A DNA stretch of 64,000 bases from Spirochaetia bacterium (GTDB lineage Bacteria > Spirochaetota > UBA4802 > UBA5550). The stretch is from the NCBI GenBank assembly GCA_009885955.1, contig VFJS01000003.1:1-64000 (forward strand), in the 5' to 3' direction. Both the position numbers and the translations under genes were made by a program. Position 1 is the stretch's first letter; every line of letters begins with the position of its first letter. The notes below the pieces were generated by a model, which saw only the letters and a program-made list of their open reading frames with translations, was not told the origin of the DNA and ran no database searches. Positions 1 to 64,000 of this stretch are shown here, piece after piece.

Positions 1-78
1 TGCGGGAAAACCGCACGTACGGTTTGACGAGGGGGCCCGGTGAAACTCATTATTGGGGGGATCCGGGTTCTACTCTAC
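1..78 (+). ncRNA. Group II intron, 3' end (domains V-VI), cut by window edge
   Basis: The window opens inside domain V. Bases 1-5 pair with 11-15 around a GAAAA loop, then comes the CG bulge (16-17) and TACGGTTT (18-25), whose partner strand lies off the window. Domain VI is complete: 29-40 pair with 63-75, leaving A72 as the single bulged base, the expected branch-point adenosine. The intron ends UAC at 78, six bases after it, which matches group II 3' splice sites. The reverse transcriptase/maturase, if there is one, would lie to the left. Confidence 0.85.
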
Positions 79-345
79 CACGAGGCGGCTTCCAACGAGC
101 CAGCGACGCTCACGGATGAGCTAATGCAGTGGCAGGGCAGGATGCCCTAAAAAGCCACTGCCTATCGCGGCGCTTGAGCGATCGACGAAAATGTCGATAG
201 GTGCTGAACAGGATGTTCGAATGCAAAGCCGCTACAGGATGTCGCATCGGGTTTTGCGAAGGCGGCCGTCGGGAGACGCCCCCTATCATGAACCAGTCCC
301 GGTTTCGGGACATCCATTGCGGGAGCAATTCCGCAGAAAAACATT
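79..345. repeat. Hairpin-rich non-coding stretch with CAGGATG motifs
   Basis: This is the 3' exon of the intron and has no convincing gene. It holds a chain of small inverted repeats. AGGGCA-GGA-TGCCCT (134-148) sits inside an 8-bp stem formed by 126-133 and 154-161. CCTATCG at 161-167 pairs with 195-201. GAACA-GGA-TGTTC is at 206-218. A weaker ACA-GGA-TGT is at 234-242. GTCCCG/CGGGAC is at 296-311 and ATTGC/GCAAT at 316-329. Three hairpins share a GGA loop within CAGGATG, so they look like copies of one unit. Function unknown. Confidence 0.6.
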
Positions 346-372
346 CCGGGTTATAAAGGCAACAGCCTGTGC

Positions 373-1497
373 CTACCTGATTTCAGACGTGTCCATGTTA
401 AAGTAAACGATCTCCCGGTAATCATCACCGGTAAACTCAATAAAATATTCAGACTGATTTCCGTCCCTGGCAGTTATGGTTTTAAGCAGGACGCTCCTTC
501 TGAAACTGATGTTCGGCAGGTTCTCCTTTATCATCTCCCATGATGTATCTCTGGTTATAGTAAACCCGTCAACGGTAAGTTCTCCGGAAAAAAGATTGGC
601 CGGCGCGTAATGATGTTCTACGGCCTTAAAATAGAGGCTCATGGAATGTATCGCCTCGCTTTTCGGGTCCTGATACAGGATACATCCCATGGTGTCCCAT
701 GTCAGAATTATATTCATCCCCTCTAAGCTTCTGTCAGGTTCTCCCAGGGCTTTTTTAAAATCTTCAAGAATCCAGGGCGCCGGTATTTTTTTCCCGTTTA
801 TGTTCAGAACTCCGTTGTCGATTTTCATGGATACTTTAACTGCAGGTTTTTTATCCTGCATACCGCCTGTTTTCACGCTCCCGGCTTTGTCCCCGGTTTC
901 CTGTTTTATTTTGGATGTGTCCATGTTGAAATATACAATCTCATTATAATTTTCATCGGCATATTCAACATAATATCCGGTCATATTGGGGTGCATGGCC
1001 TGGATTGTTTTCGGCAGGATGCTCTTCACAAATCCGAAATGTTGAAGTGATCCGGTGATCTTCTTTGATGGAGTCCTCCCGTTTATCGAGAGCCCGTCAA
1101 CGGTGAGTTCGCCGGAGAATATGTTCTGAGGGAGAAACGGATGGCTTCCCGCCTTGAAATAGAGGCTCATGGAATGGATTCCCCCGGTGTCAGGGTACTG
1201 GTACAGTATAAGCCCCAGGCTGTCATAGGTAAGGATCCTGTTGGTGGCCTCGGTAGTCCTGTCAGGCCGGCCTGCAGCAGTTATGAAATCATTCAAAGAC
1301 CAGGGTGCGGGGATTTTTTTTCCATTGATGTAAAGAATCCCGCTATCGATTATTATGGCTGCTCCGGCAGGCTGCTTTTTTTCACTGGTATTACCGGTTC
1401 CGTTATCGGCAAATCTCCCTGCGGAATCTATCACTGCAGGTATGGATGATGCAGAGAGGATCAGGATGATACATATGAGTATTGAAAATATTTTCAT
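373..1497 (-). CDS. Exported protein with a duplicated domain of unknown function
   Basis: I do not recognise the family. The product (374 aa from the chosen start) begins with a short basic end and a hydrophobic signal (MKIFSILICIILILSASS), so it is exported. Two copies of a roughly 145-residue domain follow, each running from INGKKIPAPW through a GxPDR motif, an L.YD/TWD.xG.ILYQ strand and HSMSLYFKA to a closing EIVYFNMDTS. The ATG at 1497 is preferred over one five codons upstream because GGAAGG sits 7 bases before it. The gene is alone on this strand, next to the intron exon. The tandem copies have diverged clearly, so the duplication is old. Confidence 0.75.
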   Translation of the reverse strand: MKIFSILICIILILSASSIPAVIDSAGRFADNGTGNTSEKKQPAGAAIIIDSGILYINGKKIPAPWSLNDFITAAGRPDRTTEATNRILTYDSLGLILYQYPDTGGIHSMSLYFKAGSHPFLPQNIFSGELTVDGLSINGRTPSKKITGSLQHFGFVKSILPKTIQAMHPNMTGYYVEYADENYNEIVYFNMDTSKIKQETGDKAGSVKTGGMQDKKPAVKVSMKIDNGVLNINGKKIPAPWILEDFKKALGEPDRSLEGMNIILTWDTMGCILYQDPKSEAIHSMSLYFKAVEHHYAPANLFSGELTVDGFTITRDTSWEMIKENLPNISFRRSVLLKTITARDGNQSEYFIEFTGDDYREIVYFNMDTSEIR

Positions 1498-1662
1498 CTG
1501 AAACCTTCCCATCCCTTATAAAATGAATATTCACTGCCCCGCATTTCTATGATAAATGATAAAATGTACAGCTCAATAATGCAATCATAAAATCTCTGGC
1601 GGTTGGTGTAAAAAAAATTATTATGGATTGATTTTTTTTCATATCCTCGAAAGAGTGAATGT

Positions 1663-2469
1663 ATGATAAAATTCATCGTAGCATTTATATTTATAAACAT
1701 GGCAATCCTGCCGGGCTATTGCGCCGAAGACAGCAGTTTCTACGGCAGGATTTTCATCGGCAGTGCCGGCTCCGGTGAGATGTATGTCCCGTATAAAAAT
1801 TCCTCAAATGATCAGTTCCAGGAAAAAAAGTCGGAAAAAAAATCTGATTACAACGGGATCAATACGGCTGCCGGGAACAGGTACTCATTTGGATATTTTT
1901 ACGGTCTTTTCCAGATTGAGGCGGGATATTTCCATTCCAGCATAGAGGAACAGTCCTTCCGCACATACACCGGGAAGGAAAAAAGCCTTCACAGTACGTT
2001 GAGTTATTATGATGCCAGGGGGGGATTGCGGCTTTCAAATACCGGCAGTACATCATTCCAGTGGATTCATTTCGGAGCAAGGGATATGAAGTACAGCGCA
2101 TCCTACAAGGATACGGAAGCAAAGGGCCTTGGATATAGTGCCGGTTATACTGGATGGCTGACCCTGGGCATATCGGACAATTTTGATATTGTTGGATTAT
2201 GCGAGTTTTTTTACGGAGTGTACAGGAAAAATTCAATATCATGGAATGAGAATTTTAATGTCGAGACAAGGCAGTCCAGGTTCATGAACCTGTCCCTGGG
2301 TGCCGGACTGCAGTATGATCCGTACAATCTTTCAATTATTTTAAAGGTCTGCGGCGAGAAGAATTATATCAGCCACAGGGGCACTGGCGGAAAGATTGCA
2401 GCTGGCGCCGATGAACTGATATTCGGCTTTGAGATTATTTATTTCAATAACAGGTACAGGAATAACTGA
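1663..2469 (+). CDS. Predicted outer-membrane beta-barrel protein
   Basis: The 268-aa product starts with a typical signal peptide (MIKFIVAFIFINMAILPGYC, cleaved near AED). The rest is rich in alternating aromatic and small residues with glycine turns, such as FGYFYGLFQIEAGYF and YSAGYTGWLTLGI, and it ends FGFEIIYFNNRYRNN. This is the pattern of an 8-12-strand outer-membrane barrel. I see no specific family. A weak GAAAGAG ribosome site precedes the ATG. It converges with the next gene, with only 12 bases between the stops. Confidence 0.65.
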   Translation: MIKFIVAFIFINMAILPGYCAEDSSFYGRIFIGSAGSGEMYVPYKNSSNDQFQEKKSEKKSDYNGINTAAGNRYSFGYFYGLFQIEAGYFHSSIEEQSFRTYTGKEKSLHSTLSYYDARGGLRLSNTGSTSFQWIHFGARDMKYSASYKDTEAKGLGYSAGYTGWLTLGISDNFDIVGLCEFFYGVYRKNSISWNENFNVETRQSRFMNLSLGAGLQYDPYNLSIILKVCGEKNYISHRGTGGKIAAGADELIFGFEIIYFNNRYRNN

Positions 2470-2481
2470 TATTTCAGTTGC

Positions 2482-3348
2482 CTACTGTTCGTAGCGCTTC
2501 AGTACCTTTTTCATTGCTTCTATTATTGCAAGGATTGACGCAGGCTTGTTGAGGTAGGGGAGGCCCCTTTCCCTGAAAAAGGAGATTGTCTCTCCCGAGG
2601 TTTCCCCAGTGAAGAAGATAATTCTTTCTCCAATGCCGTCATCCTTTTCAGCCGCCTTCCGGTACATGGAGATCCCGTCCATCACCGGCATATCAACATC
2701 GGAGACTATGAGGTTATAGTATCCGGCAAGGATTTTATCCAGCCCTTCTGAGCCGTTTGCTGCTGTATCAACATTCCCCATGGAGGATGCAACCCCGTGC
2801 AGGAGGTTACGCACCGGCTCGGTGTCATCTACTATCAGTATGGTGTTGCTCCAAACCGGTTTAATTTTTTCCATTTTTTCTGCGAGAAGGATGTCTCCAT
2901 CCTCTGATATGAATTTTTCGATCCTGCCAATGTGGTCTTCCATGATTGAGGCCATCCGCTGGAAATCGGCCGACATGACTTTAAGGGCGTCTACGGCATA
3001 CATGAATATCTGGTTCCTCTCTGCATATTCTATGGTTATCACGGCATCCATAAAGTCTTTTTTTCCCATGCTGCCTGAAGAGAGCCTTGCCCTGAGTCCG
3101 GCAATGAGATCTTCCGTGCCCCGGCGCAGGCTTTCGTCAAAGATTATTTCCGGCGGAGCAGGCACATTTCCTCCTGCGATAAACGATGCCGCCTGCTCCA
3201 TGAGCCGGCAGTGGACATGCTCATCGTTTGAAAGACGGGAAAGAAAATTGGAAAACATGTTGTCATGTTTGAAATGATCTGAGGCCTCATTGTACAGATC
3301 CTTTGTCTCCTTTTCAATGAGAATGAGCCAATTGATTATGTCTTTCAT
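2482..3348 (-). CDS. Rubrerythrin-like four-helix domain fused to a receiver domain
   Basis: Residues 1-150 form four long helices with the ferritin/rubrerythrin layout: E12 in IEKETKDLYNEA, an ExxH at E43-H46 in DEHVH, E107/E110 in ITIEYAERN, and E137/H139 in MEDHIG. These could bind a di-iron site, but the second ExxH is imperfect. Residues 168-288 are a response-regulator receiver with D174/D175, the phospho-acceptor D217 (SDVDMP), T247 and K268. There is no DNA-binding output. I infer a phosphorelay protein tied to iron, oxygen or peroxide sensing, or to haemerythrin-like signalling. No cognate kinase is adjacent, although two kinases lie within 10 kb. Confidence 0.75.
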   Translation of the reverse strand: MKDIINWLILIEKETKDLYNEASDHFKHDNMFSNFLSRLSNDEHVHCRLMEQAASFIAGGNVPAPPEIIFDESLRRGTEDLIAGLRARLSSGSMGKKDFMDAVITIEYAERNQIFMYAVDALKVMSADFQRMASIMEDHIGRIEKFISEDGDILLAEKMEKIKPVWSNTILIVDDTEPVRNLLHGVASSMGNVDTAANGSEGLDKILAGYYNLIVSDVDMPVMDGISMYRKAAEKDDGIGERIIFFTGETSGETISFFRERGLPYLNKPASILAIIEAMKKVLKRYEQ

Positions 3349-3372
3349 CTTATCCCCCTGGAAAATCTAAAG

Positions 3373-4152
3373 TTATACGGTGATAAAGCTGCGCATTGAT
3401 ACCGATGCGTTCTGAATTGATTCATGAAAAAATTCAATCTTCTCCTCCCTGCCAATCATCCCAAGTATATAGAGCATGGGGAGGTAGTGATCATTTGAGG
3501 GAACTGCCGCATCTGCAATGTATCCCTGTTCCCGGTATTCAATTAAATCCCGGAACTTCCGCAGTTCCAGCGCATTCTTTACAAAAAGATCAAATTCAAC
3601 CGCCCATTTATGGGGTTTGGCATTGTCATCGAAATCAACGGCATGGAGGTTATGGACGATATTCCCGCTCCCCACTACCAGGATTCCCTGGCCACTGAGG
3701 GCATTGAGCTTTTTCCCCAGTTCAAAGTGGTATTCCGGGGGCCTGTCAGCATCGAGGCTGAGTTCAAGGAGCGGGATCTTTGCGTCGGGAAAGATATGCT
3801 TCAAAACCGCCCATGCCGCATGGTCAATGCCCCTCTGCTCATCAATGTGCACTGTGTTCTCCCCGATGGCCCATACTGCCAGTTCAGCTGTTTTCCTTGA
3901 GCCGGGAGGAGTGTACTTCACATCATAGAGCTCCCGGGGAAAGCCGGTGAAATCGTATATTTGTCCCGGCTGTGGCGACCCGGTGACTGATGTACCATGG
4001 GTGAGCCAGTGTGCGGAAACCACAAGAATTGCCTCCGGGACCGGGAGTTTACTGCCCAGGAGCTTCAGGTCACGGGTAAATGAGTTGGAATTAATAACGT
4101 TCATGGGGGATCCATGGCCGATGAAAATTGCCGGGAATTTTTTATCAGACAT
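3373..4152 (-). CDS. ygiD: LigB-family extradiol dioxygenase (4,5-DOPA dioxygenase-like)
   Basis: The family opens aromatic rings or related diols with a single metal. The 259-aa product shows the expected metal-site histidines: IGHGSPMN near the start, VVSAHW, GIDHAAWAVLKHIFP and GSGNIVHNL. The length fits E. coli YgiD (about 260 aa). A longer reading frame reaches 4254, but its extra 34 residues have no family counterpart. The ATG at 4152 has AAGGA about 10 bases upstream and starts directly at the conserved MSDKKFPAIFIGHG. The physiological substrate is unknown. It is transcribed alone. Confidence 0.85.
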   Translation of the reverse strand: MSDKKFPAIFIGHGSPMNVINSNSFTRDLKLLGSKLPVPEAILVVSAHWLTHGTSVTGSPQPGQIYDFTGFPRELYDVKYTPPGSRKTAELAVWAIGENTVHIDEQRGIDHAAWAVLKHIFPDAKIPLLELSLDADRPPEYHFELGKKLNALSGQGILVVGSGNIVHNLHAVDFDDNAKPHKWAVEFDLFVKNALELRKFRDLIEYREQGYIADAAVPSNDHYLPMLYILGMIGREEKIEFFHESIQNASVSMRSFITV

Positions 4153-4377
4153 TATATTTTTATCCTTATCATCAATAGCAATCAATGCTGATTCATTTGG
4201 CATTGCGGTAGAAATAAAATCAATAAAATAATTTGGAGACGCCCGAAAATTCAAGGGAAAGTACGGATATGTTATTGATGAAAATGGCTTGCAATATTTT
4301 ATGCATGTATTTATAGTTTACAGTTAGTAAAGATTTTCAGCTGTCCGATGTAATACTGTCAAAATGGAAAAGAGCCC

Positions 4378-6231
4378 ATGAAAGAAAACTCCAGGATCCT
4401 GCTCCTTGTTGAGGATGATAAGGTAACCGCTCTTTTTGAAACGAAGATGCTGGAAGGCCATGGTTTTAATGTGATCATAGCCAGGAGCGGTGAGGATGCC
4501 ATTGAGATCCTGAAAAAAAGGGATGATATTGATCTCGTGCTCATGGACATTGACCTTGGCGACGGGATGGACGGTACTGTTGCTGCCCGGATTATTCTCA
4601 GGGATTACGATCTGCCCATTGTTTTTTTATCGAGCCATACCGAGCCGGAAATAGTGATGAAGACCGACCGCATAACATCCTACGGCTATGTTGTGAAAAA
4701 TACCGGTGAAACGGTCCTCATGGCCTCAATAAAAATGGCCTTCAGGCTGTTTGATGCGTACAGGGATATACACCGGCATAAGCTTGAAATTGAAGCTGCC
4801 AACGAGGAGCTCCAGGCGGGCAATGACGAGATGGTCCGTTCCAGGAACGCCCTTGAGGAGCACCAGAACGATTTGAGGAAAAGCGAAGGCAAGGTGAGGA
4901 GCATAATAGAAAACCTCCCGCTGGGGATTCACCAGTACCATCTGGAACTGGATGGGCGCCTTGTATTTGAAGGGGCAAACTCCGCTGCTGACAGGATCCT
5001 GGGAGTGGACAACAGTACCTTCATTGGCCTGACTATCGAGGAGGCTTTCCCGAACCTTGCAGGGTCTGAGGTTCCGGTGCGGTATGCCGGCGCATGCTCT
5101 GAAGGGACCTCGTGGCACACGGAACAGATTGTATATGAAGACGACAGCATCAAGGGGGCTTTCGAGGTTGATGCCTTCCAGACCGGGCCGAGAAGGATGG
5201 TTGCCATGTTCTCCGACATTACGGCGCGCAAAGTGCTGGAGGAGCGGATGCTTGAGAAAGAGGAGAAGTTCAAGCTTTTTCTTGAGCACAGCCCCATATA
5301 TGTCTTCTTCAAGGATGCCGATATTCGTGCGGTTGCTCTGAGCAGAAACTTTGAGAATTTCACGGGCATGCCTGTTGAGAAGATGATCGGCAAAACCATG
5401 GATGAACTTTTCCCGTCAGACATGGCAAAAAAGATGATTGAAGATGATAAAAAAATATTCATTGAAGGAAAACCCTTCGAGGTCATTGAAGAGCTTGACG
5501 GAAGAGTATATTCCACGCTGAAGTTCCCGATTTACAGAAAAGATGACCCCTACCTCCTTGCCGGGTTTACCATGGATATCACTGAAAGCACGAGGGCGAA
5601 GGAGGCGCTTGGACGGGCGCTTGAGGAGAAGAATGCCCTTTACATGGAACTTCAGCACAGGGTAAAGAACAGCTTTTTCATGATCATGTCCATGATTGAC
5701 CTTGAGATAGACCAGCTTGCGGATGATGATTCAAGAAAGGTCATACTTGAAACAAGGAACAGAATACATTCCCTGTCAAAGATATACGATATCCTTCACC
5801 TTACCGGCGAGGTGAAATTTGTCCACCTGGCCAATTATTTTGAGCATCTCTGCCTGGCCATTGCCGAGAGTTTTCATGTTCAAAAAAAAATTATAACTCT
5901 TGAACTCGATCTTGGTGATGTCATCATTGACGTGAAGCGGGCCATATCAATGGGGCTTATCTTAAATGAGCTTTTTACAAACTCGCTGAAATATGCCTTC
6001 CCTGCCGGAAGGAAAGGGACAATCAGGGTAACCCTTAAACGTACAGGTAATGAAATTTTTCTTGAAGTATCAGATGACGGCGTAGGATTCGATGATGATG
6101 TCTGGGGGGAAGTTTCCGGAAGGCTTGGCCACAGGCTTGTTAAGCTGCTTGCACAACAGGTAGATGGAAGGTTAATACACAGGTGTGGAAAGGGGGCTTA
6201 CTTCAGCATTACCATTCCAGATGAGGGATAA
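4378..6231 (+). CDS. Receiver-PAS-PAS-histidine kinase (HisKA_2 type)
   Basis: A cytoplasmic sensor kinase of 617 aa with no membrane segment. Residues 6-122 are a receiver domain (D13/D14, acceptor D57, K107). A coiled coil spans about 130-170. Two PAS domains follow at about 171-288 and 294-405. The HisKA_2 dimerisation segment carries H427 (LQHRVKN) and is followed by an ATPase domain with NELFTNSLKYAF (N box) and DDGVGF (G1 box). The receiver at the N-terminus suggests it takes phosphate or a regulatory signal from another kinase. Its output regulator is not in the window. Confidence 0.9.
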   Translation: MKENSRILLLVEDDKVTALFETKMLEGHGFNVIIARSGEDAIEILKKRDDIDLVLMDIDLGDGMDGTVAARIILRDYDLPIVFLSSHTEPEIVMKTDRITSYGYVVKNTGETVLMASIKMAFRLFDAYRDIHRHKLEIEAANEELQAGNDEMVRSRNALEEHQNDLRKSEGKVRSIIENLPLGIHQYHLELDGRLVFEGANSAADRILGVDNSTFIGLTIEEAFPNLAGSEVPVRYAGACSEGTSWHTEQIVYEDDSIKGAFEVDAFQTGPRRMVAMFSDITARKVLEERMLEKEEKFKLFLEHSPIYVFFKDADIRAVALSRNFENFTGMPVEKMIGKTMDELFPSDMAKKMIEDDKKIFIEGKPFEVIEELDGRVYSTLKFPIYRKDDPYLLAGFTMDITESTRAKEALGRALEEKNALYMELQHRVKNSFFMIMSMIDLEIDQLADDDSRKVILETRNRIHSLSKIYDILHLTGEVKFVHLANYFEHLCLAIAESFHVQKKIITLELDLGDVIIDVKRAISMGLILNELFTNSLKYAFPAGRKGTIRVTLKRTGNEIFLEVSDDGVGFDDDVWGEVSGRLGHRLVKLLAQQVDGRLIHRCGKGAYFSITIPDEG

Positions 6232-6253
6232 AACCAGGTGATTTTCAATGCCG

Positions 6254-7018
6254 TCATTTTCCCGTGCTGCCGCTTTCTCCACCTGAAGTTTTCATGATCT
6301 CGTAAATAACAATTCCCGCAGCAACCGAGGCATTCAGCGACTCAACCCTGCCTGTCAGGGGAATCCCCACGGTAATATCGCACAGGGAGCTTACAATTTT
6401 TCTCATCCCTTTCCCTTCACTCCCTATGATGACTATTGCCGGCCTGTACCCGCTGATCTCCCCGGGACTTTTGCCGCCGTCGCCGCCGGTGCCGATTATC
6501 CAGAAGCCCTTTTTTTTGGCCCCTTCAAGAAATCCGGAGATGTTGGTCACCGTGAGCACGCCCATGTGGGCCGTTGCCCCTGCCGATGCCTTTATAACTG
6601 CCGGTGTAATCCCCGGGGAGTTAGATTTGGTCAGGATAATGCCGCCGCATCCCATGGCTTCGGCGCTTCTTATGATTGAACCCACGTTATGGGGGTCTGT
6701 GATTTCATCGAGGAATATAAGCACGCCCCTGTTTTTTGCGGCAGTTTCGAGCATGTCCCCGGAGCCGGTTTTTTCCCCTCCCCTGGCCGGTCGGAGGGCA
6801 ATCCCCTGGTGCTCCGATGATCTGCAGAGGCTGCTGAAGAAGTCTTTGTCTCTGTATGAAATGGTGATTTTTTTCTTCCGGGCTTCGCCTGTGATCTCGT
6901 CGATTATTTTTCCGTGGGCATTTTTGTAGACATAGAGTTCGCCGGGTGCCCCGTCGCCCTGCTTTCTGATATATTCCAGTACGGACCTGCGGCCGTAAAT
7001 TATTTCTTCAGTTTCCAT
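6254..7018 (-). CDS. rlmB: 23S rRNA 2'-O-ribose methyltransferase, TrmH/SpoU family (RlmB)
   Basis: SpoU-type knotted methyltransferase using S-adenosylmethionine, probably modifying G2251 of 23S rRNA. The 254-aa length is usual. An L30e-like substrate domain (residues 1-75, beginning IIYGRRSVLEYI) precedes the catalytic domain with the three family motifs: DEITDPHNVGSIIRSAEAMG, VIIGSEGKGM and IPLTGRVESLNASVAAGIVIYE. Its start overlaps the end of cysS by 19 bases, so the two are translationally coupled. A cysS-rlmB arrangement is common. Confidence 0.92.
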   Translation of the reverse strand: METEEIIYGRRSVLEYIRKQGDGAPGELYVYKNAHGKIIDEITGEARKKKITISYRDKDFFSSLCRSSEHQGIALRPARGGEKTGSGDMLETAAKNRGVLIFLDEITDPHNVGSIIRSAEAMGCGGIILTKSNSPGITPAVIKASAGATAHMGVLTVTNISGFLEGAKKKGFWIIGTGGDGGKSPGEISGYRPAIVIIGSEGKGMRKIVSSLCDITVGIPLTGRVESLNASVAAGIVIYEIMKTSGGESGSTGK

Positions 7019-8457
7019 CTGGTCCCGCTTTTTGTATCTTCAAGGATAATCCCTTCTTTCAATAGGGAGTCCCTTATGGTATCGGCCTCCGTGAAATTTT
7101 TCTTTTCTTTTGCCGAATTTCTCTCATTCACAAGCCTTTCGATCTCCTTTTCGTCAAGGGAGCTTTTCGTTTCCCCGGGGAAAAAGATGAAACCGAAAAC
7201 CCTGTCAATGTCCCTGAGGACATCCATTACCCCGGCCGCGTCTTTCGCGGATAGGCGGTCTCCGTCAATGAGGCTGTTCACGGCATGGATGAAGTCGAAG
7301 AAGGCCCCGATGCCCATGGATATATTAATGTCGTCATCGACGCTATCGGTGAAATTTTTGTAAAAGACTTCGATGCACTCCCGGAGCTCTTTGCAGTCTT
7401 CCGGAGAACTGAACCTGTCTTTCAGCCTTGCGGTGAAATTGTCTATCCGTGCCAGCGCCTGCCCGGCCTGCTCCAGCCCGGTGAGGGTGAAATTCATCTG
7501 TTTTTTATAGTGGGCTGAAATAAGGAGGTACCGTATGGATCTCGGGGAGTAGCCCTTTTCCAGCAGGTCCGCGAGCACATAGAAGTTGCCTTTCGACTTT
7601 GACATCTTGGCGCCGTCAACAAGGAGGTGTTCCACGTGGACCCAATGACGCACGAATTTGTCGCCGTAGGCCGCTTCGCTCTGGGCAATTTCGTTTTCAT
7701 GGTGGGGAAATATAAGGTCAACACCGCCGGTGTGCATGTCAATGGTGCCGCGGAAAATTTTTCTTATCATTGCCGAGCACTCAATGTGCCATCCGGGCCT
7801 TCCTCTGCCGAAGGGCGTATCCCATGAGACATCGGGGTCATCCTCGGCCTTCCACAGCGCAAAGTCTCGAACATCATCCTTCTCGTATTCATCCGTATCG
7901 TACCTCAGCCCGGTTTTGATACCGCTCCTGTCCAGTCTGCACAGCTTCCCGTAGGCATGGAATTTTTCTATGCTGAAGTAGAGGGACCCTTCTTTTGTAT
8001 AGATAAATCCCTTTTCATGGAGCCTGGTTAATATATCTATCATCGAATCCACCGATTCGGTGGCCCTCGGTACATGCTCCACGTCCTCTGCATTGAGCAT
8101 TTTCAGATTTTCAAAAAATATTCCGGTAAACCTGCCGGTGAAATTTCTGAGGGATATTTTTTCATTCCTGGCCCCGGCAATGGTCTTGTCGTCGATGTCG
8201 GTGATGTTCATTGCATGGTTCAACCTGAATCCCCTGAATTTGAGGTAGCGCCTCAGGAGGTCATTGAAGAGGAAAGTTCTGAAATTTCCGATATGCGCGT
8301 AGCTGTAAACGGTGGGGCCGCATGAGTATATGGTCACCGGGGGATAGTCTTCAATTTTATCTTTTTTTTCTCCGCCGGGAATGAATTCCTCCACCCGGCA
8401 TGTAAGCGTATTGTAAAGTCTCAGCGCCACACGTTCCTCCATGAATGGTATTTCCAT
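7000..8457 (-). CDS. cysS: Cysteinyl-tRNA synthetase
   Basis: Charges tRNA-Cys. The class I signature is intact: YSCGPTVYSYAHIGNFR (HIGH motif plus the zinc-binding Cys), WHIECSAM and FPHHENEIAQSEA (remaining zinc ligands), and AKMSKSKGNF (KMSKS loop). The 485-aa length is normal. The reading frame begins MEIPFMEERVALRLYN. An alternative ATG at 8442 (MEERV) has GGA 9 bases upstream and may be the true start, since nothing precedes the ATG at 8457. It is followed by the overlapping rlmB. Confidence 0.96.
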   Translation of the reverse strand: MEIPFMEERVALRLYNTLTCRVEEFIPGGEKKDKIEDYPPVTIYSCGPTVYSYAHIGNFRTFLFNDLLRRYLKFRGFRLNHAMNITDIDDKTIAGARNEKISLRNFTGRFTGIFFENLKMLNAEDVEHVPRATESVDSMIDILTRLHEKGFIYTKEGSLYFSIEKFHAYGKLCRLDRSGIKTGLRYDTDEYEKDDVRDFALWKAEDDPDVSWDTPFGRGRPGWHIECSAMIRKIFRGTIDMHTGGVDLIFPHHENEIAQSEAAYGDKFVRHWVHVEHLLVDGAKMSKSKGNFYVLADLLEKGYSPRSIRYLLISAHYKKQMNFTLTGLEQAGQALARIDNFTARLKDRFSSPEDCKELRECIEVFYKNFTDSVDDDINISMGIGAFFDFIHAVNSLIDGDRLSAKDAAGVMDVLRDIDRVFGFIFFPGETKSSLDEKEIERLVNERNSAKEKKNFTEADTIRDSLLKEGIILEDTKSGTRWKLKK

Positions 8458-8551
8458 TGTTCAATCAATTTCAATGACGGGTGCTGTCAAACATTTTTTC
8501 AGGAGCTTTTGCGGTTTAAGGGGCGGGTGAACCTGGCCGGGAAACCCGGGA

Positions 8552-9043
8552 TTAATCGTCGGGGATAATGACCTCTTCCACTTCCTCATACATGGACTGG
8601 ACTTCAGGTTCCTGTTCCTGAACGGTTTTAAACATGTCAGCCGCCGGTATTTTTATGCTCTCAAGATTGTCCATATTTGAATTTATGTACGCGATGAATA
8701 TATGGAGCTTTTTGATATACACTATCAGTTCCTTCAGCTTGGCATTCTTTTTTTCAATAGTTATCTTGGACTCAGTGGCAACCCTTTTAAGTACCTCGCG
8801 CTGTTTATTCAGCTTTATTTGAAGGCCAACCGCCGCATTATAGTATTCCCTGTTTACATTCTGGAAATTAATGCGGGCCAGGACCATATCGTCCCTGTTC
8901 TTTTCCTTGTCAATGGACTCAATGATTTCATTGAGCTCCTTCATGGAAAAGAGATCTTCAGCCGATGTCTGAATCCATTTTTTACCTTCTTCGTCGGTAA
9001 ATTCGGTCAGATCTGGAATGATATTTTTTTCTTTTCGTTTCAT
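8552..9043 (-). CDS. Hypothetical acidic coiled-coil protein
   Basis: Family not recognised. The 163-aa product is highly charged and has no signal peptide or membrane segment. A basic start (MKRKEKN) is followed by long predicted helices. Residues 70-125 read as a heptad-rich coiled coil (LQIKLNKQREVLKRVATESK). The C-terminal tail is very acidic and ends IIPDD. It lies upstream of cysS on the same strand with about 95 bases between, so it may share a transcript with cysS-rlmB. Confidence 0.55.
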   Translation of the reverse strand: MKRKEKNIIPDLTEFTDEEGKKWIQTSAEDLFSMKELNEIIESIDKEKNRDDMVLARINFQNVNREYYNAAVGLQIKLNKQREVLKRVATESKITIEKKNAKLKELIVYIKKLHIFIAYINSNMDNLESIKIPAADMFKTVQEQEPEVQSMYEEVEEVIIPDD

Positions 9044-9084
9044 GGTTTTTTAAAAAATTATGCAGCTAATCAGCCATAAATATC

Positions 9085-9266
9085 TGCTCACGGATACACG
9101 CGGATATTCACGGATTGTGTATATTTTTTTAATAGGTTTATCAAAAATATTTTCAAAAAATTATTAACTAAAGTATTATGTACTATGTAAAATAGTTGAA
9201 TGAGTCCGCTGGAATTATATTCACATCTCATATTCATCTGTGTTTATCCGTGCAAATCCGTGAGCA
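9085..9266. repeat. Palindromic CGGAT/ATCCG intergenic element
   Basis: This lies within the gene-free stretch 9044-9627. The left end TGCTCACGGAT (9085-9095) is matched by ATCCGTGAGCA (9256-9266), with further CGGAT and ATCCG copies inside each end (GCGGATATTCACGGAT on the left, TTTATCCGTGCAAATCC on the right). The centre is AT-rich. It reads as a 182-bp element with degenerate terminal inverted repeats. A half copy occurs near 23266-23292. Confidence 0.55.
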
Positions 9267-9438
9267 AATTTCTTCTTCCTATCTTAGATAATTATAAAAT
9301 ACGTATTATATCTGATATGATTTTCGGCATATCTTCAATAAAAGTATATTTCAAATTTGCTATATTCAGAGTTCAATGAAAAATTGGCTGTTTTAAATGG
9401 GGATTGTCAATAAAAAAGCAGTATTTTGTATAGTATAA

Positions 9439-9467
9439 TTGACAAAACGCCTGTAATTTAGTATTAT
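9439..9467 (+). promoter_or_regulatory. Sigma-70 promoter for the HD-domain gene
   Basis: TTGACA (9439-9444), a 17-base spacer and TATTAT (9462-9467). This is five or six of six at both boxes with ideal spacing. It predicts a leader of about 150 bases before the gene at 9628. The leader contains no clear structure or reading frame. Confidence 0.7.
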
Positions 9468-9627
9468 ATCTTTCAGTTCAGTGAGGCTTGCGTATTGTAA
9501 TGAAACGGTCTCCCTGATGACACACATGTTTGGAACAGTCAGAATGAAACTCCCCATAGCCCCGTCTGATAGGGTGAAAATAAAAAAGGGGGGGAAAATA
9601 TGTTTTAAAAGTGCCATTAAGGATTGA

Positions 9628-10104
9628 ATGAAATATAACGCTCTGCTGGAGATGCAGAAACATCCCGAAATATTGGAAATAATGGAACACCATTCTTTCC
9701 TTTCCCTGAAAAATATCAGGCACCATGGACGGCTGAACTGCTACGGGCATACCGTATCTGTTGCTGAAAAATCGTACAGGCTGGCCAGGGTACTTAGGCA
9801 GAATCCTGTGCTTGCCGCAAGGGCCGCCCTGCTTCATGATCTTTATCTTTATGATTTGCGGACAGAAGGGCCCGGGTTTCATATTTTCAGACATCCGAAA
9901 ATATCCCTAGTCAACGCAAAAAAATATTTCAATGTAAGCAAGATAGAACATGATGCCATACTCCGCCACATGTTCCCGCTCACTCCCGTGCCGCCTCGCT
10001 ATGCCGTATCTATCATCGTATCGATAGTGGACAAGTATGCGGCCGTGCTTGACTATGCAAAGTGCATCAGGTTCATGTTTAAAAAACGTATAAAACACCG
10101 CTGA
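9628..10104 (+). CDS. HD-domain phosphohydrolase-like protein
   Basis: The 158-aa product has the metal-binding HD pattern: HGRLNCYGHTVSVAEKSY supplies the first His, AALLHDLYLYD the HD pair, and IVDKYAAVLDY the last Asp. Further histidines sit between them (FRHPKISL, HDAILRHMFP). HD proteins of this size hydrolyse phosphate esters or nucleotides; the substrate cannot be told from sequence. The start is supported by AAGGA four bases before the ATG and by the promoter at 9439. It is a single gene, convergent with the kinase at 10154. Confidence 0.75.
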   Translation: MKYNALLEMQKHPEILEIMEHHSFLSLKNIRHHGRLNCYGHTVSVAEKSYRLARVLRQNPVLAARAALLHDLYLYDLRTEGPGFHIFRHPKISLVNAKKYFNVSKIEHDAILRHMFPLTPVPPRYAVSIIVSIVDKYAAVLDYAKCIRFMFKKRIKHR

Positions 10105-10153
10105 ATCAGGAACCGGCCACCGCCTTCACCCGGAAGTCCGGTCTGCAGGTAAT

Positions 10154-11779
10154 TTAATTCCCTTGCTGCGATTTTAATATTTTTTCATACAATAATTTTT
10201 TATCAACAGGTTTTGATATATAATCATTGAATCCAAGATCGAGGAATTTTTTTTCGTCGCCAATCATGGCATGGGCCGTAAGGGCGATGACAGCCAGGTT
10301 TTTTAATTCCCGATCATTTCTGATGGCCTTAATGGTTTCTATGCCGTCCATCACGGGCATCTGTATATCCAGGAGCAGAACATGATATTCTTTATTTTTC
10401 AGCATCTCAAGCGCAATCTCTCCGTTCGCAGCGGCATCATGTTCAAAATTCAATTTTTTCAGGTAAGTTTTAATAAGCTTAAGGTTCACTGCATTGTCCT
10501 CTGCCACAAGGATTGTTATATCCTTCCGGATATCCCCGGGCAGATTATATATTACTTCAGCACCGGTACTCTTCTGGCCATCACTTCTTTCAATTCTGCT
10601 GCTTCCGCCAACAGCCATGGGTATCCTAATGGTAAATGACGAGCCTTTCCCAGGTTGGCTTTTAACTGAAATGCCCCCGCCCATGAGGTCAAGCAGTTTC
10701 CTGCTGATTGACAGCCCCAGGCCGGTGCCGCCGTATACCGAGGAGATAGTGTCTTCGGCCTGCCTGAAGGGGGCGAAAATAATATCCAGCTTGTCAGCAC
10801 CTATGCCAATGCCTGTATCAATGACCTCAATAATGACATCGCTCCCCGCTGAAGCACAGGCGATGGTGATTCCCCCTTTTTTTGTAAATTTTATTGAATT
10901 CCCAACGATATTTATCAGGACCTGCCGTATATTTCTCTGGTCGCCATACATGTTTTCAGGAATTGAATCTTCAATTATCACACTGAACGACAGGTTCTTT
11001 TTTTCCATAGACGGGGTGAAAATATTTTTTATGGATTCAATTGTTTCTCTGAATGAGAACAGTGTTTTATTCAATTCATATTTGCCGGCTTCAATCTTTG
11101 AAAGATCCAGGATATCATTGATCAGGTCCAGGAGAAGGTTCCCTGAGCTTTTTATAATCTCCAGGTATTCCGCCTTCTGCGGATCGGTTTCATCTTCAAG
11201 GAGGATGTCGGTAAACCCGACAATCGCGTTCATGGGAGTCCGTATTTCGTGGCTCGTGCTGGCGAGAAAATGGCTTTTCAGGGCATTGGCTTTATCAGCC
11301 TCATCCCTGGCCTTCCTGAAGCCTTCCTCCGCTTTTTTCAAATCTGTAATGTCTGTTAATATTCCGGCGATTGCAACAGGGTGCCCGATCCTGTTTCTTA
11401 TAAGAACGGTTATGCAGAGTGTCGGAACCGTAACTCCGTCCTTTCTCAGGAATTCAAGCTCTCCGTTCCAGATCCCTTTTTTCATCAATTCATCGTAGGC
11501 AATGATTCTTTTTTTCTGTTCTTCCTGGGGATATTTTTCCTTATACCCTTTTGAATTCAGTTCATCTTTGGAATATCCGCGCAGGTTCTCATAGCTTTTA
11601 TTTATGTAAATGTATTCCCCGTCAATATTTGTGACTGCTATGGATTCTGCTGTCTGCTCAATAATCGCGCTGTACAGGGTCATTTCGGATAATGATTCAT
11701 CCAAGTCACTGATTTTCCCGTTCAGGATTCTGATCTCCTCAACAAGTTCCGTCCTGGACATTTTATTGACATCGGCCAT
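10154..11779 (-). CDS. Hybrid histidine kinase (PAS-HisKA-ATPase-receiver)
   Basis: A 541-aa cytoplasmic kinase with no membrane segment. A short N-terminal coiled coil leads to a PAS domain (about 30-150). HisKA carries H177 in the classic FLASTSHEIRTPMNAIVGF. The ATPase domain has N, G1 (DTGIGIG) and G2 (GGTGLGLSI) boxes. A C-terminal receiver has the acceptor Asp near 471 (LLLDIQMPVMDG) and the ISKPVD lysine. It is probably read from the strong promoter at 11829-11857. No histidine phosphotransfer protein or DNA-binding regulator is next to it. Confidence 0.92.
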   Translation of the reverse strand: MADVNKMSRTELVEEIRILNGKISDLDESLSEMTLYSAIIEQTAESIAVTNIDGEYIYINKSYENLRGYSKDELNSKGYKEKYPQEEQKKRIIAYDELMKKGIWNGELEFLRKDGVTVPTLCITVLIRNRIGHPVAIAGILTDITDLKKAEEGFRKARDEADKANALKSHFLASTSHEIRTPMNAIVGFTDILLEDETDPQKAEYLEIIKSSGNLLLDLINDILDLSKIEAGKYELNKTLFSFRETIESIKNIFTPSMEKKNLSFSVIIEDSIPENMYGDQRNIRQVLINIVGNSIKFTKKGGITIACASAGSDVIIEVIDTGIGIGADKLDIIFAPFRQAEDTISSVYGGTGLGLSISRKLLDLMGGGISVKSQPGKGSSFTIRIPMAVGGSSRIERSDGQKSTGAEVIYNLPGDIRKDITILVAEDNAVNLKLIKTYLKKLNFEHDAAANGEIALEMLKNKEYHVLLLDIQMPVMDGIETIKAIRNDRELKNLAVIALTAHAMIGDEKKFLDLGFNDYISKPVDKKLLYEKILKSQQGN

Positions 11780-11828
11780 GGCGCCTGATTATCCTGTATC
11801 TTAATTTTTAAGATGTTTTTCCGGTATT

Positions 11829-11857
11829 ATTATACACGGGATAAATTTTTTTGTCAA
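11829..11857 (-). promoter_or_regulatory. Consensus sigma-70 promoter for the hybrid kinase
   Basis: On the minus strand TTGACA (11857-11852), exactly 17 bases, then TATAAT (11834-11829). Both hexamers are perfect consensus. Transcription would start near 11822, giving a leader of about 43 bases before the kinase ATG at 11779. Confidence 0.8.
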
Positions 11858-11998
11858 GGAATTTAATTCCCGGTATTTTTGCAGTACAAATTTATTGACA
11901 AAATATTTAATAACTGATGAAGGTATTTACAGGCAGATGAAAAAAGTTTATCAATATGAACATATCAAAAATTCTAATACAAAAAAGGATTAATCCCT

Positions 11999-12337
11999 AT
12001 GACTGATAAATACAACGAACTGTTGATGTCCCACCTGGATAAAATTATTACCAAATGGGGCCGGCTGGAGGAGAGGGGGCATGAAGAGGGGGCAAAGGTA
12101 AGGATGAGCTTTACCTATTTCTGCAATAACCATGATGACGCCGAGATGCTCAGGTCCCTTTTCATCACCGGAACCGATTTTGACGTGGAAATTATTAAGC
12201 GTAAGGAATTCTGGGCGCTTAACGGGAACACCCTGGATACCGATATTTCCCTTGAGATTCTGAAAGAGTGGGTGAAATGGATGATCGATGCCGGTCTTAA
12301 ATTCCAGTGCGTTTTTGACAGCTGGGATTTCATGTGA
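11999..12337 (+). CDS. Hypothetical small soluble protein, faintly RraB-like
   Basis: 112 aa, soluble, with AAGGA nine bases before the ATG. A central stretch reads V-MSFTYFCNNHDDAEMLRSLF, and the end reads GLKFQCVFDSWDFM. A fold of one or two alpha/beta units ending in a D-W motif recalls RraB-type regulators of RNase E, but the resemblance is weak and I would not name it so without a profile search. It is transcribed alone. Its stop overlaps the A-run of the terminator belonging to the opposing operon. Confidence 0.6.
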   Translation: MTDKYNELLMSHLDKIITKWGRLEERGHEEGAKVRMSFTYFCNNHDDAEMLRSLFITGTDFDVEIIKRKEFWALNGNTLDTDISLEILKEWVKWMIDAGLKFQCVFDSWDFM

Positions 12338-12364
12338 AAAAAAGCCAGCCGGTCTGGCTGGCTT
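12337..12364 (-). terminator. Rho-independent terminator of the sulfur operon
   Basis: A 9-bp stem AAGCCAGCC / GGCTGGCTT (12342-12350 with 12356-12364) with a GGTCT loop. Read on the minus strand, the stem is followed by a run of seven T. It lies 43 bases past the stop of the rhodanese lipoprotein gene, closing the leftward operon. Confidence 0.85.
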
Positions 12365-12406
12365 CTGATGTAACACCGGTTGACTTATTGTAAAAAGATC
12401 AGCCTG

Positions 12407-13873
12407 TCACGACTGCTTCAGCAGCATGTTTTTCCTAAAATTTTTAATCTGCTCCGGGGTGATTTTTAGTTTTTCACCTACGGTGATTCCATCACTCACA
12501 TCCCCGTCAACCGGGGCGGCTACATAGAATGCATTCAGCCCCTTTTCTGCGAGTATCCCTCTTGCCATTTCCGCCCTGGTCCCTGAGGAACAGATGAGGT
12601 AGTATTTTTTAGACTTGTCCAGGGAAGCAGCTTTCACCGGAAGGTCGCCGAGGGGTATGTTCACCGCGCCGACGAGGCTCATGGCCGGGGCGTCTTTTAT
12701 TTCGCCGGGCTCCCTCACATCTACCAATACTACTCCAACGGGGATAGAATCCTTGATCATTTCAAGGAAACTTTTAGCTGATACAAATCCCGGTGGATCC
12801 TTGTGAACATAGTTTATAGACGCCACGAGCTGGTTTTTTACAACCTGCCCGGATTTGGAGAAGTCAGCGAATCCGCCATTCAGGACAAGGACATTTTTAA
12901 ATCCCAACTTGCTGATTTCTTCTGCAAGGCCGAAGGCTTCTTTATTGTCTGCTGCATCACTGCCGTAAATGACGAAGGGAGCCCTGGCCATGTCTTCACC
13001 CCTGGGGAACTGGGATTTGAATTTAGCCAGGTCCTTTGCCTTGAACGCAATTGCGCCCGGGATGTGGCCATCTGCAGCCTTGTCCCTGATGTCGATAAGG
13101 ATCATCGGCATTTTATTTTCAATGTTCTTTGCTACAAAGCCGGCCGTGCTGAAGCCTGCATTCCCTTTTTTCTTCCAGTCCGGATATCCTTCATGATACA
13201 CCCTGATGTTTTTGTAGCCCTTCTGGCCCACAAGGTAAGCGCTGAGGGGCGAGAGTTTGCAGTGGAGCCCGCCGCAGTAAAATACCATGAGGGTCTCCTT
13301 GTTCTTCGGCAGCTTTTCCAGCCCTGTGCCGTCTTTTATTGACGGAAGGGGGATGTTTATCGCCCCCGGGATAAACCCGGTAACGAATACATCACCGGGC
13401 CTGTTGTCAATGATCATGAGGTCTTTGTTCTGATTGTATGCCCCGCCCATGAGTTTTTTCAGTTCTTCATTTCCGATTATCTGTTCGGCCGGAATTTTGA
13501 AGGGAGGAAGGATTCTGATTGTTGTTGCAATAACCGATGCTCCCTCTTTGACGGTAGCAATTGCGATGCAGGTGCCTTCCTTCTTCTTCAGATCGGCAAT
13601 CTCTTTAATCTTATCGTCCCAATCCCATACAGTTTTGTCAGAATAGCGGATGGAACTGCAGAGCTTGCCGCTTTTTACATTTATCATTTTTGATTTTTCC
13701 GATATCATGGAAAAGGGGCCTATGTATGTCCCGTCTACGGCAAGTTTTTCACTGCCGATGACGCAGTTTGCGTCATGGATTGGGTTGGGTCCCTGTGCTT
13801 TTTTTGCGCATGATACAAAAAGAAAAATACCCAGTGACAGAATCAAAGCAACAGCGATACTTTTTGTTTTCAT
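12407..13873 (-). CDS. Periplasmic lipoprotein with three rhodanese domains
   Basis: Last gene of the sulfur operon. A signal with a lipobox-like FVSC (Cys22) indicates a lipid-anchored envelope protein of 488 aa. After an N-terminal domain of about 100 residues come three rhodanese modules. The first (about 125-240) has an active-loop Cys in YCGGLHC. The second (about 245-345) has YGSDAADN, so no catalytic Cys. The third (about 365-475) has a full loop CSSGTRAE. Rhodaneses carry sulfane sulfur as a persulfide, so this protein could shuttle sulfur to or from the molybdoenzyme outside the inner membrane. The upstream spacing contains an intergenic repeat, so a separate promoter is possible. 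Confidence 0.85.
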   Translation of the reverse strand: MKTKSIAVALILSLGIFLFVSCAKKAQGPNPIHDANCVIGSEKLAVDGTYIGPFSMISEKSKMINVKSGKLCSSIRYSDKTVWDWDDKIKEIADLKKKEGTCIAIATVKEGASVIATTIRILPPFKIPAEQIIGNEELKKLMGGAYNQNKDLMIIDNRPGDVFVTGFIPGAINIPLPSIKDGTGLEKLPKNKETLMVFYCGGLHCKLSPLSAYLVGQKGYKNIRVYHEGYPDWKKKGNAGFSTAGFVAKNIENKMPMILIDIRDKAADGHIPGAIAFKAKDLAKFKSQFPRGEDMARAPFVIYGSDAADNKEAFGLAEEISKLGFKNVLVLNGGFADFSKSGQVVKNQLVASINYVHKDPPGFVSAKSFLEMIKDSIPVGVVLVDVREPGEIKDAPAMSLVGAVNIPLGDLPVKAASLDKSKKYYLICSSGTRAEMARGILAEKGLNAFYVAAPVDGDVSDGITVGEKLKITPEQIKNFRKNMLLKQS

Positions 13874-13970
13874 GGTACACTCCTTTTTAATTTTTATTGA
13901 GGGAGCCTCTATTAATCAATTCATCCGGTTCCCTTTATGATGCTAATATTTATTTTTTTTTATAAATCCG

Positions 13971-14166
13971 ATGCCCTCACCCGCGCTCTGCGCATTCGTC
14001 GAGCGCTTTTCGGACGTCCTGTCCGCGCTCGACACTAAGGCCTCCTGCCTGTCGCCTCTCCCGGTAGGGCGAGGGTTTCTTAAACAGAACAAGGTGCTTA
14101 AGCTCCTTGTTCTTGATTGCCAACCCCCTCTCCCTATTGCGGGAGAGGGGCCGGGGGTGAGGGCAT
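13971..14166. repeat. GCCCTCACCC element, complete copy A (196 bp)
   Basis: Terminal inverted repeats ATGCCCTCACCC (13971-13982) and GGGTGAGGGCAT (14155-14166). The interior holds further inverted repeats, including AGAACAAGG/CCTTGTTCT around 14086-14113 and CCCCTCTCCC/GGGAGAGGGG. There is no transposase. It behaves like a small non-autonomous mobile or structural element and splits the two rhodanese genes of one operon. Confidence 0.7.
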
Positions 14167-14199
14167 TTTTTATTAATTTATGCGGCAACATTGTTCCTG

Positions 14200-14835
14200 T
14201 CAGCAGCCGCCGACTTTCCCTTTTTTCCCTTTGGGAGGAGTTTTTTTAGATTCTTCACTACCGGCGCCGGAAACCTTTTTATCATTATCAAGCGATGATG
14301 TTTCAGCGCTTCCGCCGAAAAAGGATGCCATGGAACTGGCTGCACGGTACTTGAGTACTTCGTCATCGGAAACTCTCAGTGACATTTTAGGGTTTAATAT
14401 GCTTTCCACCCACCCGTTAAAACCTCCTGTCAGCACAACTACATCCTTCCCTGCAGACTTCAGCACCAGCCATGCCTGGTTTGCATGGCTGTCGCCGTTT
14501 GAATAGAGAACTATGGTTTTATCGTCAGAAAATTCTCTGTCTAATGTTTTCACGGTAAGGAGATCCGTAAGGGTGATATTTTTTGCAGTCTTTATTGAGC
14601 CCTTTTTAAAATCCTCGGCACTTCTGATGTCGATGAGCCGGTAATCGGACTTTCCTTCAATAATCCACCGGGAGAGCTTGTCCGATGATATGTGGTCTTC
14701 GTTGCCGGCTATGGCTTTTGCAAGCTCCTCGGGTTTGAAATTGTATCTGGGTGAACCGGTCCCTGACACCACAAGCATCATGACACCGGCAATGAGAGCT
14801 GCAAAAATTCCAATCTGTTTGTTTTCAAGTTTCAT
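14200..14835 (-). CDS. Exported rhodanese-like protein lacking the catalytic Cys
   Basis: The start at 14835 is fixed by AAAGGAG eight bases upstream; a longer frame has no such site. The 211-aa product has an N-terminal membrane anchor or signal (IGIFAALIAGVMMLVVSG) and one rhodanese domain (about 55-155). At the active loop it reads LYSNGDSHANQAW, with Ser where sulfurtransferases have Cys. It is therefore likely a sulfur-compound binder or redox partner, not a classical sulfurtransferase. The C-terminal tail is rich in Ser, Lys and Gly and ends VGGC, leaving one Cys at the tip. It follows the selenoprotein gene by 25 bases in the operon. Confidence 0.82.
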   Translation of the reverse strand: MKLENKQIGIFAALIAGVMMLVVSGTGSPRYNFKPEELAKAIAGNEDHISSDKLSRWIIEGKSDYRLIDIRSAEDFKKGSIKTAKNITLTDLLTVKTLDREFSDDKTIVLYSNGDSHANQAWLVLKSAGKDVVVLTGGFNGWVESILNPKMSLRVSDDEVLKYRAASSMASFFGGSAETSSLDNDKKVSGAGSEESKKTPPKGKKGKVGGC

Positions 14836-14860
14836 ACAATGACTCCTTTTCCTGTTGTTG

Positions 14861-15448
14861 TTATGCCTTTTCACCAAAACGTTTCTCAAGCAGCTCCGAG
14901 CCCCAGAACCCGCCCAGGGCAATGAGAATAACAATAAATCCCACTACGCCCATGGGCAGACCGAGCAGCTGGTCAAGGGTGAACCTCCCCATGTTTCCGC
15001 TGTTATAGAATGCATCGATGAGGGGCTCTATCTCCCCGAAGATAAATGCTCCGATAAAAAGACCTGCCAGGTAAAAAATAGAATCGATTTTTAATGTGGC
15101 CAGACCGACCACGCTGGTGCCGGGTCAATACCCGCCTATGACAAACCCCACTCCCATGATGAGGCCTCCTGCAAGCCCTGACCAGAGAAAGGTGGGGTTG
15201 ATGTACAGGTTCTCAAGGGCGATCCACCCGGTAGATCCCAGGAGTACAAGCCCGGTCATTGCTGTGATGATTGCCGTGAACATGACCTTGAATACCGTCA
15301 TGTCTCTGAAATAAAACTGGAGTGCGAGCTTTCTTGAATTTCCGAAACCTCCGCGCTCCAGGAAGAAGCCGAATCCAATTCCAATGATGATTGCGAACAG
15401 GAAATTAATCCCTTCGCCCCACTGATAGGTTACTGCAAGCGGTGCCAT
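14861..15448 (-). CDS. YeeE/YedE-family half-transporter with in-frame UGA (probable selenocysteine)
   Basis: YeeE/YedE (TsuA/PmpAB-type) membrane proteins import thiosulfate or related sulfur or selenium compounds through a path lined by conserved Cys. Residues 1-107 are encoded by 15448-15128. A TGA (15127-15125) follows, and the same frame continues for 87 residues to 14861. The join reads GFVIGGY-(UGA)-PGTSVVGLATLKID, so the UGA stands exactly on the family's invariant Cys of GYCPGTS. A hairpin matching a bacterial SECIS follows (separate entry). With UGA read as Sec, the protein is 195 aa with about five membrane segments, the right size for the second half-subunit. AGGAGG precedes the ATG. 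Without readthrough, neither piece is a sensible protein. Confidence 0.85.
15096..15112 (-). promoter_or_regulatory. Candidate bacterial SECIS hairpin
   Basis: On the mRNA, 12 bases after the UGA comes GUGGUC-GGUCU-GGCCAC, a 6-bp stem with a 5-base loop (15112-15107, 15106-15102, 15101-15096). As I recall, the E. coli fdhF element is also a 17-base hairpin with GGUCU in its loop, placed 11 bases after the UGA. Loop sequence, size and distance all agree. SelB would bind here to direct selenocysteine insertion. Confidence 0.75.
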
Positions 15449-15458
15449 TCACTACCTC

Positions 15459-15971
15459 CTAAATCCAAAGTCTTCGTACAAACCAGGCCATCATGTAGGC
15501 CCCTGCGAATATGGCGAGCATCGTGGCCCAGCTCCCCACTGCAAGCGTAGCGCCGCCCGTGAGGGCTACGCCGCTCGTGCAACCCCTGGCCAGACGCGCG
15601 CCGAACCCGAAGATGGAGCCGCCGAGAACGGCAAAAAACCAGCGCTGTTTTGCTGTGATCCGCGGCCCGTGGTTAATCTCCATTTTCATGCGCCCTGCCA
15701 GTACCCCTGATATCATCCCCCCGATTATCACCCCGATGATCTCAAATATGAGCCAGTTCTTGAGCGGGTTAATGGCCCCTCCGCCGTATTCCGCGAGATA
15801 GGGGTTCGCGTTTACATGTTCCGGTGAAACAAGTTTTGTGAAAAAAACAACAATGCTGTTAATTGCACCCGATGCCCCGAGCCCGCGCCCGGAAAGGTAA
15901 AATGCCGCGATGAGGACCAGGCCTAATCCAACACCTGCAAGATAGGGAGATGAATATTTTTTTTCTTCCAT
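15459..15971 (-). CDS. YeeE/YedE-family half-transporter, first subunit
   Basis: 170 aa from the ATG at 15971, chosen because AGGAG lies eight bases upstream; an earlier GTG would overlap that site. About four or five membrane segments (VGLGLVLIAAFYLSG, WLIFEIIGVIIGGMISG, FAVLGGSIFGFGARL, MLAIFAGAYMMAW). The conserved Cys motif of the first half, RLARGCTSGVALTGGA, is intact as Cys. It pairs with the downstream UGA-containing half, 10 bases away, to build one sulfur- or selenium-compound channel, as in two-gene PmpA/PmpB systems. Confidence 0.9.
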   Translation of the reverse strand: MEEKKYSSPYLAGVGLGLVLIAAFYLSGRGLGASGAINSIVVFFTKLVSPEHVNANPYLAEYGGGAINPLKNWLIFEIIGVIIGGMISGVLAGRMKMEINHGPRITAKQRWFFAVLGGSIFGFGARLARGCTSGVALTGGATLAVGSWATMLAIFAGAYMMAWFVRRLWI

Positions 15972-15992
15972 AACAATCACTCCTGATATTTA

Positions 15993-16976
15993 TTAATACT
16001 TGAGCCAGGCTGAAACCTGGCCTGCATCTACTATGATAAACCTGAGAAGAAATCCTCCGAAGAGCACAAACCCCGATGCAAGGAGGGCCGGAACGTGTTT
16101 TCCCTTCAGCTCAAGGAGTTCAAAGAAGGCCGGAATAAGGAGCGCTATTCCGAATATCCCCACCCAGAAAGCCGGGGTATATGCCCCGCCAAGTATGAGG
16201 TCTGCTGCCTCCATGTGCTGTCTCGATGAGGTCAGCATTCCTATGATAAACAGGATGACCATGAAGAGTTCAACCGCGATGAGCCCGAGGTCGACCTTCG
16301 TGAAAAAGGCCCGCTCCTTTTCAGTTTTTGCAAAGAGGATGATGAGGGCTGCCCCAGTTGATACCCCCGATACAAGGAATAGCGGGCCCAGGATTGCCGA
16401 ACTCCAGAAGGGGCGTGCGCCAAAGGAGCTCAAAAGAATTCCGGTATAAATCCCCAGGAGGACTCCCACAGGTATATTTGCCTTTGCAATGATCGATTTA
16501 TACTTTTCGGCAAAATCGAATATCCCCGCGACCCTGCCGGCATACGGCGCTAAACGCGAACTGCCGATCCAGGCCATGATTTTTCCATACTGCTTTGAAT
16601 AGCCCTTCCTGAAGGTGGAGGCAATGAGAAGGATAGAAAGCGGATATACCAGGAGGAGGATCCATGCGCCCCAGGACATTACCGAAGTTATTCTGAATGC
16701 TGTGTAAAAGCGCCACACATAGAGCTTGTGGCTGAGGTCGAGAAAAAGGGCTCCCATTCCCAGGGTGATGAGTACCGGGGCTGCAAGGATGATCATATTG
16801 GTGGATACGGGGTACTCCTCGTCCTTTCCCTTTAATACCATCCATGCAGCAATCACCATAACGCCGGCAGTGATGCCGCCTAAAAAAAGATAAACAGGCA
16901 CTTCCCATCCCCATATCTGAAAACTGGAGCGGGCAGCCTTGCCTGTGGTAATTAATATTTCGTTTAATTGATTCAT
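15993..16976 (-). CDS. NrfD/PsrC-family membrane subunit of molybdoenzyme complex
   Basis: Anchors a periplasmic reductase and exchanges electrons with the quinone pool. 327 aa with eight to nine hydrophobic segments. The N-terminus WGWEVPVYLFLGGITAGVMV is the family's characteristic first helix, and LDLSHKLYVWRFYTAF and SVMSWGAWILLL match conserved PsrC/NrfD stretches. It lies eight bases after the ferredoxin subunit in the operon, the standard order A-B-C. It carries no haem motif. Confidence 0.92.
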   Translation of the reverse strand: MNQLNEILITTGKAARSSFQIWGWEVPVYLFLGGITAGVMVIAAWMVLKGKDEEYPVSTNMIILAAPVLITLGMGALFLDLSHKLYVWRFYTAFRITSVMSWGAWILLLVYPLSILLIASTFRKGYSKQYGKIMAWIGSSRLAPYAGRVAGIFDFAEKYKSIIAKANIPVGVLLGIYTGILLSSFGARPFWSSAILGPLFLVSGVSTGAALIILFAKTEKERAFFTKVDLGLIAVELFMVILFIIGMLTSSRQHMEAADLILGGAYTPAFWVGIFGIALLIPAFFELLELKGKHVPALLASGFVLFGGFLLRFIIVDAGQVSAWLKY

Positions 16977-16984
16977 AGGATACC

Positions 16985-17536
16985 TCAGATTAAAAAGTAT
17001 ACATTCGGTTTTGTCCCTGCATCGGGCAGGATGGTCTTGTGTTTTCTGCTCTTCAGCAGCCCAGATACACTGCTCCTTTTGTCATTGAGATCGCCGAAGC
17101 TGATCGCATGAGTGGGACATACGGACATGCATGCCGGGTCAAGGCCGGTGGTGATCCTGTGGTCGCAGAAGGTGCACTTGCCCACATATCCTTCGGGCAT
17201 GACAAACCGCGCGTCGTAGGGGCATGCAGCCATGCATGCCTTGCACCCGGTACATTTTTCCGGAGTCACGGTTACAATATTGGACCCCTCGCTGAAATGG
17301 CTTGCTCCCGTGGGGCAGGCCGATACGCACGGGGAATCGGAACAGTGGTTGCAGCGCTCGGAACGGATCTCCAGGGAGAGTGTAGGATAGGACCCCGTGC
17401 ACTCCTCGACCACCCATGTTCTGAAAAGCCCCTCGGGGACCGCGTTTTCGGTTTTGCATGCCACTACGCAGGCTCCGCAGCCCACGCATACTGTTGTATC
17501 AATAACCATTCCATAGAGTTTATCTTTTATTTTCAT
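16985..17536 (-). CDS. Four-cluster [4Fe-4S] ferredoxin subunit (PsrB/PhsB-like)
   Basis: Electron-transfer subunit between the molybdenum subunit and the membrane anchor. All four cluster motifs are present: CVGCGACVVAC, CNHCSDSPCVSACP, CTGCKACMAACP, and CTFCDHRITTGLDPACMSVC. 183 aa from the ATG at 17536, which has AGGTGA five bases upstream. It lacks its own signal and would be co-exported with the Tat-bearing large subunit. Its start lies 9 bases after the molybdoenzyme stop. Confidence 0.93.
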   Translation of the reverse strand: MKIKDKLYGMVIDTTVCVGCGACVVACKTENAVPEGLFRTWVVEECTGSYPTLSLEIRSERCNHCSDSPCVSACPTGASHFSEGSNIVTVTPEKCTGCKACMAACPYDARFVMPEGYVGKCTFCDHRITTGLDPACMSVCPTHAISFGDLNDKRSSVSGLLKSRKHKTILPDAGTKPNVYFLI

Positions 17537-17545
17537 TATTATCAC

Positions 17546-19747
17546 CTAAACCCTGAAAGTCACAAAGTTGCCGCGCATCCCTGCGCCGCCCATTATGGGG
17601 TCATACATAACCCTGGATATTAATTCTATGTCGTCGGCGCCTTTCAAGTAGGAACGGCGCATTTTTTTCATGGTATGGCCGAACCCATGGACCATGTACA
17701 CGCAGTCGGGACGTATGCGTTCCGTCACCCTGACCTTTATCCTGTTGCTCACAATGCCGTCCTGGTTTTCCAGAGCCACGTATTGTCCGATGGAGAGGCC
17801 CCAGGACTTCGCGACTGAACTGTTTACCCACACCTCGTTTTCCGGCACAAGCTGCGTAAGGATGGGATTATTTGAAGTCCTTCCAAAAGAATGGGACGGC
17901 GATCTTCCGTAGATAAGCCGGTAATAATCTTTCCCGGGCTCATCATGCTTTAAAAACTTAGGCACGGGATCATACCCGTACTGTTTAAGCGTAGATGAAT
18001 ATAATTCTATCTTGCCGCTGTCTGTTCCGAATTTGAAATTCTCGCCTTTTTTGATGTAGAGGGAATCATCGGTTTCCAGGGTTTTAACCCCGATCCTTGC
18101 CATTTCCTCAAGGGAACTTCCGGCCTTTTTGAGTTTGTAATCAAGATATTCCTCTATCGTTTTCCATTTGAAATAATCGCCAAGGCCCATCTTGACCCCC
18201 AGTTCCCTGGCTATCCACCATGCGGGTTTTGAGTCGTACCTTGGTTTCAGCGCAGGCATGCGCAGCGCAAGCTGGGACTTTCTCCCCTGGGAGGTGCGAA
18301 TATCGTCATACCTTTCCAGGTAGGTGCATTCAGGGAGAACCACATCGGCGTACCCGGTAATCTCCGAGGGCATGGTATCCACAACCACGAGCAATTCCAG
18401 CACCTGGAGGGCATCGATGAGCATCTTTGTGTCGGGCATGGTTTTTAAAAGGTTTGCGCCATACACAAACCACCCCTTGAATTTCAGGGATGAAGTGGCT
18501 GAAGGGATCGTAGCCTGGCATATGCCCGATGAGAGCGCCAGGCTGGCCAGTTCATATTTACCGCTGGTTGCTTCCTGCCAGGACATTTTTGGTTTGGGAT
18601 ATTTAGGGTGGGGGAAATCAGCAAGTTCGGACTTTACCGGGTTAAAGAATCCCCCTTTTCTGCCCCAGCTTCCAAGAAGGGCATTCAGGATTGCACCGGC
18701 CCTTACCCTCTGCGTATCGTCTCCATACCAGACAGAGTGCCTCCCGGGATGGACCAGAGTGGCCGGGCTGTTTTTTGCCATGATGCGGGCTGTTTCCCTG
18801 ATAATTTCGGGCCTGATTGTTGTCACCGGATAGGCCCATTCAGGTGTGTATTTCTGAACCGCTTTTTTAAGTTCATCAAATCCGGTGGTATACCGCTTTA
18901 CATAGTCTCTGTCGTAGAGTTCATCTTCAATAATGACGTTTATCCATGCCAGCAGCAGGGCAGTGTCCGTTGCCGGTTTTATCGGGAGCCAGTATTTTGC
19001 CTTGCTGGCTGCCGTTGAAAAACGGGGGTCCACGACAATGATATCAGCCCCTTTTTTGATAGCCTGGGCAAATTCATTAACCTGCTGGCTGTGAGTATTT
19101 TCTCCTATATGTGACCCTATCAATACAATGCATCTGCTGTTTTTCATGTCCGTGCGTTCCGGGGAATCTATGGCCTCCCCGAAGGTGAGGATGTATGCCT
19201 CTTCGCGGGGCCCCCGGCAGTTGGCATAAGACGGGGCTGTGATGCTGTTTGACCCGTAGGCATTGAGGAGCGTCTTGAAAAAGCTCCCCCCTGAACCGTG
19301 GGTGAAAAGGGCAACGGTCTCGGGCCCGAATGTATCCCTGATGACGCTCATTTTTTTTGCTATATAATCAAAGGCCTCATCCCATGTGGCATCGCGGAAA
19401 ACCTGTTTTCCCCGTTCGCCGGTTCTGATTAAAGGATTCCTTAACCTGTCCGTATCAAGATACGCCCCGAATCCCGCAGATCCCTTTGTGCAGAGCCTCC
19501 CGTAACAGTGCTCATCCTCCTCATTCCCGACTATTTTCCATGGCTCTCCGTTTTTCAGGTATACCCATCCGGCGCATTTAAAGGTGCACATTTCGCAATA
19601 GGTGGGGATTTTTGTGATGACGTCCCCCTTTTTTTCATCTGTGATTTTTTTTGTCTGATAGTTTACAATCCCCCCAGTCAGGGCTAGTGCCCCTGCAGCG
19701 GCAGATCCGATTTTAATAAAATCCCTTCGGTTTAATTTTTTACTCAT
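17546..19747 (-). CDS. Molybdopterin oxidoreductase, PsrA/PhsA-like (polysulfide/thiosulfate reductase family)
   Basis: Catalytic subunit, 733 aa. The Tat signal reads MSKKLNRRDFIKIGSAAAG, so it is exported folded. The first [4Fe-4S] site is C51, C54, C58 and C86. The probable Mo ligand is C177 in PSYANCRGPREE, a Cys and not Sec or Ser. The molybdopterin-binding C-terminal domain begins near YRLIYGRSPSHSFG. The family reduces polysulfide, thiosulfate, tetrathionate, arsenate or selenate; the substrate cannot be fixed from sequence. The companions (rhodaneses, YeeE/YedE) argue for sulfane sulfur or thiosulfate. It is the first gene of the operon, behind the FNR box at 19864. Confidence 0.9.
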   Translation of the reverse strand: MSKKLNRRDFIKIGSAAAGALALTGGIVNYQTKKITDEKKGDVITKIPTYCEMCTFKCAGWVYLKNGEPWKIVGNEEDEHCYGRLCTKGSAGFGAYLDTDRLRNPLIRTGERGKQVFRDATWDEAFDYIAKKMSVIRDTFGPETVALFTHGSGGSFFKTLLNAYGSNSITAPSYANCRGPREEAYILTFGEAIDSPERTDMKNSRCIVLIGSHIGENTHSQQVNEFAQAIKKGADIIVVDPRFSTAASKAKYWLPIKPATDTALLLAWINVIIEDELYDRDYVKRYTTGFDELKKAVQKYTPEWAYPVTTIRPEIIRETARIMAKNSPATLVHPGRHSVWYGDDTQRVRAGAILNALLGSWGRKGGFFNPVKSELADFPHPKYPKPKMSWQEATSGKYELASLALSSGICQATIPSATSSLKFKGWFVYGANLLKTMPDTKMLIDALQVLELLVVVDTMPSEITGYADVVLPECTYLERYDDIRTSQGRKSQLALRMPALKPRYDSKPAWWIARELGVKMGLGDYFKWKTIEEYLDYKLKKAGSSLEEMARIGVKTLETDDSLYIKKGENFKFGTDSGKIELYSSTLKQYGYDPVPKFLKHDEPGKDYYRLIYGRSPSHSFGRTSNNPILTQLVPENEVWVNSSVAKSWGLSIGQYVALENQDGIVSNRIKVRVTERIRPDCVYMVHGFGHTMKKMRRSYLKGADDIELISRVMYDPIMGGAGMRGNFVTFRV

Positions 19748-20148
19748 GTTGAACCTGTATTAAATGGTATATATTTTATGATAAAGTAAATATAATTTCA
19801 GATAAATTTTTTGTCAACAAAATTATTTTAAAAAAATCTAAAATACTATAATTCTTTTTATTTTTGATGAATATCAAACTAATGCTATTGGTATGGTATC
19901 ATTATGAATGTAAGCATATATCATTTGACAAATTGCGCAAAATAAATAATTGTCATTGATGAAAGATTTTCAGGTTTTGAAAATAGTCATGTATAGGGCC
20001 GTGGTAATCACGGAGATCATGGCGCCCCTTTTATGGTTTTTACCCATAAATCGCCGCACCAGGATCCGGTAAATATCATTGACAGAAAACCGGCCCCCGC
20101 CGATATTTGCCGTGTTATGATTTTATTTGGATACTGCAGTAAAGAGAT
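19748..20148. other. Gene-free divergent region between the sulfur operon and murB
   Basis: 400 bases with very AT-rich DNA next to the molybdoenzyme start, an FNR-type box at 19864-19877, and a GC-richer part near murB. I see no reading frame and no repeat family here. murB has no clear consensus promoter in it. Confidence 0.6.
19864..19877 (-). promoter_or_regulatory. FNR/CRP-family operator upstream of the sulfur operon
   Basis: TTGAT-GAAT-ATCAA, a perfect match to the FNR consensus TTGATnnnnATCAA, 117 bases before the molybdoenzyme start. TAGATT at 19840-19835 would place the box at about -41, the usual activating position. This predicts activation when oxygen is absent. No FNR gene lies in the window. 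Confidence 0.65.
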
Positions 20149-21093
20149 ATGATGAACACCAGCCCGGATATTCCCATGAAATACCCCAGCAATGTAATTG
20201 AATTTTTAAACGGCACAGGGATCATAAAATTTGATGAGCCCATGAAAAATTACTGCACGTTCAAGTGCGGCGGGCCGGCGGATATCCTTGTGTATCCCGA
20301 CAGCAGTGACTCGCTGTCAAGGATCATGATAATGGCAGGGGATGAGAATGTTCCGGTAACGGTTATCGGGGGCGGCTCAAATCTCCTGGTGGGAGACAGG
20401 GGGATCAGGGGAATAGTGATACGGATAAGCGATGATAAAGTGATGAACAGCTCCATCCATCCTGCCGATGATTTTATCTACTCCGATGCTTCCATATCCA
20501 AGAAGGATTTCATGAGCTTCTGCATTGAAGCCGGCTACGAGGGGGTTGAATTCATGGCCGGAATTCCCGGTTCAGTGGGCGGGGGGATTATCATGAATGC
20601 CGGTACCGGCCGGGGCGCCTTCGTGGATATCCTTGACAGCATCGACATAGTCGACAGGTGCGGGGCCGTCCGCAATATCAGGATACGCCATGATATGACC
20701 TCCTACCGCGAGTTGCGCGTCGACGATGGGGCTGCGGTCACCGGGGGATTCTTCAGGCTGAAAAAGCTGAGGAACAAAGCCGCAACAATCAAGCTGGTAA
20801 ATGATATTCTCGAAGAGAGGAAAAAGAAGCATCCCATAACCTATCCGTCGGCCGGATCTGTTTTTAAGAATCCCGAAGGCCATTCTTCATGGAAGCTGAT
20901 TAACGATTCGGGCCTCAAAGGTACGATTGTAGGCGGGGCAATGGTTTCTGAACTTCATACCAATTTTATTATCAACCAGGGAAACGCAAAATCTGCGGAC
21001 ATTTTTAATCTCATTGAAAAAGTGAGGGGCGAGGTGTTCAGGAGGTTCAATATCCTCCTTGAGACCGAGATACGGATGTTAGGGGAGTTTTAA
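20149..21093 (+). CDS. murB: UDP-N-acetylenolpyruvoylglucosamine reductase
   Basis: FAD enzyme of peptidoglycan precursor synthesis that makes UDP-MurNAc. 314 aa. Clear MurB signatures: MKNYCTFKCGGPADILVYP, VIGGGSNLLVGDRGIRGIVIR (FAD binding), AGIPGSVGGGIIMNAG, YRELR, PSAGSVFKNPEG with the catalytic Ser, and a final LETEIRMLGEF containing the catalytic Glu. It appears to be monocistronic, and its stop is two bases from the opposing outer-membrane gene. The start is a tandem ATGATG with only a weak ribosome site. Confidence 0.95.
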   Translation: MMNTSPDIPMKYPSNVIEFLNGTGIIKFDEPMKNYCTFKCGGPADILVYPDSSDSLSRIMIMAGDENVPVTVIGGGSNLLVGDRGIRGIVIRISDDKVMNSSIHPADDFIYSDASISKKDFMSFCIEAGYEGVEFMAGIPGSVGGGIIMNAGTGRGAFVDILDSIDIVDRCGAVRNIRIRHDMTSYRELRVDDGAAVTGGFFRLKKLRNKAATIKLVNDILEERKKKHPITYPSAGSVFKNPEGHSSWKLINDSGLKGTIVGGAMVSELHTNFIINQGNAKSADIFNLIEKVRGEVFRRFNILLETEIRMLGEF

Positions 21094-21095
21094 AA

Positions 21096-22712
21096 TTACC
21101 ATTTTTTGTTAAGCCCGAAATTCAGGTTGTTGTGGGAAAGGCCTGTTCCCAGGAGCAGATCCCTGCCGAAATAGATATATCCCTCGAAATGATCCAGTAA
21201 CAGGACCTTGAATCCAGGGCCGCCTGCAATGCCATATTTTATCCCTGAGAGGTCATATCCCGATCCCATGAATGCCACCGTATCAAAATATATCCCCAGG
21301 TACATGAATTCCCTGTAAATGGATGTGAATATTTCATTGGACATGGATGACAGGTGCCTTGAATAATAGGACTGGCCCATGAATCCCTTGAATGTCTGCG
21401 AGGTAACTGACTCTTCGTGGTAAAACGGGACATTCCCCCATAATTTTTTGTAGGAAAATTTTATGGAATAGATGTTATAGTAATCAAACTCATGGTCATA
21501 AACAGCTTTTGCTTCAAAAAGGTTGAAAAATTTTACATAATAATAATGCGTGTAGATAAAATTAATTTTCTGCTTTAATATGTCGAATTCATTATGAGGG
21601 TTTCTGGACAGTTCAAAGCCTGTTTCGAAATAGGGATAATTGTTTTTTTCACTGATAATCTCAGGCCGGTAATCCCTGCCGGGCATATAGTCTATTCCCC
21701 ATATGATTGCATTTTCCACTCCTGCTCCGGAATATATCTCAAGATTTTTCAGAAAGGTGAAACCCGGGGCCAGGAGTGACTTCACCAGCCAGGACTTGTA
21801 ACTTGAAATGCCTATATCTTTTCTCGAGTAGTCCGAACGATAGAGTATGTTTTTTACAAGGGGTGTAAAAATATCCATAATGGGGGATACCTGGTAGGAG
21901 ACTTCGGTCTGGAAAAAAGTCATCCGCGGATATTCATTGAATTTTCTATCGAAGCCGTACATGATCCCGATATCTGCTGCGGCTTTAAACTTATCTCCGG
22001 TATCGAGAAGGTTTGTCCGGTAATATTTCACCCCGGGGATCAGGCCTTTGGCATAACTTGATGTCAGATCGTATTCAACCAGTTTCTTCCCGCCGTCTTT
22101 TCCCGGGGAGCTCTTCTCAAGCTGAAAGTCTATGTAGAACCTGTTTTTGTATTTTTCAAAAAAAGGGATCTGCCACACTCCGATGACAGGGATATTCAGT
22201 TCCCTGTCGAGCTGGAACAGGGAACTGTCGAAGCTTCTGCTGGGGATTATGTTATAGCGGACTAAATCGTATCCCTCCCTCTCCTTCAGCCTCTGGATAA
22301 TTTTTTCCAGCCTCTTCTGGTTGAAGATATTCTTGTAAAAGCTGTACCGGTATTTCATTTTTATTAAATTGAGTGTATTGAGCCTGTGAAAGACTATCCT
22401 GTCCAGCCTTCCTTCATCAATATAGAGATACAGCCGTTCCGGGGAATTTTCTATAATATAAATTTTTATCAGCAGGTAGCCCTGGTCATGGTAGTATCTG
22501 GAAATTTTCGAAACTACTCCATCGAGGCGCAGGTCGGGCGTGATGATTTTTGAAATTTTCAGATTTTTAAGCAGGGCCTCTTCAGTGTATACTTTCAGGC
22601 CTTCAAGTTCAATTTTTTTCAGAGGTTTTTCATCCGGCCAGGCTTTTCCGGAACTGAGGAGTAGTATGAATAGAATTAAAAATCTGAAATTGAAATAAGG
22701 TTTATGAATCAC
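21096..22712 (-). CDS. POTRA-containing outer-membrane barrel protein (Omp85/TpsB-like)
   Basis: 538 aa. A signal peptide (FLILFILLLSSGKAWP) is followed by at least two POTRA-like repeats (about 30-180), with KIELEGLKVYTEEALLKNL and DQGYLLIKIYIIENSPERLYLYIDEG. The remaining 350 residues are a barrel with repeated aromatic beta-strands. Such proteins insert or transport polypeptides across the outer membrane. It lacks the two-partner cargo next door. The start overlaps the upstream arsR-like gene by 11 bases, so expression is coupled to it. Barrel identity is more certain than function. Confidence 0.75.
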   Translation of the reverse strand: MIHKPYFNFRFLILFILLLSSGKAWPDEKPLKKIELEGLKVYTEEALLKNLKISKIITPDLRLDGVVSKISRYYHDQGYLLIKIYIIENSPERLYLYIDEGRLDRIVFHRLNTLNLIKMKYRYSFYKNIFNQKRLEKIIQRLKEREGYDLVRYNIIPSRSFDSSLFQLDRELNIPVIGVWQIPFFEKYKNRFYIDFQLEKSSPGKDGGKKLVEYDLTSSYAKGLIPGVKYYRTNLLDTGDKFKAAADIGIMYGFDRKFNEYPRMTFFQTEVSYQVSPIMDIFTPLVKNILYRSDYSRKDIGISSYKSWLVKSLLAPGFTFLKNLEIYSGAGVENAIIWGIDYMPGRDYRPEIISEKNNYPYFETGFELSRNPHNEFDILKQKINFIYTHYYYVKFFNLFEAKAVYDHEFDYYNIYSIKFSYKKLWGNVPFYHEESVTSQTFKGFMGQSYYSRHLSSMSNEIFTSIYREFMYLGIYFDTVAFMGSGYDLSGIKYGIAGGPGFKVLLLDHFEGYIYFGRDLLLGTGLSHNNLNFGLNKKW

Positions 22713-22995
22713 TGCAGAAATTAATCTTTATGGTCCGCATTAAATTTGACACATTTTCATCCTTTAATGTGTAGTACATGAAATTAGCTTCTTTCCTTCT
22801 GTTGATTATATTTGCTTTTCTCAATACAGTGAGGTGCTGAGATATGTTGGATATTGTTGATCCGAATTCGCTTTCAATCTCTCCAACATTTTTCTCTCCT
22901 TCCATGAGAAAACAGAGGATCTTGAGCCTGATTGGATGGGCTATAGATTTCAGCATCTCTGCTATACTTTCTATCTGCTTTTCTGAGAATATCAT
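22702..22995 (-). CDS. ArsR-family winged-helix transcriptional regulator
   Basis: 97 aa, all one winged helix-turn-helix: LKSIAHPIRLKILCFLMEGEKNVGEIESEFGSTISNISQHLTVLRKANIINRRKEANFMYYTL. The recognition helix is SNISQHLTVLRKA. There is no metal-binding CxC in helix 3, so it probably does not sense arsenic or zinc in the classical way. The last residues are CSDS. It overlaps the POTRA outer-membrane gene, which it probably controls together with itself. Confidence 0.9.
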   Translation of the reverse strand: MIFSEKQIESIAEMLKSIAHPIRLKILCFLMEGEKNVGEIESEFGSTISNISQHLTVLRKANIINRRKEANFMYYTLKDENVSNLMRTIKINFCSDS

Positions 22996-23408
22996 TTTAT
23001 TTATTTAACTTTTTATTTTAATTTAAATATAATTAATAGTAAAAAAATCATTATTATATTTTAGTATTTATTAAAAAGATAATATTCTATATTTTTCTGT
23101 CAATATATTTTTAGATATTGTTAACAGTGGAATTCAATTTTTTTTATATTTTATACAAGAATGTATTTATGTTAAGTTTTCATCTGAAGATATCATTACT
23201 GCTTAACTCTTAAAAATATTTGCCAGGGCCTTCCCATGAGTATATGTTTAGAAAAATGGAAAATCCGAGTACACCGGTGTTAATCCGTGAGAAAAAAATG
23301 ATATCTGAGTGTGTGTAAGAATGGGGGATAGGGAGATGGATAAGATAGGGGGATAAAAAATAATGGGCTGATATTTACAAAAACCGGGATAATGAATCGG
23401 CTGGCCGA
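22996..23408. other. AT-rich gene-free region with half a CGGAT/ATCCG repeat
   Basis: About 410 bases with no credible reading frame. It is very AT-rich up to 23220. Around 23266-23292 it carries ACACCGGTGTTAATCCGTGAG, a single arm of the repeat family seen complete at 9085-9266. A purine-rich stretch follows at 23320-23360. It probably holds the arsR promoter near 23000, but no consensus boxes stand out. Confidence 0.5.
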
Positions 23409-23714
23409 TTATGCAGATTTTTTATCAAATACAGCAGAAATTTCCGGAAGAAAATAGTTTCTGATATTCATCATGAAGAATAACTTTTCCACTTCAGTTG
23501 ACAGATGAAGAATCAATGTACCGCCTTTTTTATTCAACTGATTTTTTGTATTCAGGAGAAATCCGATGAAAGATGAATGCACATCCCTGGTGGCGCTCAG
23601 GTCAAATATGATATTGCCGTCAATTGAGATGTTGTTGAATTTTTCCTGAAATTCGGGAACTATCTCAAGTGGGATACTTTCAGGGAATGTCCATTTGTTG
23701 TTAATTATTTCCAT
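23409..23714 (-). CDS. STAS-domain protein (anti-sigma antagonist-like)
   Basis: 101 aa consisting of one STAS domain: beta strand NIIFDLSATRDVHSSFIGFLLNTKNQL with the serine pair at the position phosphorylated in SpoIIAA-type proteins, then GGTLILHLSTEVEKLFFMMNIRNYF. These proteins bind anti-sigma kinases or act in stressosome-like switches. No kinase, phosphatase or sigma gene is adjacent, so the partner is elsewhere. It is transcribed alone in AT-rich surroundings. Confidence 0.82.
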   Translation of the reverse strand: MEIINNKWTFPESIPLEIVPEFQEKFNNISIDGNIIFDLSATRDVHSSFIGFLLNTKNQLNKKGGTLILHLSTEVEKLFFMMNIRNYFLPEISAVFDKKSA

Positions 23715-23960
23715 ATCGTCCTATAAAAATTATATACTTTAAATTCTCCCTTATATGTAAATTATCGAAATTTACTTCTTAAAGGTTTAGCAAATAATTT
23801 TTATTGATAGACTATTTAATAATCCTGGAGCTATTAAATTGCTTGAAAAAACTATAATTCAATTGTTTATTGTCCTATATTTACAGGCCTGTATGACTTG
23901 AAATCGGGATTTGAATTTGAGCCGGCAGGATGTTGCAGTGATGTTTAATGGGGCAGGCTG

Positions 23961-25670
23961 ATGAAATTAATCGAGACTAAAAACAGAAAAAATTATAAGA
24001 TAAAAGCCGACACCGAACATCTCCGTAAGCTTTTTATCATGCCGGACTCCGCGGATAAATTTATTGAGCTCGGCAAGGACCTGCTTGACCTGATCCACAG
24101 TTTTTTCCAGGACAAGGGCGGGATACACAGCTCCATTTCCATCACCGATCTGGAAAAGCTGTTTTCCAACATCAACATGCCCAAGTCGCCCCATCTTTTG
24201 AAAGATGTCCTTCATGAAATTAAGAGTAAGATTATTGCCCATTCGGTGAAAGTAGGGAATCCCTACTACATAGGCCACATGACCAGCGCCGTTCCCTATT
24301 TTATGATATTACTCCAGATGATAATCACTGCATTAAACCAGAACCAGGTTAAAATTGAGTCAGCCAAGGCCTCTACCTTTGTCGAAAGGGAGTTTATTGC
24401 CTGGATCCACCGGCTCATTTATGAAAAAAGTGAAAAATTCTACACGGGCCACATTCAGAACCATGAGGTCAGCCTGGGTAATATTACCCTTGACGGGACC
24501 ATGGCCAACCTCACGGCCTTACTCGTTGCCAGGAACATGGCATTCCCGCCGGAGGGCAGGTTCCCTGGGATAAGGGATGCCGGGGTCTATGAAGCCTTCA
24601 GGCATTATAAGTGCAGAAAAGCTGTTATACTGGTATCCATGCGGGGGCACTATTCCATAGAGAAGGTAGCAAGAACCATAGGTATCGGAAATGAGAGCGT
24701 GATAAAAGTCCCGGTGGACAGCAGGGACAAAATCGACATCATAAAGCTTGAGAAGATATGCAGTGATATTGAAAAGTCAAACAGGGAGAGCGGAGAGAAG
24801 ATTAAGATACTGTCACTCGTGGGAATCGCCGGAACCACGGAAACAGGGAACATTGACAATCTCAATGAAATTGCCAGGATAGCTTCAAAATACGAATCCT
24901 ATTATCATGTGGATGCGGCATGGGGCGGCGCAGTCCTGCTGGTTGATGAATTCAAGTACCTGTTCAATGGCATCAGCAAAGCCGATTCGGTATCCATAGA
25001 CGCGCACAAGCTTTTATTCGCCCCGGTTTCCATGGGCATGGTTTTTTTCAAGAATGAAAATTACCTGGAAAATATTAAGCATAACTCCAATTACATCATA
25101 CGGACAGATTCCGTGGACCTCGGGAGGTTCACCGTTGAGGGTTCCCGGCCATTCCTTTCGCTCATCCCGTGGACAACGGTGAAAGTTTTCGGCAGGGACG
25201 GTTTCAAGCTTCTCTTTGAACATGCCTTTGAACTCATGTCCTATCTCAGGGGGGCTGTTGAGAGGCATTGCAACTTCGAGCCCATGAACAGGCCGGAGCT
25301 TTTTATTTTCAATTACCGTTTCGTTCCCAAAAAAATCCTTGAAAAGCTCGACAGCCTTATGCTCAAGATAAGCCAGGAGAATCATGTCGGGGAGACCGCG
25401 GAGATGAAAAGGGTCAGGCAGATCAACATAGTCCTGAATGATCTCAACGTTGAACTCCACAAGGCCCACAGGGAGGAGGACAACAGCTTTGTGTCAAGGA
25501 CCACCATTGATTCTCCAATCTATTTTTATCAGAACATCGTTATACTCCGTGCCGTTACCATAAATCCCATAACAACTCCTGAAATTCTTAAAGAGATCAT
25601 CACCGAACAGAACAGGCTCGGACTCAAGATTTTCGCCGACGGGTTTGAAAAGCGTTTTGAAAAGATATAA
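23961..25670 (+). CDS. PLP-dependent group II decarboxylase, PanP-like (aspartate 1-decarboxylase)
   Basis: 569 aa. The pyridoxal-phosphate lysine is in SIDAHKLLFAPVSMG, with the preceding HVDAAWGGA (Asp holding the pyridine nitrogen). The N-terminal part YYIGHMTSAVPYFMILLQMI and ALNQNQVKIESAKASTFVERE match my memory of PanP, which makes beta-alanine from aspartate in bacteria without PanD. Glutamate or tyrosine decarboxylases of the same fold remain possible. panB lies 3.6 kb downstream, which fits a pantothenate role. The 3' end overlaps the next frame by 26 bases. Confidence 0.8.
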   Translation: MKLIETKNRKNYKIKADTEHLRKLFIMPDSADKFIELGKDLLDLIHSFFQDKGGIHSSISITDLEKLFSNINMPKSPHLLKDVLHEIKSKIIAHSVKVGNPYYIGHMTSAVPYFMILLQMIITALNQNQVKIESAKASTFVEREFIAWIHRLIYEKSEKFYTGHIQNHEVSLGNITLDGTMANLTALLVARNMAFPPEGRFPGIRDAGVYEAFRHYKCRKAVILVSMRGHYSIEKVARTIGIGNESVIKVPVDSRDKIDIIKLEKICSDIEKSNRESGEKIKILSLVGIAGTTETGNIDNLNEIARIASKYESYYHVDAAWGGAVLLVDEFKYLFNGISKADSVSIDAHKLLFAPVSMGMVFFKNENYLENIKHNSNYIIRTDSVDLGRFTVEGSRPFLSLIPWTTVKVFGRDGFKLLFEHAFELMSYLRGAVERHCNFEPMNRPELFIFNYRFVPKKILEKLDSLMLKISQENHVGETAEMKRVRQINIVLNDLNVELHKAHREEDNSFVSRTTIDSPIYFYQNIVILRAVTINPITTPEILKEIITEQNRLGLKIFADGFEKRFEKI

Positions 25671-26697
25671 CGTCAAAGCCTCTCTTTTTATTATTGTTAC
25701 ATTTTTCTGCCTTCATACAGGCGGCCTGTCTTCAAGTAATGGGGAAGCCTCCGGGAGTGAGATGTCTGATGTAATCCCGGAATATATTATAGATGGAGGC
25801 CTGGTTAAAAGAGCGCTTTATTCGGGTTTAGATTTCATGAAAGCAAAATCCGGCGTGGAGCATGTAGCCAGGTCTGGAATGTTTCTGTTTTACATTCGGA
25901 GGGATGCGGATGGTTTAATTATAGGCGCTGCGGATGTTGATGGGAAGGGAGTTGATTATGAGGCAAAGCTTCCTGTTCAGGTATCTAAAGGCGGGATCAG
26001 GAGATTTTTCCCCATGGAAGGGAGCGCCATGATACTCACCGGCGGCGGCATACTCTTCAGGGCCGGAATGAACGACGGCCTCCTTGATTCAAAGGAGGGG
26101 GTAATAGATGCGGTGAATGCCGGGGGGAGCCTTGTGATAATTGAAAAGTCTGGAAATGAATTTTACCTCAACAATAACGGGGCAAAAACGCCTCTCATGG
26201 TATCGGGCAACCTCGCTATTACAGGCAGTCCGGCAGGCCGCCTTATATCGGTGACAAACGGAAAGGATGTGGAGATATTTGACCTGGGGAGCATGAAGTC
26301 CCTGTACCAGTATTCTGTTGACGGGACCTATGCCCTTCCGGTGAAATATAACCTGGAAATTTCGTCATGCGATGAACCCCGGGAATATGACAGGGGCGGC
26401 CGCCTGGATGTCATTTTTTACAAGGTGTTCATAGACGGCGCCGAAAGAGGCAGGACTGAAACAGGGCCAGGCGGCCTATGCAGGATATTCAGGGATATGG
26501 CTGAACCCGACGCTTACCATCTGGTGCGCCTTGAGAGGTGGTCTCTGGATGATAAAAAGGGGAAATATGTCAGGGAAAACAACCTCAACCAGCCGGATAT
26601 ATTCCGGCTCCACATCCCGGGAAACAGGATAGTAAGATTAGATTTAACATACGACGGCAGGGGCTATCATATCTCCAGGTCGGCACAGAGAAACTGA
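25645..26697 (+). CDS. Hypothetical exported protein
   Basis: Family not recognised. The frame opens with a TTG at 25645 inside the decarboxylase end; a second TTG at 25657 is also possible. It has a signal-like segment (ASLFIIVTFFCLHTGGLSSS) and then about 310 residues of mostly beta structure with short repeats (GMFLFYIRRDADGLIIGAADVDGKG, GGGILFRAGMNDG, GGSLVIIEKSG). This pattern suggests a beta-propeller or beta-sandwich periplasmic protein. It is translationally coupled to the decarboxylase and closed by the terminator at 26775. Confidence 0.6.
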   Translation: MKSVLKRYNVKASLFIIVTFFCLHTGGLSSSNGEASGSEMSDVIPEYIIDGGLVKRALYSGLDFMKAKSGVEHVARSGMFLFYIRRDADGLIIGAADVDGKGVDYEAKLPVQVSKGGIRRFFPMEGSAMILTGGGILFRAGMNDGLLDSKEGVIDAVNAGGSLVIIEKSGNEFYLNNNGAKTPLMVSGNLAITGSPAGRLISVTNGKDVEIFDLGSMKSLYQYSVDGTYALPVKYNLEISSCDEPREYDRGGRLDVIFYKVFIDGAERGRTETGPGGLCRIFRDMAEPDAYHLVRLERWSLDDKKGKYVRENNLNQPDIFRLHIPGNRIVRLDLTYDGRGYHISRSAQRN

Positions 26698-26774
26698 AAT
26701 TTTTTTCAGACTGACTGTCCGGCGCAGGTCATCGCCAGTTTAATACTGCGGCAGGGATACTATATGATATGCGG

Positions 26775-26826
26775 AAAACAGGGCAGCATCTCCTGGAATT
26801 CATCCGGGAGGCATTGCCCTGTTTTT
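26775..26826. terminator. Bidirectional rho-independent terminator
   Basis: AAAACAGGGCA (26775-26785) pairs with TGCCCTGTTTT (26815-26825), with an inner CTCC/GGAG stem in between. A T-run ends the right side, and the A-run on the left gives a T-run on the other strand. It sits between the convergent genes ending at 26697 and 26861 and can serve both. Confidence 0.85.
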
Positions 26827-26860
26827 GCGGAAAGGGGTGATATCAGAATAGTACAGGTTA

Positions 26861-27751
26861 CTATTTCTTGTTGTTATCGGTAATCCTCTCGCTCTTCTTT
26901 TCATCCTGCTCTACTATCTCCTGGAGCTGTTTGAAGTGGGGAGAATCCTGGCCATATTTCAGTTCCACGGCCTGCAGCATACTTCTGTTCTTTTTGTTCC
27001 TGTACTGCATAATTTCATCTTCAGTTGCATGCTTGTACTTGGTAAGGACTGCTTCCATGTAGCCGTAGCAGCTTGCCAGATACTTGTATGCCCATTCGTC
27101 TTTTTTACTAATTTCATTAAGATTCAGGTACCTTTCAAGAATGGGAATGCATGGCTTAAAGTTGTTCAGGTCGTAGTTTGTTGATACATACACCTGGTAG
27201 AGCCTGGACTGGAAGCTTACAAATTGCGTGTTTCTTCTCATGTCAACTGACTGTATCTCATCCAGAAAATTTATGGACTTGGTAAAATAGGTGACGGCCT
27301 TCATTTTTGCTTCCTGCTTTTTCTTTGCAATGTACCGCTGTTCCTGATTTTTTCTGTCAGTTTCCTGCCAGTACCATCTTTCATTCAGGTTCTTTTTCGA
27401 TTTGTTCTGGAGCTGGAACCTGGAAATCTCGTTTTCCATGTCTTCAAGGATGTCCTTCCCTGTTGAATATTCGTCCTGGGCAAGCTTGAAGAGGTTTTTT
27501 GAAAAATCTTCATTCAGCTTTTCAAGTTCGTTGATGGCCTTCACGTAGGGATGAAAGTCCTTTGTCCTCCACCCGGTGCTGTCGGCATCGATTTTTTTAT
27601 CATCCTTTTTAACAGCATCCTTTGTCGCGGTTTCTTTTACTGCCTCTTTTTTTTCAGCAACCTGGGCTGAAGCATCAATGCAGAAGAAGAGCGCCAGAAC
27701 CATTGCCGAGGCGGTTAATAATAATTTTATTGTTTTATTGAATTTTTTCAT
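26861..27751 (-). CDS. Exported all-helical protein, possibly FcpA-like
   Basis: 296 aa with a signal peptide (LLLTASAMVLALFFCIDASAQ), a low-complexity Lys/Ala/Asp linker (30-58), and then only predicted helices. A notable conserved-looking block is LNERWYWQETDRKNQEQRYI, followed by a TPR-like part (FKPCIPILERYLNLNEIS, WAYKYLASCYGYMEAVL). Length, export and helical layout remind me of FcpA, the flagellar-coiling sheath protein of Leptospira, but I cannot check this and give it only moderate weight. No flagellar gene is nearby. Expected location: periplasm. Confidence 0.55.
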   Translation of the reverse strand: MKKFNKTIKLLLTASAMVLALFFCIDASAQVAEKKEAVKETATKDAVKKDDKKIDADSTGWRTKDFHPYVKAINELEKLNEDFSKNLFKLAQDEYSTGKDILEDMENEISRFQLQNKSKKNLNERWYWQETDRKNQEQRYIAKKKQEAKMKAVTYFTKSINFLDEIQSVDMRRNTQFVSFQSRLYQVYVSTNYDLNNFKPCIPILERYLNLNEISKKDEWAYKYLASCYGYMEAVLTKYKHATEDEIMQYRNKKNRSMLQAVELKYGQDSPHFKQLQEIVEQDEKKSERITDNNKK

Positions 27752-28011
27752 TCTAAAACCCCTTTTCCTTGTGTTATCAGGCGTTTTTTGTGCCAGGCTT
27801 TGAAATATAATATTCAGGCCCGGGAGAAAGCCTTAATCTTATTAAAAAGGATCGGCATTAATAGTGAAAAAATTTATTCAAAAATTGTCAATATTAAATA
27901 ATTCAGGCCGCAGGCTGAAAATTTATTATTTTAAATTTCTTGACATCCCCTCTTCATTTTTCTTGAATATGCTCATGATTATACAAAATAGTGTACAGTT
28001 TTATTGGAATT

Positions 28012-28827
28012 ATGGGATTTAAGCCTAAAAAAGTGGAAAAACCAGAGGAGAAGTTCTGCCCTTACTGCGACCGGAGGGGCATTGTCTACAATCCCGGTTT
28101 TGAGCTCATGATTGAAAGGCCCCTTCTCCCGTGCCCTAAATGCGTTGAGCCCAAATGCACATGCGATAAAAAGAGCCCTTATTATATTAATTCCGGAAGG
28201 GAAATCATTGACTGCACCTGCCGCGAGGTGAGGATTAAGATAGATAAGATTATAGGAATATACGACCGGTGCGGCGTGGACAGGAAATTCCGGTGGAAAC
28301 ATTTCGGCGATTACGAAGCAGTGGACAAAAAGGCGAATGACGCTAAAAATGCCGCCTATGACATAGTATCGAATTTTCCAAACATACGAAAGGGGATTTT
28401 TTTCTGGGGCAATCCAGGCACGGGAAAGACGCTCCTCTCCTGCATCATACTGACCGAGCTCATCGTACGCCATGCAATCGAAGGCCGGTTCATAAAGATA
28501 TCCAGAACATTTTTTTCCAGGCTCAAGGCAACATTTATAGAAGGTTCTGCGACGTACGGGCAGACCAGCAGGATAGAAAAGGACCTGGCCGAGGCTGATT
28601 TTCTCGTCATTGACGATTTCGGCGTACAGAGGGACTCGGCATGGGAGCAGGAAACACTCTACAACCTCATTGATGCCAGGTATGAGGCGGAGAAGTTTAC
28701 CATCATCACATCGAACAGCAACCCTGCCAGCTTCAAGGAACTCTCTGAAGGGAGGATCCTCTCCCGCATAAAAGAGATGTGCCGGTTAATGGAGCTCAGC
28801 GGAAAGGACTACAGGGAGGGCCTCTGA
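28012..28827 (+). CDS. DnaC/IstB-like AAA+ ATPase with N-terminal Cys cluster
   Basis: 271 aa from the ATG at 28012; a GTG at 27991 would add seven residues. The N-terminal 75 residues hold four Cys pairs (CPYC, CPKC, CTCD, CTCRE), a likely zinc-binding module that also appears in DnaC-family loaders. The AAA+ core has Walker A GNPGTGKT, Walker B FLVIDDFG, sensor I TSNSNP, and the arginine finger region SRIKEMC. It resembles a helicase loader. No transposase is adjacent, so it is not an IS accessory gene. It is first in a tight run with folK and panB. Confidence 0.82.
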   Translation: MGFKPKKVEKPEEKFCPYCDRRGIVYNPGFELMIERPLLPCPKCVEPKCTCDKKSPYYINSGREIIDCTCREVRIKIDKIIGIYDRCGVDRKFRWKHFGDYEAVDKKANDAKNAAYDIVSNFPNIRKGIFFWGNPGTGKTLLSCIILTELIVRHAIEGRFIKISRTFFSRLKATFIEGSATYGQTSRIEKDLAEADFLVIDDFGVQRDSAWEQETLYNLIDARYEAEKFTIITSNSNPASFKELSEGRILSRIKEMCRLMELSGKDYREGL

Positions 28828-29297
28828 CGGCCAGGGTTTATATAGGCATCGGATCGAATCTTGGAGAACGGGAGGCCAACCTCGCTGAGGCTGTTAAGCG
28901 CATGGCAGCCGATCCATCAATCAAGGTACTGAAAGAGAGTTCGGTGAATGAAACCGAGCCGGTGGATTTTCAGGCTCAGCCCGATTTTTTAAACCAGGTT
29001 GTCCTCATGGAAACCGCCTGCACCCCTGAGGAGCTCCTTGAAAAATTGAAGTCCATCGAGTCAGATATGGGCCGGACTGAAACATTCAGCAAGGGGCCCA
29101 GGATAATCGACCTGGACATTTTATTATACGGCAAAACAGTAATTGACAGCGACAGCCTGAAAATCCCGCACCAGGGGATTTTCGGCCGGGATTTCATATA
29201 CGAGCATCTTATGGAGATTGATCCTGATATCATCGAGCCCCTGAGCGGGCAGAAGCTTAAGGAGGTTTTCCCGAAATGGAGGAGATTGCAAAGCTGA
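28779..29297 (+). CDS. folK: Hydroxymethyl-dihydropteridine diphosphokinase (FolK)
   Basis: Transfers pyrophosphate from ATP to the pterin in folate synthesis. Signatures: VYIGIGSNLGEREANL, NETEPVDFQAQPDFLNQVV, and GPRIIDLDILLYG with the metal-binding DLD. The start is uncertain. A GTG at 28779 gives 172 aa and a 49-base overlap with the upstream ATPase gene. A CTG at 28824, overlapping that gene's TGA as CTGA and with GGGAGGG just upstream, would start exactly at the family's usual N-terminus. It overlaps panB by 22 bases. Confidence 0.92.
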   Translation: MPVNGAQRKGLQGGPLTARVYIGIGSNLGEREANLAEAVKRMAADPSIKVLKESSVNETEPVDFQAQPDFLNQVVLMETACTPEELLEKLKSIESDMGRTETFSKGPRIIDLDILLYGKTVIDSDSLKIPHQGIFGRDFIYEHLMEIDPDIIEPLSGQKLKEVFPKWRRLQS

Positions 29298-30061
29298 AGA
29301 GGTTCATGGCCGCCAGGCCTGAGGAGAGGAGGCTCTCGGTGGTCACCTGCTATGACCATGCCATGGCCGGGGTCATAGAGACAACCGGCATTGACGCAAT
29401 CCTCGTGGGGGATTCCCTGGGAATGGCATTCGCCGGGTACCGGGACACCTCGCCGGTAACCGTTGACCAGATGATTTACCATGCCGGGGTCGTGCGGCGC
29501 GGCGCCCCGTCCAAGCTCGTTATTGTGGATCTCCCCTTCATGAGCTACCATGTATCGCTGGAAGACGCGTTGAGGAACGGGGGGAGAATAATAAAGGAGA
29601 GCGACGCCGATGGGCTCATGCTTGAAGGAGGGTCTGCATACCGCAATGTGATCGAAGGCCTTGTCAGGGCATCAATGCCGGTCATGGGGCATGTGGGTGC
29701 GGCGCCCTTGTATCTCAAAAAGCAGGTCTCCACCGGAACACCTGATGAGCTTAACAGGTACAGGAGGATTATCATTGAATCGGCCAGGATTCTCGAGGAG
29801 TCCGGGGTCTTCGCAATGATACTCTCCATGGTGCCTGAAGATATTGCCCGGGAGATTACCGAATCGGTCTCAGTGCCTACAATAGGCATTGCTTCGGGCA
29901 GGTTCTGCACCGGCCAGATACTTGCGATTAACGACATCCTCGGGATCTCTGACGGCCCCTATGTTAAGCGTTCCAGAAAATATGCCGACCTCAGGGAAAT
30001 ATCGAAAGAGGCTTTGAGCAGCTATGACAGGGAAGTGAAGGGGGGGAAGTTTCCGGTATGA
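29276..30061 (+). CDS. panB: 3-methyl-2-oxobutanoate hydroxymethyltransferase
   Basis: First committed step of pantothenate synthesis (ketopantoate formation). 261 aa, usual length. Motifs: VVTCYDHAMAGVIETTGIDAILVGDSLGM, the metal-binding Asp in VGDS and later D/E, MLEGGSAYRNVI, PVMGHVGAAPLY, and PTIGIASGRFCTGQILAINDILG. It follows folK with overlap, so DnaC-like, folK and panB form one operon. With the PanP-like decarboxylase upstream, both halves of the pantothenate precursor supply are present in 6 kb. Confidence 0.95.
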   Translation: MEEIAKLKRFMAARPEERRLSVVTCYDHAMAGVIETTGIDAILVGDSLGMAFAGYRDTSPVTVDQMIYHAGVVRRGAPSKLVIVDLPFMSYHVSLEDALRNGGRIIKESDADGLMLEGGSAYRNVIEGLVRASMPVMGHVGAAPLYLKKQVSTGTPDELNRYRRIIIESARILEESGVFAMILSMVPEDIAREITESVSVPTIGIASGRFCTGQILAINDILGISDGPYVKRSRKYADLREISKEALSSYDREVKGGKFPV

Positions 30062-30094
30062 TATGAATGAATTTCCCCGCCCTTCAGGCCCGCG

Positions 30095-30745
30095 TTAATA
30101 TTGAGCTTTAATTTCAGCTTCCACTAATTTAATCAGTTGATTTAAACCGAAACTGGGGAGCGGTTTCCCGTTTACAAAGAATTCCGGCGTTTTTTTCGCG
30201 CCAAGTGTTTTAAAATCTGTAATGTCCTGTTTGATAATTTTCTGGATTTCAGGGTCTTCCATGTCCCTGGCGAGTTTTTCCAGGTTGAGGCCTGCCATGG
30301 GAAGGAATTTCCATACCAGTTTGGGCTGGGGGTCGTGATGGCTGGCCCATTGGGATTGAGTTTTGAACATGACCTCAAGAGTTTCCCAGTACTTCCCCTG
30401 CTTTCTCGCTGCCTCAAGGATTTTCACAAAATAGTCGGCGTTATCATGAAGGGGGGCATACCGGATAACGAGCTTTATCCTGCCCGGATGGGCTTTCAGG
30501 AGATCCTTGACATAGGGATGAATGGCGCTGCAGGTTTCACAGGCAGGGTCAAGAAATTCAACAATGTACACCTTTGCGTCATCACTGCCGAGTACCGGTG
30601 AATACGGCCGCACGAAGGTCGCAGCGTTCTCACTGGCCATGAAAGCGATTTTCTTCACCCGGCGGCCTTCATAGAAATAATCGCCAAGTGCAAAGGCTAC
30701 AACAAGAATGATGCCGGATACAAAAACGATATGGTGCTTTTTCAT
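30095..30745 (-). CDS. DsbA-like thiol-disulfide protein, membrane anchored
   Basis: The start at 30745 is set by AAGGAGG about seven bases upstream and by its ATGA overlap with dsbB. 216 aa with one N-terminal hydrophobic segment (IVFVSGIILVVAFALGDY), which anchors it facing the periplasm. The thioredoxin-fold domain has the CxxC CETC in EFLDPACETCSAIHPYV and the cis-Pro loop KKTPEFFVNG. Together with the DsbB-like protein it forms an oxidising disulfide pair (BdbD/BdbC style), useful for a cell with many exported Cys proteins and cytochromes. Confidence 0.9.
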   Translation of the reverse strand: MKKHHIVFVSGIILVVAFALGDYFYEGRRVKKIAFMASENAATFVRPYSPVLGSDDAKVYIVEFLDPACETCSAIHPYVKDLLKAHPGRIKLVIRYAPLHDNADYFVKILEAARKQGKYWETLEVMFKTQSQWASHHDPQPKLVWKFLPMAGLNLEKLARDMEDPEIQKIIKQDITDFKTLGAKKTPEFFVNGKPLPSFGLNQLIKLVEAEIKAQY

Positions 30746-31194
30746 TGAGAAAGCCTCCTTTTTAATATGATCAGTAAAAGCGCGATGGCTGAAAATGCCA
30801 TCAGCGAAAGCAGGGGAATTGTTATGAAGCCAAAGATGTCCAGGTTGGCCTCGGTACAGGAGACACCCTGCCCGCAGGGCTGCAGGCCTTTGGGGATGGC
30901 CCCGGAATAGAGAAGGGTATGGTACAGGGCTGTGAGCCATCCGCCTGCTGCCAGGGGGATGGCATACCTGACGATGTTTTTGTCAAAGGGAAATAACCCT
31001 GCCATCAGGATTGCCGCCAGGGGGAACATGAAGATCCTCTGATACCAGCACAGTACGCATGGCGCAAACTGCATGATCTCACTGAAGAACAGGCTGCCCG
31101 CGGTTGAAATGCCGGCTGTCAGCCAGCATAAGAAGAGAATATACCAGTTGAGGTCGGACCTTATGGCTGTGAGGGTCATAGTGATGTTCTCCAA
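30742..31194 (-). CDS. dsbB: DsbB/BdbC-family disulfide oxidoreductase
   Basis: Reoxidises the DsbA-like partner and passes electrons to quinone. 150 aa with four membrane helices. The first active pair is APCVLCWYQRIFMFPLA, and the second pair is in the periplasmic loop LQPCGQGVSC. It lies upstream of the DsbA-like gene, overlapping it by four bases (ATGA). Confidence 0.92.
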   Translation of the reverse strand: MENITMTLTAIRSDLNWYILFLCWLTAGISTAGSLFFSEIMQFAPCVLCWYQRIFMFPLAAILMAGLFPFDKNIVRYAIPLAAGGWLTALYHTLLYSGAIPKGLQPCGQGVSCTEANLDIFGFITIPLLSLMAFSAIALLLIILKRRLSQ

Positions 31195-31417
31195 AAAAAA
31201 ATGAATGAATTATAAAAATATTATTTAGTTTAATTTTTTATTTCAAAGAAAAAAATATTAAACTAAAGTCAATAAGTATTTATACGTTGTTGAATAAAAC
31301 TTCATTGCTTCGGCTTTGCTTAAAATAGTGCAGCAGGCGGATGATGACATCCTTGAAAAATTTGCTTAGCCACACAAAAGCCGGAAGCGCCATAAATAAT
31401 AAGTATTGACATAATTT

Positions 31418-31468
31418 TTGTAACTTTTTTCATGGATAGATATACTATGTAGGAGTATATCTATCCAT
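31418..31468 (+). promoter_or_regulatory. Promoter with overlapping 15-bp-arm palindrome
   Basis: TTGTAA (31418-31423), 17 bases, TATACT (31441-31446). The -10 box is inside a perfect inverted repeat whose arms ATGGATAGATATACT (31432-31446) and AGTATATCTATCCAT (31454-31468) flank a 7-base loop. The position suggests a repressor operator, or a hairpin at the 5' end of the mRNA for the outer-membrane gene at 31603. The rest of the 31195-31602 gap is AT-rich and otherwise empty. Confidence 0.6.
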
Positions 31469-31602
31469 ACGGAAATCATAGAATTAAAATTCTTTTACCG
31501 TGATGTTTTGTTTTTTTGGAAATAAGGCTTTTAGCCGGATATATAGATTAGATCTCATTAGAATGAGATCGCAGCAGACAATAAATTTTTCAGGAGAGTA
31601 CT

Positions 31603-32250
31603 ATGAATTTAAGAACAATAATTTTTACCCTGGCCATGGTCCTGTCAGGTTCTGGATTTGTTTTCGCGGACGATGCACAGTTAAAACCAAAAGACAATCC
31701 GCCAGATACCCTTTTCGGGAATAGAGATTATTCCTTCTCCGGTTACGGGGCCCCTTTCTACAAATATTCAAAGGCAGGAGACAAATATGGAAGCTACATG
31801 GGCGCCAGGGGCGGATTCATTATTAACAGCAGTTTTGTAATCGGCGGCGGAGGATACGGCCTGGTATATCCGTCCCGCAGGGATGACATGACTTCTGCTG
31901 TCTATACCGACAATAATAAGAGCGCCCGCATGGGAAACGGCGGGGGCCTCCTTGAATATTATTTCTCCCCGAAAAGGCTTATTAATTTTTCCCTGGGTGC
32001 AATGATCGGCGGCGGCGCCCTGACTTTCCGCGACAACGGCATGAGGTCCGGGAACCGGCAGAACACGCGCCATGATAACTTTTTTTCAGCAGAGCCTGAA
32101 CTGAACATCCATCTCAATGTCACACGGTTTTTCAGAATAGGCGCCGGGGTTTCCTACCGGTATGTGAAGGGGATTGACAGTTATTCATTAACAGACAAAG
32201 ATTTCCGCGGCTTCGCAGGAAATGTCATACTTGCCTTTGGGTGGTTTTGA
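31603..32250 (+). CDS. Predicted outer-membrane beta-barrel protein
   Basis: 215 aa. A signal peptide (IIFTLAMVLSGSGFVFA, cleaved near DDAQ) is followed by glycine- and aromatic-rich strands typical of a small barrel: GSYMGARGGFIINSSFVIGGGGYGL, LLEYYFSPKRLINFSLGAMIGGGALTF, ending AGNVILAFGWF with a terminal Phe. AGGAG lies seven bases before the ATG. Specific function unknown. It is expressed from the palindromic promoter at 31418. Confidence 0.7.
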   Translation: MNLRTIIFTLAMVLSGSGFVFADDAQLKPKDNPPDTLFGNRDYSFSGYGAPFYKYSKAGDKYGSYMGARGGFIINSSFVIGGGGYGLVYPSRRDDMTSAVYTDNNKSARMGNGGGLLEYYFSPKRLINFSLGAMIGGGALTFRDNGMRSGNRQNTRHDNFFSAEPELNIHLNVTRFFRIGAGVSYRYVKGIDSYSLTDKDFRGFAGNVILAFGWF

Positions 32251-32261
32251 TCCGGGGCAGG

Positions 32262-32294
32262 TGTACCGCTGGATTCGGCATATCCAACGGTACA
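32262..32294. terminator. Intergenic hairpin between convergent genes
   Basis: TGTACCGCTGGAT pairs with ATCCAACGGTACA (one mismatch) around a 7-base loop. It sits between the stops of the outer-membrane gene (32250) and the cytochrome gene (32324). There is no T-run, so it may act as an mRNA end-protector or weak terminator only. Confidence 0.45.
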
Positions 32295-32323
32295 GTTGAT
32301 TATTTCAATGAATTAATGAATAT

Positions 32324-34798
32324 TTATGGACTAAACCAGGCGCGTGTTACGCCTACGCCCTGGGGATGGCAGCCATTACAAAAGAATGGATAGCCGCCTA
32401 AATAGGCAGAAGTAGAGTATATGTCATCCATTTTGCCATAGATGTTTCCGTTGGAAGTTGTCGCATTTATATAATTAAATTCATCATACACCGCGCCATA
32501 TTGAGTATTCGAACCATGAACATCATGACAATTGACGCAGCTGCTAAAAGCGGAAGCGCCGGTTCCCCTGAAATTTGTACCCCTTCTCATATGAAACCAA
32601 TGGAGATTCTTTTCACTAAAACACCAGGTATTAACGTCACTTAATACATCAGGGTCAGTTGCACTATTGTGATCGGCAAAATGTGTGGTCATGCTGGGAA
32701 TATAGTATGGCGGTTTGACACCATTGGGTCCGCTAATATTCCAGCAGTAGGTATTGTCATAGGGGCTGGATTGTTTTACACCGAAAATATCCTCTTTTTT
32801 AACACCCGGATAATTTGAATGACAGTCAAGACAGAGGGCAAACCATGCTTCTGTATACGCAGAACCGGAATTTTTTGAATAATCAAAGGGGGCAGTCAAC
32901 AGCACCTGGTTTACCGATCCATGGGCATTCATGGCCCCGCCGTTCCCGTGGCAGCCGGTACCCGGCTGGCCATTGCCCATGCAGGTAAGCCTGGACCCGG
33001 CAGCGTGGTTTCCGTTGGGTCCGTGGCCGTAGGTTTTCGCCCAGCTCGATGCGATCCGTTTGGAATAGGGATAGGGCGGTGTTCCAAGTGCCTTGCCGTC
33101 GTAGAAGGGATCAAGCGCAGAGCCGCCCGGATTAACAAAGGAAATCAACGCCCCGTCGGAATCATGACAGCTCAGGCAAAAGGTTTCCAGGGTTGATGGA
33201 TTTGAAGGGTTATATGCTATGGGAACACCCGTATCGGCATTTTTTAACTTAACAACACCATCCATGTGAGAATTCATATAATGGCATACTTTACACTGTT
33301 CGTCAGATGGATCGGAGCCTCCAAAAACATGGTGGGAAAGAATCCCTGGATTGGCGCCGAAATCACCCCCTGCTCCCATCACCTGCCGCCTTGCCCCGTT
33401 CGTTGTAGTATGGCATGAATTACATGATGGAATGGCATACCAGTCAATGCTTCCGTGGCAGGTCATGTTATTGCATCTGGTATTTCCATCATTCCATGAG
33501 GCTGAGGGGTTCCGGGAATCGAAATAGACGATGATATCAGCCTCGGCCTTGCCATAGGTGCCGTTCATGTGGGCCGGTTTATTCTTGTAGTCTTTGTGGC
33601 ATACCTCGCAGTCTATACCCTTGTTTGTTACATGCGCAGTATGTTTTCCGCTTAAGCCGCTCCCGTTGGAGGCAACAGGATCAATGGAACTCCCGGAAGA
33701 GTGGCATACCGTACAGCCGGCAGACGCTGAATACCAGTCAGTGCTTCCATGACAGGTCATAGTATTGCAGGTTCCCGATCCGTCATTCCATGAAGCCGAC
33801 GGGTTCTGGGTATTGAAATAGACTATGATATCCGTCTCAGCCTTTCCATAGATCCCGTTTATATGGGATGGTTTATCCTTATAGTCCTTATGGCATACAT
33901 CGCAATCAATGCCCCTGGTTGTAACATGGGCAACATGCTTTCCGGCTGCCCCGTTTCCGCTGGTAGCCAGTGGATCAATGGCGCTCCCGGCTGTATGGCA
34001 GTCAGTACATACCACCGATGCCGCATACCAGTCAATTGCACCAGTACCGCCATGGCATGAGATGTTTCCGCATATTTTTAAATATGAATCAAAGCTTGCC
34101 GATATTGAAATCCCGAGAAAATTCCCGTTAAAACTCACTATTGAACCCGGTTCAGCCCCTCCGGTAATACCATTCATATGGGAAGGTTCCAGGGTATAAC
34201 TATTATGGCATGAAACACAATCAATGCCGCCTTCAGAGACATGGGCCGTGTGTTTGCCATTGACGCCGCTTCCGTTTGTTGCCATAGGATCTATCGGGCT
34301 CCCTGTTCCATGGCAGGTAAGGCATCCGGAGGAAGCCTCATACCAGAAAACCTTTATATCACTTCTGGTGGTAACCCTGTTGTCATTCCTGGTATTTTTT
34401 GAAGCAGGAATTGTATAATAGTGGCAATTGATGCTGGAACAGCTCCTGTCGCCGGGATTCCATGTCGCGTTGGAACTCGAAGCATCAAAATAGACAATCG
34501 AATTTCCGGTTTCTGTATCAAGTATGCCGTTTCTGTGGGTAATATTTTCCTGATAATTATAATGGCAGCTCCCGCATTGAACTCCCATTTGAAGGTGAGG
34601 AGTATGCTTGCCTGATAAAGGAATTCCCCTGCTGAGAAGCGTAGATGCATGGCATTCCAATGCTGAGCATTTTGAATTATTTCCCGAATTATTACCGGTT
34701 TCACGGAGATCGCTGCATCGGGAAAGGAATAAAAATATGAGCAAAACAGGAGGAATAATCAATATTTTAGAAATTTGTATCTGGATTTTCATTGTCAT
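32324..34798 (-). CDS. Multihaem c-type cytochrome with CxxCH and CxxxxCH motifs
   Basis: 824 aa, exported (hydrophobic N-terminus ILIIPPVLLIFLFLSRC; the Cys is a possible but atypical lipidation site). I count 13 CxxCH motifs and 5 CxxxxCH motifs, at least 18 potential haems, plus one widely spaced CMGNGQPGTGCH. Residues about 140-470 consist of about four tandem copies of a 90-110-residue unit: CHGTGSPIDP-xx-NGSG, GKHTAHV, GIDCxxCHxxY, HMNGxxGxAE, then CxxxxCHG. CxxxxCH repeats are known from Geobacter-type outer-surface cytochromes. It probably moves electrons across the envelope or to extracellular acceptors. No porin or other cytochrome gene is adjacent. Confidence 0.9.
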   Translation of the reverse strand: MTMKIQIQISKILIIPPVLLIFLFLSRCSDLRETGNNSGNNSKCSALECHASTLLSRGIPLSGKHTPHLQMGVQCGSCHYNYQENITHRNGILDTETGNSIVYFDASSSNATWNPGDRSCSSINCHYYTIPASKNTRNDNRVTTRSDIKVFWYEASSGCLTCHGTGSPIDPMATNGSGVNGKHTAHVSEGGIDCVSCHNSYTLEPSHMNGITGGAEPGSIVSFNGNFLGISISASFDSYLKICGNISCHGGTGAIDWYAASVVCTDCHTAGSAIDPLATSGNGAAGKHVAHVTTRGIDCDVCHKDYKDKPSHINGIYGKAETDIIVYFNTQNPSASWNDGSGTCNTMTCHGSTDWYSASAGCTVCHSSGSSIDPVASNGSGLSGKHTAHVTNKGIDCEVCHKDYKNKPAHMNGTYGKAEADIIVYFDSRNPSASWNDGNTRCNNMTCHGSIDWYAIPSCNSCHTTTNGARRQVMGAGGDFGANPGILSHHVFGGSDPSDEQCKVCHYMNSHMDGVVKLKNADTGVPIAYNPSNPSTLETFCLSCHDSDGALISFVNPGGSALDPFYDGKALGTPPYPYSKRIASSWAKTYGHGPNGNHAAGSRLTCMGNGQPGTGCHGNGGAMNAHGSVNQVLLTAPFDYSKNSGSAYTEAWFALCLDCHSNYPGVKKEDIFGVKQSSPYDNTYCWNISGPNGVKPPYYIPSMTTHFADHNSATDPDVLSDVNTWCFSEKNLHWFHMRRGTNFRGTGASAFSSCVNCHDVHGSNTQYGAVYDEFNYINATTSNGNIYGKMDDIYSTSAYLGGYPFFCNGCHPQGVGVTRAWFSP

Positions 34799-35114
34799 TT
34801 TTTTATTTTTATATTATTAATTTTTGCTGTTATTTTAAATAATTAAAATTTAAGGATACCTTTTCAAGGTACAATATTAAAAAATGTGAATTTTTATATC
34901 ATAATCATATCAGAATTATGCTATTCATATGATTATTTGAATAAACAATTAATTAAAGTAAAAACAATGATGTCAAGGTAAAATTTACAATTACCTGGTA
35001 TTTTATAAAAGCAACCTCCCGGGCTTAATCATGGATTTTCCTGTATCAATTTTAAGTCAGAATATAACGTATCAAAAAAATTTTTATTTTTATCATATAA
35101 TTTCAAATTTTTTC

Positions 35115-35143
35115 TTGACTTTATGACCAACAGTCATTATACA
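35115..35143 (+). promoter_or_regulatory. tetR-operon promoter with internal operator
   Basis: TTGACT (35115-35120), exactly 17 bases, TATACA (35138-35143). The spacer contains the inverted repeat ATGAC-CAACA-GTCAT (35123-35137), typical of a TetR-family operator lying between the promoter boxes. This predicts autorepression of the regulator at 35219 and of the export genes behind it. Confidence 0.75.
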
Positions 35144-35180
35144 TACTATTAGTTATTTAATAACTAATAGTATGTATAAT
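35136..35180. promoter_or_regulatory. Perfect 45-bp palindrome over -10 and leader
   Basis: Two 22-base arms that match without error around a single central T (35158). It starts within the operator, covers the -10 box and runs about 30 bases into the transcript, ending 39 bases before the TTG start. It could be a second operator, a cruciform, or a strong RNA hairpin at the 5' end. Confidence 0.7.
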
Positions 35181-35218
35181 TTTGAGTTTGTCATTTTTTT
35201 TTATTCCGGGAGTTTAAA

Positions 35219-35932
35219 TTGGGCCCCAAAGAGCGGAAAGTACGGGAAAAAGAGCAGAGGCGCGATGATATTATTTCAGCCGGAGAAAAACTTTTTCTAA
35301 AAAAAGGATTTCCCGGCACAACCATGGATGAAATTGCCAGGGAGTGCGAACTGAGCAAGGGAACCCTGTACCTCTATTTTTCCAGCAAGGACGAACTTTT
35401 TTTTACCATAGTTCTTACCGCAATGACGGTCATGTACAACCTGATGAGAGATTCCCAGGAGGGGTTAAAAGAACCGGTTGACCGGATAAGGGCCATCGGC
35501 TCTGCCTATCTCAATTTTTACGACAGGCACCCTGAATATTTCAGGATTCTTTCCCGGATAATGGACAATGAATTTGATCTGAACGGCGAAAATTATGAAA
35601 TCGGAATAAGGATTCAGCAGATGAACAGCGAAGTCTGGAGGCTGATGACAGGGATTATTTCCGACGGGATTAAAGAGGGGATTTTCAGGGATGATACGGA
35701 CCCTGCTGAGATATGCATCAGCCTCTATGCATCGGCATCCATGATAATACAGCTCATGGACCATACGAAGAGGAATCACGGGAACATGAAGAAGATGTCA
35801 AGTGGCGCCAAAGCAGATCCCTTTGCCGACAGTTTTTTCAGCAGCCTGGATTTCAGGAAAACACTCAACTCATGCGGTGAAAGAATAATTTATTCCATAC
35901 TCGTGAATAAACCGGATTTGAGCCATACATAA
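35219..35932 (+). CDS. TetR-family transcriptional regulator
   Basis: 237 aa. The start is TTG at 35219 with GGGAG eight bases upstream. The helix-turn-helix is in residues 15-60: DIISAGEKLFLKKGFPGTTMDEIARECELSKGTLYLYFSSKDELF, a full TetR signature. The C-terminal ligand domain (70-230) is all-helical and of no special family. It lies directly behind a promoter with an internal inverted repeat, and 152 bases ahead of the ABC export operon, which it probably represses. Confidence 0.93.
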   Translation: MGPKERKVREKEQRRDDIISAGEKLFLKKGFPGTTMDEIARECELSKGTLYLYFSSKDELFFTIVLTAMTVMYNLMRDSQEGLKEPVDRIRAIGSAYLNFYDRHPEYFRILSRIMDNEFDLNGENYEIGIRIQQMNSEVWRLMTGIISDGIKEGIFRDDTDPAEICISLYASASMIIQLMDHTKRNHGNMKKMSSGAKADPFADSFFSSLDFRKTLNSCGERIIYSILVNKPDLSHT

Positions 35933-36084
35933 GGCCGGTTACAAAAACTGAAGTTTTTGCGCCGGGCCTTCGTGCATGTAATATTAAAACAGGTATTTTT
36001 TTATCAGATTCAATTGAAAAATACCGGTTTTTATGACTGCCCGCAATATAAATGCCGCCGGAATAAAGGGCGGGAGGAGGAAAT

Positions 36085-36762
36085 TTGAATATTATAGAGA
36101 TCAGGGAACTGAAAAAAAACTATCCCCTGGGCACGACAACGGTCCATGCGCTGCGGGGGATTGACATGAACATCATTGAAGGTGATTTTCTGAGCATCGT
36201 GGGGCCATCGGGGAGCGGAAAGACAACCCTTCTCAACATCATCGGCTGCATCGACAGCGCAAGCGAAGGGAGCGTCAAAATTGGCGGTGTAGAGATTACC
36301 TCGCTCAATGACATCGAAGTGACAGACATGCGGCTCAACAGGATCGGTTTTATCTTCCAGACCTTCAATCTCATCCCTGTGCTGAATGTTGTTGAGAACG
36401 TCGAATTTCCCCTGCTTCTCATGAAGAAATTTACCAAGGCCGAGGTGAGGAAGAGGGCCGATAAGCTCATAGACGAGGTGGGGCTTACTGATCATGCGCA
36501 TCACAGGCCCGCGGAGCTTTCCGGGGGGCAGAGGCAGCGTGTTGCCATAGCCAGGGCACTGGTGACGAATCCGGACATTGTGCTTGCCGATGAACCCACG
36601 GCGAACCTCGACTCCGTCACCGGCGGGCAGATACTTGAACTGATGAAGGAGATGAACCGGATTGAAAAGACAACATTCATATTCTCCACGCACGATGAGA
36701 ATGTCCTGAGATACGCCAGGGACATCCTCAAAATAAGAGACGGCGTTCTCGTGAAGGAGTGA
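36085..36762 (+). CDS. ABC transporter ATPase, LolD/MacB type
   Basis: 225 aa. Start TTG with AGGAGG just upstream. Walker A GPSGSGKTT, Q-loop FQTFNLIPVLNVVENV, signature LSGGQRQRVAIARAL, Walker B VLADEPTANLD, H-loop STHDENVL. It belongs to the family that energises FtsX-fold permeases without moving substrate through a channel. The permease start is three bases after its stop. First gene of the five-gene export operon. Confidence 0.94.
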   Translation: MNIIEIRELKKNYPLGTTTVHALRGIDMNIIEGDFLSIVGPSGSGKTTLLNIIGCIDSASEGSVKIGGVEITSLNDIEVTDMRLNRIGFIFQTFNLIPVLNVVENVEFPLLLMKKFTKAEVRKRADKLIDEVGLTDHAHHRPAELSGGQRQRVAIARALVTNPDIVLADEPTANLDSVTGGQILELMKEMNRIEKTTFIFSTHDENVLRYARDILKIRDGVLVKE

Positions 36763-36765
36763 CAC

Positions 36766-38298
36766 ATGGCACTGATATTTAAAATAGCATGGCGCAACCT
36801 CCTGAGGCATAAAGGGAAGAGCATCATCATAGGGGTCATCCTTTTTCTCGCAGCCTTTATCATGACCCTGGGCAGCGGAATTATCTCGGGCATGGACAGG
36901 GGGCTGGAGCTCAACATTGTAAACGGATTTCTGGGGGACATTGTTATTATTTCCAAAAAAGAGAAGAGCGACAATATCCTTTTCAAGATGTACGGCGAGT
37001 CCATCGAGACCATAACAAAATACAAGGACGCGAAAAAGATACTCCAGTCACAGGAGTATATAAAGGATTTTATCCCTGTAGGAAAGAACATGGCCATGGT
37101 CCTCAACGAAGATGAAGGGGATCCCGGCTTTGCCATGACGCTTGGAGTGGACTTCGAAGCATACAGGAAATTTTTTCCCGACAGCTTCACCATGGTTGAG
37201 GGGAGCTACCCCGGCAAAAACGAGCAGGGGGTCATAATCCCGATGAAGGCAAGGGAGGACCTCTATGATTTTATCAACGCCTGGTTCCTGCCGGAAAAGG
37301 GTGATATCGTGGAAAAGAACCTTACGGCCGATGCAAAGGAGAACCTGAAAGACCTGAATATAAAGAGAACTGCTGTTTTCATGGGCATGAGTGAGGGAAA
37401 TTATACTTCGGACATACGGCTGGGCGTAAAGGGCATTATGAAATTCAGGGCCCTGAACACCATGTGGGGGCATTTTTCAATCATGGACATTGAGTCGTAC
37501 CGGAAATGCCTCGGTTATTTTTCAGCCTCGGACCTGTCATTGGAGGTATCAGGGGATAAAAAGGAGCTCCTCGCCATGGATGATTCGAACCTTGATTCCA
37601 TGTTCGGTAAAGGAGAATTTTTTGTCAGGGACAGGGGGAGTTCGGACATTTCGGGAATATCTTTTAAAAGCAGAAAGGGCCGGGAAACGGTTGGGGACAT
37701 CGACTATGAGGCCGGGATATACAACCTGATTTTTATCAAACTGAAAAAAGGGGAGGCCCTGGACAGGAGTGTAGGCAGGCTCAATGAGGTATTATCAAAA
37801 ACGGAACTGGATATGAGGGCCATCACATGGAAAAAGGCATCGGGCGCAATCGGCAGCATGGCTGTGATAATAAAGGGGGCCCTGTTTACCTTTGTCATAT
37901 TCCTCTTTTTTGTCGCGGTCATCATCATCGTGAATACCCTTTCCATGGCAGCAATTGAGAGGACCTCGGAGATAGGCATGATGCGGGCTGTCGGGGCCAG
38001 GAAGGGTTTCATCAGCGGCATGTTTATCGGAGAGACTGCCATACTGTCGGGACTGTTCGGGGGGGCAGGGATCGTATTCGGCATTGCTGTGGTGAATATC
38101 ATCCCCCTTCTTCACATAACCTCGGCAAATGACCTGGTGCAGCTTCTCTACGGCGGTGATGTTTTCAAACCCTACCTGTCGGCAGGGGACACGCTGGTTG
38201 CCGTGGTGCAGCTTGTCATCGTGACTTTTGTGACTGTGGTATATCCGGTCAGGGTGGCCATGGGGATAACCCCCCTTGATGCCATATCAAGGGAGTAA
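36766..38298 (+). CDS. FtsX/LolE-type ABC permease (first of two)
   Basis: 510 aa. One N-terminal helix (IIIGVILFLAAFIMTLGSGI) follows the family's IAWRNLLRHKGKS. A large periplasmic domain spans about 45-365. Three C-terminal helices contain the FtsX core (FVIFLFFVAVIIIVNTLSMAAIERTSEIGMMRAVGAR). The last residues, GITPLDAISRE, match LolC/E ends. Half of a heterodimeric permease that extracts lipid or lipoprotein from the inner membrane. Confidence 0.9.
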   Translation: MALIFKIAWRNLLRHKGKSIIIGVILFLAAFIMTLGSGIISGMDRGLELNIVNGFLGDIVIISKKEKSDNILFKMYGESIETITKYKDAKKILQSQEYIKDFIPVGKNMAMVLNEDEGDPGFAMTLGVDFEAYRKFFPDSFTMVEGSYPGKNEQGVIIPMKAREDLYDFINAWFLPEKGDIVEKNLTADAKENLKDLNIKRTAVFMGMSEGNYTSDIRLGVKGIMKFRALNTMWGHFSIMDIESYRKCLGYFSASDLSLEVSGDKKELLAMDDSNLDSMFGKGEFFVRDRGSSDISGISFKSRKGRETVGDIDYEAGIYNLIFIKLKKGEALDRSVGRLNEVLSKTELDMRAITWKKASGAIGSMAVIIKGALFTFVIFLFFVAVIIIVNTLSMAAIERTSEIGMMRAVGARKGFISGMFIGETAILSGLFGGAGIVFGIAVVNIIPLLHITSANDLVQLLYGGDVFKPYLSAGDTLVAVVQLVIVTFVTVVYPVRVAMGITPLDAISRE

Positions 38299-38310
38299 GG
38301 CGGGAATACT

Positions 38311-40083
38311 ATGAAATTTTTAATAATGATAAGTTTAAGAAACCTTCTCCGCCAGAAGCGGAGGAACATCCTCCTTGGAAGCGCAATGGCCTTCGGCGTG
38401 CTGATCCTGGTGCTCGCAACATCCTTTTCCCACGGGATATCGGACATCATGTTCAACAAGATTGTGGCCTATGTTGCCGGGCATGTGAACGTCAGCATCA
38501 GGGAGGGGAAGGGGCAGATGATAAGCATCTTCCGCGACAGGGACCGCCTTGTGAAGATTGTTAAGGAGAAGACCGGCGATAAGCTGAAGGATTATGACGA
38601 GGGGATAGGCATATTCCTCAGGGCAATCGGCAACGGCAAGGCTGAAAACATGGTGCTCGTCGGTGTGAACATGAATAAGACCTATTCGGATGAACAGAGG
38701 AAGGAGTATGAAGAGTCCTTTCACATGATAGAGGGAATGTTCAGAGATCTTCTTTCCACGGACGTGGAAAACCCGGTGATCCTTTCAAAGGAAAAGGCTG
38801 CTCTGCTCAATGTGAAAAAAAGCGACACCATACGCGTGAGGTTTAACAATATATACGGCCAGACCCAGTCCGCCCGCCTCACGGTGACAGGAATAATGTC
38901 CAATGACAATATCTTCATGCAGGGGGTCATGTTTGTTGAAATTAAGAATATCAAGGAGATGATGGGTTACCGGCCCTATGAGTCCACTGCAATACACATA
39001 ACACTAAAAAATCCCCAGGCAGATGCCGTTCAAATTGCAGACAGTATCCATGAGGCGCTGAAGCCCGGGCCCGCGTTTATTGCAGCCGATCTCTCGGCAA
39101 ACGGCATCCGGGCAAAGGCGACGATTATTCCCTACATGGGCAACGATGACGCCATGAAGAAGATCATTTCGTCGTCGTTCACGCTGATCAGCGGAAAGAT
39201 GGATGACGTACTCATGAAAAGCGGGGTCATGGTGAGCGACAGGATCGCGGCAAAACTCGGCCTCACCCCGGGGAGCAAAATGGAGTTCCGGTACAAGCCG
39301 AAGTTCGAGGCAAAGATTATCCCGCATAGTGTTGAAATCAAGGGGGTATTCCGTTCGGACATGACTACGGGAAGCGATACGGTTTACATGCACGAAGCCC
39401 TCTTCTATCCCAAGTTCTATGACAGGGTCCCGGATCTTACGGCCGATGTGAAGGATGCATTCCTCCCGTCGCCTGAGGCCCCCTTTTACAAGGCGCTGGG
39501 GACGGAATGGGTACTTCTTGACAGAACCAGGGACAGCGATGAAATGAGGAAGAAGTACCGTTCCATATCCAAGAGAAAGATAAAGGCCGCCGCGGTTGAC
39601 GTCAACTCGATGTACGAAAGCGCAAGCGATGTGCTGAAGCTTGAAGGAGCGCTGAACATCATCACCTTCGGCGCGGTGCTCGTGCTGTTTTTCATAATCG
39701 TTGTCGGGGTCATCAACACCCTCAGGATGACCATTCGGGAGCGCACGCGGGAGATCGGGACCATACGGGCCATCGGGATGCAGAAAAAGGATGTGAGGAC
39801 AATCTTTATCCTGGAATCCGTATTTCTGACGCTTTTTGCCTCGGCAGCGGGGACCATCCTGTCATTTATTACCATGTGGCTGATGTCCCTCAAGACATTC
39901 AATGTGATTGACAACCCCATGGGGATCCTGCTTGTAAAGCAGCATCTCTATTTTTTACCGACAATCGGCGGTGTAGTGAAGAATATTCTTCTCATACTTG
40001 CCATATCGGTTGTCACCGCCTACTTTCCGGCAAAAAGGGCCGCGGGCATGCGTGCAGCAGATGCACTGAGACATTATGAATAG
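38311..40083 (+). CDS. FtsX/LolC-type ABC permease (second of two)
   Basis: 590 aa with the same layout as its neighbour: ISLRNLLRQKRRNILLGSAMAFGVLILVLATSF at the start, a long periplasmic domain (50-450), and the core INTLRMTIRERTREIGTIRAIGMQKKDV, ending AADALRHYE. The periplasmic domain is larger than in E. coli LolC. It starts 12 bases after the first permease gene and is probably its partner in a LolCDE-like complex. Confidence 0.9.
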   Translation: MKFLIMISLRNLLRQKRRNILLGSAMAFGVLILVLATSFSHGISDIMFNKIVAYVAGHVNVSIREGKGQMISIFRDRDRLVKIVKEKTGDKLKDYDEGIGIFLRAIGNGKAENMVLVGVNMNKTYSDEQRKEYEESFHMIEGMFRDLLSTDVENPVILSKEKAALLNVKKSDTIRVRFNNIYGQTQSARLTVTGIMSNDNIFMQGVMFVEIKNIKEMMGYRPYESTAIHITLKNPQADAVQIADSIHEALKPGPAFIAADLSANGIRAKATIIPYMGNDDAMKKIISSSFTLISGKMDDVLMKSGVMVSDRIAAKLGLTPGSKMEFRYKPKFEAKIIPHSVEIKGVFRSDMTTGSDTVYMHEALFYPKFYDRVPDLTADVKDAFLPSPEAPFYKALGTEWVLLDRTRDSDEMRKKYRSISKRKIKAAAVDVNSMYESASDVLKLEGALNIITFGAVLVLFFIIVVGVINTLRMTIRERTREIGTIRAIGMQKKDVRTIFILESVFLTLFASAAGTILSFITMWLMSLKTFNVIDNPMGILLVKQHLYFLPTIGGVVKNILLILAISVVTAYFPAKRAAGMRAADALRHYE

Positions 40084-40092
40084 GAGTTTTAT

Positions 40093-40896
40093 ATGATAAA
40101 AAAATTCATTACATCCCTGCCCATTCACCTGACGGTGATCAGGATACTGGCGGCTGTCACTGCCGCCATGGCAATCAGCGGTGAAGCGGCAGCCCAGCCG
40201 GGGGTCCAGGACCTCATGAAGAAGATCGAGGAACTCCAGGACATGACCACGGACATTCGGGCCAGGGTCGACCTTACCCAGACCAAGGTGGGGCAGGGTA
40301 CAAAAAAGACCAACATGCTCTATTACCGGAGGGACAGTGACGACTCTTTCCTCATAGTTATGATTGCACCTGAGTCTGAAAACGGAAACGGCTACCTCAG
40401 GGTGGGCGATAACTTCTGGATGTACCGGAGAAACACCAGGACCTTCCAGCATATAAACCGCGATGAGTCCATTGGCGGGTCCGATGCCAAGGCCGATGAC
40501 TTTGAGAAGAGGAAGATCACCGAGCTTTACGACCCGGCCAGAGACGCTTCGGGAAAGGATATCCTGTCACCGGAAAACCTGGGCGCCATACCGGTGTACC
40601 GCTTCGAGGTTCTCGCAAAGGTAAACGATGTTGACTATCCTAAAAAGATATACTGGGTGCGGCAGGACAACGGCCTTCCGTTAAAGGAACAGTCCTTTTC
40701 CCTGAAAGGGACACTGATGCAGACTGCCTATTACATGAACTATACTATAGTGAATAAAAAGTATGTGCCGGTTAAGCAGCTCTTCATAGACGAGTTTGAA
40801 AAAGGGAACAAGACCCTGGTGGAGATATCGGGAATATCCACCGAGACCCTTGGCAGCATATTCAACAAGGCCTACCTGGAGAACCTGAGCAAATGA
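40093..40896 (+). CDS. LolA-like periplasmic carrier (outer-membrane lipoprotein-sorting family)
   Basis: 267 aa with a signal peptide (ILAAVTAAMAISGEAAA, cleaved before QPG). The mature part is an open beta-sheet fold with the family's stretches: MTTDIRARVDLTQTKVGQGTKKTNMLYYRR, GYLRVGDNFWMYRRNTRTFQHI, PVYRFEVLAKVNDVDYPKKIYWVRQDNGLPLKEQSFSLKG. In other bacteria these sit next to MacB-like or MMPL exporters and carry a lipophilic cargo across the periplasm. The last four bases overlap the next gene. Confidence 0.88.
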   Translation: MIKKFITSLPIHLTVIRILAAVTAAMAISGEAAAQPGVQDLMKKIEELQDMTTDIRARVDLTQTKVGQGTKKTNMLYYRRDSDDSFLIVMIAPESENGNGYLRVGDNFWMYRRNTRTFQHINRDESIGGSDAKADDFEKRKITELYDPARDASGKDILSPENLGAIPVYRFEVLAKVNDVDYPKKIYWVRQDNGLPLKEQSFSLKGTLMQTAYYMNYTIVNKKYVPVKQLFIDEFEKGNKTLVEISGISTETLGSIFNKAYLENLSK

Positions 40897-42245
40897 TAAG
40901 GCGCAGAATAATAATTCTATCCATCATCATTTCGGCGGTTTTTTTTACAGCACTGTCTATGGCTGCCGAGGATGCCGGGGTTAACGAGAAGGATCTTTTT
41001 TCCAGTCCCGATACCGTCCTTGACAGCAAAAGTTATGAAAAGAAGGGGATTGATGCTGATCAGAACAGGAAGAGGCTCTCTGTTTCCGGCGAACTCACCA
41101 GTGTGAATGCCTACACGGCCATGCGTGAATCTCTGAAGAACAGGGACCATACCGGCAATCAGCTTAACCCCTATATCGACGGCGTGCTTTTTGCCGATAT
41201 CAGGCTCCCGTCAAACGTGAAAGGCTTCGGCAACTTTGAGCTGAAGTATAACGCGCGGCTGGACACCACAGATGTTTTTGCCCGTGAGCTTTTCGTGGAC
41301 TTCAACATTGCCAATGCTATCTACTTTCGGACCGGCAAACAGGTTCTCCAGTGGGGCAGGTGCTACCTATGGAACCCTACAGACCTCATCAACGTTGAGA
41401 AAAAGATTTTTGAACAGAAGATAGGATCGCGCGAGGGGGCCTACGGGATAAAGGCCCATGTCCCCTTCGGGACCGTTGTTAACCTCTACGGTTTCCTGGA
41501 TACGAAAAAGACCGAGGATGCCGACGGTGTCGGGGGGGCGGGGAAGCTTGAATTTGTCCTGGGAAAGAGCGAGATGGCACTGTCCATTTGGGACAAAAAG
41601 ACATACCATCCGGTTTACGGTTACGACTTTTCATCCAGGGTATTCCTTGTTGATATCGTAGGCGAGGCAAGCGCTTCCAACGGCAGCAACATGGACAGGG
41701 TTGTTGAACATAATAGAATACTGACAACTGAAAGGGAGAGCGGCAGGTGGATATATAAGGGGAGTATTAATTTCGGCCATGCCTTTGATGTCGGCGACCA
41801 GAAGGACAAGATACAGCTGAACATGGAATTTTTCTACAACGGCGACGGGTACTCAAAGGATTTTATTAAGGATGAAACGTTATATTTCTATGACAGGCCT
41901 GTTACAATCAAGAAGGATGGGAAGGATATCACCCTTCCGGCGGGTATAAAGGCTTACTATCTCCTTGGAAACAACCTCTTCGAGCCCAACTATCATTCAC
42001 GGTATTACGGCGCGCTTTTTACCACGATAAACAAGTTCATACGAAGCGAACTTTCCCTTGTCATAAACCTTATCGGCAACATTGAGCAGAAGTCATTTAT
42101 TCTGATGACCGGGATAAACTATGCGAATATAAACGACCTCAAGGCAGGGCTTATCATCTATTCATACCTGGGGAAGAGCAATACCGAGTACACCTTCAAC
42201 AAGGTGGGGCTCAATGCTGTACTCACCGTGGGGATAGTTTTCTAA
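40893..42245 (+). CDS. Outer-membrane beta-barrel protein of the export operon (DUF1302-like)
   Basis: 450 aa. A signal peptide (IIILSIIISAVFFTALSMAA) is followed by a long barrel. The stretch ARELFVDFNIANAIYFRTGKQVLQWGRCYLWNPTDLIN resembles DUF1302-type outer-membrane proteins that accompany LolA-like carriers. It ends in a terminal Phe (VLTVGIVF), the usual signal for barrel assembly. The ATGA overlap with the carrier gene shows they are made together. It is presumed to accept the cargo at the outer membrane. Its stop overlaps the opposing spy-like gene by four bases. Confidence 0.8.
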   Translation: MIRRRIIILSIIISAVFFTALSMAAEDAGVNEKDLFSSPDTVLDSKSYEKKGIDADQNRKRLSVSGELTSVNAYTAMRESLKNRDHTGNQLNPYIDGVLFADIRLPSNVKGFGNFELKYNARLDTTDVFARELFVDFNIANAIYFRTGKQVLQWGRCYLWNPTDLINVEKKIFEQKIGSREGAYGIKAHVPFGTVVNLYGFLDTKKTEDADGVGGAGKLEFVLGKSEMALSIWDKKTYHPVYGYDFSSRVFLVDIVGEASASNGSNMDRVVEHNRILTTERESGRWIYKGSINFGHAFDVGDQKDKIQLNMEFFYNGDGYSKDFIKDETLYFYDRPVTIKKDGKDITLPAGIKAYYLLGNNLFEPNYHSRYYGALFTTINKFIRSELSLVINLIGNIEQKSFILMTGINYANINDLKAGLIIYSYLGKSNTEYTFNKVGLNAVLTVGIVF

Positions 42246-42859
42246 TTATCGGACAGGAAATCCCCGCCGTTGGAATCCTGGTTTTTTCTTTTTTCCTCCC
42301 TGATTTTTTTTATCTTCATTTTCTGTTCATCGGTAAGTATGGTTTTAATCTCATCTCTCATGCCTTTGGCAAAGGTTTTTATTGCATCGCGGTCCTTCCT
42401 CACCTTGAACATTTTTTCCCTGTAACTCATTTTTACCTTAAATATCTTTTCGATCTGCTCTTCGGTAAGGTCAATTTCATTTTTTAAAAACATGTAGCGC
42501 TTTTGAGGGTCACGTTTATCTGCTTTTTTATGGCCCTCTTTTTCTTTTTTCATGGCTTCAAATTTCTTCTGCTGATCCTGGTTGAGGATTTTTTCCATGG
42601 CGCTTCTCTGTTCGTCGTGTAGTGTATCGAAGGCACCGGGAGTATTCCTGCTGCTGAATTTTTTTGTCCTGAACCCGGTATTAACCATGAATATTTTTTC
42701 AACCTGCTCATCGGACAGGCCGAGCTTTTCCTGCATCTGGTTGAGATACCTGAATTCGCTCATAAATTTTTTATGTTTTCCACTTTTTTCGCCGGCATCG
42801 GCCTGGATGGCAAGGGAGGCAACGAGCAGGGCGGAAATCAGGAAATTGGATTTGTTCAT
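42242..42859 (-). CDS. Spy/CpxP-like periplasmic protein with two repeats
   Basis: 205 aa from the ATG at 42859, chosen because GGAGA lies five bases upstream. Signal peptide ISALLVASLAIQADAG. The mature protein is helical and carries LTxxQ-like motifs in two units: LGLSDEQVEKIF and ILNQDQQKKFEAM, then IDLTEEQIEKIF and ILTDEQKMKIKKI. Spy and CpxP are envelope-stress chaperones or sensors, and CnrX-type metal sensors share this fold. It lies downstream of the RND gene on the same strand, separated by a repeat element, so it may be part of that stress response. Confidence 0.8.
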   Translation of the reverse strand: MNKSNFLISALLVASLAIQADAGEKSGKHKKFMSEFRYLNQMQEKLGLSDEQVEKIFMVNTGFRTKKFSSRNTPGAFDTLHDEQRSAMEKILNQDQQKKFEAMKKEKEGHKKADKRDPQKRYMFLKNEIDLTEEQIEKIFKVKMSYREKMFKVRKDRDAIKTFAKGMRDEIKTILTDEQKMKIKKIREEKRKNQDSNGGDFLSDN

Positions 42860-43053
42860 TATATTCTCCATAATAACGCAAATAAATGATAGGGTAATGG
42901 TTTTATCAAAACTTAATCTCCCATACCTGTATAAGCAGACCCCGGATAATCGAAAACCGCTTCAAATTTTTTGAAATGAGTATTTAAAATTATTAATTTT
43001 TATCAGGGTAGTAAATGATAAACCATTTGACTGAATAAAACAGAAAAGAATTT

Positions 43054-43119
43054 GCCACAGAGGCTCAGAGACACGGAGAAAAAATTTATTCCTACTCTGT
43101 GCCTCTGTGTCTCTGTGGC
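43054..43119. repeat. GCCACAGAG/CTCTGTGGC element (66 bp)
   Basis: GCCACAGAGGCTCAGAGACACGG at the left is matched by an inverted copy ending CTCTGTGTCTCTGTGGC at 43119. It lies in the 42860-43166 gap between the RND gene and the spy-like gene. Same family as the copies at 57933-58076 and 62776-62848 and the half copy at 56231-56260. Confidence 0.65.
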
Positions 43120-43166
43120 TGACTAAATGACAGGTGAGTATCAGTAATAAATATTGCTGGGATTTT

Positions 43167-46100
43167 TCAGTTTTGCTTCAGCTCACCCAGGGATTCCAGG
43201 GCATCATGCAGTGCTTCCCTGTGCCGGATGCTTTCGAATTTACTCATGAGGCTGTAGGCGCAGGGGACCACAAAGAGGGTGAGGAGGGTCGATAGAAATA
43301 CCCCGCCGATAACAACTATGGCCATGGGCCTTATCGTTTCGGAACCGGGCCCCAGCGACAGGGCAGGGGGTATGGCAGCGGCAATAGTCGCAATGGATGT
43401 CATGAGTATGGGCCGGAGCCTTATGGGGCATGCCTCGAGGAGGGCAGCGCGGACATCGAGGCCTTCCAGGCGCCTGCTGTTGGTGAAATCGACCAGCAGT
43501 ATTGAGTTTTTCTTTACAATGCCCATTAAAAGGAGCAGGCCTATCATGCTGTAGATGTTCAGGGATATGCCGGTGAGCTTCATGGCAATGAATGCCCCGG
43601 TGACACTGAATGGCAGGGCCAGGAGCACAGTGAAGGGGTGTATGAAGCTGTTGAACTGGGACCCCAGTACCATGTATGCCACGATTATCCCTAATATCAA
43701 TGCGAGAATGAGGCTGTCAAAGGACTCCTTGAATGTCTGTGAACTTCCTGTCAGGACCAGGTGGTATCCCTCGGGGAGTATTTTTGAACCCTCTTTCTCA
43801 ATGAAGTTCATGGCATCGGCCTGTGATTTTCCAGGGGCGGTGTTGGCGTATATGGATATTGCCCTCTCCCTGTTATACCTTGTAATGGTAAGGAGTGAGC
43901 GCTTCTCCTCAATTTTCACCACAGCGGAGAGAGGGACCATTTCACCATGCATATTCCGCACCATGATCCTGCTTATGTCCTCCGTAGTCCTGTTGAATGT
44001 ATCCATGAGCTTGATCCGTATGTCGTTGCGGCGGCCCGATTCATCGGTGTATTTCCCGACACGCAGGCTCCCCACGGAAGCGCTTATCGCATTTGCTATA
44101 TTTGATACCGTGACCCCCATCGCCATTGCCTTGTCCCTGTCGGGCGTAATTTTGAATTCGGGCATGCCAAGGTTGTAGTCGGTGTCAACATCGGTGACCA
44201 GGCCGGAGCCGCTCATTAACTGCATCATCCTGGAGCTCAGATCGGCGAGCCTCCCCCAATCGGGGCCCTGCACGGAGAACTGGATCGGAAAACCCCGCTT
44301 TGCCGAGAATCCGGCCAGCGAGAGGTCCATCACTGTTACACGGGTAATACCGGGGATTTTTTTTATCTCCTCCCGGATGAAGGGCATAAACTCCTGTTGA
44401 GTCGGCCTCTTTTTGAAAGGGGCTGTCACCGGACGTTCGCCGGGATCCTTCATGGTGACGCTCATGGTCCCCTGGTTCACAAGGCCCCCCTGGAATCCGC
44501 CCACGGCCGAAAAATATATTCTCACCTCGGGGCGGGACATGAGTATCGCCTCGGCCTTTTTAAATACTTCATTGGTAAGCCCCATGGACGAGCCGAGGGG
44601 GGTCTGTATCGAAATCATGAACCTGCTCTGGTCCTGGGGCGGTACGAATTCCTTTTTGAGCCCGCCCACCAGGAACATTGAGGAGGCGAAGATGAGAATC
44701 GCCGCTGCAATCATTTTTGCCCTGTTGCCCAGGCTCCATTCAAGGCCCTTCCGGTAGATGCGGGCAAGATAGTCCATGAACCGTTCCATCATCTGTCCCA
44801 TCCGGGTATTGTGCCCGGTGTCGAGGAACTGGGAGCACCTCATGGGCGCCAGGGTGAGGGCCTCGACAAGGGAGAGCATTACCGCTACGGACATGGTGAC
44901 GCCGAACTGGAAGAAGAATTTTCCGATTATCCCTTTCATGAATACAACCGGGAGGAAAATGGCAAGGATGGCCAGGGACGCGGCTACGGCAGCTGATGTT
45001 ATCTCCCGTGCCCCTACAATTGCGGCCTTTACCCTGCCCATGCCGGCCTGGAAATATCTCACGATATTTTCAAGCACCATGATGGCGTCGTCCACGACAA
45101 TTCCTATAGAGAGGGAGAGGCCCAGCAATGTAAATGTGTTCAGGGTGAATCCGAAGAAGTAGAGGACGATGAAGGCCCCCACCAGCGAAGTCGGTATGGC
45201 AAGTATTACGTTGAATGCAGAGCTCCAGGAGCCCAGGAAAGCCCAGCATACGGCCGATGTGAGAATGACCGAGAGAAGGAGCGTGAACAGGAGTTCATGG
45301 GTGGACTCCTCGATGAATTTTGTGCCGTCCCATATGACGTCAAGTTTCATGCCCTTGGGCAGGCGGTCGTTTATTTTTGGAAGTTTTGCCTTCACCGCCT
45401 TGCCCACGGATACGGCATTTGAGCCGCGCTGCTTTATTACCCCCAGCCCCACGGACCTGTTTCCGTTCATCCGGGATATTCTCCTGATGTCCGCCAGGCC
45501 GTCTTCGATTTTGGCCACCTCCCCGAGCCTGATTGGAGACCAGATCGGTTCACCGCGGCGGTTGGGGATGATGAGGTTCTCAAAATCTTTCACCGACTGG
45601 GCTTCGCTCAGGACCCGTACGCTTGTCTCCTTCGGGCCGTTCTCCATGAATCCCGAGGGGGTGAGGGAGTGCTGGCTGCTGATGGTATGTATGATGTCCT
45701 CAACGGTAATCTCCTTGTACTTCATGAGATCATTGTTGAGCCAGATGCGCATGTTGGGCTGCACGTAGCCGAAGAGGCGCAGGTCGCCGACGCCTTCAAT
45801 TGTCGATATTTCATCTTTCAGGTTGTTGCGCTGAAAGATGATCATGCTCCGTATGTCAGCGGTGCCGCTGAGGCCCAGCGCCAGGATGGGCTGGTCTTCG
45901 GGGTTCGATTTTGTTACTACGGGGGGATCAATGTCTCCCGGAAGGTTCCGCTGGGCCTGGAGGATTTTTGACTGCACCTCCTGGAGGGCGGAATTGATAT
46001 CCCTGTTTAATTCAAACTCTATGGTAATGTTCGTGAGCCCTTCCTGGGATATGGAGCTCACGTTCCTGATGCCTTCAATGCTCATGACCGCGTCCTCGAG

Positions 46101-46298
46101 GATGTCGGATACGGCCGTCTCCATGGTCTCGGGCGAGGCCCCTGCCCAGGTAATGGTAATCGTCAGGACCGGGAAATCAACATCGGGCAGCTGGCTTATT
46201 CCCATCCGGAAGAAGCTGATGCCTCCGAAAATTATCAGCCCTGCCATGAGCATCCAGGCAAAGACATTATTTCTGATTGATATATCGGATAGAGTCAT
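43167..46298 (-). CDS. RND-family efflux transporter, HAE1 (AcrB-like)
   Basis: 1043 aa, full length for AcrB-type inner-membrane pumps. First helix NNVFAWMLMAGLIIFGGISFFRMGISQLPDVDFP. The proton-relay aspartates are in GLSLSIGIVVDDAIMVLENI. The second-half counterpart is GLLLLMGIVKKNSILLVDF. Two large periplasmic loops contain porter domains. It moves hydrophobic drugs or envelope lipids. No periplasmic adaptor or TolC gene is adjacent, which is unusual; these would have to come from elsewhere. It lies 32 bases after the small membrane protein of the sigma-factor operon. Confidence 0.93.
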   Translation of the reverse strand: MTLSDISIRNNVFAWMLMAGLIIFGGISFFRMGISQLPDVDFPVLTITITWAGASPETMETAVSDILEDAVMSIEGIRNVSSISQEGLTNITIEFELNRDINSALQEVQSKILQAQRNLPGDIDPPVVTKSNPEDQPILALGLSGTADIRSMIIFQRNNLKDEISTIEGVGDLRLFGYVQPNMRIWLNNDLMKYKEITVEDIIHTISSQHSLTPSGFMENGPKETSVRVLSEAQSVKDFENLIIPNRRGEPIWSPIRLGEVAKIEDGLADIRRISRMNGNRSVGLGVIKQRGSNAVSVGKAVKAKLPKINDRLPKGMKLDVIWDGTKFIEESTHELLFTLLLSVILTSAVCWAFLGSWSSAFNVILAIPTSLVGAFIVLYFFGFTLNTFTLLGLSLSIGIVVDDAIMVLENIVRYFQAGMGRVKAAIVGAREITSAAVAASLAILAIFLPVVFMKGIIGKFFFQFGVTMSVAVMLSLVEALTLAPMRCSQFLDTGHNTRMGQMMERFMDYLARIYRKGLEWSLGNRAKMIAAAILIFASSMFLVGGLKKEFVPPQDQSRFMISIQTPLGSSMGLTNEVFKKAEAILMSRPEVRIYFSAVGGFQGGLVNQGTMSVTMKDPGERPVTAPFKKRPTQQEFMPFIREEIKKIPGITRVTVMDLSLAGFSAKRGFPIQFSVQGPDWGRLADLSSRMMQLMSGSGLVTDVDTDYNLGMPEFKITPDRDKAMAMGVTVSNIANAISASVGSLRVGKYTDESGRRNDIRIKLMDTFNRTTEDISRIMVRNMHGEMVPLSAVVKIEEKRSLLTITRYNRERAISIYANTAPGKSQADAMNFIEKEGSKILPEGYHLVLTGSSQTFKESFDSLILALILGIIVAYMVLGSQFNSFIHPFTVLLALPFSVTGAFIAMKLTGISLNIYSMIGLLLLMGIVKKNSILLVDFTNSRRLEGLDVRAALLEACPIRLRPILMTSIATIAAAIPPALSLGPGSETIRPMAIVVIGGVFLSTLLTLFVVPCAYSLMSKFESIRHREALHDALESLGELKQN

Positions 46299-46330
46299 TA
46301 TTCTTTACCGGTTCTCCGCAGATTTATTCA

Positions 46331-46597
46331 TTATTCGTCAATGAGGTCGGCAAGGAAAAGGGAATCGATATTTTCTGAGAGGGCCATGTCATCGCTGGAA
46401 GGAATGTCGAATTGAAACAGAACTGCTGCTGCGGCAAATATTACAGCAGCTGCAGCGGAAGATATAATTTTTTTTCTGAGGCGCCGCTTCCTTTCAACTG
46501 AAATGCGATCTATCATGCTCTTTGCCCAGGCCTGGCTGGATAATTTTTCATCAAGCGGCATATCTGAATGTATTCTTTTTTTTATCATGGAATGCAT
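46331..46597 (-). CDS. Small single-pass membrane protein, candidate anti-sigma factor
   Basis: 88 aa. A cytoplasmic N-terminal half of about 45 residues (ends RKRRLRKKI), one membrane helix (ISSAAAAVIFAAAAVLF), and a short acidic periplasmic tail. Size, topology and position nine bases after an ECF sigma gene fit a membrane-bound anti-sigma factor, but I see no zinc-binding HxxxCxxC motif. The function is therefore inferred from position only. Confidence 0.55.
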   Translation of the reverse strand: MHSMIKKRIHSDMPLDEKLSSQAWAKSMIDRISVERKRRLRKKIISSAAAAVIFAAAAVLFQFDIPSSDDMALSENIDSLFLADLIDE

Positions 46598-46605
46598 ATT
46601 ATTTT

Positions 46606-47115
46606 TTACTCCTGGCTGACCGCTCCGCGCAGCAGCCTGAGCCCCCTGAAGAGGCGGGTCTTTACCGTAGCCCCCTTGAGATCAAGCCTGGCTGCGATCT
46701 CCTTATTATCAAGCCCTGCAGAATATAGTTCAAGCACCTGCGAATATTTTCCCGGAAGTGTTTTCAGCTTACTGTTGAGAAAATCGTTCATAGATGATTT
46801 TTCAGCTTCCCTTTCGATGGAATCGGGGTTGTGCCAACGCTGCCCGTCCATGAGCTTTCTTGCCTTTGCCTCATCCCTGGAGAGTTTTTCATTCATCCTG
46901 AAGCATTCATTTTTTGCAATGGTATACATGTAGGAGCATATCCTGTCCATGTCTGTAATGTCCGATTTAGTGAGCCTTTTATACGCGCGCAGGTATGATT
47001 CCTGGACAACGTCGTCAGCGGCAGAAAGGAATCTTCTGGAAAGGTACCTGTTGACAGCGCCCAGGACAGCCCTTTTTGTTAAATGGAAGATTTTTTCAAA
47101 ATCTGAATCGTTCAT
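46606..47115 (-). CDS. ECF-type RNA polymerase sigma factor
   Basis: 169 aa from the ATG at 47115; a TTG further up (47172) would add 19 residues. Region 2 reads FLSAADDVVQESYLRAYKRL, followed by DRICSYMYTIAKNECFR. Region 4 reads LKTLPGKYSQVLELYSAGLDNKEIAARLDLKGATVKTRLFRGLRLLR, a clear helix-turn-helix. It heads an operon with the small membrane protein and the RND pump, so it probably controls this pump under envelope stress. The gap 47116-47408 upstream is AT-rich without other genes. Confidence 0.88.
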   Translation of the reverse strand: MNDSDFEKIFHLTKRAVLGAVNRYLSRRFLSAADDVVQESYLRAYKRLTKSDITDMDRICSYMYTIAKNECFRMNEKLSRDEAKARKLMDGQRWHNPDSIEREAEKSSMNDFLNSKLKTLPGKYSQVLELYSAGLDNKEIAARLDLKGATVKTRLFRGLRLLRGAVSQE

Positions 47116-47408
47116 TATAGATGACTCAAAATTAGTATTTTCATGAATTTCAGGCCCGATAATGACAGGCAATTTTATATAAAACTATGATATTATTTCA
47201 GGACTATTAAAACAACTTTTTATTTAATAATGTAAATTTTTTTAAAAACTGTAATTGTACTTAATTCACCATTTACGACGGGATGGTTGTACAGTTTTAT
47301 TATGCTAATCCATTAAAATGACTGATGGTTTCATTTTTAAGTTTTTTTTTGATAAAATATGGCCGATAATATAAAAAAATTACATCTTTTCCATCAATAA
47401 AAGGAATA

Positions 47409-49013
47409 ATGAAAATTAAATACAAAATCCTTATCCCGATGAGCCTTATTATTCTTGTCACAACGGTGATATTTATATTTATCGATTTCCGCCATCACAA
47501 CGATGCCCTGTTATACGGGATTGATAGAAAACTTGAAGTTTCAGCGCTCCTGGCAAAGTCAATGATACCGGAGAATTACCACGATCTGATCTCTGACAAA
47601 AATTCTGTATCCGGGGATGTCTACAACGGGATTGTGAACCGGTATAATAAAACATGCAGGGACCTCAATCTGGAATATCTCTGGAGCCTGATGATAATCG
47701 ATGGAAAGATTGTATTCACCACGGCCACTTCGCCGGGCAAGGACGTAAGCCGCGGGGACCATGCATCTTTTTTCGACGTCCATTCAGACCCCCAGGCCTA
47801 TGAACAGGCTTTCAGCACAATGAAAATCACATACAGGATAAACAAGAACCAGTGGGGAGAAACAAGGGTTGTGCTCATCCCCTTCCTTGACAGAAACAAC
47901 AGGAAATACCTCTTCGGCGCAAGTATGAAATTAAGCAATATTGATGAAATATCAAAGGATTTTATTATACACATTATCATTGTTACATCGGGTATTTTAA
48001 TTATTGGGATTTTCGTCTCCTTTTTCGTGGCAGGGTCCCTGTCCAGGCCCATTTCCGACCTGTCATCGGCCGCTGAACAAATCTCCGTCGACGGGATAGA
48101 CCGCCGGCGTACAGTGGCCATAAAGGGGAGCCATGAGGTGGAGTCCCTGTCAAAGAGCATTGAAGCCATGAACGACTCCATCAAACAGAAGATAGATGAC
48201 CTTGAAGAGGAGATTGATGTCAGAAAGGGCGCGCAGCAGGAACTTTCCCTGAAAAACATGGAGCTTGAGGCCCTGAATGAAGAACTCACCGCTGCCATGG
48301 AGGAGCTTGAAGCGACAAATGAGGAGTTCCAGACCCAGAACAGCGCCCTCATTGAATCCCATACCGAGCTCCATACGAGCCGGGAAGAGATCAGCAAATC
48401 CCTGATTGAAAAGAACATACTGCTGAAGGAGATACATCACCGGGTGAAAAACAATCTCCAGGTTATAACAAGCCTCCTGGACCTTCAATCGGTGAATATA
48501 AAAGATGATTATGACAGGGGCCTCTTCCTCGAGAGCCAGAACAGGGTGCATTCCATGGCGCTCATTCATGAAAAACTCTATCAGTCAGAGAACATGAGTG
48601 AAATAAATTTCAGGGAATACCTGGAGGATCTCTCTCATGAACTCCTGAACACCTATCATGGAAAGATTAAGACCGTTACCATCGTTAACGACTGCGTGGA
48701 TGTCAAACTGACCATCGATTATGCCATTCCCTGCGCCCTCATAATAAATGAACTCGTTTCAAACTCGCTGAAGTATGCATTCCCGGGAGACATGCGCGGG
48801 GAGATACGGATAACCTTAACCGGCGGCGATCATTTCGGACTCACCGTGAGCGATAACGGGATAGGCCTTCCCGTTGGGTTTGATTACAAGAGCACCGGAA
48901 CCCTGGGCCTTCAGCTTGTGAATTCCCTTACCAGGCAGATACGGGGTGAAATTAAACATGAAAATATTGGCGGCACTTCCTTTTCAATCACCTTTAAAAC
49001 TGATATGATATAA
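47409..49013 (+). CDS. Membrane sensor histidine kinase (HAMP-coiled coil-HisKA_2)
   Basis: 534 aa. Two membrane helices (about 8-26 and 178-203) enclose a periplasmic sensor domain of about 150 residues. A HAMP domain follows (about 200-250), then a coiled coil with many Glu and Leu residues (265-335). HisKA_2 carries the His in LLKEIHHRVKNNLQVITSLLDLQ. The ATPase domain has NELVSNSLKYAF and DNGIGLP. AAGGA precedes the ATG. Same kinase subclass as the gene at 4378. No response regulator is adjacent. Confidence 0.92.
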   Translation: MKIKYKILIPMSLIILVTTVIFIFIDFRHHNDALLYGIDRKLEVSALLAKSMIPENYHDLISDKNSVSGDVYNGIVNRYNKTCRDLNLEYLWSLMIIDGKIVFTTATSPGKDVSRGDHASFFDVHSDPQAYEQAFSTMKITYRINKNQWGETRVVLIPFLDRNNRKYLFGASMKLSNIDEISKDFIIHIIIVTSGILIIGIFVSFFVAGSLSRPISDLSSAAEQISVDGIDRRRTVAIKGSHEVESLSKSIEAMNDSIKQKIDDLEEEIDVRKGAQQELSLKNMELEALNEELTAAMEELEATNEEFQTQNSALIESHTELHTSREEISKSLIEKNILLKEIHHRVKNNLQVITSLLDLQSVNIKDDYDRGLFLESQNRVHSMALIHEKLYQSENMSEINFREYLEDLSHELLNTYHGKIKTVTIVNDCVDVKLTIDYAIPCALIINELVSNSLKYAFPGDMRGEIRITLTGGDHFGLTVSDNGIGLPVGFDYKSTGTLGLQLVNSLTRQIRGEIKHENIGGTSFSITFKTDMI

Positions 49014-49130
49014 GGCCCCATGTAAACCGTATGCCGCAACCGCTCTCTGCGCATCCTCTGTAACTATTTCCATTCAATCATTCGTAATCGATAATTTTTT
49101 TGGTAAGCTATGTATTTCCTTTGTCCCGAT

Positions 49131-49301
49131 TGACCTCACCCCCGACCCCTCTCCGGATCAGAGAGGGGGGTTGGACATGAATTTCTGGTTATAAAAAATA
49201 ACATTATCATTTAATATTATTATTTAATCCTTTATCATAATAAAAAGGCTAAAATACATGTGCCTCATCTTTTGTCAGGTGAGGAATCGGGGGCGAGGTC
49301 A
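49131..49301. repeat. GCCCTCACCC-family element, copy B (171 bp)
   Basis: The left end TGACCTCACCCCCGACCCC and the right end, read in reverse complement (TGACCTCGCCCCCGATTCC), match at about 19 of 23 positions. The interior contains CCTCTCCGGATCAGAGAGG and is AT-rich. It lies in the gene-free stretch 49014-49457 between the kinase and the VWA gene. I see nothing else there. Confidence 0.6.
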
Positions 49302-49457
49302 GACTCTGTCAATGTAATGGAGCGCGATCGAGGGCATTTTTTCAATATAATGCTGATAAAAGAGCTTGACCGTGAAAGGATTTGACTGTATTTTTATACC
49401 TGCAGGGGTTTCGGCCCTGAACGTTAATATTAAAACCACCAGGCAGGGGGATTTGAA

Positions 49458-51140
49458 ATGAATAAACCGAATCCGAGAGTAATCGGCATATTAATCTTCG
49501 CAGGGATTGTCCTCATCGCCCTGATTATTAAATTCACTACAGGCCCGTCCACGGGAGGCGGAAGCATTTCCGGAAAAGTTCTGGAGCTGAAGTTCGTGAA
49601 CAGCAGCGCCAAGAAGGGCTGGGTTGATGCCATGGTTAAGCAGTTCAACGAGGCCGGGCATAAAGTCGACGGATATGGTATCGTCATACGTGCGTCCCAT
49701 GGAAATTCAGGTGAACAGCTCGACCAGATAAAGGAGGGGAAACTGGCGCCCGACCTCTGGTCTCCCGGGGACGAATCATGGCTTGAAATGGCTGCGGCCC
49801 ACTGGAAAAATATCAACCAGAAAAAGCTCTATGAGAAGTATACCCCCCTGGTTAATATTCCCCTTGTCATAGCCATGTGGGAGCCCATGGCAAAGGCCAT
49901 GGGGTATCCCGGGCCCATAGGCTGGCAGGACATTGCAAGGCTTGCGTCAAACCCGAAAGGGTGGGCATCCCTGAATCATCCCGAATGGGGCAAGTTCCGG
50001 TGGGGCCATGCGCACCCCGATGCCAATTCCGGGTTCCTTGCGGTAATCTCCGAAGTCTATGCCTCGCTGAATAAAAAGAGCGGCATCACCGCCGATGATT
50101 TAAAGAGGCCTGAGGTTGTGAGTTTTCTGAAAAAAATTGAAGGCGCAGTGGAACATTACGGCCTCTCCAATACATGGATCGACGACCTGATGCACAACAA
50201 GGGCCCGGCATACCTCTCCTGCGCCGTGCAGTATGAGAATACTATAATTGAGAGTAATGAGAAGAATAAAAACAGGCCCTTTAAGCTTGTGGCCATCTAT
50301 CCCAGGGAGGGAAATTTCTGGACGCAGCACCCCGTTGCAGTCCTGGACGGCGACTGGATGACTCCCCAGAAACGGTCAGCGGCCATGAAATTCGTTGAAT
50401 TCCTCCTGAGCAGGGACGCGCAGAAGGAGGCCATGCGCATGGGCATGAGGCCCATTATTGAAGGGCTGGACCTCGGGAGCCCCTTTGACGAGGAACATGG
50501 CGTTATTGCCAAAGTGGACCAGAGCAAAAAATATACCGTGCCTGAAGAAAATGTACTGAAAAGGATACGGGACCTCTGGGAAGACGTGAAGATACCGGCA
50601 ACCATAGTCATGGTCATTGACAGGTCCGGGAGCATGAACGGAGAGCCCATCAACAATGCCAGGAGCGGGTCCATTGAGTTCATTAAAAATATGAAGCCCA
50701 GGGACAGGATAAAAATCGTCATATTCAACCATGTCATTGCGGAGCTCACGGACTATTGCCTCATCAGCAGGTGCAGGGAGGAGATTATCACCAGGATGGC
50801 AGGGGTTTTTGCCGAGGGGAATACCGCCCTGTACGATGTCACTGCCAGGTATTACGATGAGCTCGCGAAAATGATGCAGGCTGAACCCGACAGGCGCTAC
50901 TCGCTCCTGCTCCTCACCGACGGCATGGACACCAACAGCAGGATAAACCGGCACGACTTCCTGGACAGGTTCCCCCAGGGGGAGAAGTTCGATGTGCCCA
51001 AGATATATTCCATAGCTTATGGGAAACAGGCGGACAAAGATTTACTCACCGAAATATCGAACAGGACCAATGCACGGGTGTTTATAAGTTCTCCTGAAGA
51101 GATCGTAAAGACCTACAAGGAGTTGTCGGCGAATTTCTGA
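49458..51140 (+). CDS. Solute-binding domain fused to von Willebrand factor A domain
   Basis: 560 aa. An uncleaved-looking N-terminal anchor (VIGILIFAGIVLIALIIKF) puts the rest outside the inner membrane. Residues about 40-350 are a type-2 periplasmic binding fold (LWSPGDESWLEMAAAHW, PLVIAMWEPMAKAMGYPGPIGWQDIARLA). Residues about 375-560 are a VWA domain with the metal-ion site DRSGSMNGEP, a Thr in GNTALYD and an Asp in LLTDGMDTN, all intact. GGGGGA precedes the ATG. The fusion is known in several phyla but its role is unclear. No transporter genes are next to it. Confidence 0.88.
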   Translation: MNKPNPRVIGILIFAGIVLIALIIKFTTGPSTGGGSISGKVLELKFVNSSAKKGWVDAMVKQFNEAGHKVDGYGIVIRASHGNSGEQLDQIKEGKLAPDLWSPGDESWLEMAAAHWKNINQKKLYEKYTPLVNIPLVIAMWEPMAKAMGYPGPIGWQDIARLASNPKGWASLNHPEWGKFRWGHAHPDANSGFLAVISEVYASLNKKSGITADDLKRPEVVSFLKKIEGAVEHYGLSNTWIDDLMHNKGPAYLSCAVQYENTIIESNEKNKNRPFKLVAIYPREGNFWTQHPVAVLDGDWMTPQKRSAAMKFVEFLLSRDAQKEAMRMGMRPIIEGLDLGSPFDEEHGVIAKVDQSKKYTVPEENVLKRIRDLWEDVKIPATIVMVIDRSGSMNGEPINNARSGSIEFIKNMKPRDRIKIVIFNHVIAELTDYCLISRCREEIITRMAGVFAEGNTALYDVTARYYDELAKMMQAEPDRRYSLLLLTDGMDTNSRINRHDFLDRFPQGEKFDVPKIYSIAYGKQADKDLLTEISNRTNARVFISSPEEIVKTYKELSANF

Positions 51141-51219
51141 TTTCTGGAAGGTATAAAAATCTCTCACGCGGAGGGCGCGGAGAACGCAGAGGATAATAAA
51201 GAAAGATTAAACACTTCGG

Positions 51220-51319
51220 CACTTCGGCTTCGCTCAGTGACCACACTTCGGCTTCGCTCAGTGACCGCTGCCGTCAGGGGAACAAGAAAATTGGGTCGTT
51301 GAGCGGAGCCGAAACGACC
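51220..51319. repeat. Tandem 24-bp repeat and inverted repeat cluster
   Basis: CACTTCGGCTTCGCTCAGTG occurs at 51220 and again at 51244, a 24-base tandem repeat; a partial CACTTCGG precedes it at 51212. TTCGGCTTCGCTCA is matched inverted by TGAGCGGAGCCGAA at 51299-51312, which is itself bracketed by GGTCGTT/AACGACC (51294-51319). Just left (about 51163-51192) is an arm of another repeat, ACGCGGAGGGCGCGGAG. The whole 51141-51344 gap is a mosaic of such units. Confidence 0.65.
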
Positions 51320-51344
51320 GGGGGCCTGTTTCAGGGATAGGGTA

Positions 51345-51911
51345 TTATTTCGTTCCCTGCCGCAAACTTTTTTTCAGCATGATGAATTCATTGACGCTAT
51401 TCATATCCAGTGAAACATCAAAATCGGACAGCCATTTGATTATATATTTTTTATCATAAGCAGGATTCTTCAGAAGTATCGATTTTACGTCCTCAATATC
51501 GCGGGGCCTGCCTGCGACCATTTTATGTATCACCACATCTTCCAGTGACGCGAAGTTTATTTCTAATCCTTCAAGTGTAATCCTGTTCACCCTTTTCATT
51601 GCTGATTGTTCATATGCTGAATTTGAGAATATGAGGTCGGCCCGTATGCCGCTCTTTTCATCAAGAACAGGGAGAACCATGGTTTTTTGGACAAAAGTTT
51701 CCGGGTCTTTGACAAGGATTGATAATTTTAATGACTTTGCAAGTTCTATAATGATTTCCAGTTTATCGGCGCCAATGCCTAGGGTGATATCTATATCCTT
51801 TGTCAGGCGCGGTTCCCCGTAGAGTAAAACCGCCTGCCCTCCGATGATCATGTAGGGAATGCTTTTTTTTTCCAGTTTAATGGCGATTTTTTTTATTAAT
51901 TTCAGGAACAC
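51345..51911 (-). CDS. Nucleotidyltransferase-fold protein (MNT/AbiEii-like)
   Basis: 188 aa, starting at a GTG with AAAGG nine bases upstream. The core GGQAVLLYGEPRLTKDIDITL has the GG...DxD pattern of nucleotidyltransferases, and a later Asp in IRADLIFSN completes the site. ASLEDVVIHKMVAGRPRDIEDVKSIL is typical of the group found in toxin-antitoxin-like and abortive-infection pairs. It overlaps a small upstream gene by 35 bases, as such pairs usually do. A role in toxin-antitoxin or phage defence is inferred, not shown. Confidence 0.82.
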   Translation of the reverse strand: MFLKLIKKIAIKLEKKSIPYMIIGGQAVLLYGEPRLTKDIDITLGIGADKLEIIIELAKSLKLSILVKDPETFVQKTMVLPVLDEKSGIRADLIFSNSAYEQSAMKRVNRITLEGLEINFASLEDVVIHKMVAGRPRDIEDVKSILLKNPAYDKKYIIKWLSDFDVSLDMNSVNEFIMLKKSLRQGTK

Positions 51912-52101
51912 TGTTTATCGCCTTTGCGAATTTTATATCATTCTCAATACCATCCAGGGGATTTTTCAGTGGAAAAATGCATAATGCCAGTGCCTCCTTG
52001 TACATGGATCTCAGGATTTTTTGGTTTCTGAGATAATCTGAAGGATTTTTCCGCACGAGATTGTTTTCGAAATTCTGAAGATATATGCTGTTTTTTATCA
52101 C
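51877..52101 (-). CDS. Small partner of the nucleotidyltransferase
   Basis: 74 aa, GTG start with GAGGAA six bases upstream. Basic N-terminal half (FENNLVRKNPSDYLRNQKILRSMYKEALALCIFPLKNPLDGIENDIKFAKAIN in overlapping helices), no signal or membrane segment. Such a short helical protein directly upstream and overlapping fits the antitoxin or accessory member of a two-gene module. No family recognised. Confidence 0.6.
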   Translation of the reverse strand: MIKNSIYLQNFENNLVRKNPSDYLRNQKILRSMYKEALALCIFPLKNPLDGIENDIKFAKAINSVPEINKKNRH

Positions 52102-52215
52102 CGGAAATTCCTCTATCTTTATAAGTTAACGATTCCCGCAACGCCTGTCAAGCGAATTTGGGATTATTCCGGGATAAATTCCGATTCATCAAAGGGGGGT
52201 GTTGACAATGACCCT

Positions 52216-52830
52216 CTACATCCCTTCCATCTTCAGTGTCTTTTCAAGCACCTCGATCTCCACGTCCAGGTTCATCACGTCGTCGTCAAGGAGCTTGAGG
52301 TACTGTTTTTTGAAACTCTCCTTTATGATGTCCAGGAGATTCTCTGCCTTGGCAAGGGTCTCCTCAATATTTTGTGATCTGGCCTCCTTGGATGAAAGAT
52401 CTACATATTTTTCAACCAGGGTGATTGTGGCATCGAGATAGTAGTTGAGGAAATTTTTTGCTGCCTTGATGTCCTTTGGATCCTTTTTGAAGTTGTCAAG
52501 AATTTTTCTGACAGAAGAGCATATCTCATCGAGCTTTGATCTCACCTGGGCCTTTTTGATCCTGTTTTTATAGGACTCAAGGGTCTTCAGCTTTTCTGAA
52601 ACTTCGGATATAACCTTATTAAGGGTCTCCCCGCTTATTCCTCCCCTGTCAGCCTCTGCCTCTGCAGCCGGTGACTGGAAGGTGAAGAGCCCTGCAATGT
52701 AGGCAGCAATGCCCAGGCCAATGGATACGAAAATATTCAGGTCCAGGGCAATGAAGAAGAGGAGAAATAAACCCCCGGCTAAGAGTCCAAGGACTCCATG
52801 CCTTAGAAATTCTTTAACAGGTGGATTCAT
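52216..52830 (-). CDS. XpaC-like membrane protein (5-bromo-4-chloroindolyl phosphate hydrolysis family)
   Basis: 204 aa. Two adjacent membrane helices near the N-terminus (HGVLGLLAGGLFLLFFIALDLNIFVSIGLGIAAYIAGLF, about 11-50) are followed by a helical cytoplasmic part rich in Lys and Glu: LKTLESYKNRIKKAQVRSKLDEICSSVRKIL and AAKNFLNYYLDATITLVEKYVDLSS. This matches the XpaC family, often paired with TelA in tellurite or stress loci. TelA is not adjacent here. Enzymatic activity of this family is doubtful. Confidence 0.75.
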   Translation of the reverse strand: MNPPVKEFLRHGVLGLLAGGLFLLFFIALDLNIFVSIGLGIAAYIAGLFTFQSPAAEAEADRGGISGETLNKVISEVSEKLKTLESYKNRIKKAQVRSKLDEICSSVRKILDNFKKDPKDIKAAKNFLNYYLDATITLVEKYVDLSSKEARSQNIEETLAKAENLLDIIKESFKKQYLKLLDDDVMNLDVEIEVLEKTLKMEGM

Positions 52831-52978
52831 ATAAGGGACCTCTTTTTTTGCCTGCGGCTGATATAATTATGTTAATTGTAAATACTGTTTATTCAACCGG
52901 TTAATAAGTCAATAAATTTTTAGGAAAGCTCATTCAGGAATGCAAGCATATATACATGTTCAATCATTTATTAAAACA

Positions 52979-53205
52979 ATGCCCTCACCCCCGGCCCCTC
53001 TCCCGAAATAGGGAGAGGGGAGGTAGTGACGTTAATGGATATTCAAGACAAATTTGTAGATGACTATTTATAGGCATTTATAATGAAATGACACAATTTT
53101 GTTAATTATTTTTTGGGAAAAGAAATATTTATATATATACTTATCATATGTATAAGAAGCCCTCGCCCTAATGGGAGAGGGCGCGCGGAGCGCGGGTGAG
53201 GGCAT
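52979..53205. repeat. GCCCTCACCC-family element, copy C (227 bp)
   Basis: ATGCCCTCACCC at 52979-52990 and GGGTGAGGGCAT at 53194-53205. Each end has its own inner hairpin: CCCCTCTCCC/GGGAGAGGGG on the left, and GCCCTCGCCC (53159) with GGGTGAGGGC on the right. It may therefore be one element or two nested short ones. It fills most of the 52831-53347 gap; the rest is AT-rich and empty. Confidence 0.65.
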
Positions 53206-53347
53206 TCGGTTAAAAGGAAAATCCAAATTTTTACTTGATGTTTATGAAATATCAGGTTATCTTCATATCAGCCTTCAGCCATGAAATGAAGGTGTGTGTT
53301 TTTTTTGCTGATAGAATTTGCCGATTTCAGAATTTTCCGGAGATGGT

Positions 53348-53911
53348 ATGAAAAATTTTGTATTGATTTTAGCGGCACTGGGACTGACCCTGATACTGTC
53401 GGTTGAGGTGTTTTCAAAAAAGGATGATATGAACAGAACCTATGGTAAACCGGAAAATTCCGGAAAGAGGATTGTCATCCTCATCAGGCACGCTGAAAAA
53501 GTGACCGATGATGAGCCGTACCTTTCGGACAGGGGGAAGGCCAGGGCGGAATATCTGAAAAACTTTTTCGGCGATTCACCCTCTTGCCCGAGGATAATCT
53601 ATGCACAGATGAGCGATAAAAAGCACAAGTCCCTCCGGTCAATACATACCGTCATCCCCCTGTCGGACTATAAAAAAATTCAGCTCAACACCCTTTTCAC
53701 TGCAAAGGAGACGGGTGGGCTTGCGGAAACGATTCTGAATCTTAAAGACGAGAGTTTCCCGGTACTGGTATGCTGGTCACACCAGAGGATTGGAAAGATT
53801 GTCTCTGCCCTTTTAAAGAAACAGGTGGAGGATTTCCCCAAGGGCTATGATACGGTCTGGACCGTGGACCTGGACAGGAAGGAGATTTCCGTTTCCAGCC
53901 AGGGATTTTAA
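53348..53911 (+). CDS. Exported histidine phosphatase-family protein
   Basis: 187 aa from the ATG at 53348, which has GGAG five bases before it; a longer frame adds ten residues without such a site. A signal or anchor segment (FVLILAALGLTLILSVEVFS) is followed by a small phosphoglycerate-mutase fold: ILIRHAEK carries the catalytic RH, and PVLVCWSHQRIG supplies the second His. The usual RHG Gly is Ala. The protein is smaller than typical enzymes of the fold. Substrate unknown. Confidence 0.78.
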   Translation: MKNFVLILAALGLTLILSVEVFSKKDDMNRTYGKPENSGKRIVILIRHAEKVTDDEPYLSDRGKARAEYLKNFFGDSPSCPRIIYAQMSDKKHKSLRSIHTVIPLSDYKKIQLNTLFTAKETGGLAETILNLKDESFPVLVCWSHQRIGKIVSALLKKQVEDFPKGYDTVWTVDLDRKEISVSSQGF

Positions 53912-53986
53912 TCCTTAAGGGGAACCATAATATTTAAGGGTCTTTCTATATTGTTGGGGAAATATAATATTTTTTTCCTGAACTCA

Positions 53987-54000
53987 ATGCCCTCACCCCC
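53987..54000. repeat. Half copy of the GCCCTCACCC element
   Basis: ATGCCCTCACCCCC stands alone, six bases before the end of the cotH-like gene and without a matching right arm. It looks like a truncated copy of the family seen at 13971 and 52979. Confidence 0.5.
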
Positions 54001-54006
54001 GGAATA

Positions 54007-56214
54007 TCATGGGCAGTTTGATACAGCCCCGCCGGTCACCACGACGCATTGCATCCCGCCGTAGGTACTTGTAGCAGTATATTTTGAAAAGGGGATCTGC
54101 CAGTAGCTTCCCGAATCGTTGATGAGAACCCGCCAGTAATAGGTTCCATTAGCAAGAGTAGATGTGGAATAATTTGTTAGCAAAGTACTTGTTGCATATA
54201 TTGACGTCGATGTGGAGGTGTTGTCACTGAAAAATTGTGGAACCGTTGTGCTTATACGTCCCACGGTGAAAACATTATTGAAGAGCTGGAAATTATAGGA
54301 GAGCGCTCTCCCCTGAAGGGAATAGGATGCGTCCCAGGAGAAAGTAATATTCCCCCCGCCATCGTCATCCTGGCCCAGCCAAACGGGAACGGGTGCGTTG
54401 AATTCATACTTCGCAATTGTATAGGTTTCGCTGACAACGGATTTCAGTTTTGCGATCTCCCCGTTTATCTCTGTCTGTATTCCCGCATCGGCGCAGCTTG
54501 ACGGAACAAAAGAGAGGGGGAGGTCATTACAGTCTGCCGCTGCCAGGAGATAGGGATTTACTATCGGTGTATAGATATCAATCTTGGCAGCGATCTTTAC
54601 ATCGGTAAGGTAGACTGTCCTTATCTCGTCGATTTTTGCAAGGAGATCCGTAACGTTCTGGGAATTGCTTAAGAACAGCCTGTGGAGTATGGTGGCCCAG
54701 TAGTTGGCCGGCCCATACTTGGTTTTCATGTCATAGTCATAGAGGTCATTCAAGGTGGCCTGGTCAAGCTGGAAATACCATCCCCATGCACCGTCATAGT
54801 CCCAGGGCAGGAAATACCAGACCGTTGAATTCACCGGGGAGTAGAGGTAGAAATTCTGGTTCTGCGTATCCACGTTCAGGGTAATCATATTTATTGCCAG
54901 CCATGTGAGGTAGTTGTCTCTGTTGAAATAGAGGTCAATAACCTCATCTATGGTGCTGGTGCTTGCGGCATTGATATCCCTGATCATGTCCAAAAGTTTT
55001 GTATGGTCATTGTTCCCCTTGCTCTCCAGAATAGCATCAAAGGCAGCAGTGTTATTGGCGGCAATGGCGGCCTCGAGCTTTTCCAGATCACCATCTGTGC
55101 CGTTTGACGAAAAGGTGAAGCTTTTTGTCTTGTACAGGTTCCCGTTGTCGTCAAGGCCGTGGCTCTTTAAGAATTTTTTATCGCCGTTTTCAATGAATGT
55201 GAAGATGCCGTAAGACACGGGCGGGTCCTGTGTTGTTGATGCTGTATCCCTGTTGATTTTTATTTCGACAAACTGCGTCCTCATGCTTGTGAAGTTGGGT
55301 ATCTCCTTGAATATGTCGAAGCTCAGCTTGTTACGCATCCTGGTAAGTTCATAGGTGTGCTTGTTGAAATTCAGGTTGTCCTGCCCCCGCCATAAATCAG
55401 GGGTGCTGGTGCTGTTTGCGAGCTCCACCTTCCACGATTTCTGCCCCAACCATGCATCGCGGGTGGATCCGCCCCTGAGCTTCAATGTCCCTGCCTGTTC
55501 AAAAAGTACTGCGCTGGTGCCGGTTGAGATTTCCCTGAAGGTGATGTTCACCGGAGGCGGGGCATAGGCAAGGCATCCCGGGTATGTGGGGACCGTGCTG
55601 CCGCCGCAGGTCCAGTTAATAAGGTTGTCGAAGGCCGCCTCCTGACCGGAATCCACCAGGAGGTGAATTTCCAGTACGCCTAATGTGTCGGCATTATAAA
55701 TGCTCCTGTCTTCAATGATAGAGTTGTCAGTGCTGCTGCCGGTTATGTCAAAGGCGTATGCCCCCAGGTTTGAATCAATGGATATGGATGCGGTGGTTGT
55801 GCTTATATCAGTTGGCGAATATTTTATGGAGAAGGAGGTCCTGCTGCCGGGGCTGATGTTCAATGATGGGAATGATGTAACGGTAAAGTCAGTTGCACCG
55901 GCAATTGTGACCATCGGTGATCCCGAAAGGGTCACATTGCTGCTGCCGGTATTTTCTATGATAAAGCTCTCAGTTATGGTGTAGCGCTTTTTCGTTGCCG
56001 GAAAGGTAAAGCTGCCTGTATCGCTGGGAATGGGTATGGATCCATTGTAAATGTTTATCCCCTCTGAGGTTCCCGGCGTACTGGAAGTATCGGCAGCTGA
56101 TTTTGTAAGGGTACTGTTTCCGCATCCCTGGAATAAAAGCGCGGCGGTGATGAGAAATATTATCATATACATCATATTACATCCAATGGCAGTTTTTCTT
56201 TGAGTTTCTTTCAT
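54007..56214 (-). CDS. CotH-kinase family lipoprotein
   Basis: 735 aa. A signal with lipobox LLFQGC gives an envelope lipoprotein. Residues about 50-165 form an immunoglobulin-like/choice-of-anchor domain (FIIENTGSSNVTLSGSP, ISPGSRTSFSIKYSPTDIS). The CotH domain follows (about 170-600): LKLRGGSTRDAWLGQKSWKVEL, RNKLSFDIFKEI, SYGIFTFIENGDKKFL, and the metal-binding YFLPWDYDGAWGW. A C-terminal beta domain ends the protein. CotH proteins are secreted atypical protein kinases. It is transcribed on the same strand as the delta-60 lipoprotein and divergent from the DUF4956/VTC operon. Confidence 0.88.
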   Translation of the reverse strand: MKETQRKTAIGCNMMYMIIFLITAALLFQGCGNSTLTKSAADTSSTPGTSEGINIYNGSIPIPSDTGSFTFPATKKRYTITESFIIENTGSSNVTLSGSPMVTIAGATDFTVTSFPSLNISPGSRTSFSIKYSPTDISTTTASISIDSNLGAYAFDITGSSTDNSIIEDRSIYNADTLGVLEIHLLVDSGQEAAFDNLINWTCGGSTVPTYPGCLAYAPPPVNITFREISTGTSAVLFEQAGTLKLRGGSTRDAWLGQKSWKVELANSTSTPDLWRGQDNLNFNKHTYELTRMRNKLSFDIFKEIPNFTSMRTQFVEIKINRDTASTTQDPPVSYGIFTFIENGDKKFLKSHGLDDNGNLYKTKSFTFSSNGTDGDLEKLEAAIAANNTAAFDAILESKGNNDHTKLLDMIRDINAASTSTIDEVIDLYFNRDNYLTWLAINMITLNVDTQNQNFYLYSPVNSTVWYFLPWDYDGAWGWYFQLDQATLNDLYDYDMKTKYGPANYWATILHRLFLSNSQNVTDLLAKIDEIRTVYLTDVKIAAKIDIYTPIVNPYLLAAADCNDLPLSFVPSSCADAGIQTEINGEIAKLKSVVSETYTIAKYEFNAPVPVWLGQDDDGGGNITFSWDASYSLQGRALSYNFQLFNNVFTVGRISTTVPQFFSDNTSTSTSIYATSTLLTNYSTSTLANGTYYWRVLINDSGSYWQIPFSKYTATSTYGGMQCVVVTGGAVSNCP

Positions 56215-56230
56215 GATTCCTCTGCTTCTT

Positions 56231-56260
56231 TATTTCTCTGTGTCTCTGTGCCTCTGTGGC
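56231..56260. repeat. Half copy of the CTCTGTGGC element
   Basis: TTTCTCTGTGTCTCTGTGCC followed by TCTGTGGC, the right arm only, just upstream of the CotH-family gene. Same sequence family as 43054-43119. Confidence 0.5.
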
Positions 56261-56304
56261 GGATTTTTATATTTTGTAAACCTCTGCCCGTATTCAGAGC
56301 CATC

Positions 56305-57675
56305 TTACGGAATCCAGATCGAAGCTTTAGTCCCATCCTTGTATCCGCCCATGATGAGCTTTCCGCTGTTGCTCAGAGTACAGCTGTTCACCTCGTCGTC
56401 CACTGCATCGGGTGTGACCGTGTACTGGTCCAGGAATGTCCCGCCGGTATTGAAGAGCCATACATGCCTGTCCTTGAAATTGGTCGATATGCTGTTTGTG
56501 ATATACCCTCCCACGTAGAGCGTGCTGCCGTCATACACTACGCATTTCCCCGCATCGGCATGGTTATATCCCCCCTCCTTGATTACCGGTGTTCCGCTGG
56601 CGAAGGATGACGCGTAGGCGCCGGTGGCTGCATTCAGGCCGACGAGAACCATGTCGTAATCGCCTGCATCGTTTTTTGCAGAGCCGGTGACATAGAGAGT
56701 GGAGCCGTACAGGAGCATCCCTTTGGCTTCGCTTTTATATCCGTTTGATAGAGGATAAAAATCGATCATTAGAATGCCGGTAGTTGATGTGGCAAAGCCC
56801 GGGAACATCACTCCTGTATCAGCTGTTAGCTTGAAAACTGCAAAAACATCTTCCCCTCCATTAACTGATATTGTCTCCCTTACGGACCCGGATATATACA
56901 GTGCGTTTGATGCGGAATCATATTTCAAGTCCTTGACTGAATCGCCCAGGTTTAAGCTGCCGTTATATACCCATGTGCCGCTGGTGGCAAAAGTAGCGTC
57001 CATGAGGCCTGCGGTATTCAGTTTCCGAATAACTATGTCCGACTTGCTTGTAGATGTTGTGTAGCCTATATCATATGCATAGTTGTAGGCGTCTACGGCT
57101 ATGAATATGGACGATGTTGAACTCGAGGTATCGATTGCAATTGTCTTAATAGACTCCTCTGTCCCGGCCGCAGGGTTAACCCTGTCCCTGAACATGTAGA
57201 TCCCTGTAGTGTTGAATGATGTATCAAGGGCCCCACTGGTGGAATTAATCTTCATTATATAGGCTTCTTTACTATCCTCACCGCCGATGAATATGTTTCC
57301 TGCCGCGTCACGCGCTATGGCCGAGGCCTTGTCTGTGCTGTAGGACTTGTATCCCCCTGACCCCCATGTTGTATCCACGGTGCCGTCTGATGTCAGTTTA
57401 ACAAGAAAGATGTCATTGGCGCTGGTGCTGTTCTCAACATTTCCTATGCAGAAAAAGGAGCCGTCGGCATTTTTCACGCAGTCGGCCACATCGGCCCGGA
57501 CCACGGTTGACCCGTCAGCCATAGAGGGCGACAGTAAACTTGAATCGGCGGTAGTTGAAAGGGCGGCGGCTTTTTTCTTTGTGTCCCCGCTGCATCGGGA
57601 AATAATTATAATAGAAAATGAAAGTAATAAAAGAAGAATTCCATTTATTGTAGATAATGGTATGTTTCTGCTCAT
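56305..57675 (-). CDS. Lipoprotein with delta-60-type beta-propeller repeats
   Basis: 456 aa. Hydrophobic N-terminus LLLLSFSIIIISRC, possibly lipidated at the Cys although the residue before it is Arg, as in the cytochrome at 32324. The mature part repeats a unit of about 55 residues with KLTSDGTVDTTWGSGGYKSY, KINSTSGALDTSFNTTGIYMF, KLNTAGLMDATFATSGTWVY and similar, the delta-60 pattern, forming a beta-propeller of six or seven blades. Role unknown; such proteins are often surface exposed. GAGG lies five bases before the ATG. It is followed by the CotH gene on the same strand. Confidence 0.8.
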   Translation of the reverse strand: MSRNIPLSTINGILLLLLSFSIIIISRCSGDTKKKAAALSTTADSSLLSPSMADGSTVVRADVADCVKNADGSFFCIGNVENSTSANDIFLVKLTSDGTVDTTWGSGGYKSYSTDKASAIARDAAGNIFIGGEDSKEAYIMKINSTSGALDTSFNTTGIYMFRDRVNPAAGTEESIKTIAIDTSSSTSSIFIAVDAYNYAYDIGYTTSTSKSDIVIRKLNTAGLMDATFATSGTWVYNGSLNLGDSVKDLKYDSASNALYISGSVRETISVNGGEDVFAVFKLTADTGVMFPGFATSTTGILMIDFYPLSNGYKSEAKGMLLYGSTLYVTGSAKNDAGDYDMVLVGLNAATGAYASSFASGTPVIKEGGYNHADAGKCVVYDGSTLYVGGYITNSISTNFKDRHVWLFNTGGTFLDQYTVTPDAVDDEVNSCTLSNSGKLIMGGYKDGTKASIWIP

Positions 57676-57932
57676 AGTAACCTCACATAAAGTGCTTTAT
57701 TATCATACTGAAATAAAATTTAAAAGGGTATAAAAATTTCATTTAAAATTCAATAATTGCTCCCCTTTTCGAGCTGATTTATCAACCTGAATAATTATAT
57801 ACTTAAAAATGGGAAAAAAGTCAATAAACCTGCCATTTTTTTACTGACAAGGGGTAAATAACTATTCAAAACTTTATGGTAAAAATCCGATATTTGTAGT
57901 AATAAACTATAGGGCTGTCATAATAAAAGTCA

Positions 57933-58076
57933 GCCACGGAGACACAGAGTCTCTGAGTAATATTGAATATTTTATTAATATTTTTTATCAATAATATAAA
58001 ACCATTATATTGATTCCTGTTTACTGAATATTATAAAATATAAATTTTTTTCTCTGTGCCTCAGAGACTCTGTGGC
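57933..58076. repeat. GCCACGGAG/CTCTGTGGC element (144 bp)
   Basis: GCCACGGAGACACAGAGTCTCTGAG at the left is matched inverted by CTCTGTGCCTCAGAGACTCTGTGGC at 58052-58076, with an AT-rich centre. It lies in the divergent gap 57676-58129, between the delta-60 and DUF4956 genes and 54 bases before the latter. The rest of the gap is AT-rich, and no consensus promoter is obvious. Confidence 0.65.
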
Positions 58077-58129
58077 AAAATGCCATTTGCCATATCGGCA
58101 GCAACCAGTATATAGGAGACAACTGAAAC

Positions 58130-58810
58130 ATGCCGGATTTATTAACAATCAGATCCCTGAGCAGCAGCCCGTCGCTTCTGACAATTTTAATTCCCATACT
58201 GCTCTCCTTTATCCTGTCATCCATGATTGCCTACTTATATGAGAAAACCTTTCACGGACTTTCCTATTCCCGGAATTTTGTCCAGGCGATGATTTTAGGA
58301 TCCATCGTTGTTTCCATAGTAATGCAGGCAATAGGCGACAACCTGGTGAGGGGCCTGGGCATGCTGGGGGCCCTGGCCATTATCAGGTTCAGGACAAACC
58401 TGAAGGACTCCAGGGATATGGTATTCCTTTTCGCGTCAATGGCTGTGGGGATTGCCAGCGGAGTTCACAGTTACGCCATTGCCATTATCGGCGGATTGAG
58501 CTTTTCAGCTGCCGTGCTCATCCTGTCAAAGTCCCCGCTGGGGCAGAAGAGCTTTTTTGACGGCTTATTAAGATTCAGCATGATTAATAATCCTGAGAAT
58601 AACAGGAGATGCGAGGAGATATTGTCCAGGTACTGCCGGGTGTTTATCCTCATCACCATCCGGGAGATCGCGAAGAACCGCTTTGACGTGGCCTACCATG
58701 TAAAATTCAAAGACAGCAGGGTCCAGGCCGATTTTCTTTCAGAGTTTAATGAAATTGATACTATCCAGGGCGTCCAGCTTCTGTTGCAGGAGACTACCGT
58801 TGAAATATGA
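58130..58810 (+). CDS. DUF4956 membrane protein
   Basis: 226 aa. Four membrane helices in the first 140 residues (LTILIPILLSFILSSMIAYLY, FVQAMILGSIVVSIVMQAIG, MVFLFASMAVGIASG, IAIIGGLSFSAAVLIL) include the family's conserved RGLGMLGALAIIRFRTNLKDSRDM. A cytoplasmic domain of about 85 residues follows. As I recall, this family is found beside VTC-type polyphosphate polymerases and CotH kinases; its activity is unknown. First gene of a four-gene operon. Confidence 0.9.
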   Translation: MPDLLTIRSLSSSPSLLTILIPILLSFILSSMIAYLYEKTFHGLSYSRNFVQAMILGSIVVSIVMQAIGDNLVRGLGMLGALAIIRFRTNLKDSRDMVFLFASMAVGIASGVHSYAIAIIGGLSFSAAVLILSKSPLGQKSFFDGLLRFSMINNPENNRRCEEILSRYCRVFILITIREIAKNRFDVAYHVKFKDSRVQADFLSEFNEIDTIQGVQLLLQETTVEI

Positions 58811-58823
58811 TGGTTTAACACAT

Positions 58824-59666
58824 ATGCAGATGATTTTGAAGAAGATTGAAAATATCCCGCTCCTTGTTGTCTGGTCTGCAGCGGTGATACTGCTGGTTAT
58901 CATTTTTATATTCAGAAATGAATATCAATCGGCAAAGTTTATCGGCATCGTGGAACCGGGGGAGATTGTTGTCAGCAGGGAAAGGGCCGTTGTATTGAAA
59001 AAGCTCCACGTGCTGCCCGGGCAGAAGGCTGATAAAGACATGCTCCTGGTCGAGCTTGAGAGCCCTGATCTTAATGAAAAGGCGATGCTGGTCTCCGTGA
59101 AACTGGGCCAGCTCCTGCAGCAGTACCGGCTCAACAACAACATGAGGATAATTTCCGAAAGCGTTGATAAGGGAGCGGCGAGGCCGCCTGTTACCGGAAG
59201 CTTCAGCCTCCTGGACATACAGATAAGCACGCTGAGCAGCGAGCTTGATTTCTACAACAAAGAGAAAGAGAAATTGAGGGTCATCGCCGATATTCCATGC
59301 GTCATCGGCGCCGTACATTTCAGGGCAGGGGAGACCATCCAGCCCTATGCGCCCATACTCACCATGATACCTGAAAGGCCGGTTTTTATCCGGGGATACA
59401 TCCAGGAGAATACCATTGTCAATATCAGGGCCGATGACACCATCTACACCCGGTCGATGGTCAACAGCAGCAGCAGTGCCGAAGGAAAGGTCCTGAGCGT
59501 GGGGTCGAAAATGATCATGCTCCCCGAGAGGCTTATCCTGAACCCCGGCATAAAACTCTGGGGGAGAGAGATCATGATACGGATCCCGCCCGGGAACACC
59601 CTGGTATTTGATGAAAAGGTGATCATAAGCAGCCGCCGCCTCACATTCCTTGACGGAATTCTCTAA
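58824..59666 (+). CDS. HlyD-like membrane-fusion (adaptor) protein
   Basis: 280 aa from the ATG at 58824. One N-terminal membrane helix (LVVWSAAVILLVIIFIF) is followed by an adaptor layout: a barrel-sandwich half-motif (VVLKKLHVLPGQKADKDMLLVELESPDL), a short helical hairpin (about 95-165), the second half-motif (GAVHFRAGETIQPYAPILTMIP), and a beta-barrel domain (FIRGYIQENTIVNIRADDTIYTRS). It bridges the inner and outer membranes together with the TolC-like protein encoded next. The start is chosen by domain layout; a frame from 58749 overlaps the DUF4956 gene. It is unusual in that no ABC, RND or MFS pump follows. Confidence 0.8.
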   Translation: MQMILKKIENIPLLVVWSAAVILLVIIFIFRNEYQSAKFIGIVEPGEIVVSRERAVVLKKLHVLPGQKADKDMLLVELESPDLNEKAMLVSVKLGQLLQQYRLNNNMRIISESVDKGAARPPVTGSFSLLDIQISTLSSELDFYNKEKEKLRVIADIPCVIGAVHFRAGETIQPYAPILTMIPERPVFIRGYIQENTIVNIRADDTIYTRSMVNSSSSAEGKVLSVGSKMIMLPERLILNPGIKLWGREIMIRIPPGNTLVFDEKVIISSRRLTFLDGIL

Positions 59667-59671
59667 ATCCC

Positions 59672-60955
59672 ATGAGATGCTGTATTCCATACATATTGCT
59701 TCCTGTTATGCTGGTTCCGGCATTGTCGCTTTTCCCGTCACCGGTGAACGAAGTTACGGTAAAGGATTTTTTATCAGACGTGATTAATGATGATGAAGTT
59801 GCCGGGAGGAGGAAGTCGGCCCGCTTCATGTCATGGGCGCCCGGTAATACGTCGGGCCTGAACAGCATGCAGTACCGCTACAAGCTCGATGAGAAGAATG
59901 CCTACTCGGGGTCCTCCCTCAGGATGTACCTGAACGGCCTTGATGAAACATCGGCAGCATCCGGGCTCTCGTCGAAACTCAGGGAGGAGGGGAGGATCGG
60001 GCTCGGCCTCCTCATCAACCGCAAGATCAGGGAGAGATATATGCTCCTGGTGAAGCATGACAGCGACATCCGGCTGCGCGATCTTTACGCCAGGGAAATT
60101 TCCCTCCTGACCGACAGGGTCAATGTGCTGAAAAGGAATGCCGACCTTGCCATGAAGCAGATGAACCTCATCCTTGAATCGGAGCGGGGGATAGAGGCTG
60201 CCAGGGCGGAGATTATTGATCTTGAGAAGTCAATGAGCCATTCCCTCAGGAAAGTTTCACTCCTGTCCCATGGAGGCGGTGAGGGGACAAATTTCTCTAT
60301 TAATTATACCGGAATGGTCAGCGTTGCCGGCATTGAAAAAAAGATGGAGAGGATAATGGAGAGGGCCCTGGTTCTTGCTGACAATATCTACCATAAAAAA
60401 GCGATGAATGAACTCCATGTGACAAAGGATACGTATGAATTTGAACTTTCCCGCGAGAGGAGATACTTCAACTACGTGGAGTTCTCCCTGGACAGGAATA
60501 ATAAATATGGCGGGGTCCTGGACAGGGACCTGCGAGGGAGCCTTGAATTTGCCTTTACCCTGCCCCATGTCACCTCGGGAAATATCGAACTGAACAGCAG
60601 GCAGTCGGCCTATATTGTGAAAGAGAGCGAGGTCCGCTTTTTCGCCAGGAACCTGAAACTTGATATAGGCAACAGGATTGATGACCTGAAGGTGCTCCTT
60701 GAAAAATATAAGACGATGAGTGATTCGGAGTCGGTAAAGAAGGGGAGGCACTATATACGTATACTCTCGAAGTCCGATGGAAGCGACCCTCTGCTCCTCA
60801 TAGACTTATATGGCCATATACTGAAACATGATATTGCAGTGGAGAAGGTGAGGCTCTCTGTTTTTACCGCATACCTGGACATGCTTGACCTCTCGGGCAT
60901 GCTTGTGAAGCAGCCGGTCATGAACTTCCTGTCTGAAAAAGATGAGCACCTCTAA
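59672..60955 (+). CDS. TolC-like outer-membrane factor
   Basis: 427 aa. Signal peptide (ILLPVMLVPALSLFPSP). The rest is long helices with two alpha-hairpin regions (about 105-185 and 320-420), coiled-coil-like stretches (LYAREISLLTDRVNVLKRNADLAMKQMNLIL) and short barrel strands (FSLDRNNKYGGVLDRDLRGSLEFAFTLP). This fits the TolC/OEP fold, somewhat diverged. It starts five bases after the adaptor gene. The 3' end overlaps the VTC gene by 14 bases. Confidence 0.72.
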   Translation: MRCCIPYILLPVMLVPALSLFPSPVNEVTVKDFLSDVINDDEVAGRRKSARFMSWAPGNTSGLNSMQYRYKLDEKNAYSGSSLRMYLNGLDETSAASGLSSKLREEGRIGLGLLINRKIRERYMLLVKHDSDIRLRDLYAREISLLTDRVNVLKRNADLAMKQMNLILESERGIEAARAEIIDLEKSMSHSLRKVSLLSHGGGEGTNFSINYTGMVSVAGIEKKMERIMERALVLADNIYHKKAMNELHVTKDTYEFELSRERRYFNYVEFSLDRNNKYGGVLDRDLRGSLEFAFTLPHVTSGNIELNSRQSAYIVKESEVRFFARNLKLDIGNRIDDLKVLLEKYKTMSDSESVKKGRHYIRILSKSDGSDPLLLIDLYGHILKHDIAVEKVRLSVFTAYLDMLDLSGMLVKQPVMNFLSEKDEHL

Positions 60956-61763
60956 GGCCGGAACAAGCAAGCTGCGCTATGAAAGGTATGAGATGAAATA
61001 TTTCATACCTGAAAGTTATATCGAGCCCATATCGGAATATATTTCAGCATACTGCGGGCTCGATGAATACTCAGCGAAGTCCGGTGACGGGTTCTATGCG
61101 GTGAACAGCCTCTACTTTGACACCCCGTCATTCCTGTTCATTAAAAACCGTAAGGATGACCTTGATGACCGCATAAACATGCGCATCCGTTTTTACGGTG
61201 AAAACCCCGAACTCCCCTATTTTATGGAAGTGAAGAGGAAGGTCAAGGGGTATATCATCAAGAGGCGGGCCAGGATAACTGACGGGGACCTGGACAGGGT
61301 CATATACGATTCGGCCTATTCCTATCCGATGCAGGAGGGCTCAAAGGAGTATTCAAACTTTCATTATTTTCTCCACCTTCTCCATTCCCACGGGGCCGTG
61401 CCGCAGATAATAATCAGATACTTGAGAAAGGCATATTTTTCAACAATCAATGACTATGCCCGGATAACCTTTGACAAGGACCTGGTTTACCAGGTCAGGG
61501 ATACACTGGATATCAGGCTCCATGACGGGACCTCGGTGCCCTATATCGGCATGAATTTTCCCGGGGGCGGGAGGTATGTGGTCTTTGAACTGAAATGCAA
61601 CATAACCGTCCCCGTGTGGTTCCTCGATATCATACGGACTTTCAACCTGGAGCGGTCGGCCTTTTCCAAGTACGCGCTGGCTATGCAGGAGGTCATCACC
61701 CTGCAGCAGGAGAGGCCGGTTTTTTTTGCCAGGAGATCGGGGCTCAGCCATGTAATGGGCTGA
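60942..61763 (+). CDS. VTC-domain protein (polyphosphate polymerase-like)
   Basis: 273 aa, one VTC domain of the triphosphate-tunnel fold. RYERYEMKYFIPESYI contains the basic start strand, VNSLYFDTPSFLFIKNRKDDLDDRINMRIRFYG the tunnel Arg/Lys, PYFMEVKRKVKGYIIKRRARI the Glu and Lys ligands, and VVFELKCNITVPVW another acidic strand. Yeast Vtc4 uses such a tunnel to make polyphosphate from ATP. It is cytoplasmic (no signal). Last gene of the DUF4956, HlyD, TolC, VTC operon. Confidence 0.9.
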   Translation: MSTSKAGTSKLRYERYEMKYFIPESYIEPISEYISAYCGLDEYSAKSGDGFYAVNSLYFDTPSFLFIKNRKDDLDDRINMRIRFYGENPELPYFMEVKRKVKGYIIKRRARITDGDLDRVIYDSAYSYPMQEGSKEYSNFHYFLHLLHSHGAVPQIIIRYLRKAYFSTINDYARITFDKDLVYQVRDTLDIRLHDGTSVPYIGMNFPGGGRYVVFELKCNITVPVWFLDIIRTFNLERSAFSKYALAMQEVITLQQERPVFFARRSGLSHVMG

Positions 61764-61798
61764 CAGTTCAGATTCAGCTGCCGGCTATTTCCGGGCCG

Positions 61799-62581
61799 CT
61801 ACTCATTTTTTTCCAGAAAGAATTTTCCGTCCTTCTCATTCCAGAAAAGTTTAACCTCCCTCCGTTGAATGGAAGCGAGAAAGTTTTTCATGGCTGCAGT
61901 CTCATCCCTTGATGACTCATTGAGATCCAGAACCGACTGAAGGTGTGAAGTCTCCATTGTTACGGTAATGGTTGTACCGTGCCTGGGGAGCCTCCAGGTA
62001 TATGCCAGATATTTTGTTACTGCATCCGGCGCTTCTTTCCGGCCGGTAAATTGGGAACAGGTTATTGCCGGGAGCATTTCTTTTTTATTTGAAACCCATC
62101 TGTTTTCTGTATGCTCAAGGCACTCAAGCCGAACCTGCCCGAGCATTTTAGTGGGCGTAACAGTCCCGTACCTGCTTATCATGAGAAAAATCCGCCCATT
62201 CGAAGCGTTGAACTGGGCTGCCTCTGTTTTCAGCACACCGCCGATAGCCCAGGCATTACGGAGATCCCATGGAATGGCAGGAGGCATATTATCCGCATTT
62301 CCATCATCCCCAGATTTAACCCCGCCGATCCGCGGCATCTGCGTATATTCTATGAAACCGTTTTCAATATCCACGGTGAACGCGGATATTTTAAAGGAGG
62401 GGACTTCGGGCATTACGGTCCATTTTCCACCCTGGTATATGAGCCGGGGGAGGCTCCCGCCTTTTTCAATATAGGAATTGTAATAGGTAATGATGTTCCC
62501 GGGCCCGCCATGGATGCTCATGTAACTGCAGAAAAGGAATACTATCAGGGGCATGGGAAAAAGCTTTTTTTTCATCATCAT
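61799..62581 (-). CDS. Hypothetical exported protein
   Basis: 260 aa, not recognised. Starts at a triple ATG with GGAAG seven bases upstream. Signal peptide (LFPMPLIVFLFCSYMSIHGG). The mature part is mixed alpha/beta with no repeats, two Cys (LECLEH, ITCSQF) and a charged C-terminus (KLFWNEKDGKFFLEKNE). It converges on the VTC gene with 35 bases between. Confidence 0.6.
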   Translation of the reverse strand: MMMKKKLFPMPLIVFLFCSYMSIHGGPGNIITYYNSYIEKGGSLPRLIYQGGKWTVMPEVPSFKISAFTVDIENGFIEYTQMPRIGGVKSGDDGNADNMPPAIPWDLRNAWAIGGVLKTEAAQFNASNGRIFLMISRYGTVTPTKMLGQVRLECLEHTENRWVSNKKEMLPAITCSQFTGRKEAPDAVTKYLAYTWRLPRHGTTITVTMETSHLQSVLDLNESSRDETAAMKNFLASIQRREVKLFWNEKDGKFFLEKNE

Positions 62582-62775
62582 CGTAAAACTTCCTTGTACC
62601 TGAAAACATGCTTGAAAATATTGTCAGAGATCCATCTCTATGAGCTATAATGCCGGTTTTGTCAACTGATTCTTTCTTTGTCCCCTGTGCCGCTGATACC
62701 GGTTTCTGCTTGACATTTTCATCATATCATTAATTATTAATATAAGTTGGTTCTGTCTAAGAATATGAGGATTTT

Positions 62776-62848
62776 GCCACAGAACCGGTGAAACACGGAG
62801 AAATGATAAAATATCATGACATTCTCTGTGCCTCCGTGTCTCTGTGGC
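62776..62848. repeat. GCCACAGA/TCTGTGGC element (73 bp)
   Basis: GCCACAGAACCGGTGAAACACGG at the left is matched inverted by CTCTGTGCCTCCGTGTCTCTGTGGC at the right, around an AT-rich centre. It occupies the middle of the gap 62582-62915, 67 bases before the cyclic-nucleotide-binding gene. Nothing else is seen there. Confidence 0.65.
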
Positions 62849-62915
62849 CGATTTATTGTCAGCTTCAGCCAGTATTATATAATCATCAATTTCAATTATC
62901 CGGGATGAAATATCT

Positions 62916-63353
62916 ATGGAATTACAGAAAATAGTCAGGACCCTTCTGCAGAACAGCAGGATATTCAGGAATTTCACCGAAGAGGAGATGGTGGACATAC
63001 TCCAGTTCTGCAAGAGCAAGTCCTTTAAGAGCGGTGATGTCATCATAAAGGAGAACACAAAGGGGAGCGATTTTTTCATCATCGTCTCGGGGTCGGTGTC
63101 CATAAAAAAGGAGAGCAAGAGCATTGATATGCTGAGGGCAGGGGAATGCTTCGGCGAGATGGGCGCCATTTCCGACACGAGAAGGTCGGCCACCACGGAG
63201 TCAGTGGGCGACACGCTCCTCCTGGACATCGACTTTGACAAGCTGGACCTCCTTAAAATGGAGATTCAGGTGAAGCTCTACCGGAACCTCACCATTGTCC
63301 TTTCAGAAAGGCTGAGGAAGAGGATTGAGGATATCGTCCATGAACACTCATGA
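62916..63353 (+). CDS. Stand-alone cyclic nucleotide-binding domain protein
   Basis: 145 aa, one cNMP-binding domain: SFKSGDVIIKENTKGSDFFIIVSGSVSI and the phosphate-binding cassette GECFGEMGAISDTRRSATTES, with the Glu and Arg that hold the cyclic nucleotide both present. It has no helix-turn-helix or effector domain, so it probably acts by protein contact. The last codons overlap the next gene as ATGA. Confidence 0.88.
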   Translation: MELQKIVRTLLQNSRIFRNFTEEEMVDILQFCKSKSFKSGDVIIKENTKGSDFFIIVSGSVSIKKESKSIDMLRAGECFGEMGAISDTRRSATTESVGDTLLLDIDFDKLDLLKMEIQVKLYRNLTIVLSERLRKRIEDIVHEHS

Positions 63354-64000
63354 GAATAATCACAATCACCGCCATCATTTTTCTTGCTCCATTTCTCCAG
63401 GCCGAAAGTCAGAATAAACGGTACACCATTGAGAATTCCGAAAGGCTGAAGAATTCGGGCCTCATTCACTGGCGTGAATATGGAACCGAGGCCTTTGATG
63501 AGGCTCTCAGAGAAAAGAAGCCCCTCTTTCTCCTTCTCACTGCCCCGTCATGGTGCTACTGGTGCCATGTCTATACAAGCGAGGACTATGTATATCATCC
63601 TTACCTCTATCCATTTATAAACAGCAGGTTTATCCCGGTATATGCCGACGCAGACAGGAGGCGGGATATTGCACGCCAGCATCTTGAAGGGGGCTGGCCG
63701 ACAACGGTAATTCTTGCCCCCGACGGCAGAAGGCTTTACGGATATTCCGGAGTGAAGCCGGTTAAGGATATACTTTCCGGTCTTGAGAGGGCTTCATCAT
63801 TTGTCAAGGTAAGGAACTTCAGCGCCATGGCTCCTGCCGGTTACAAAAAAACCGTCAGCGCCGCCCCGGGCGTCCGGGAGCTGGAAAAATTTTTACAGGA
63901 TTACCGGGAGTTCCTTGTTGATTCCTACGACCCGGTTCATGGCGGTTTCGGCAGGGGGGAGAAATTTCCCGAGGGGCTTGCAATAAATTACCTCCTGGAC
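63350..64000 (+). CDS. YyaL/DUF255-type thioredoxin-domain protein, cut by window end
   Basis: Starts ATG at 63350, overlapping the upstream stop. 217 residues are visible. A signal peptide (ITITAIIFLAPFLQAES) is followed by a thioredoxin-like domain with the family's WCYWCHVY motif (CxxC next to His) and the GGWPTTVILAPDGRRLYGYSG segment with the cis-Pro. The later DSYDPVHGGFGRGEKFP starts the (alpha/alpha) barrel part seen in full-length family members of 600-700 aa. Most of that lies beyond the window. The signal makes it an exported variant. Confidence 0.88.
   Translation, partial: MRIITITAIIFLAPFLQAESQNKRYTIENSERLKNSGLIHWREYGTEAFDEALREKKPLFLLLTAPSWCYWCHVYTSEDYVYHPYLYPFINSRFIPVYADADRRRDIARQHLEGGWPTTVILAPDGRRLYGYSGVKPVKDILSGLERASSFVKVRNFSAMAPAGYKKTVSAAPGVRELEKFLQDYREFLVDSYDPVHGGFGRGEKFPEGLAINYLLD

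Follow-up and report, generated by a model that had tools for sequence, protein, structure and literature searches.

The gene yeeE2, on the minus strand of the 64,000-nucleotide stretch of spirochaete DNA analysed here by purely computational means (the window), raises the question of whether an in-frame UGA can be a working codon in the pore of a membrane transporter. Its frame runs from 15448 to 14861(-), comprises 195 codons (MAPLAVTY...GFVIGGYUPGTSVVGLATLKID...FGEKA, then the stop) and contains a sole internal stop, the TGA at 15127-15125. A Shine-Dalgarno sequence (TAGGAGG) lies ahead of the ATG, and the product matches the Sulf_transp family PF04143 with 50.2 bits (cut-off 27, E=3.6e-13). 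As the original prediction had it, the TGA, here codon 108, falls on the invariant pore Cys of the GYCPGTS motif, and both flanks are family sequence in one frame. Gapped alignment with relatives gives identities of 57-71% upstream of the TGA and 52-66% downstream, and a Cys form from the same taxonomic family (G011) is 68% identical to yeeE2. On either side of the TGA the third codon positions are far more variable than the second; downstream of it, second-position changes are about one quarter as frequent as third-position changes. Purifying selection on yeeE2 persists beyond the TGA.

On these and the following grounds, the product of 14861-15448(-) is almost certainly a selenoprotein that forms the PmpB-like half of a split YeeE/YedE transporter, with UGA 108 read through as selenocysteine (Sec). 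The broader reading, a Sec-containing PmpB-like channel half to which rhodanese proteins would supply sulfur, is given a probability of roughly 0.85.

The strongest comparison comes from the homologues. At column 108 the codon is Cys (TGC or TGT) in 209 of 234 distinct homologues, TGA in 25 and nothing else, many of these relatives being metagenome-assembled and the counts not being independent events. The Cys/Sec exchange anticipated at this residue is thus seen directly, and the TGA codons of the homologues lie on the Cys column and not at random elsewhere in the gene. The 25 TGA forms are the window gene, three Anaerolineae YeeE-rhodanese fusions (L054, L150 and L158) and 21 Anaerolineae paralogues of about 190 residues, and they belong to Spirochaetota and to two Anaerolineae clades. 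When Sec is mapped as a label on the tree it changes five times, with four of the changes forced by starred branches (at least four switches). The selA gene was found in the genomes of two Sec-bearing fusions, L054 and L017. As a separate observation, the clade of short Anaerolineae YeeE halves with the motif [YF]UPGTC (L160-L171, L173, L174, L177, L178 and L291-L295) has TGA as the more frequent state among the genes fetched, and its partner half carries a Cys-only GCTSG.

The TGA could also be a sequencing or assembly error over a true TGC or TGT, or a recent nonsense mutation in a decaying gene. The distribution within the phylum fits such an accident, since the window form is the sole TGA among about 15 close homologues (at least 43% identity) in 393 Spirochaetota genomes and is therefore a singleton there; its nearest homologues, from the same family and order, have Cys. 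An accident would not, however, explain why in 25 genes from several clades TGA falls precisely on the Cys column, why the frame past it is intact and under selection, or why the genome has Sec machinery and the gene a SECIS element resembling that of the genome's own FdhA (P=3e-4). Error or decay is accordingly considered very improbable.

The genome of the window (G000) is about 98% complete. The original prediction implied that selA, selB, selC and selD should be present in it, and all four are: selA, selB and selD score 492, 295 and 365 bits, all in excess of the curated cut-offs, and the tRNA-Sec (selC) scores 70.9 bits, above the Rfam gathering score. The genome also encodes other selenoproteins. 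In FdhA (G000:C7:97466-99460) the TGA occupies the place expected for the active-site residue (ARLUHAPT), and its SECIS has the loop GGUCU; the loop is AGUCU in a second Fdh-like selenoprotein (G000:C12:62023-62772), and selD (G000:C112:58989-59912) carries an in-frame TGA of its own (SGSGUASK).

The predicted 17-base hairpin, GUGGUC-GGUCU-GGCCAC, is located at 15112-15096(-), twelve nucleotides past the TGA. The FdhA element of the same genome is GUGGCC-GGUCU-GGUCAC with an identical 12-nucleotide spacer; 15 of the 17 bases are shared, and both mismatches preserve base pairs. When the protein sequence is kept constant and codons are sampled according to local usage, an identity of 15/17 to the FdhA SECIS arises by chance with P of about 3e-4. 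Any hairpin of this class follows 4% of all TGA triplets in the window and 17% of synonymous recodings, and by itself the yeeE2 hairpin is weak evidence for Sec. A G-loop hairpin accompanies 6 of the 40 TGA codons in the window that have a long open frame on either side; at a glance, that of yeeE2 is the only one of the 40 within recognisable family sequence. Minimum free energy folding of the 40-60 nucleotides past the UGA yields alternative structures, for which reason the hairpin was assessed by position, comparison and selection. An Rfam scan of 14000-20500 returned no match.

Among the homologues the hairpin follows the codon. Every one of an initial set of 20 distinct TGA genes had a G-loop hairpin at or below -6 kcal, whereas 27% of 122 Cys genes did; on a stricter count the figures are 24/25 for TGA genes and 20/209 for Cys genes (about 10%). 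In the three Anaerolineae Sec fusions, which are divergent genes, the codons of the hairpin are the same at 5/5 conserved residues, as against 25/83 elsewhere.

The GTG at 15112 opens an 83-residue ORF, and translation might in principle stop at the UGA and restart there to give two half-length proteins. This GTG lacks a Shine-Dalgarno sequence, unlike the true starts, the split would take the invariant Cys out of the pore loop, and the homologues are all continuous across the split point; two products at this locus are hardly credible. Read as one selenoprotein, yeeE2 can be placed against its partner and the solved structures of the family.

The adjacent gene yeeE1 (15459..15971, minus strand) encodes the PmpA-like half, corresponding to the C-terminal half of TsuA. 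It matches the C-terminal half of PF04143 with 74 bits (cut-off 27) and the C-terminal half of TsuA with E=3e-9. Its Cys131, in the motif ARGCTSG at 15581-15579(-), is the equivalent of TsuA Cys293, and this column is Cys in 232/232 homologues and never TGA. For yeeE2, a profile of the PmpB-like subunit puts Cys/Sec 108 on Cys91 of Spirochaeta thermophila TsuA (6LEO); phmmer with the single sequence (P0001) had no PDB match. Each half thus has one conserved pore Cys/Sec, at the positions of TsuA Cys91 and Cys293, as in the split PmpAB type. Both residues are indispensable in TsuA, and in split YeeE proteins PmpB is the N-terminal and PmpA the C-terminal half, with the same correspondence to Cys91 and Cys293 (PMC11582611). 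The yeeE2 product probably pairs with that of yeeE1, and Sec108 and Cys131 would take the pore-lining places of TsuA Cys91 and Cys293. Homology to Cys91 in this way agrees with the early proposal of a Sec in the conducting path. An AlphaFold model of the yeeE2 subunit alone reaches pLDDT 68, and a fold search with this low-confidence model gave no meaningful match.

The two halves lie in a cluster of genes that are all on the minus strand, in the order (19747 to 12407) Phs/Psr-type molybdoenzyme, ferredoxin, NrfD, yeeE1, yeeE2, rhodanese with a GGC tail and triple-rhodanese lipoprotein. The first gene (17546..19747) encodes a molybdopterin oxidoreductase with a TAT signal (PF00384); its product appears nearest to the thiosulfate/polysulfide reductases PhsA/PsrA, with a PRK15488 score (470 bits) below the equivalog cut-off of 694. 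It is followed by a 4Fe-4S ferredoxin subunit of the PsrB/PhsB type (16985..17539) and a quinone-interacting membrane subunit of the NrfD/PsrC type (15993..16976, PF03916). Downstream of yeeE2, a membrane-anchored rhodanese-like protein (14200..14835, PF00581) has one N-terminal hydrophobic segment and no catalytic Cys in its rhodanese loop, where an active rhodanese would have one. Its single Cys, Cys211, is the last residue of the protein (KVGGC, then the stop). The last gene (12407..13873) encodes a lipoprotein with three rhodanese domains, two of which have an active-site-like Cys (YCGGLHC and ICSSGTR). From its N-terminal segment the anchored rhodanese looks periplasmic, as does the lipoprotein, the tail of the rhodanese being placed there from a single hydrophobic segment and from counts of charges. 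In the gap that separates the two rhodanese genes, 13960-14190 is a repeat-like stretch (CCCTCACCCCCGGCCCCTCTCCC...GGGAGAGG) with the appearance of a dispersed REP-type element.

The same set of genes was observed in a Geobacter genome (G068, loci L191/L198), with a multi-rhodanese protein, both YeeE halves in the Cys form and a Phs-like molybdoenzyme. Its occurrence in another phylum suggests that 12407-19747 is a conserved and possibly mobile sulfur cassette.

This neighbourhood bears on what is carried. If the Sec is real, the cargo could still be a selenium compound and not sulfane sulfur or thiosulfate, the transporter being a YedE-like selenium importer that uses Sec itself. A YedE-like protein has been implicated in selenium transport in Methanococcus (PMC11582611), and yeeE2 has a weak match to the seleno_YedE model TIGR04112, yet its 22 bits are far under the curated cut-off of 200. 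Around yeeE2 lie genes for a Phs/Psr-type reductase and rhodaneses, and neither selD nor yedF; selD and selAB are on a different contig from yeeE2, and Cys homologues also occur in genomes without detected selA. A selenium cargo is on balance improbable.

The direction of flow admits another arrangement around a genuine Sec, in which the complex senses or exports sulfur, or sulfur is drawn out of the pore by the rhodanese on the periplasmic side. The sequence does not reveal direction and the reductases of the cluster produce periplasmic sulfide, while the characterised relatives, TsuA and SoxT, are sulfur importers (PMC11582611); outward flow or sensing is judged unlikely. Inward transport of sulfur by a Sec-containing channel half is the reading retained here.

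A link between the rhodanese proteins and the channel is provided by relatives outside the window. Many of them carry the PmpB-like half and a rhodanese domain lacking a catalytic Cys in one fused protein, with an extra hydrophobic segment joining the two. An alignment of 37 fusions has only two invariant Cys columns, C108 and a C-terminal GGC(G/S/N) tail, and the rhodanese loop is Cys-free. The KVGGC end of the 14200..14835 protein is the counterpart of the GGC, GGCG or GGGUG tail of these fused relatives. The tail position is conserved in 110/110 fusions and is Cys in 102 and TGA in eight, namely L017, L019 and L034 (Neomarinimicrobiota) and L130, L150, L158, L171 and L054 (Anaerolineae; the L054 site lies near 7250). 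In 8/8 the TGA is followed by one Gly codon and then the stop (GGG-TGA-Gly-stop).

Past the stop codon of these genes a 6-7-bp G-loop hairpin begins about 15-17 nucleotides from the start of the TGA. It is found after 8/8 TGA tails versus 1/80 Cys tails (Fisher 1.4e-10), has two-sided compensatory changes at 5/7 base pairs, and its covariation is above that of all 500 shuffles. Since the invariant Cys of the fusions are C108 and the tail Cys, and both are replaced by TGA, the two Sec sites are exactly the two invariant Cys. Three fusions (L054, L150 and L158) have both in one protein, with the motifs [YF]UPGTS and GGGUG before the stop. In a structure model of a fusion the rhodanese domain is folded with confidence and the tail is disordered (residues 409-413 have pLDDT below 50); a fold search with this model retrieved the rhodanese domain only, the channel half being without match among solved structures.

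A mechanism can be proposed from these elements. SelB would decode UGA 108 as Sec through the hairpin 12 nucleotides downstream. The periplasmic rhodanese proteins of the cluster would collect sulfane sulfur from the neighbouring thiosulfate/polysulfide chemistry, and the Gly-rich flexible tail that ends in the sole Cys of one of them would present it to Sec108. The sulfur, held on the tail as a persulfide or selenosulfide, could then pass to Sec108 in the pore and inward past Cys131, and capture and release would be quicker with Sec, given its lower pKa and faster exchange. Such a relay from arm to pore is tentative and stands a little below even odds. Because the two Cys of TsuA are about 7 Å apart, which puts direct transfer from one to the other in question (PMC11582611), the relay is not established. 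The extension to the Anaerolineae fusions is equally conjectural: there, a dead rhodanese with a swinging Sec arm may pass sulfur to the pore Sec in a two-Sec relay, of which the window gene would be the single-Sec, split version.

Sec is known mostly from soluble redox enzymes. Here it would lie along the route that a transporter's substrate takes, and relatives would carry a second Sec at the end of the arm joined to the channel. For TsuA and SoxT the question has been raised of whether thiosulfate is held at Cys by hydrogen bonding or handled by thiol chemistry (PMC11582611). The natural Cys/Sec pairs at both sites could test whether import in the YeeE family works by thiol chemistry, with persulfide hand-over, or by weak hydrogen bonding. 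Annotation pipelines likely cut these genes at the UGA or miss their final two residues; a GGG-UGA-Gly-stop tail whose SECIS follows the stop is easily mistaken for a normal gene end.

The original prediction was aware of no described selenoprotein of the YeeE/YedE family, and in this it has to be corrected. One, WP_012471001.1 with the motif GUxSG, is already in published tables, the accompanying text saying only that transporter selenoproteins are predicted (PMC9312934, PMC13188914). A 2026 review treats differing Sec motifs as distinct subfamilies, and the window motif, YUPGT, is not of the GUxSG form, the GCTSG of the partner half being the invariably Cys motif described above. Published rhodanese selenoproteins have five forms (UxxS, UxxG, CxU, UxxG and UxxxxU), with a C-terminal GGUG not among them. 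No description of a [YF]UPGT Sec or of the tail Sec was found in the literature searched, which covered few subscription papers, and such absence is not proof; the Sec of the fusion tails is apparently a second, previously undescribed site. A survey of PF04143 proteins in Geobacteraceae for the GUxSG protein gave a lone TGA match, which lies upstream of the real start and was rejected.

Compared with known systems, the yeeE2 hairpin resembles the SECIS of E. coli fdhF and bacterial FdhA in its GGUCU loop, 12-nucleotide spacer and 6-bp stem, as the original prediction proposed for loop and spacing, but it lies in a membrane transporter gene whereas theirs are in oxidoreductase genes. The published GUxSG selenoprotein also belongs to PF04143 and has a conserved Cys replaced by Sec; the window protein differs from it at least in motif ([YF]UPGT), and neither a rhodanese fusion nor a tail Sec is mentioned for the published protein.

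SoxY is a periplasmic sulfur carrier with a flexible, Gly-rich C-terminal GGCGG arm and a single reactive Cys. The Gly-rich, flexible C-terminus with a lone Cys in the rhodanese of the window and in the fusion tails may be analogous to this arm. The carrier domain here is, however, rhodanese-like and not of the SoxY fold, and Sec replaces Cys in eight relatives; a search of the 14200-14835 protein for a SoxY domain or homology found the rhodanese domain only, the likeness being confined to the GGC tail. With PmpA and PmpB of Serratia the window system shares the division into two half-proteins, each with one conserved Cys, but its halves, at 195 and 170 residues, exceed theirs in length, and one has Sec. 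TsuA (YeeE) of Spirochaeta thermophila, PDB 6LEO, belongs to the same family, with U108 corresponding to Cys91 and the partner Cys131 to Cys293. TsuA is a single chain of nine helices in the all-Cys form with a cytoplasmic TsuB, whereas the window system has two half subunits and rhodanese proteins of the periplasmic type.
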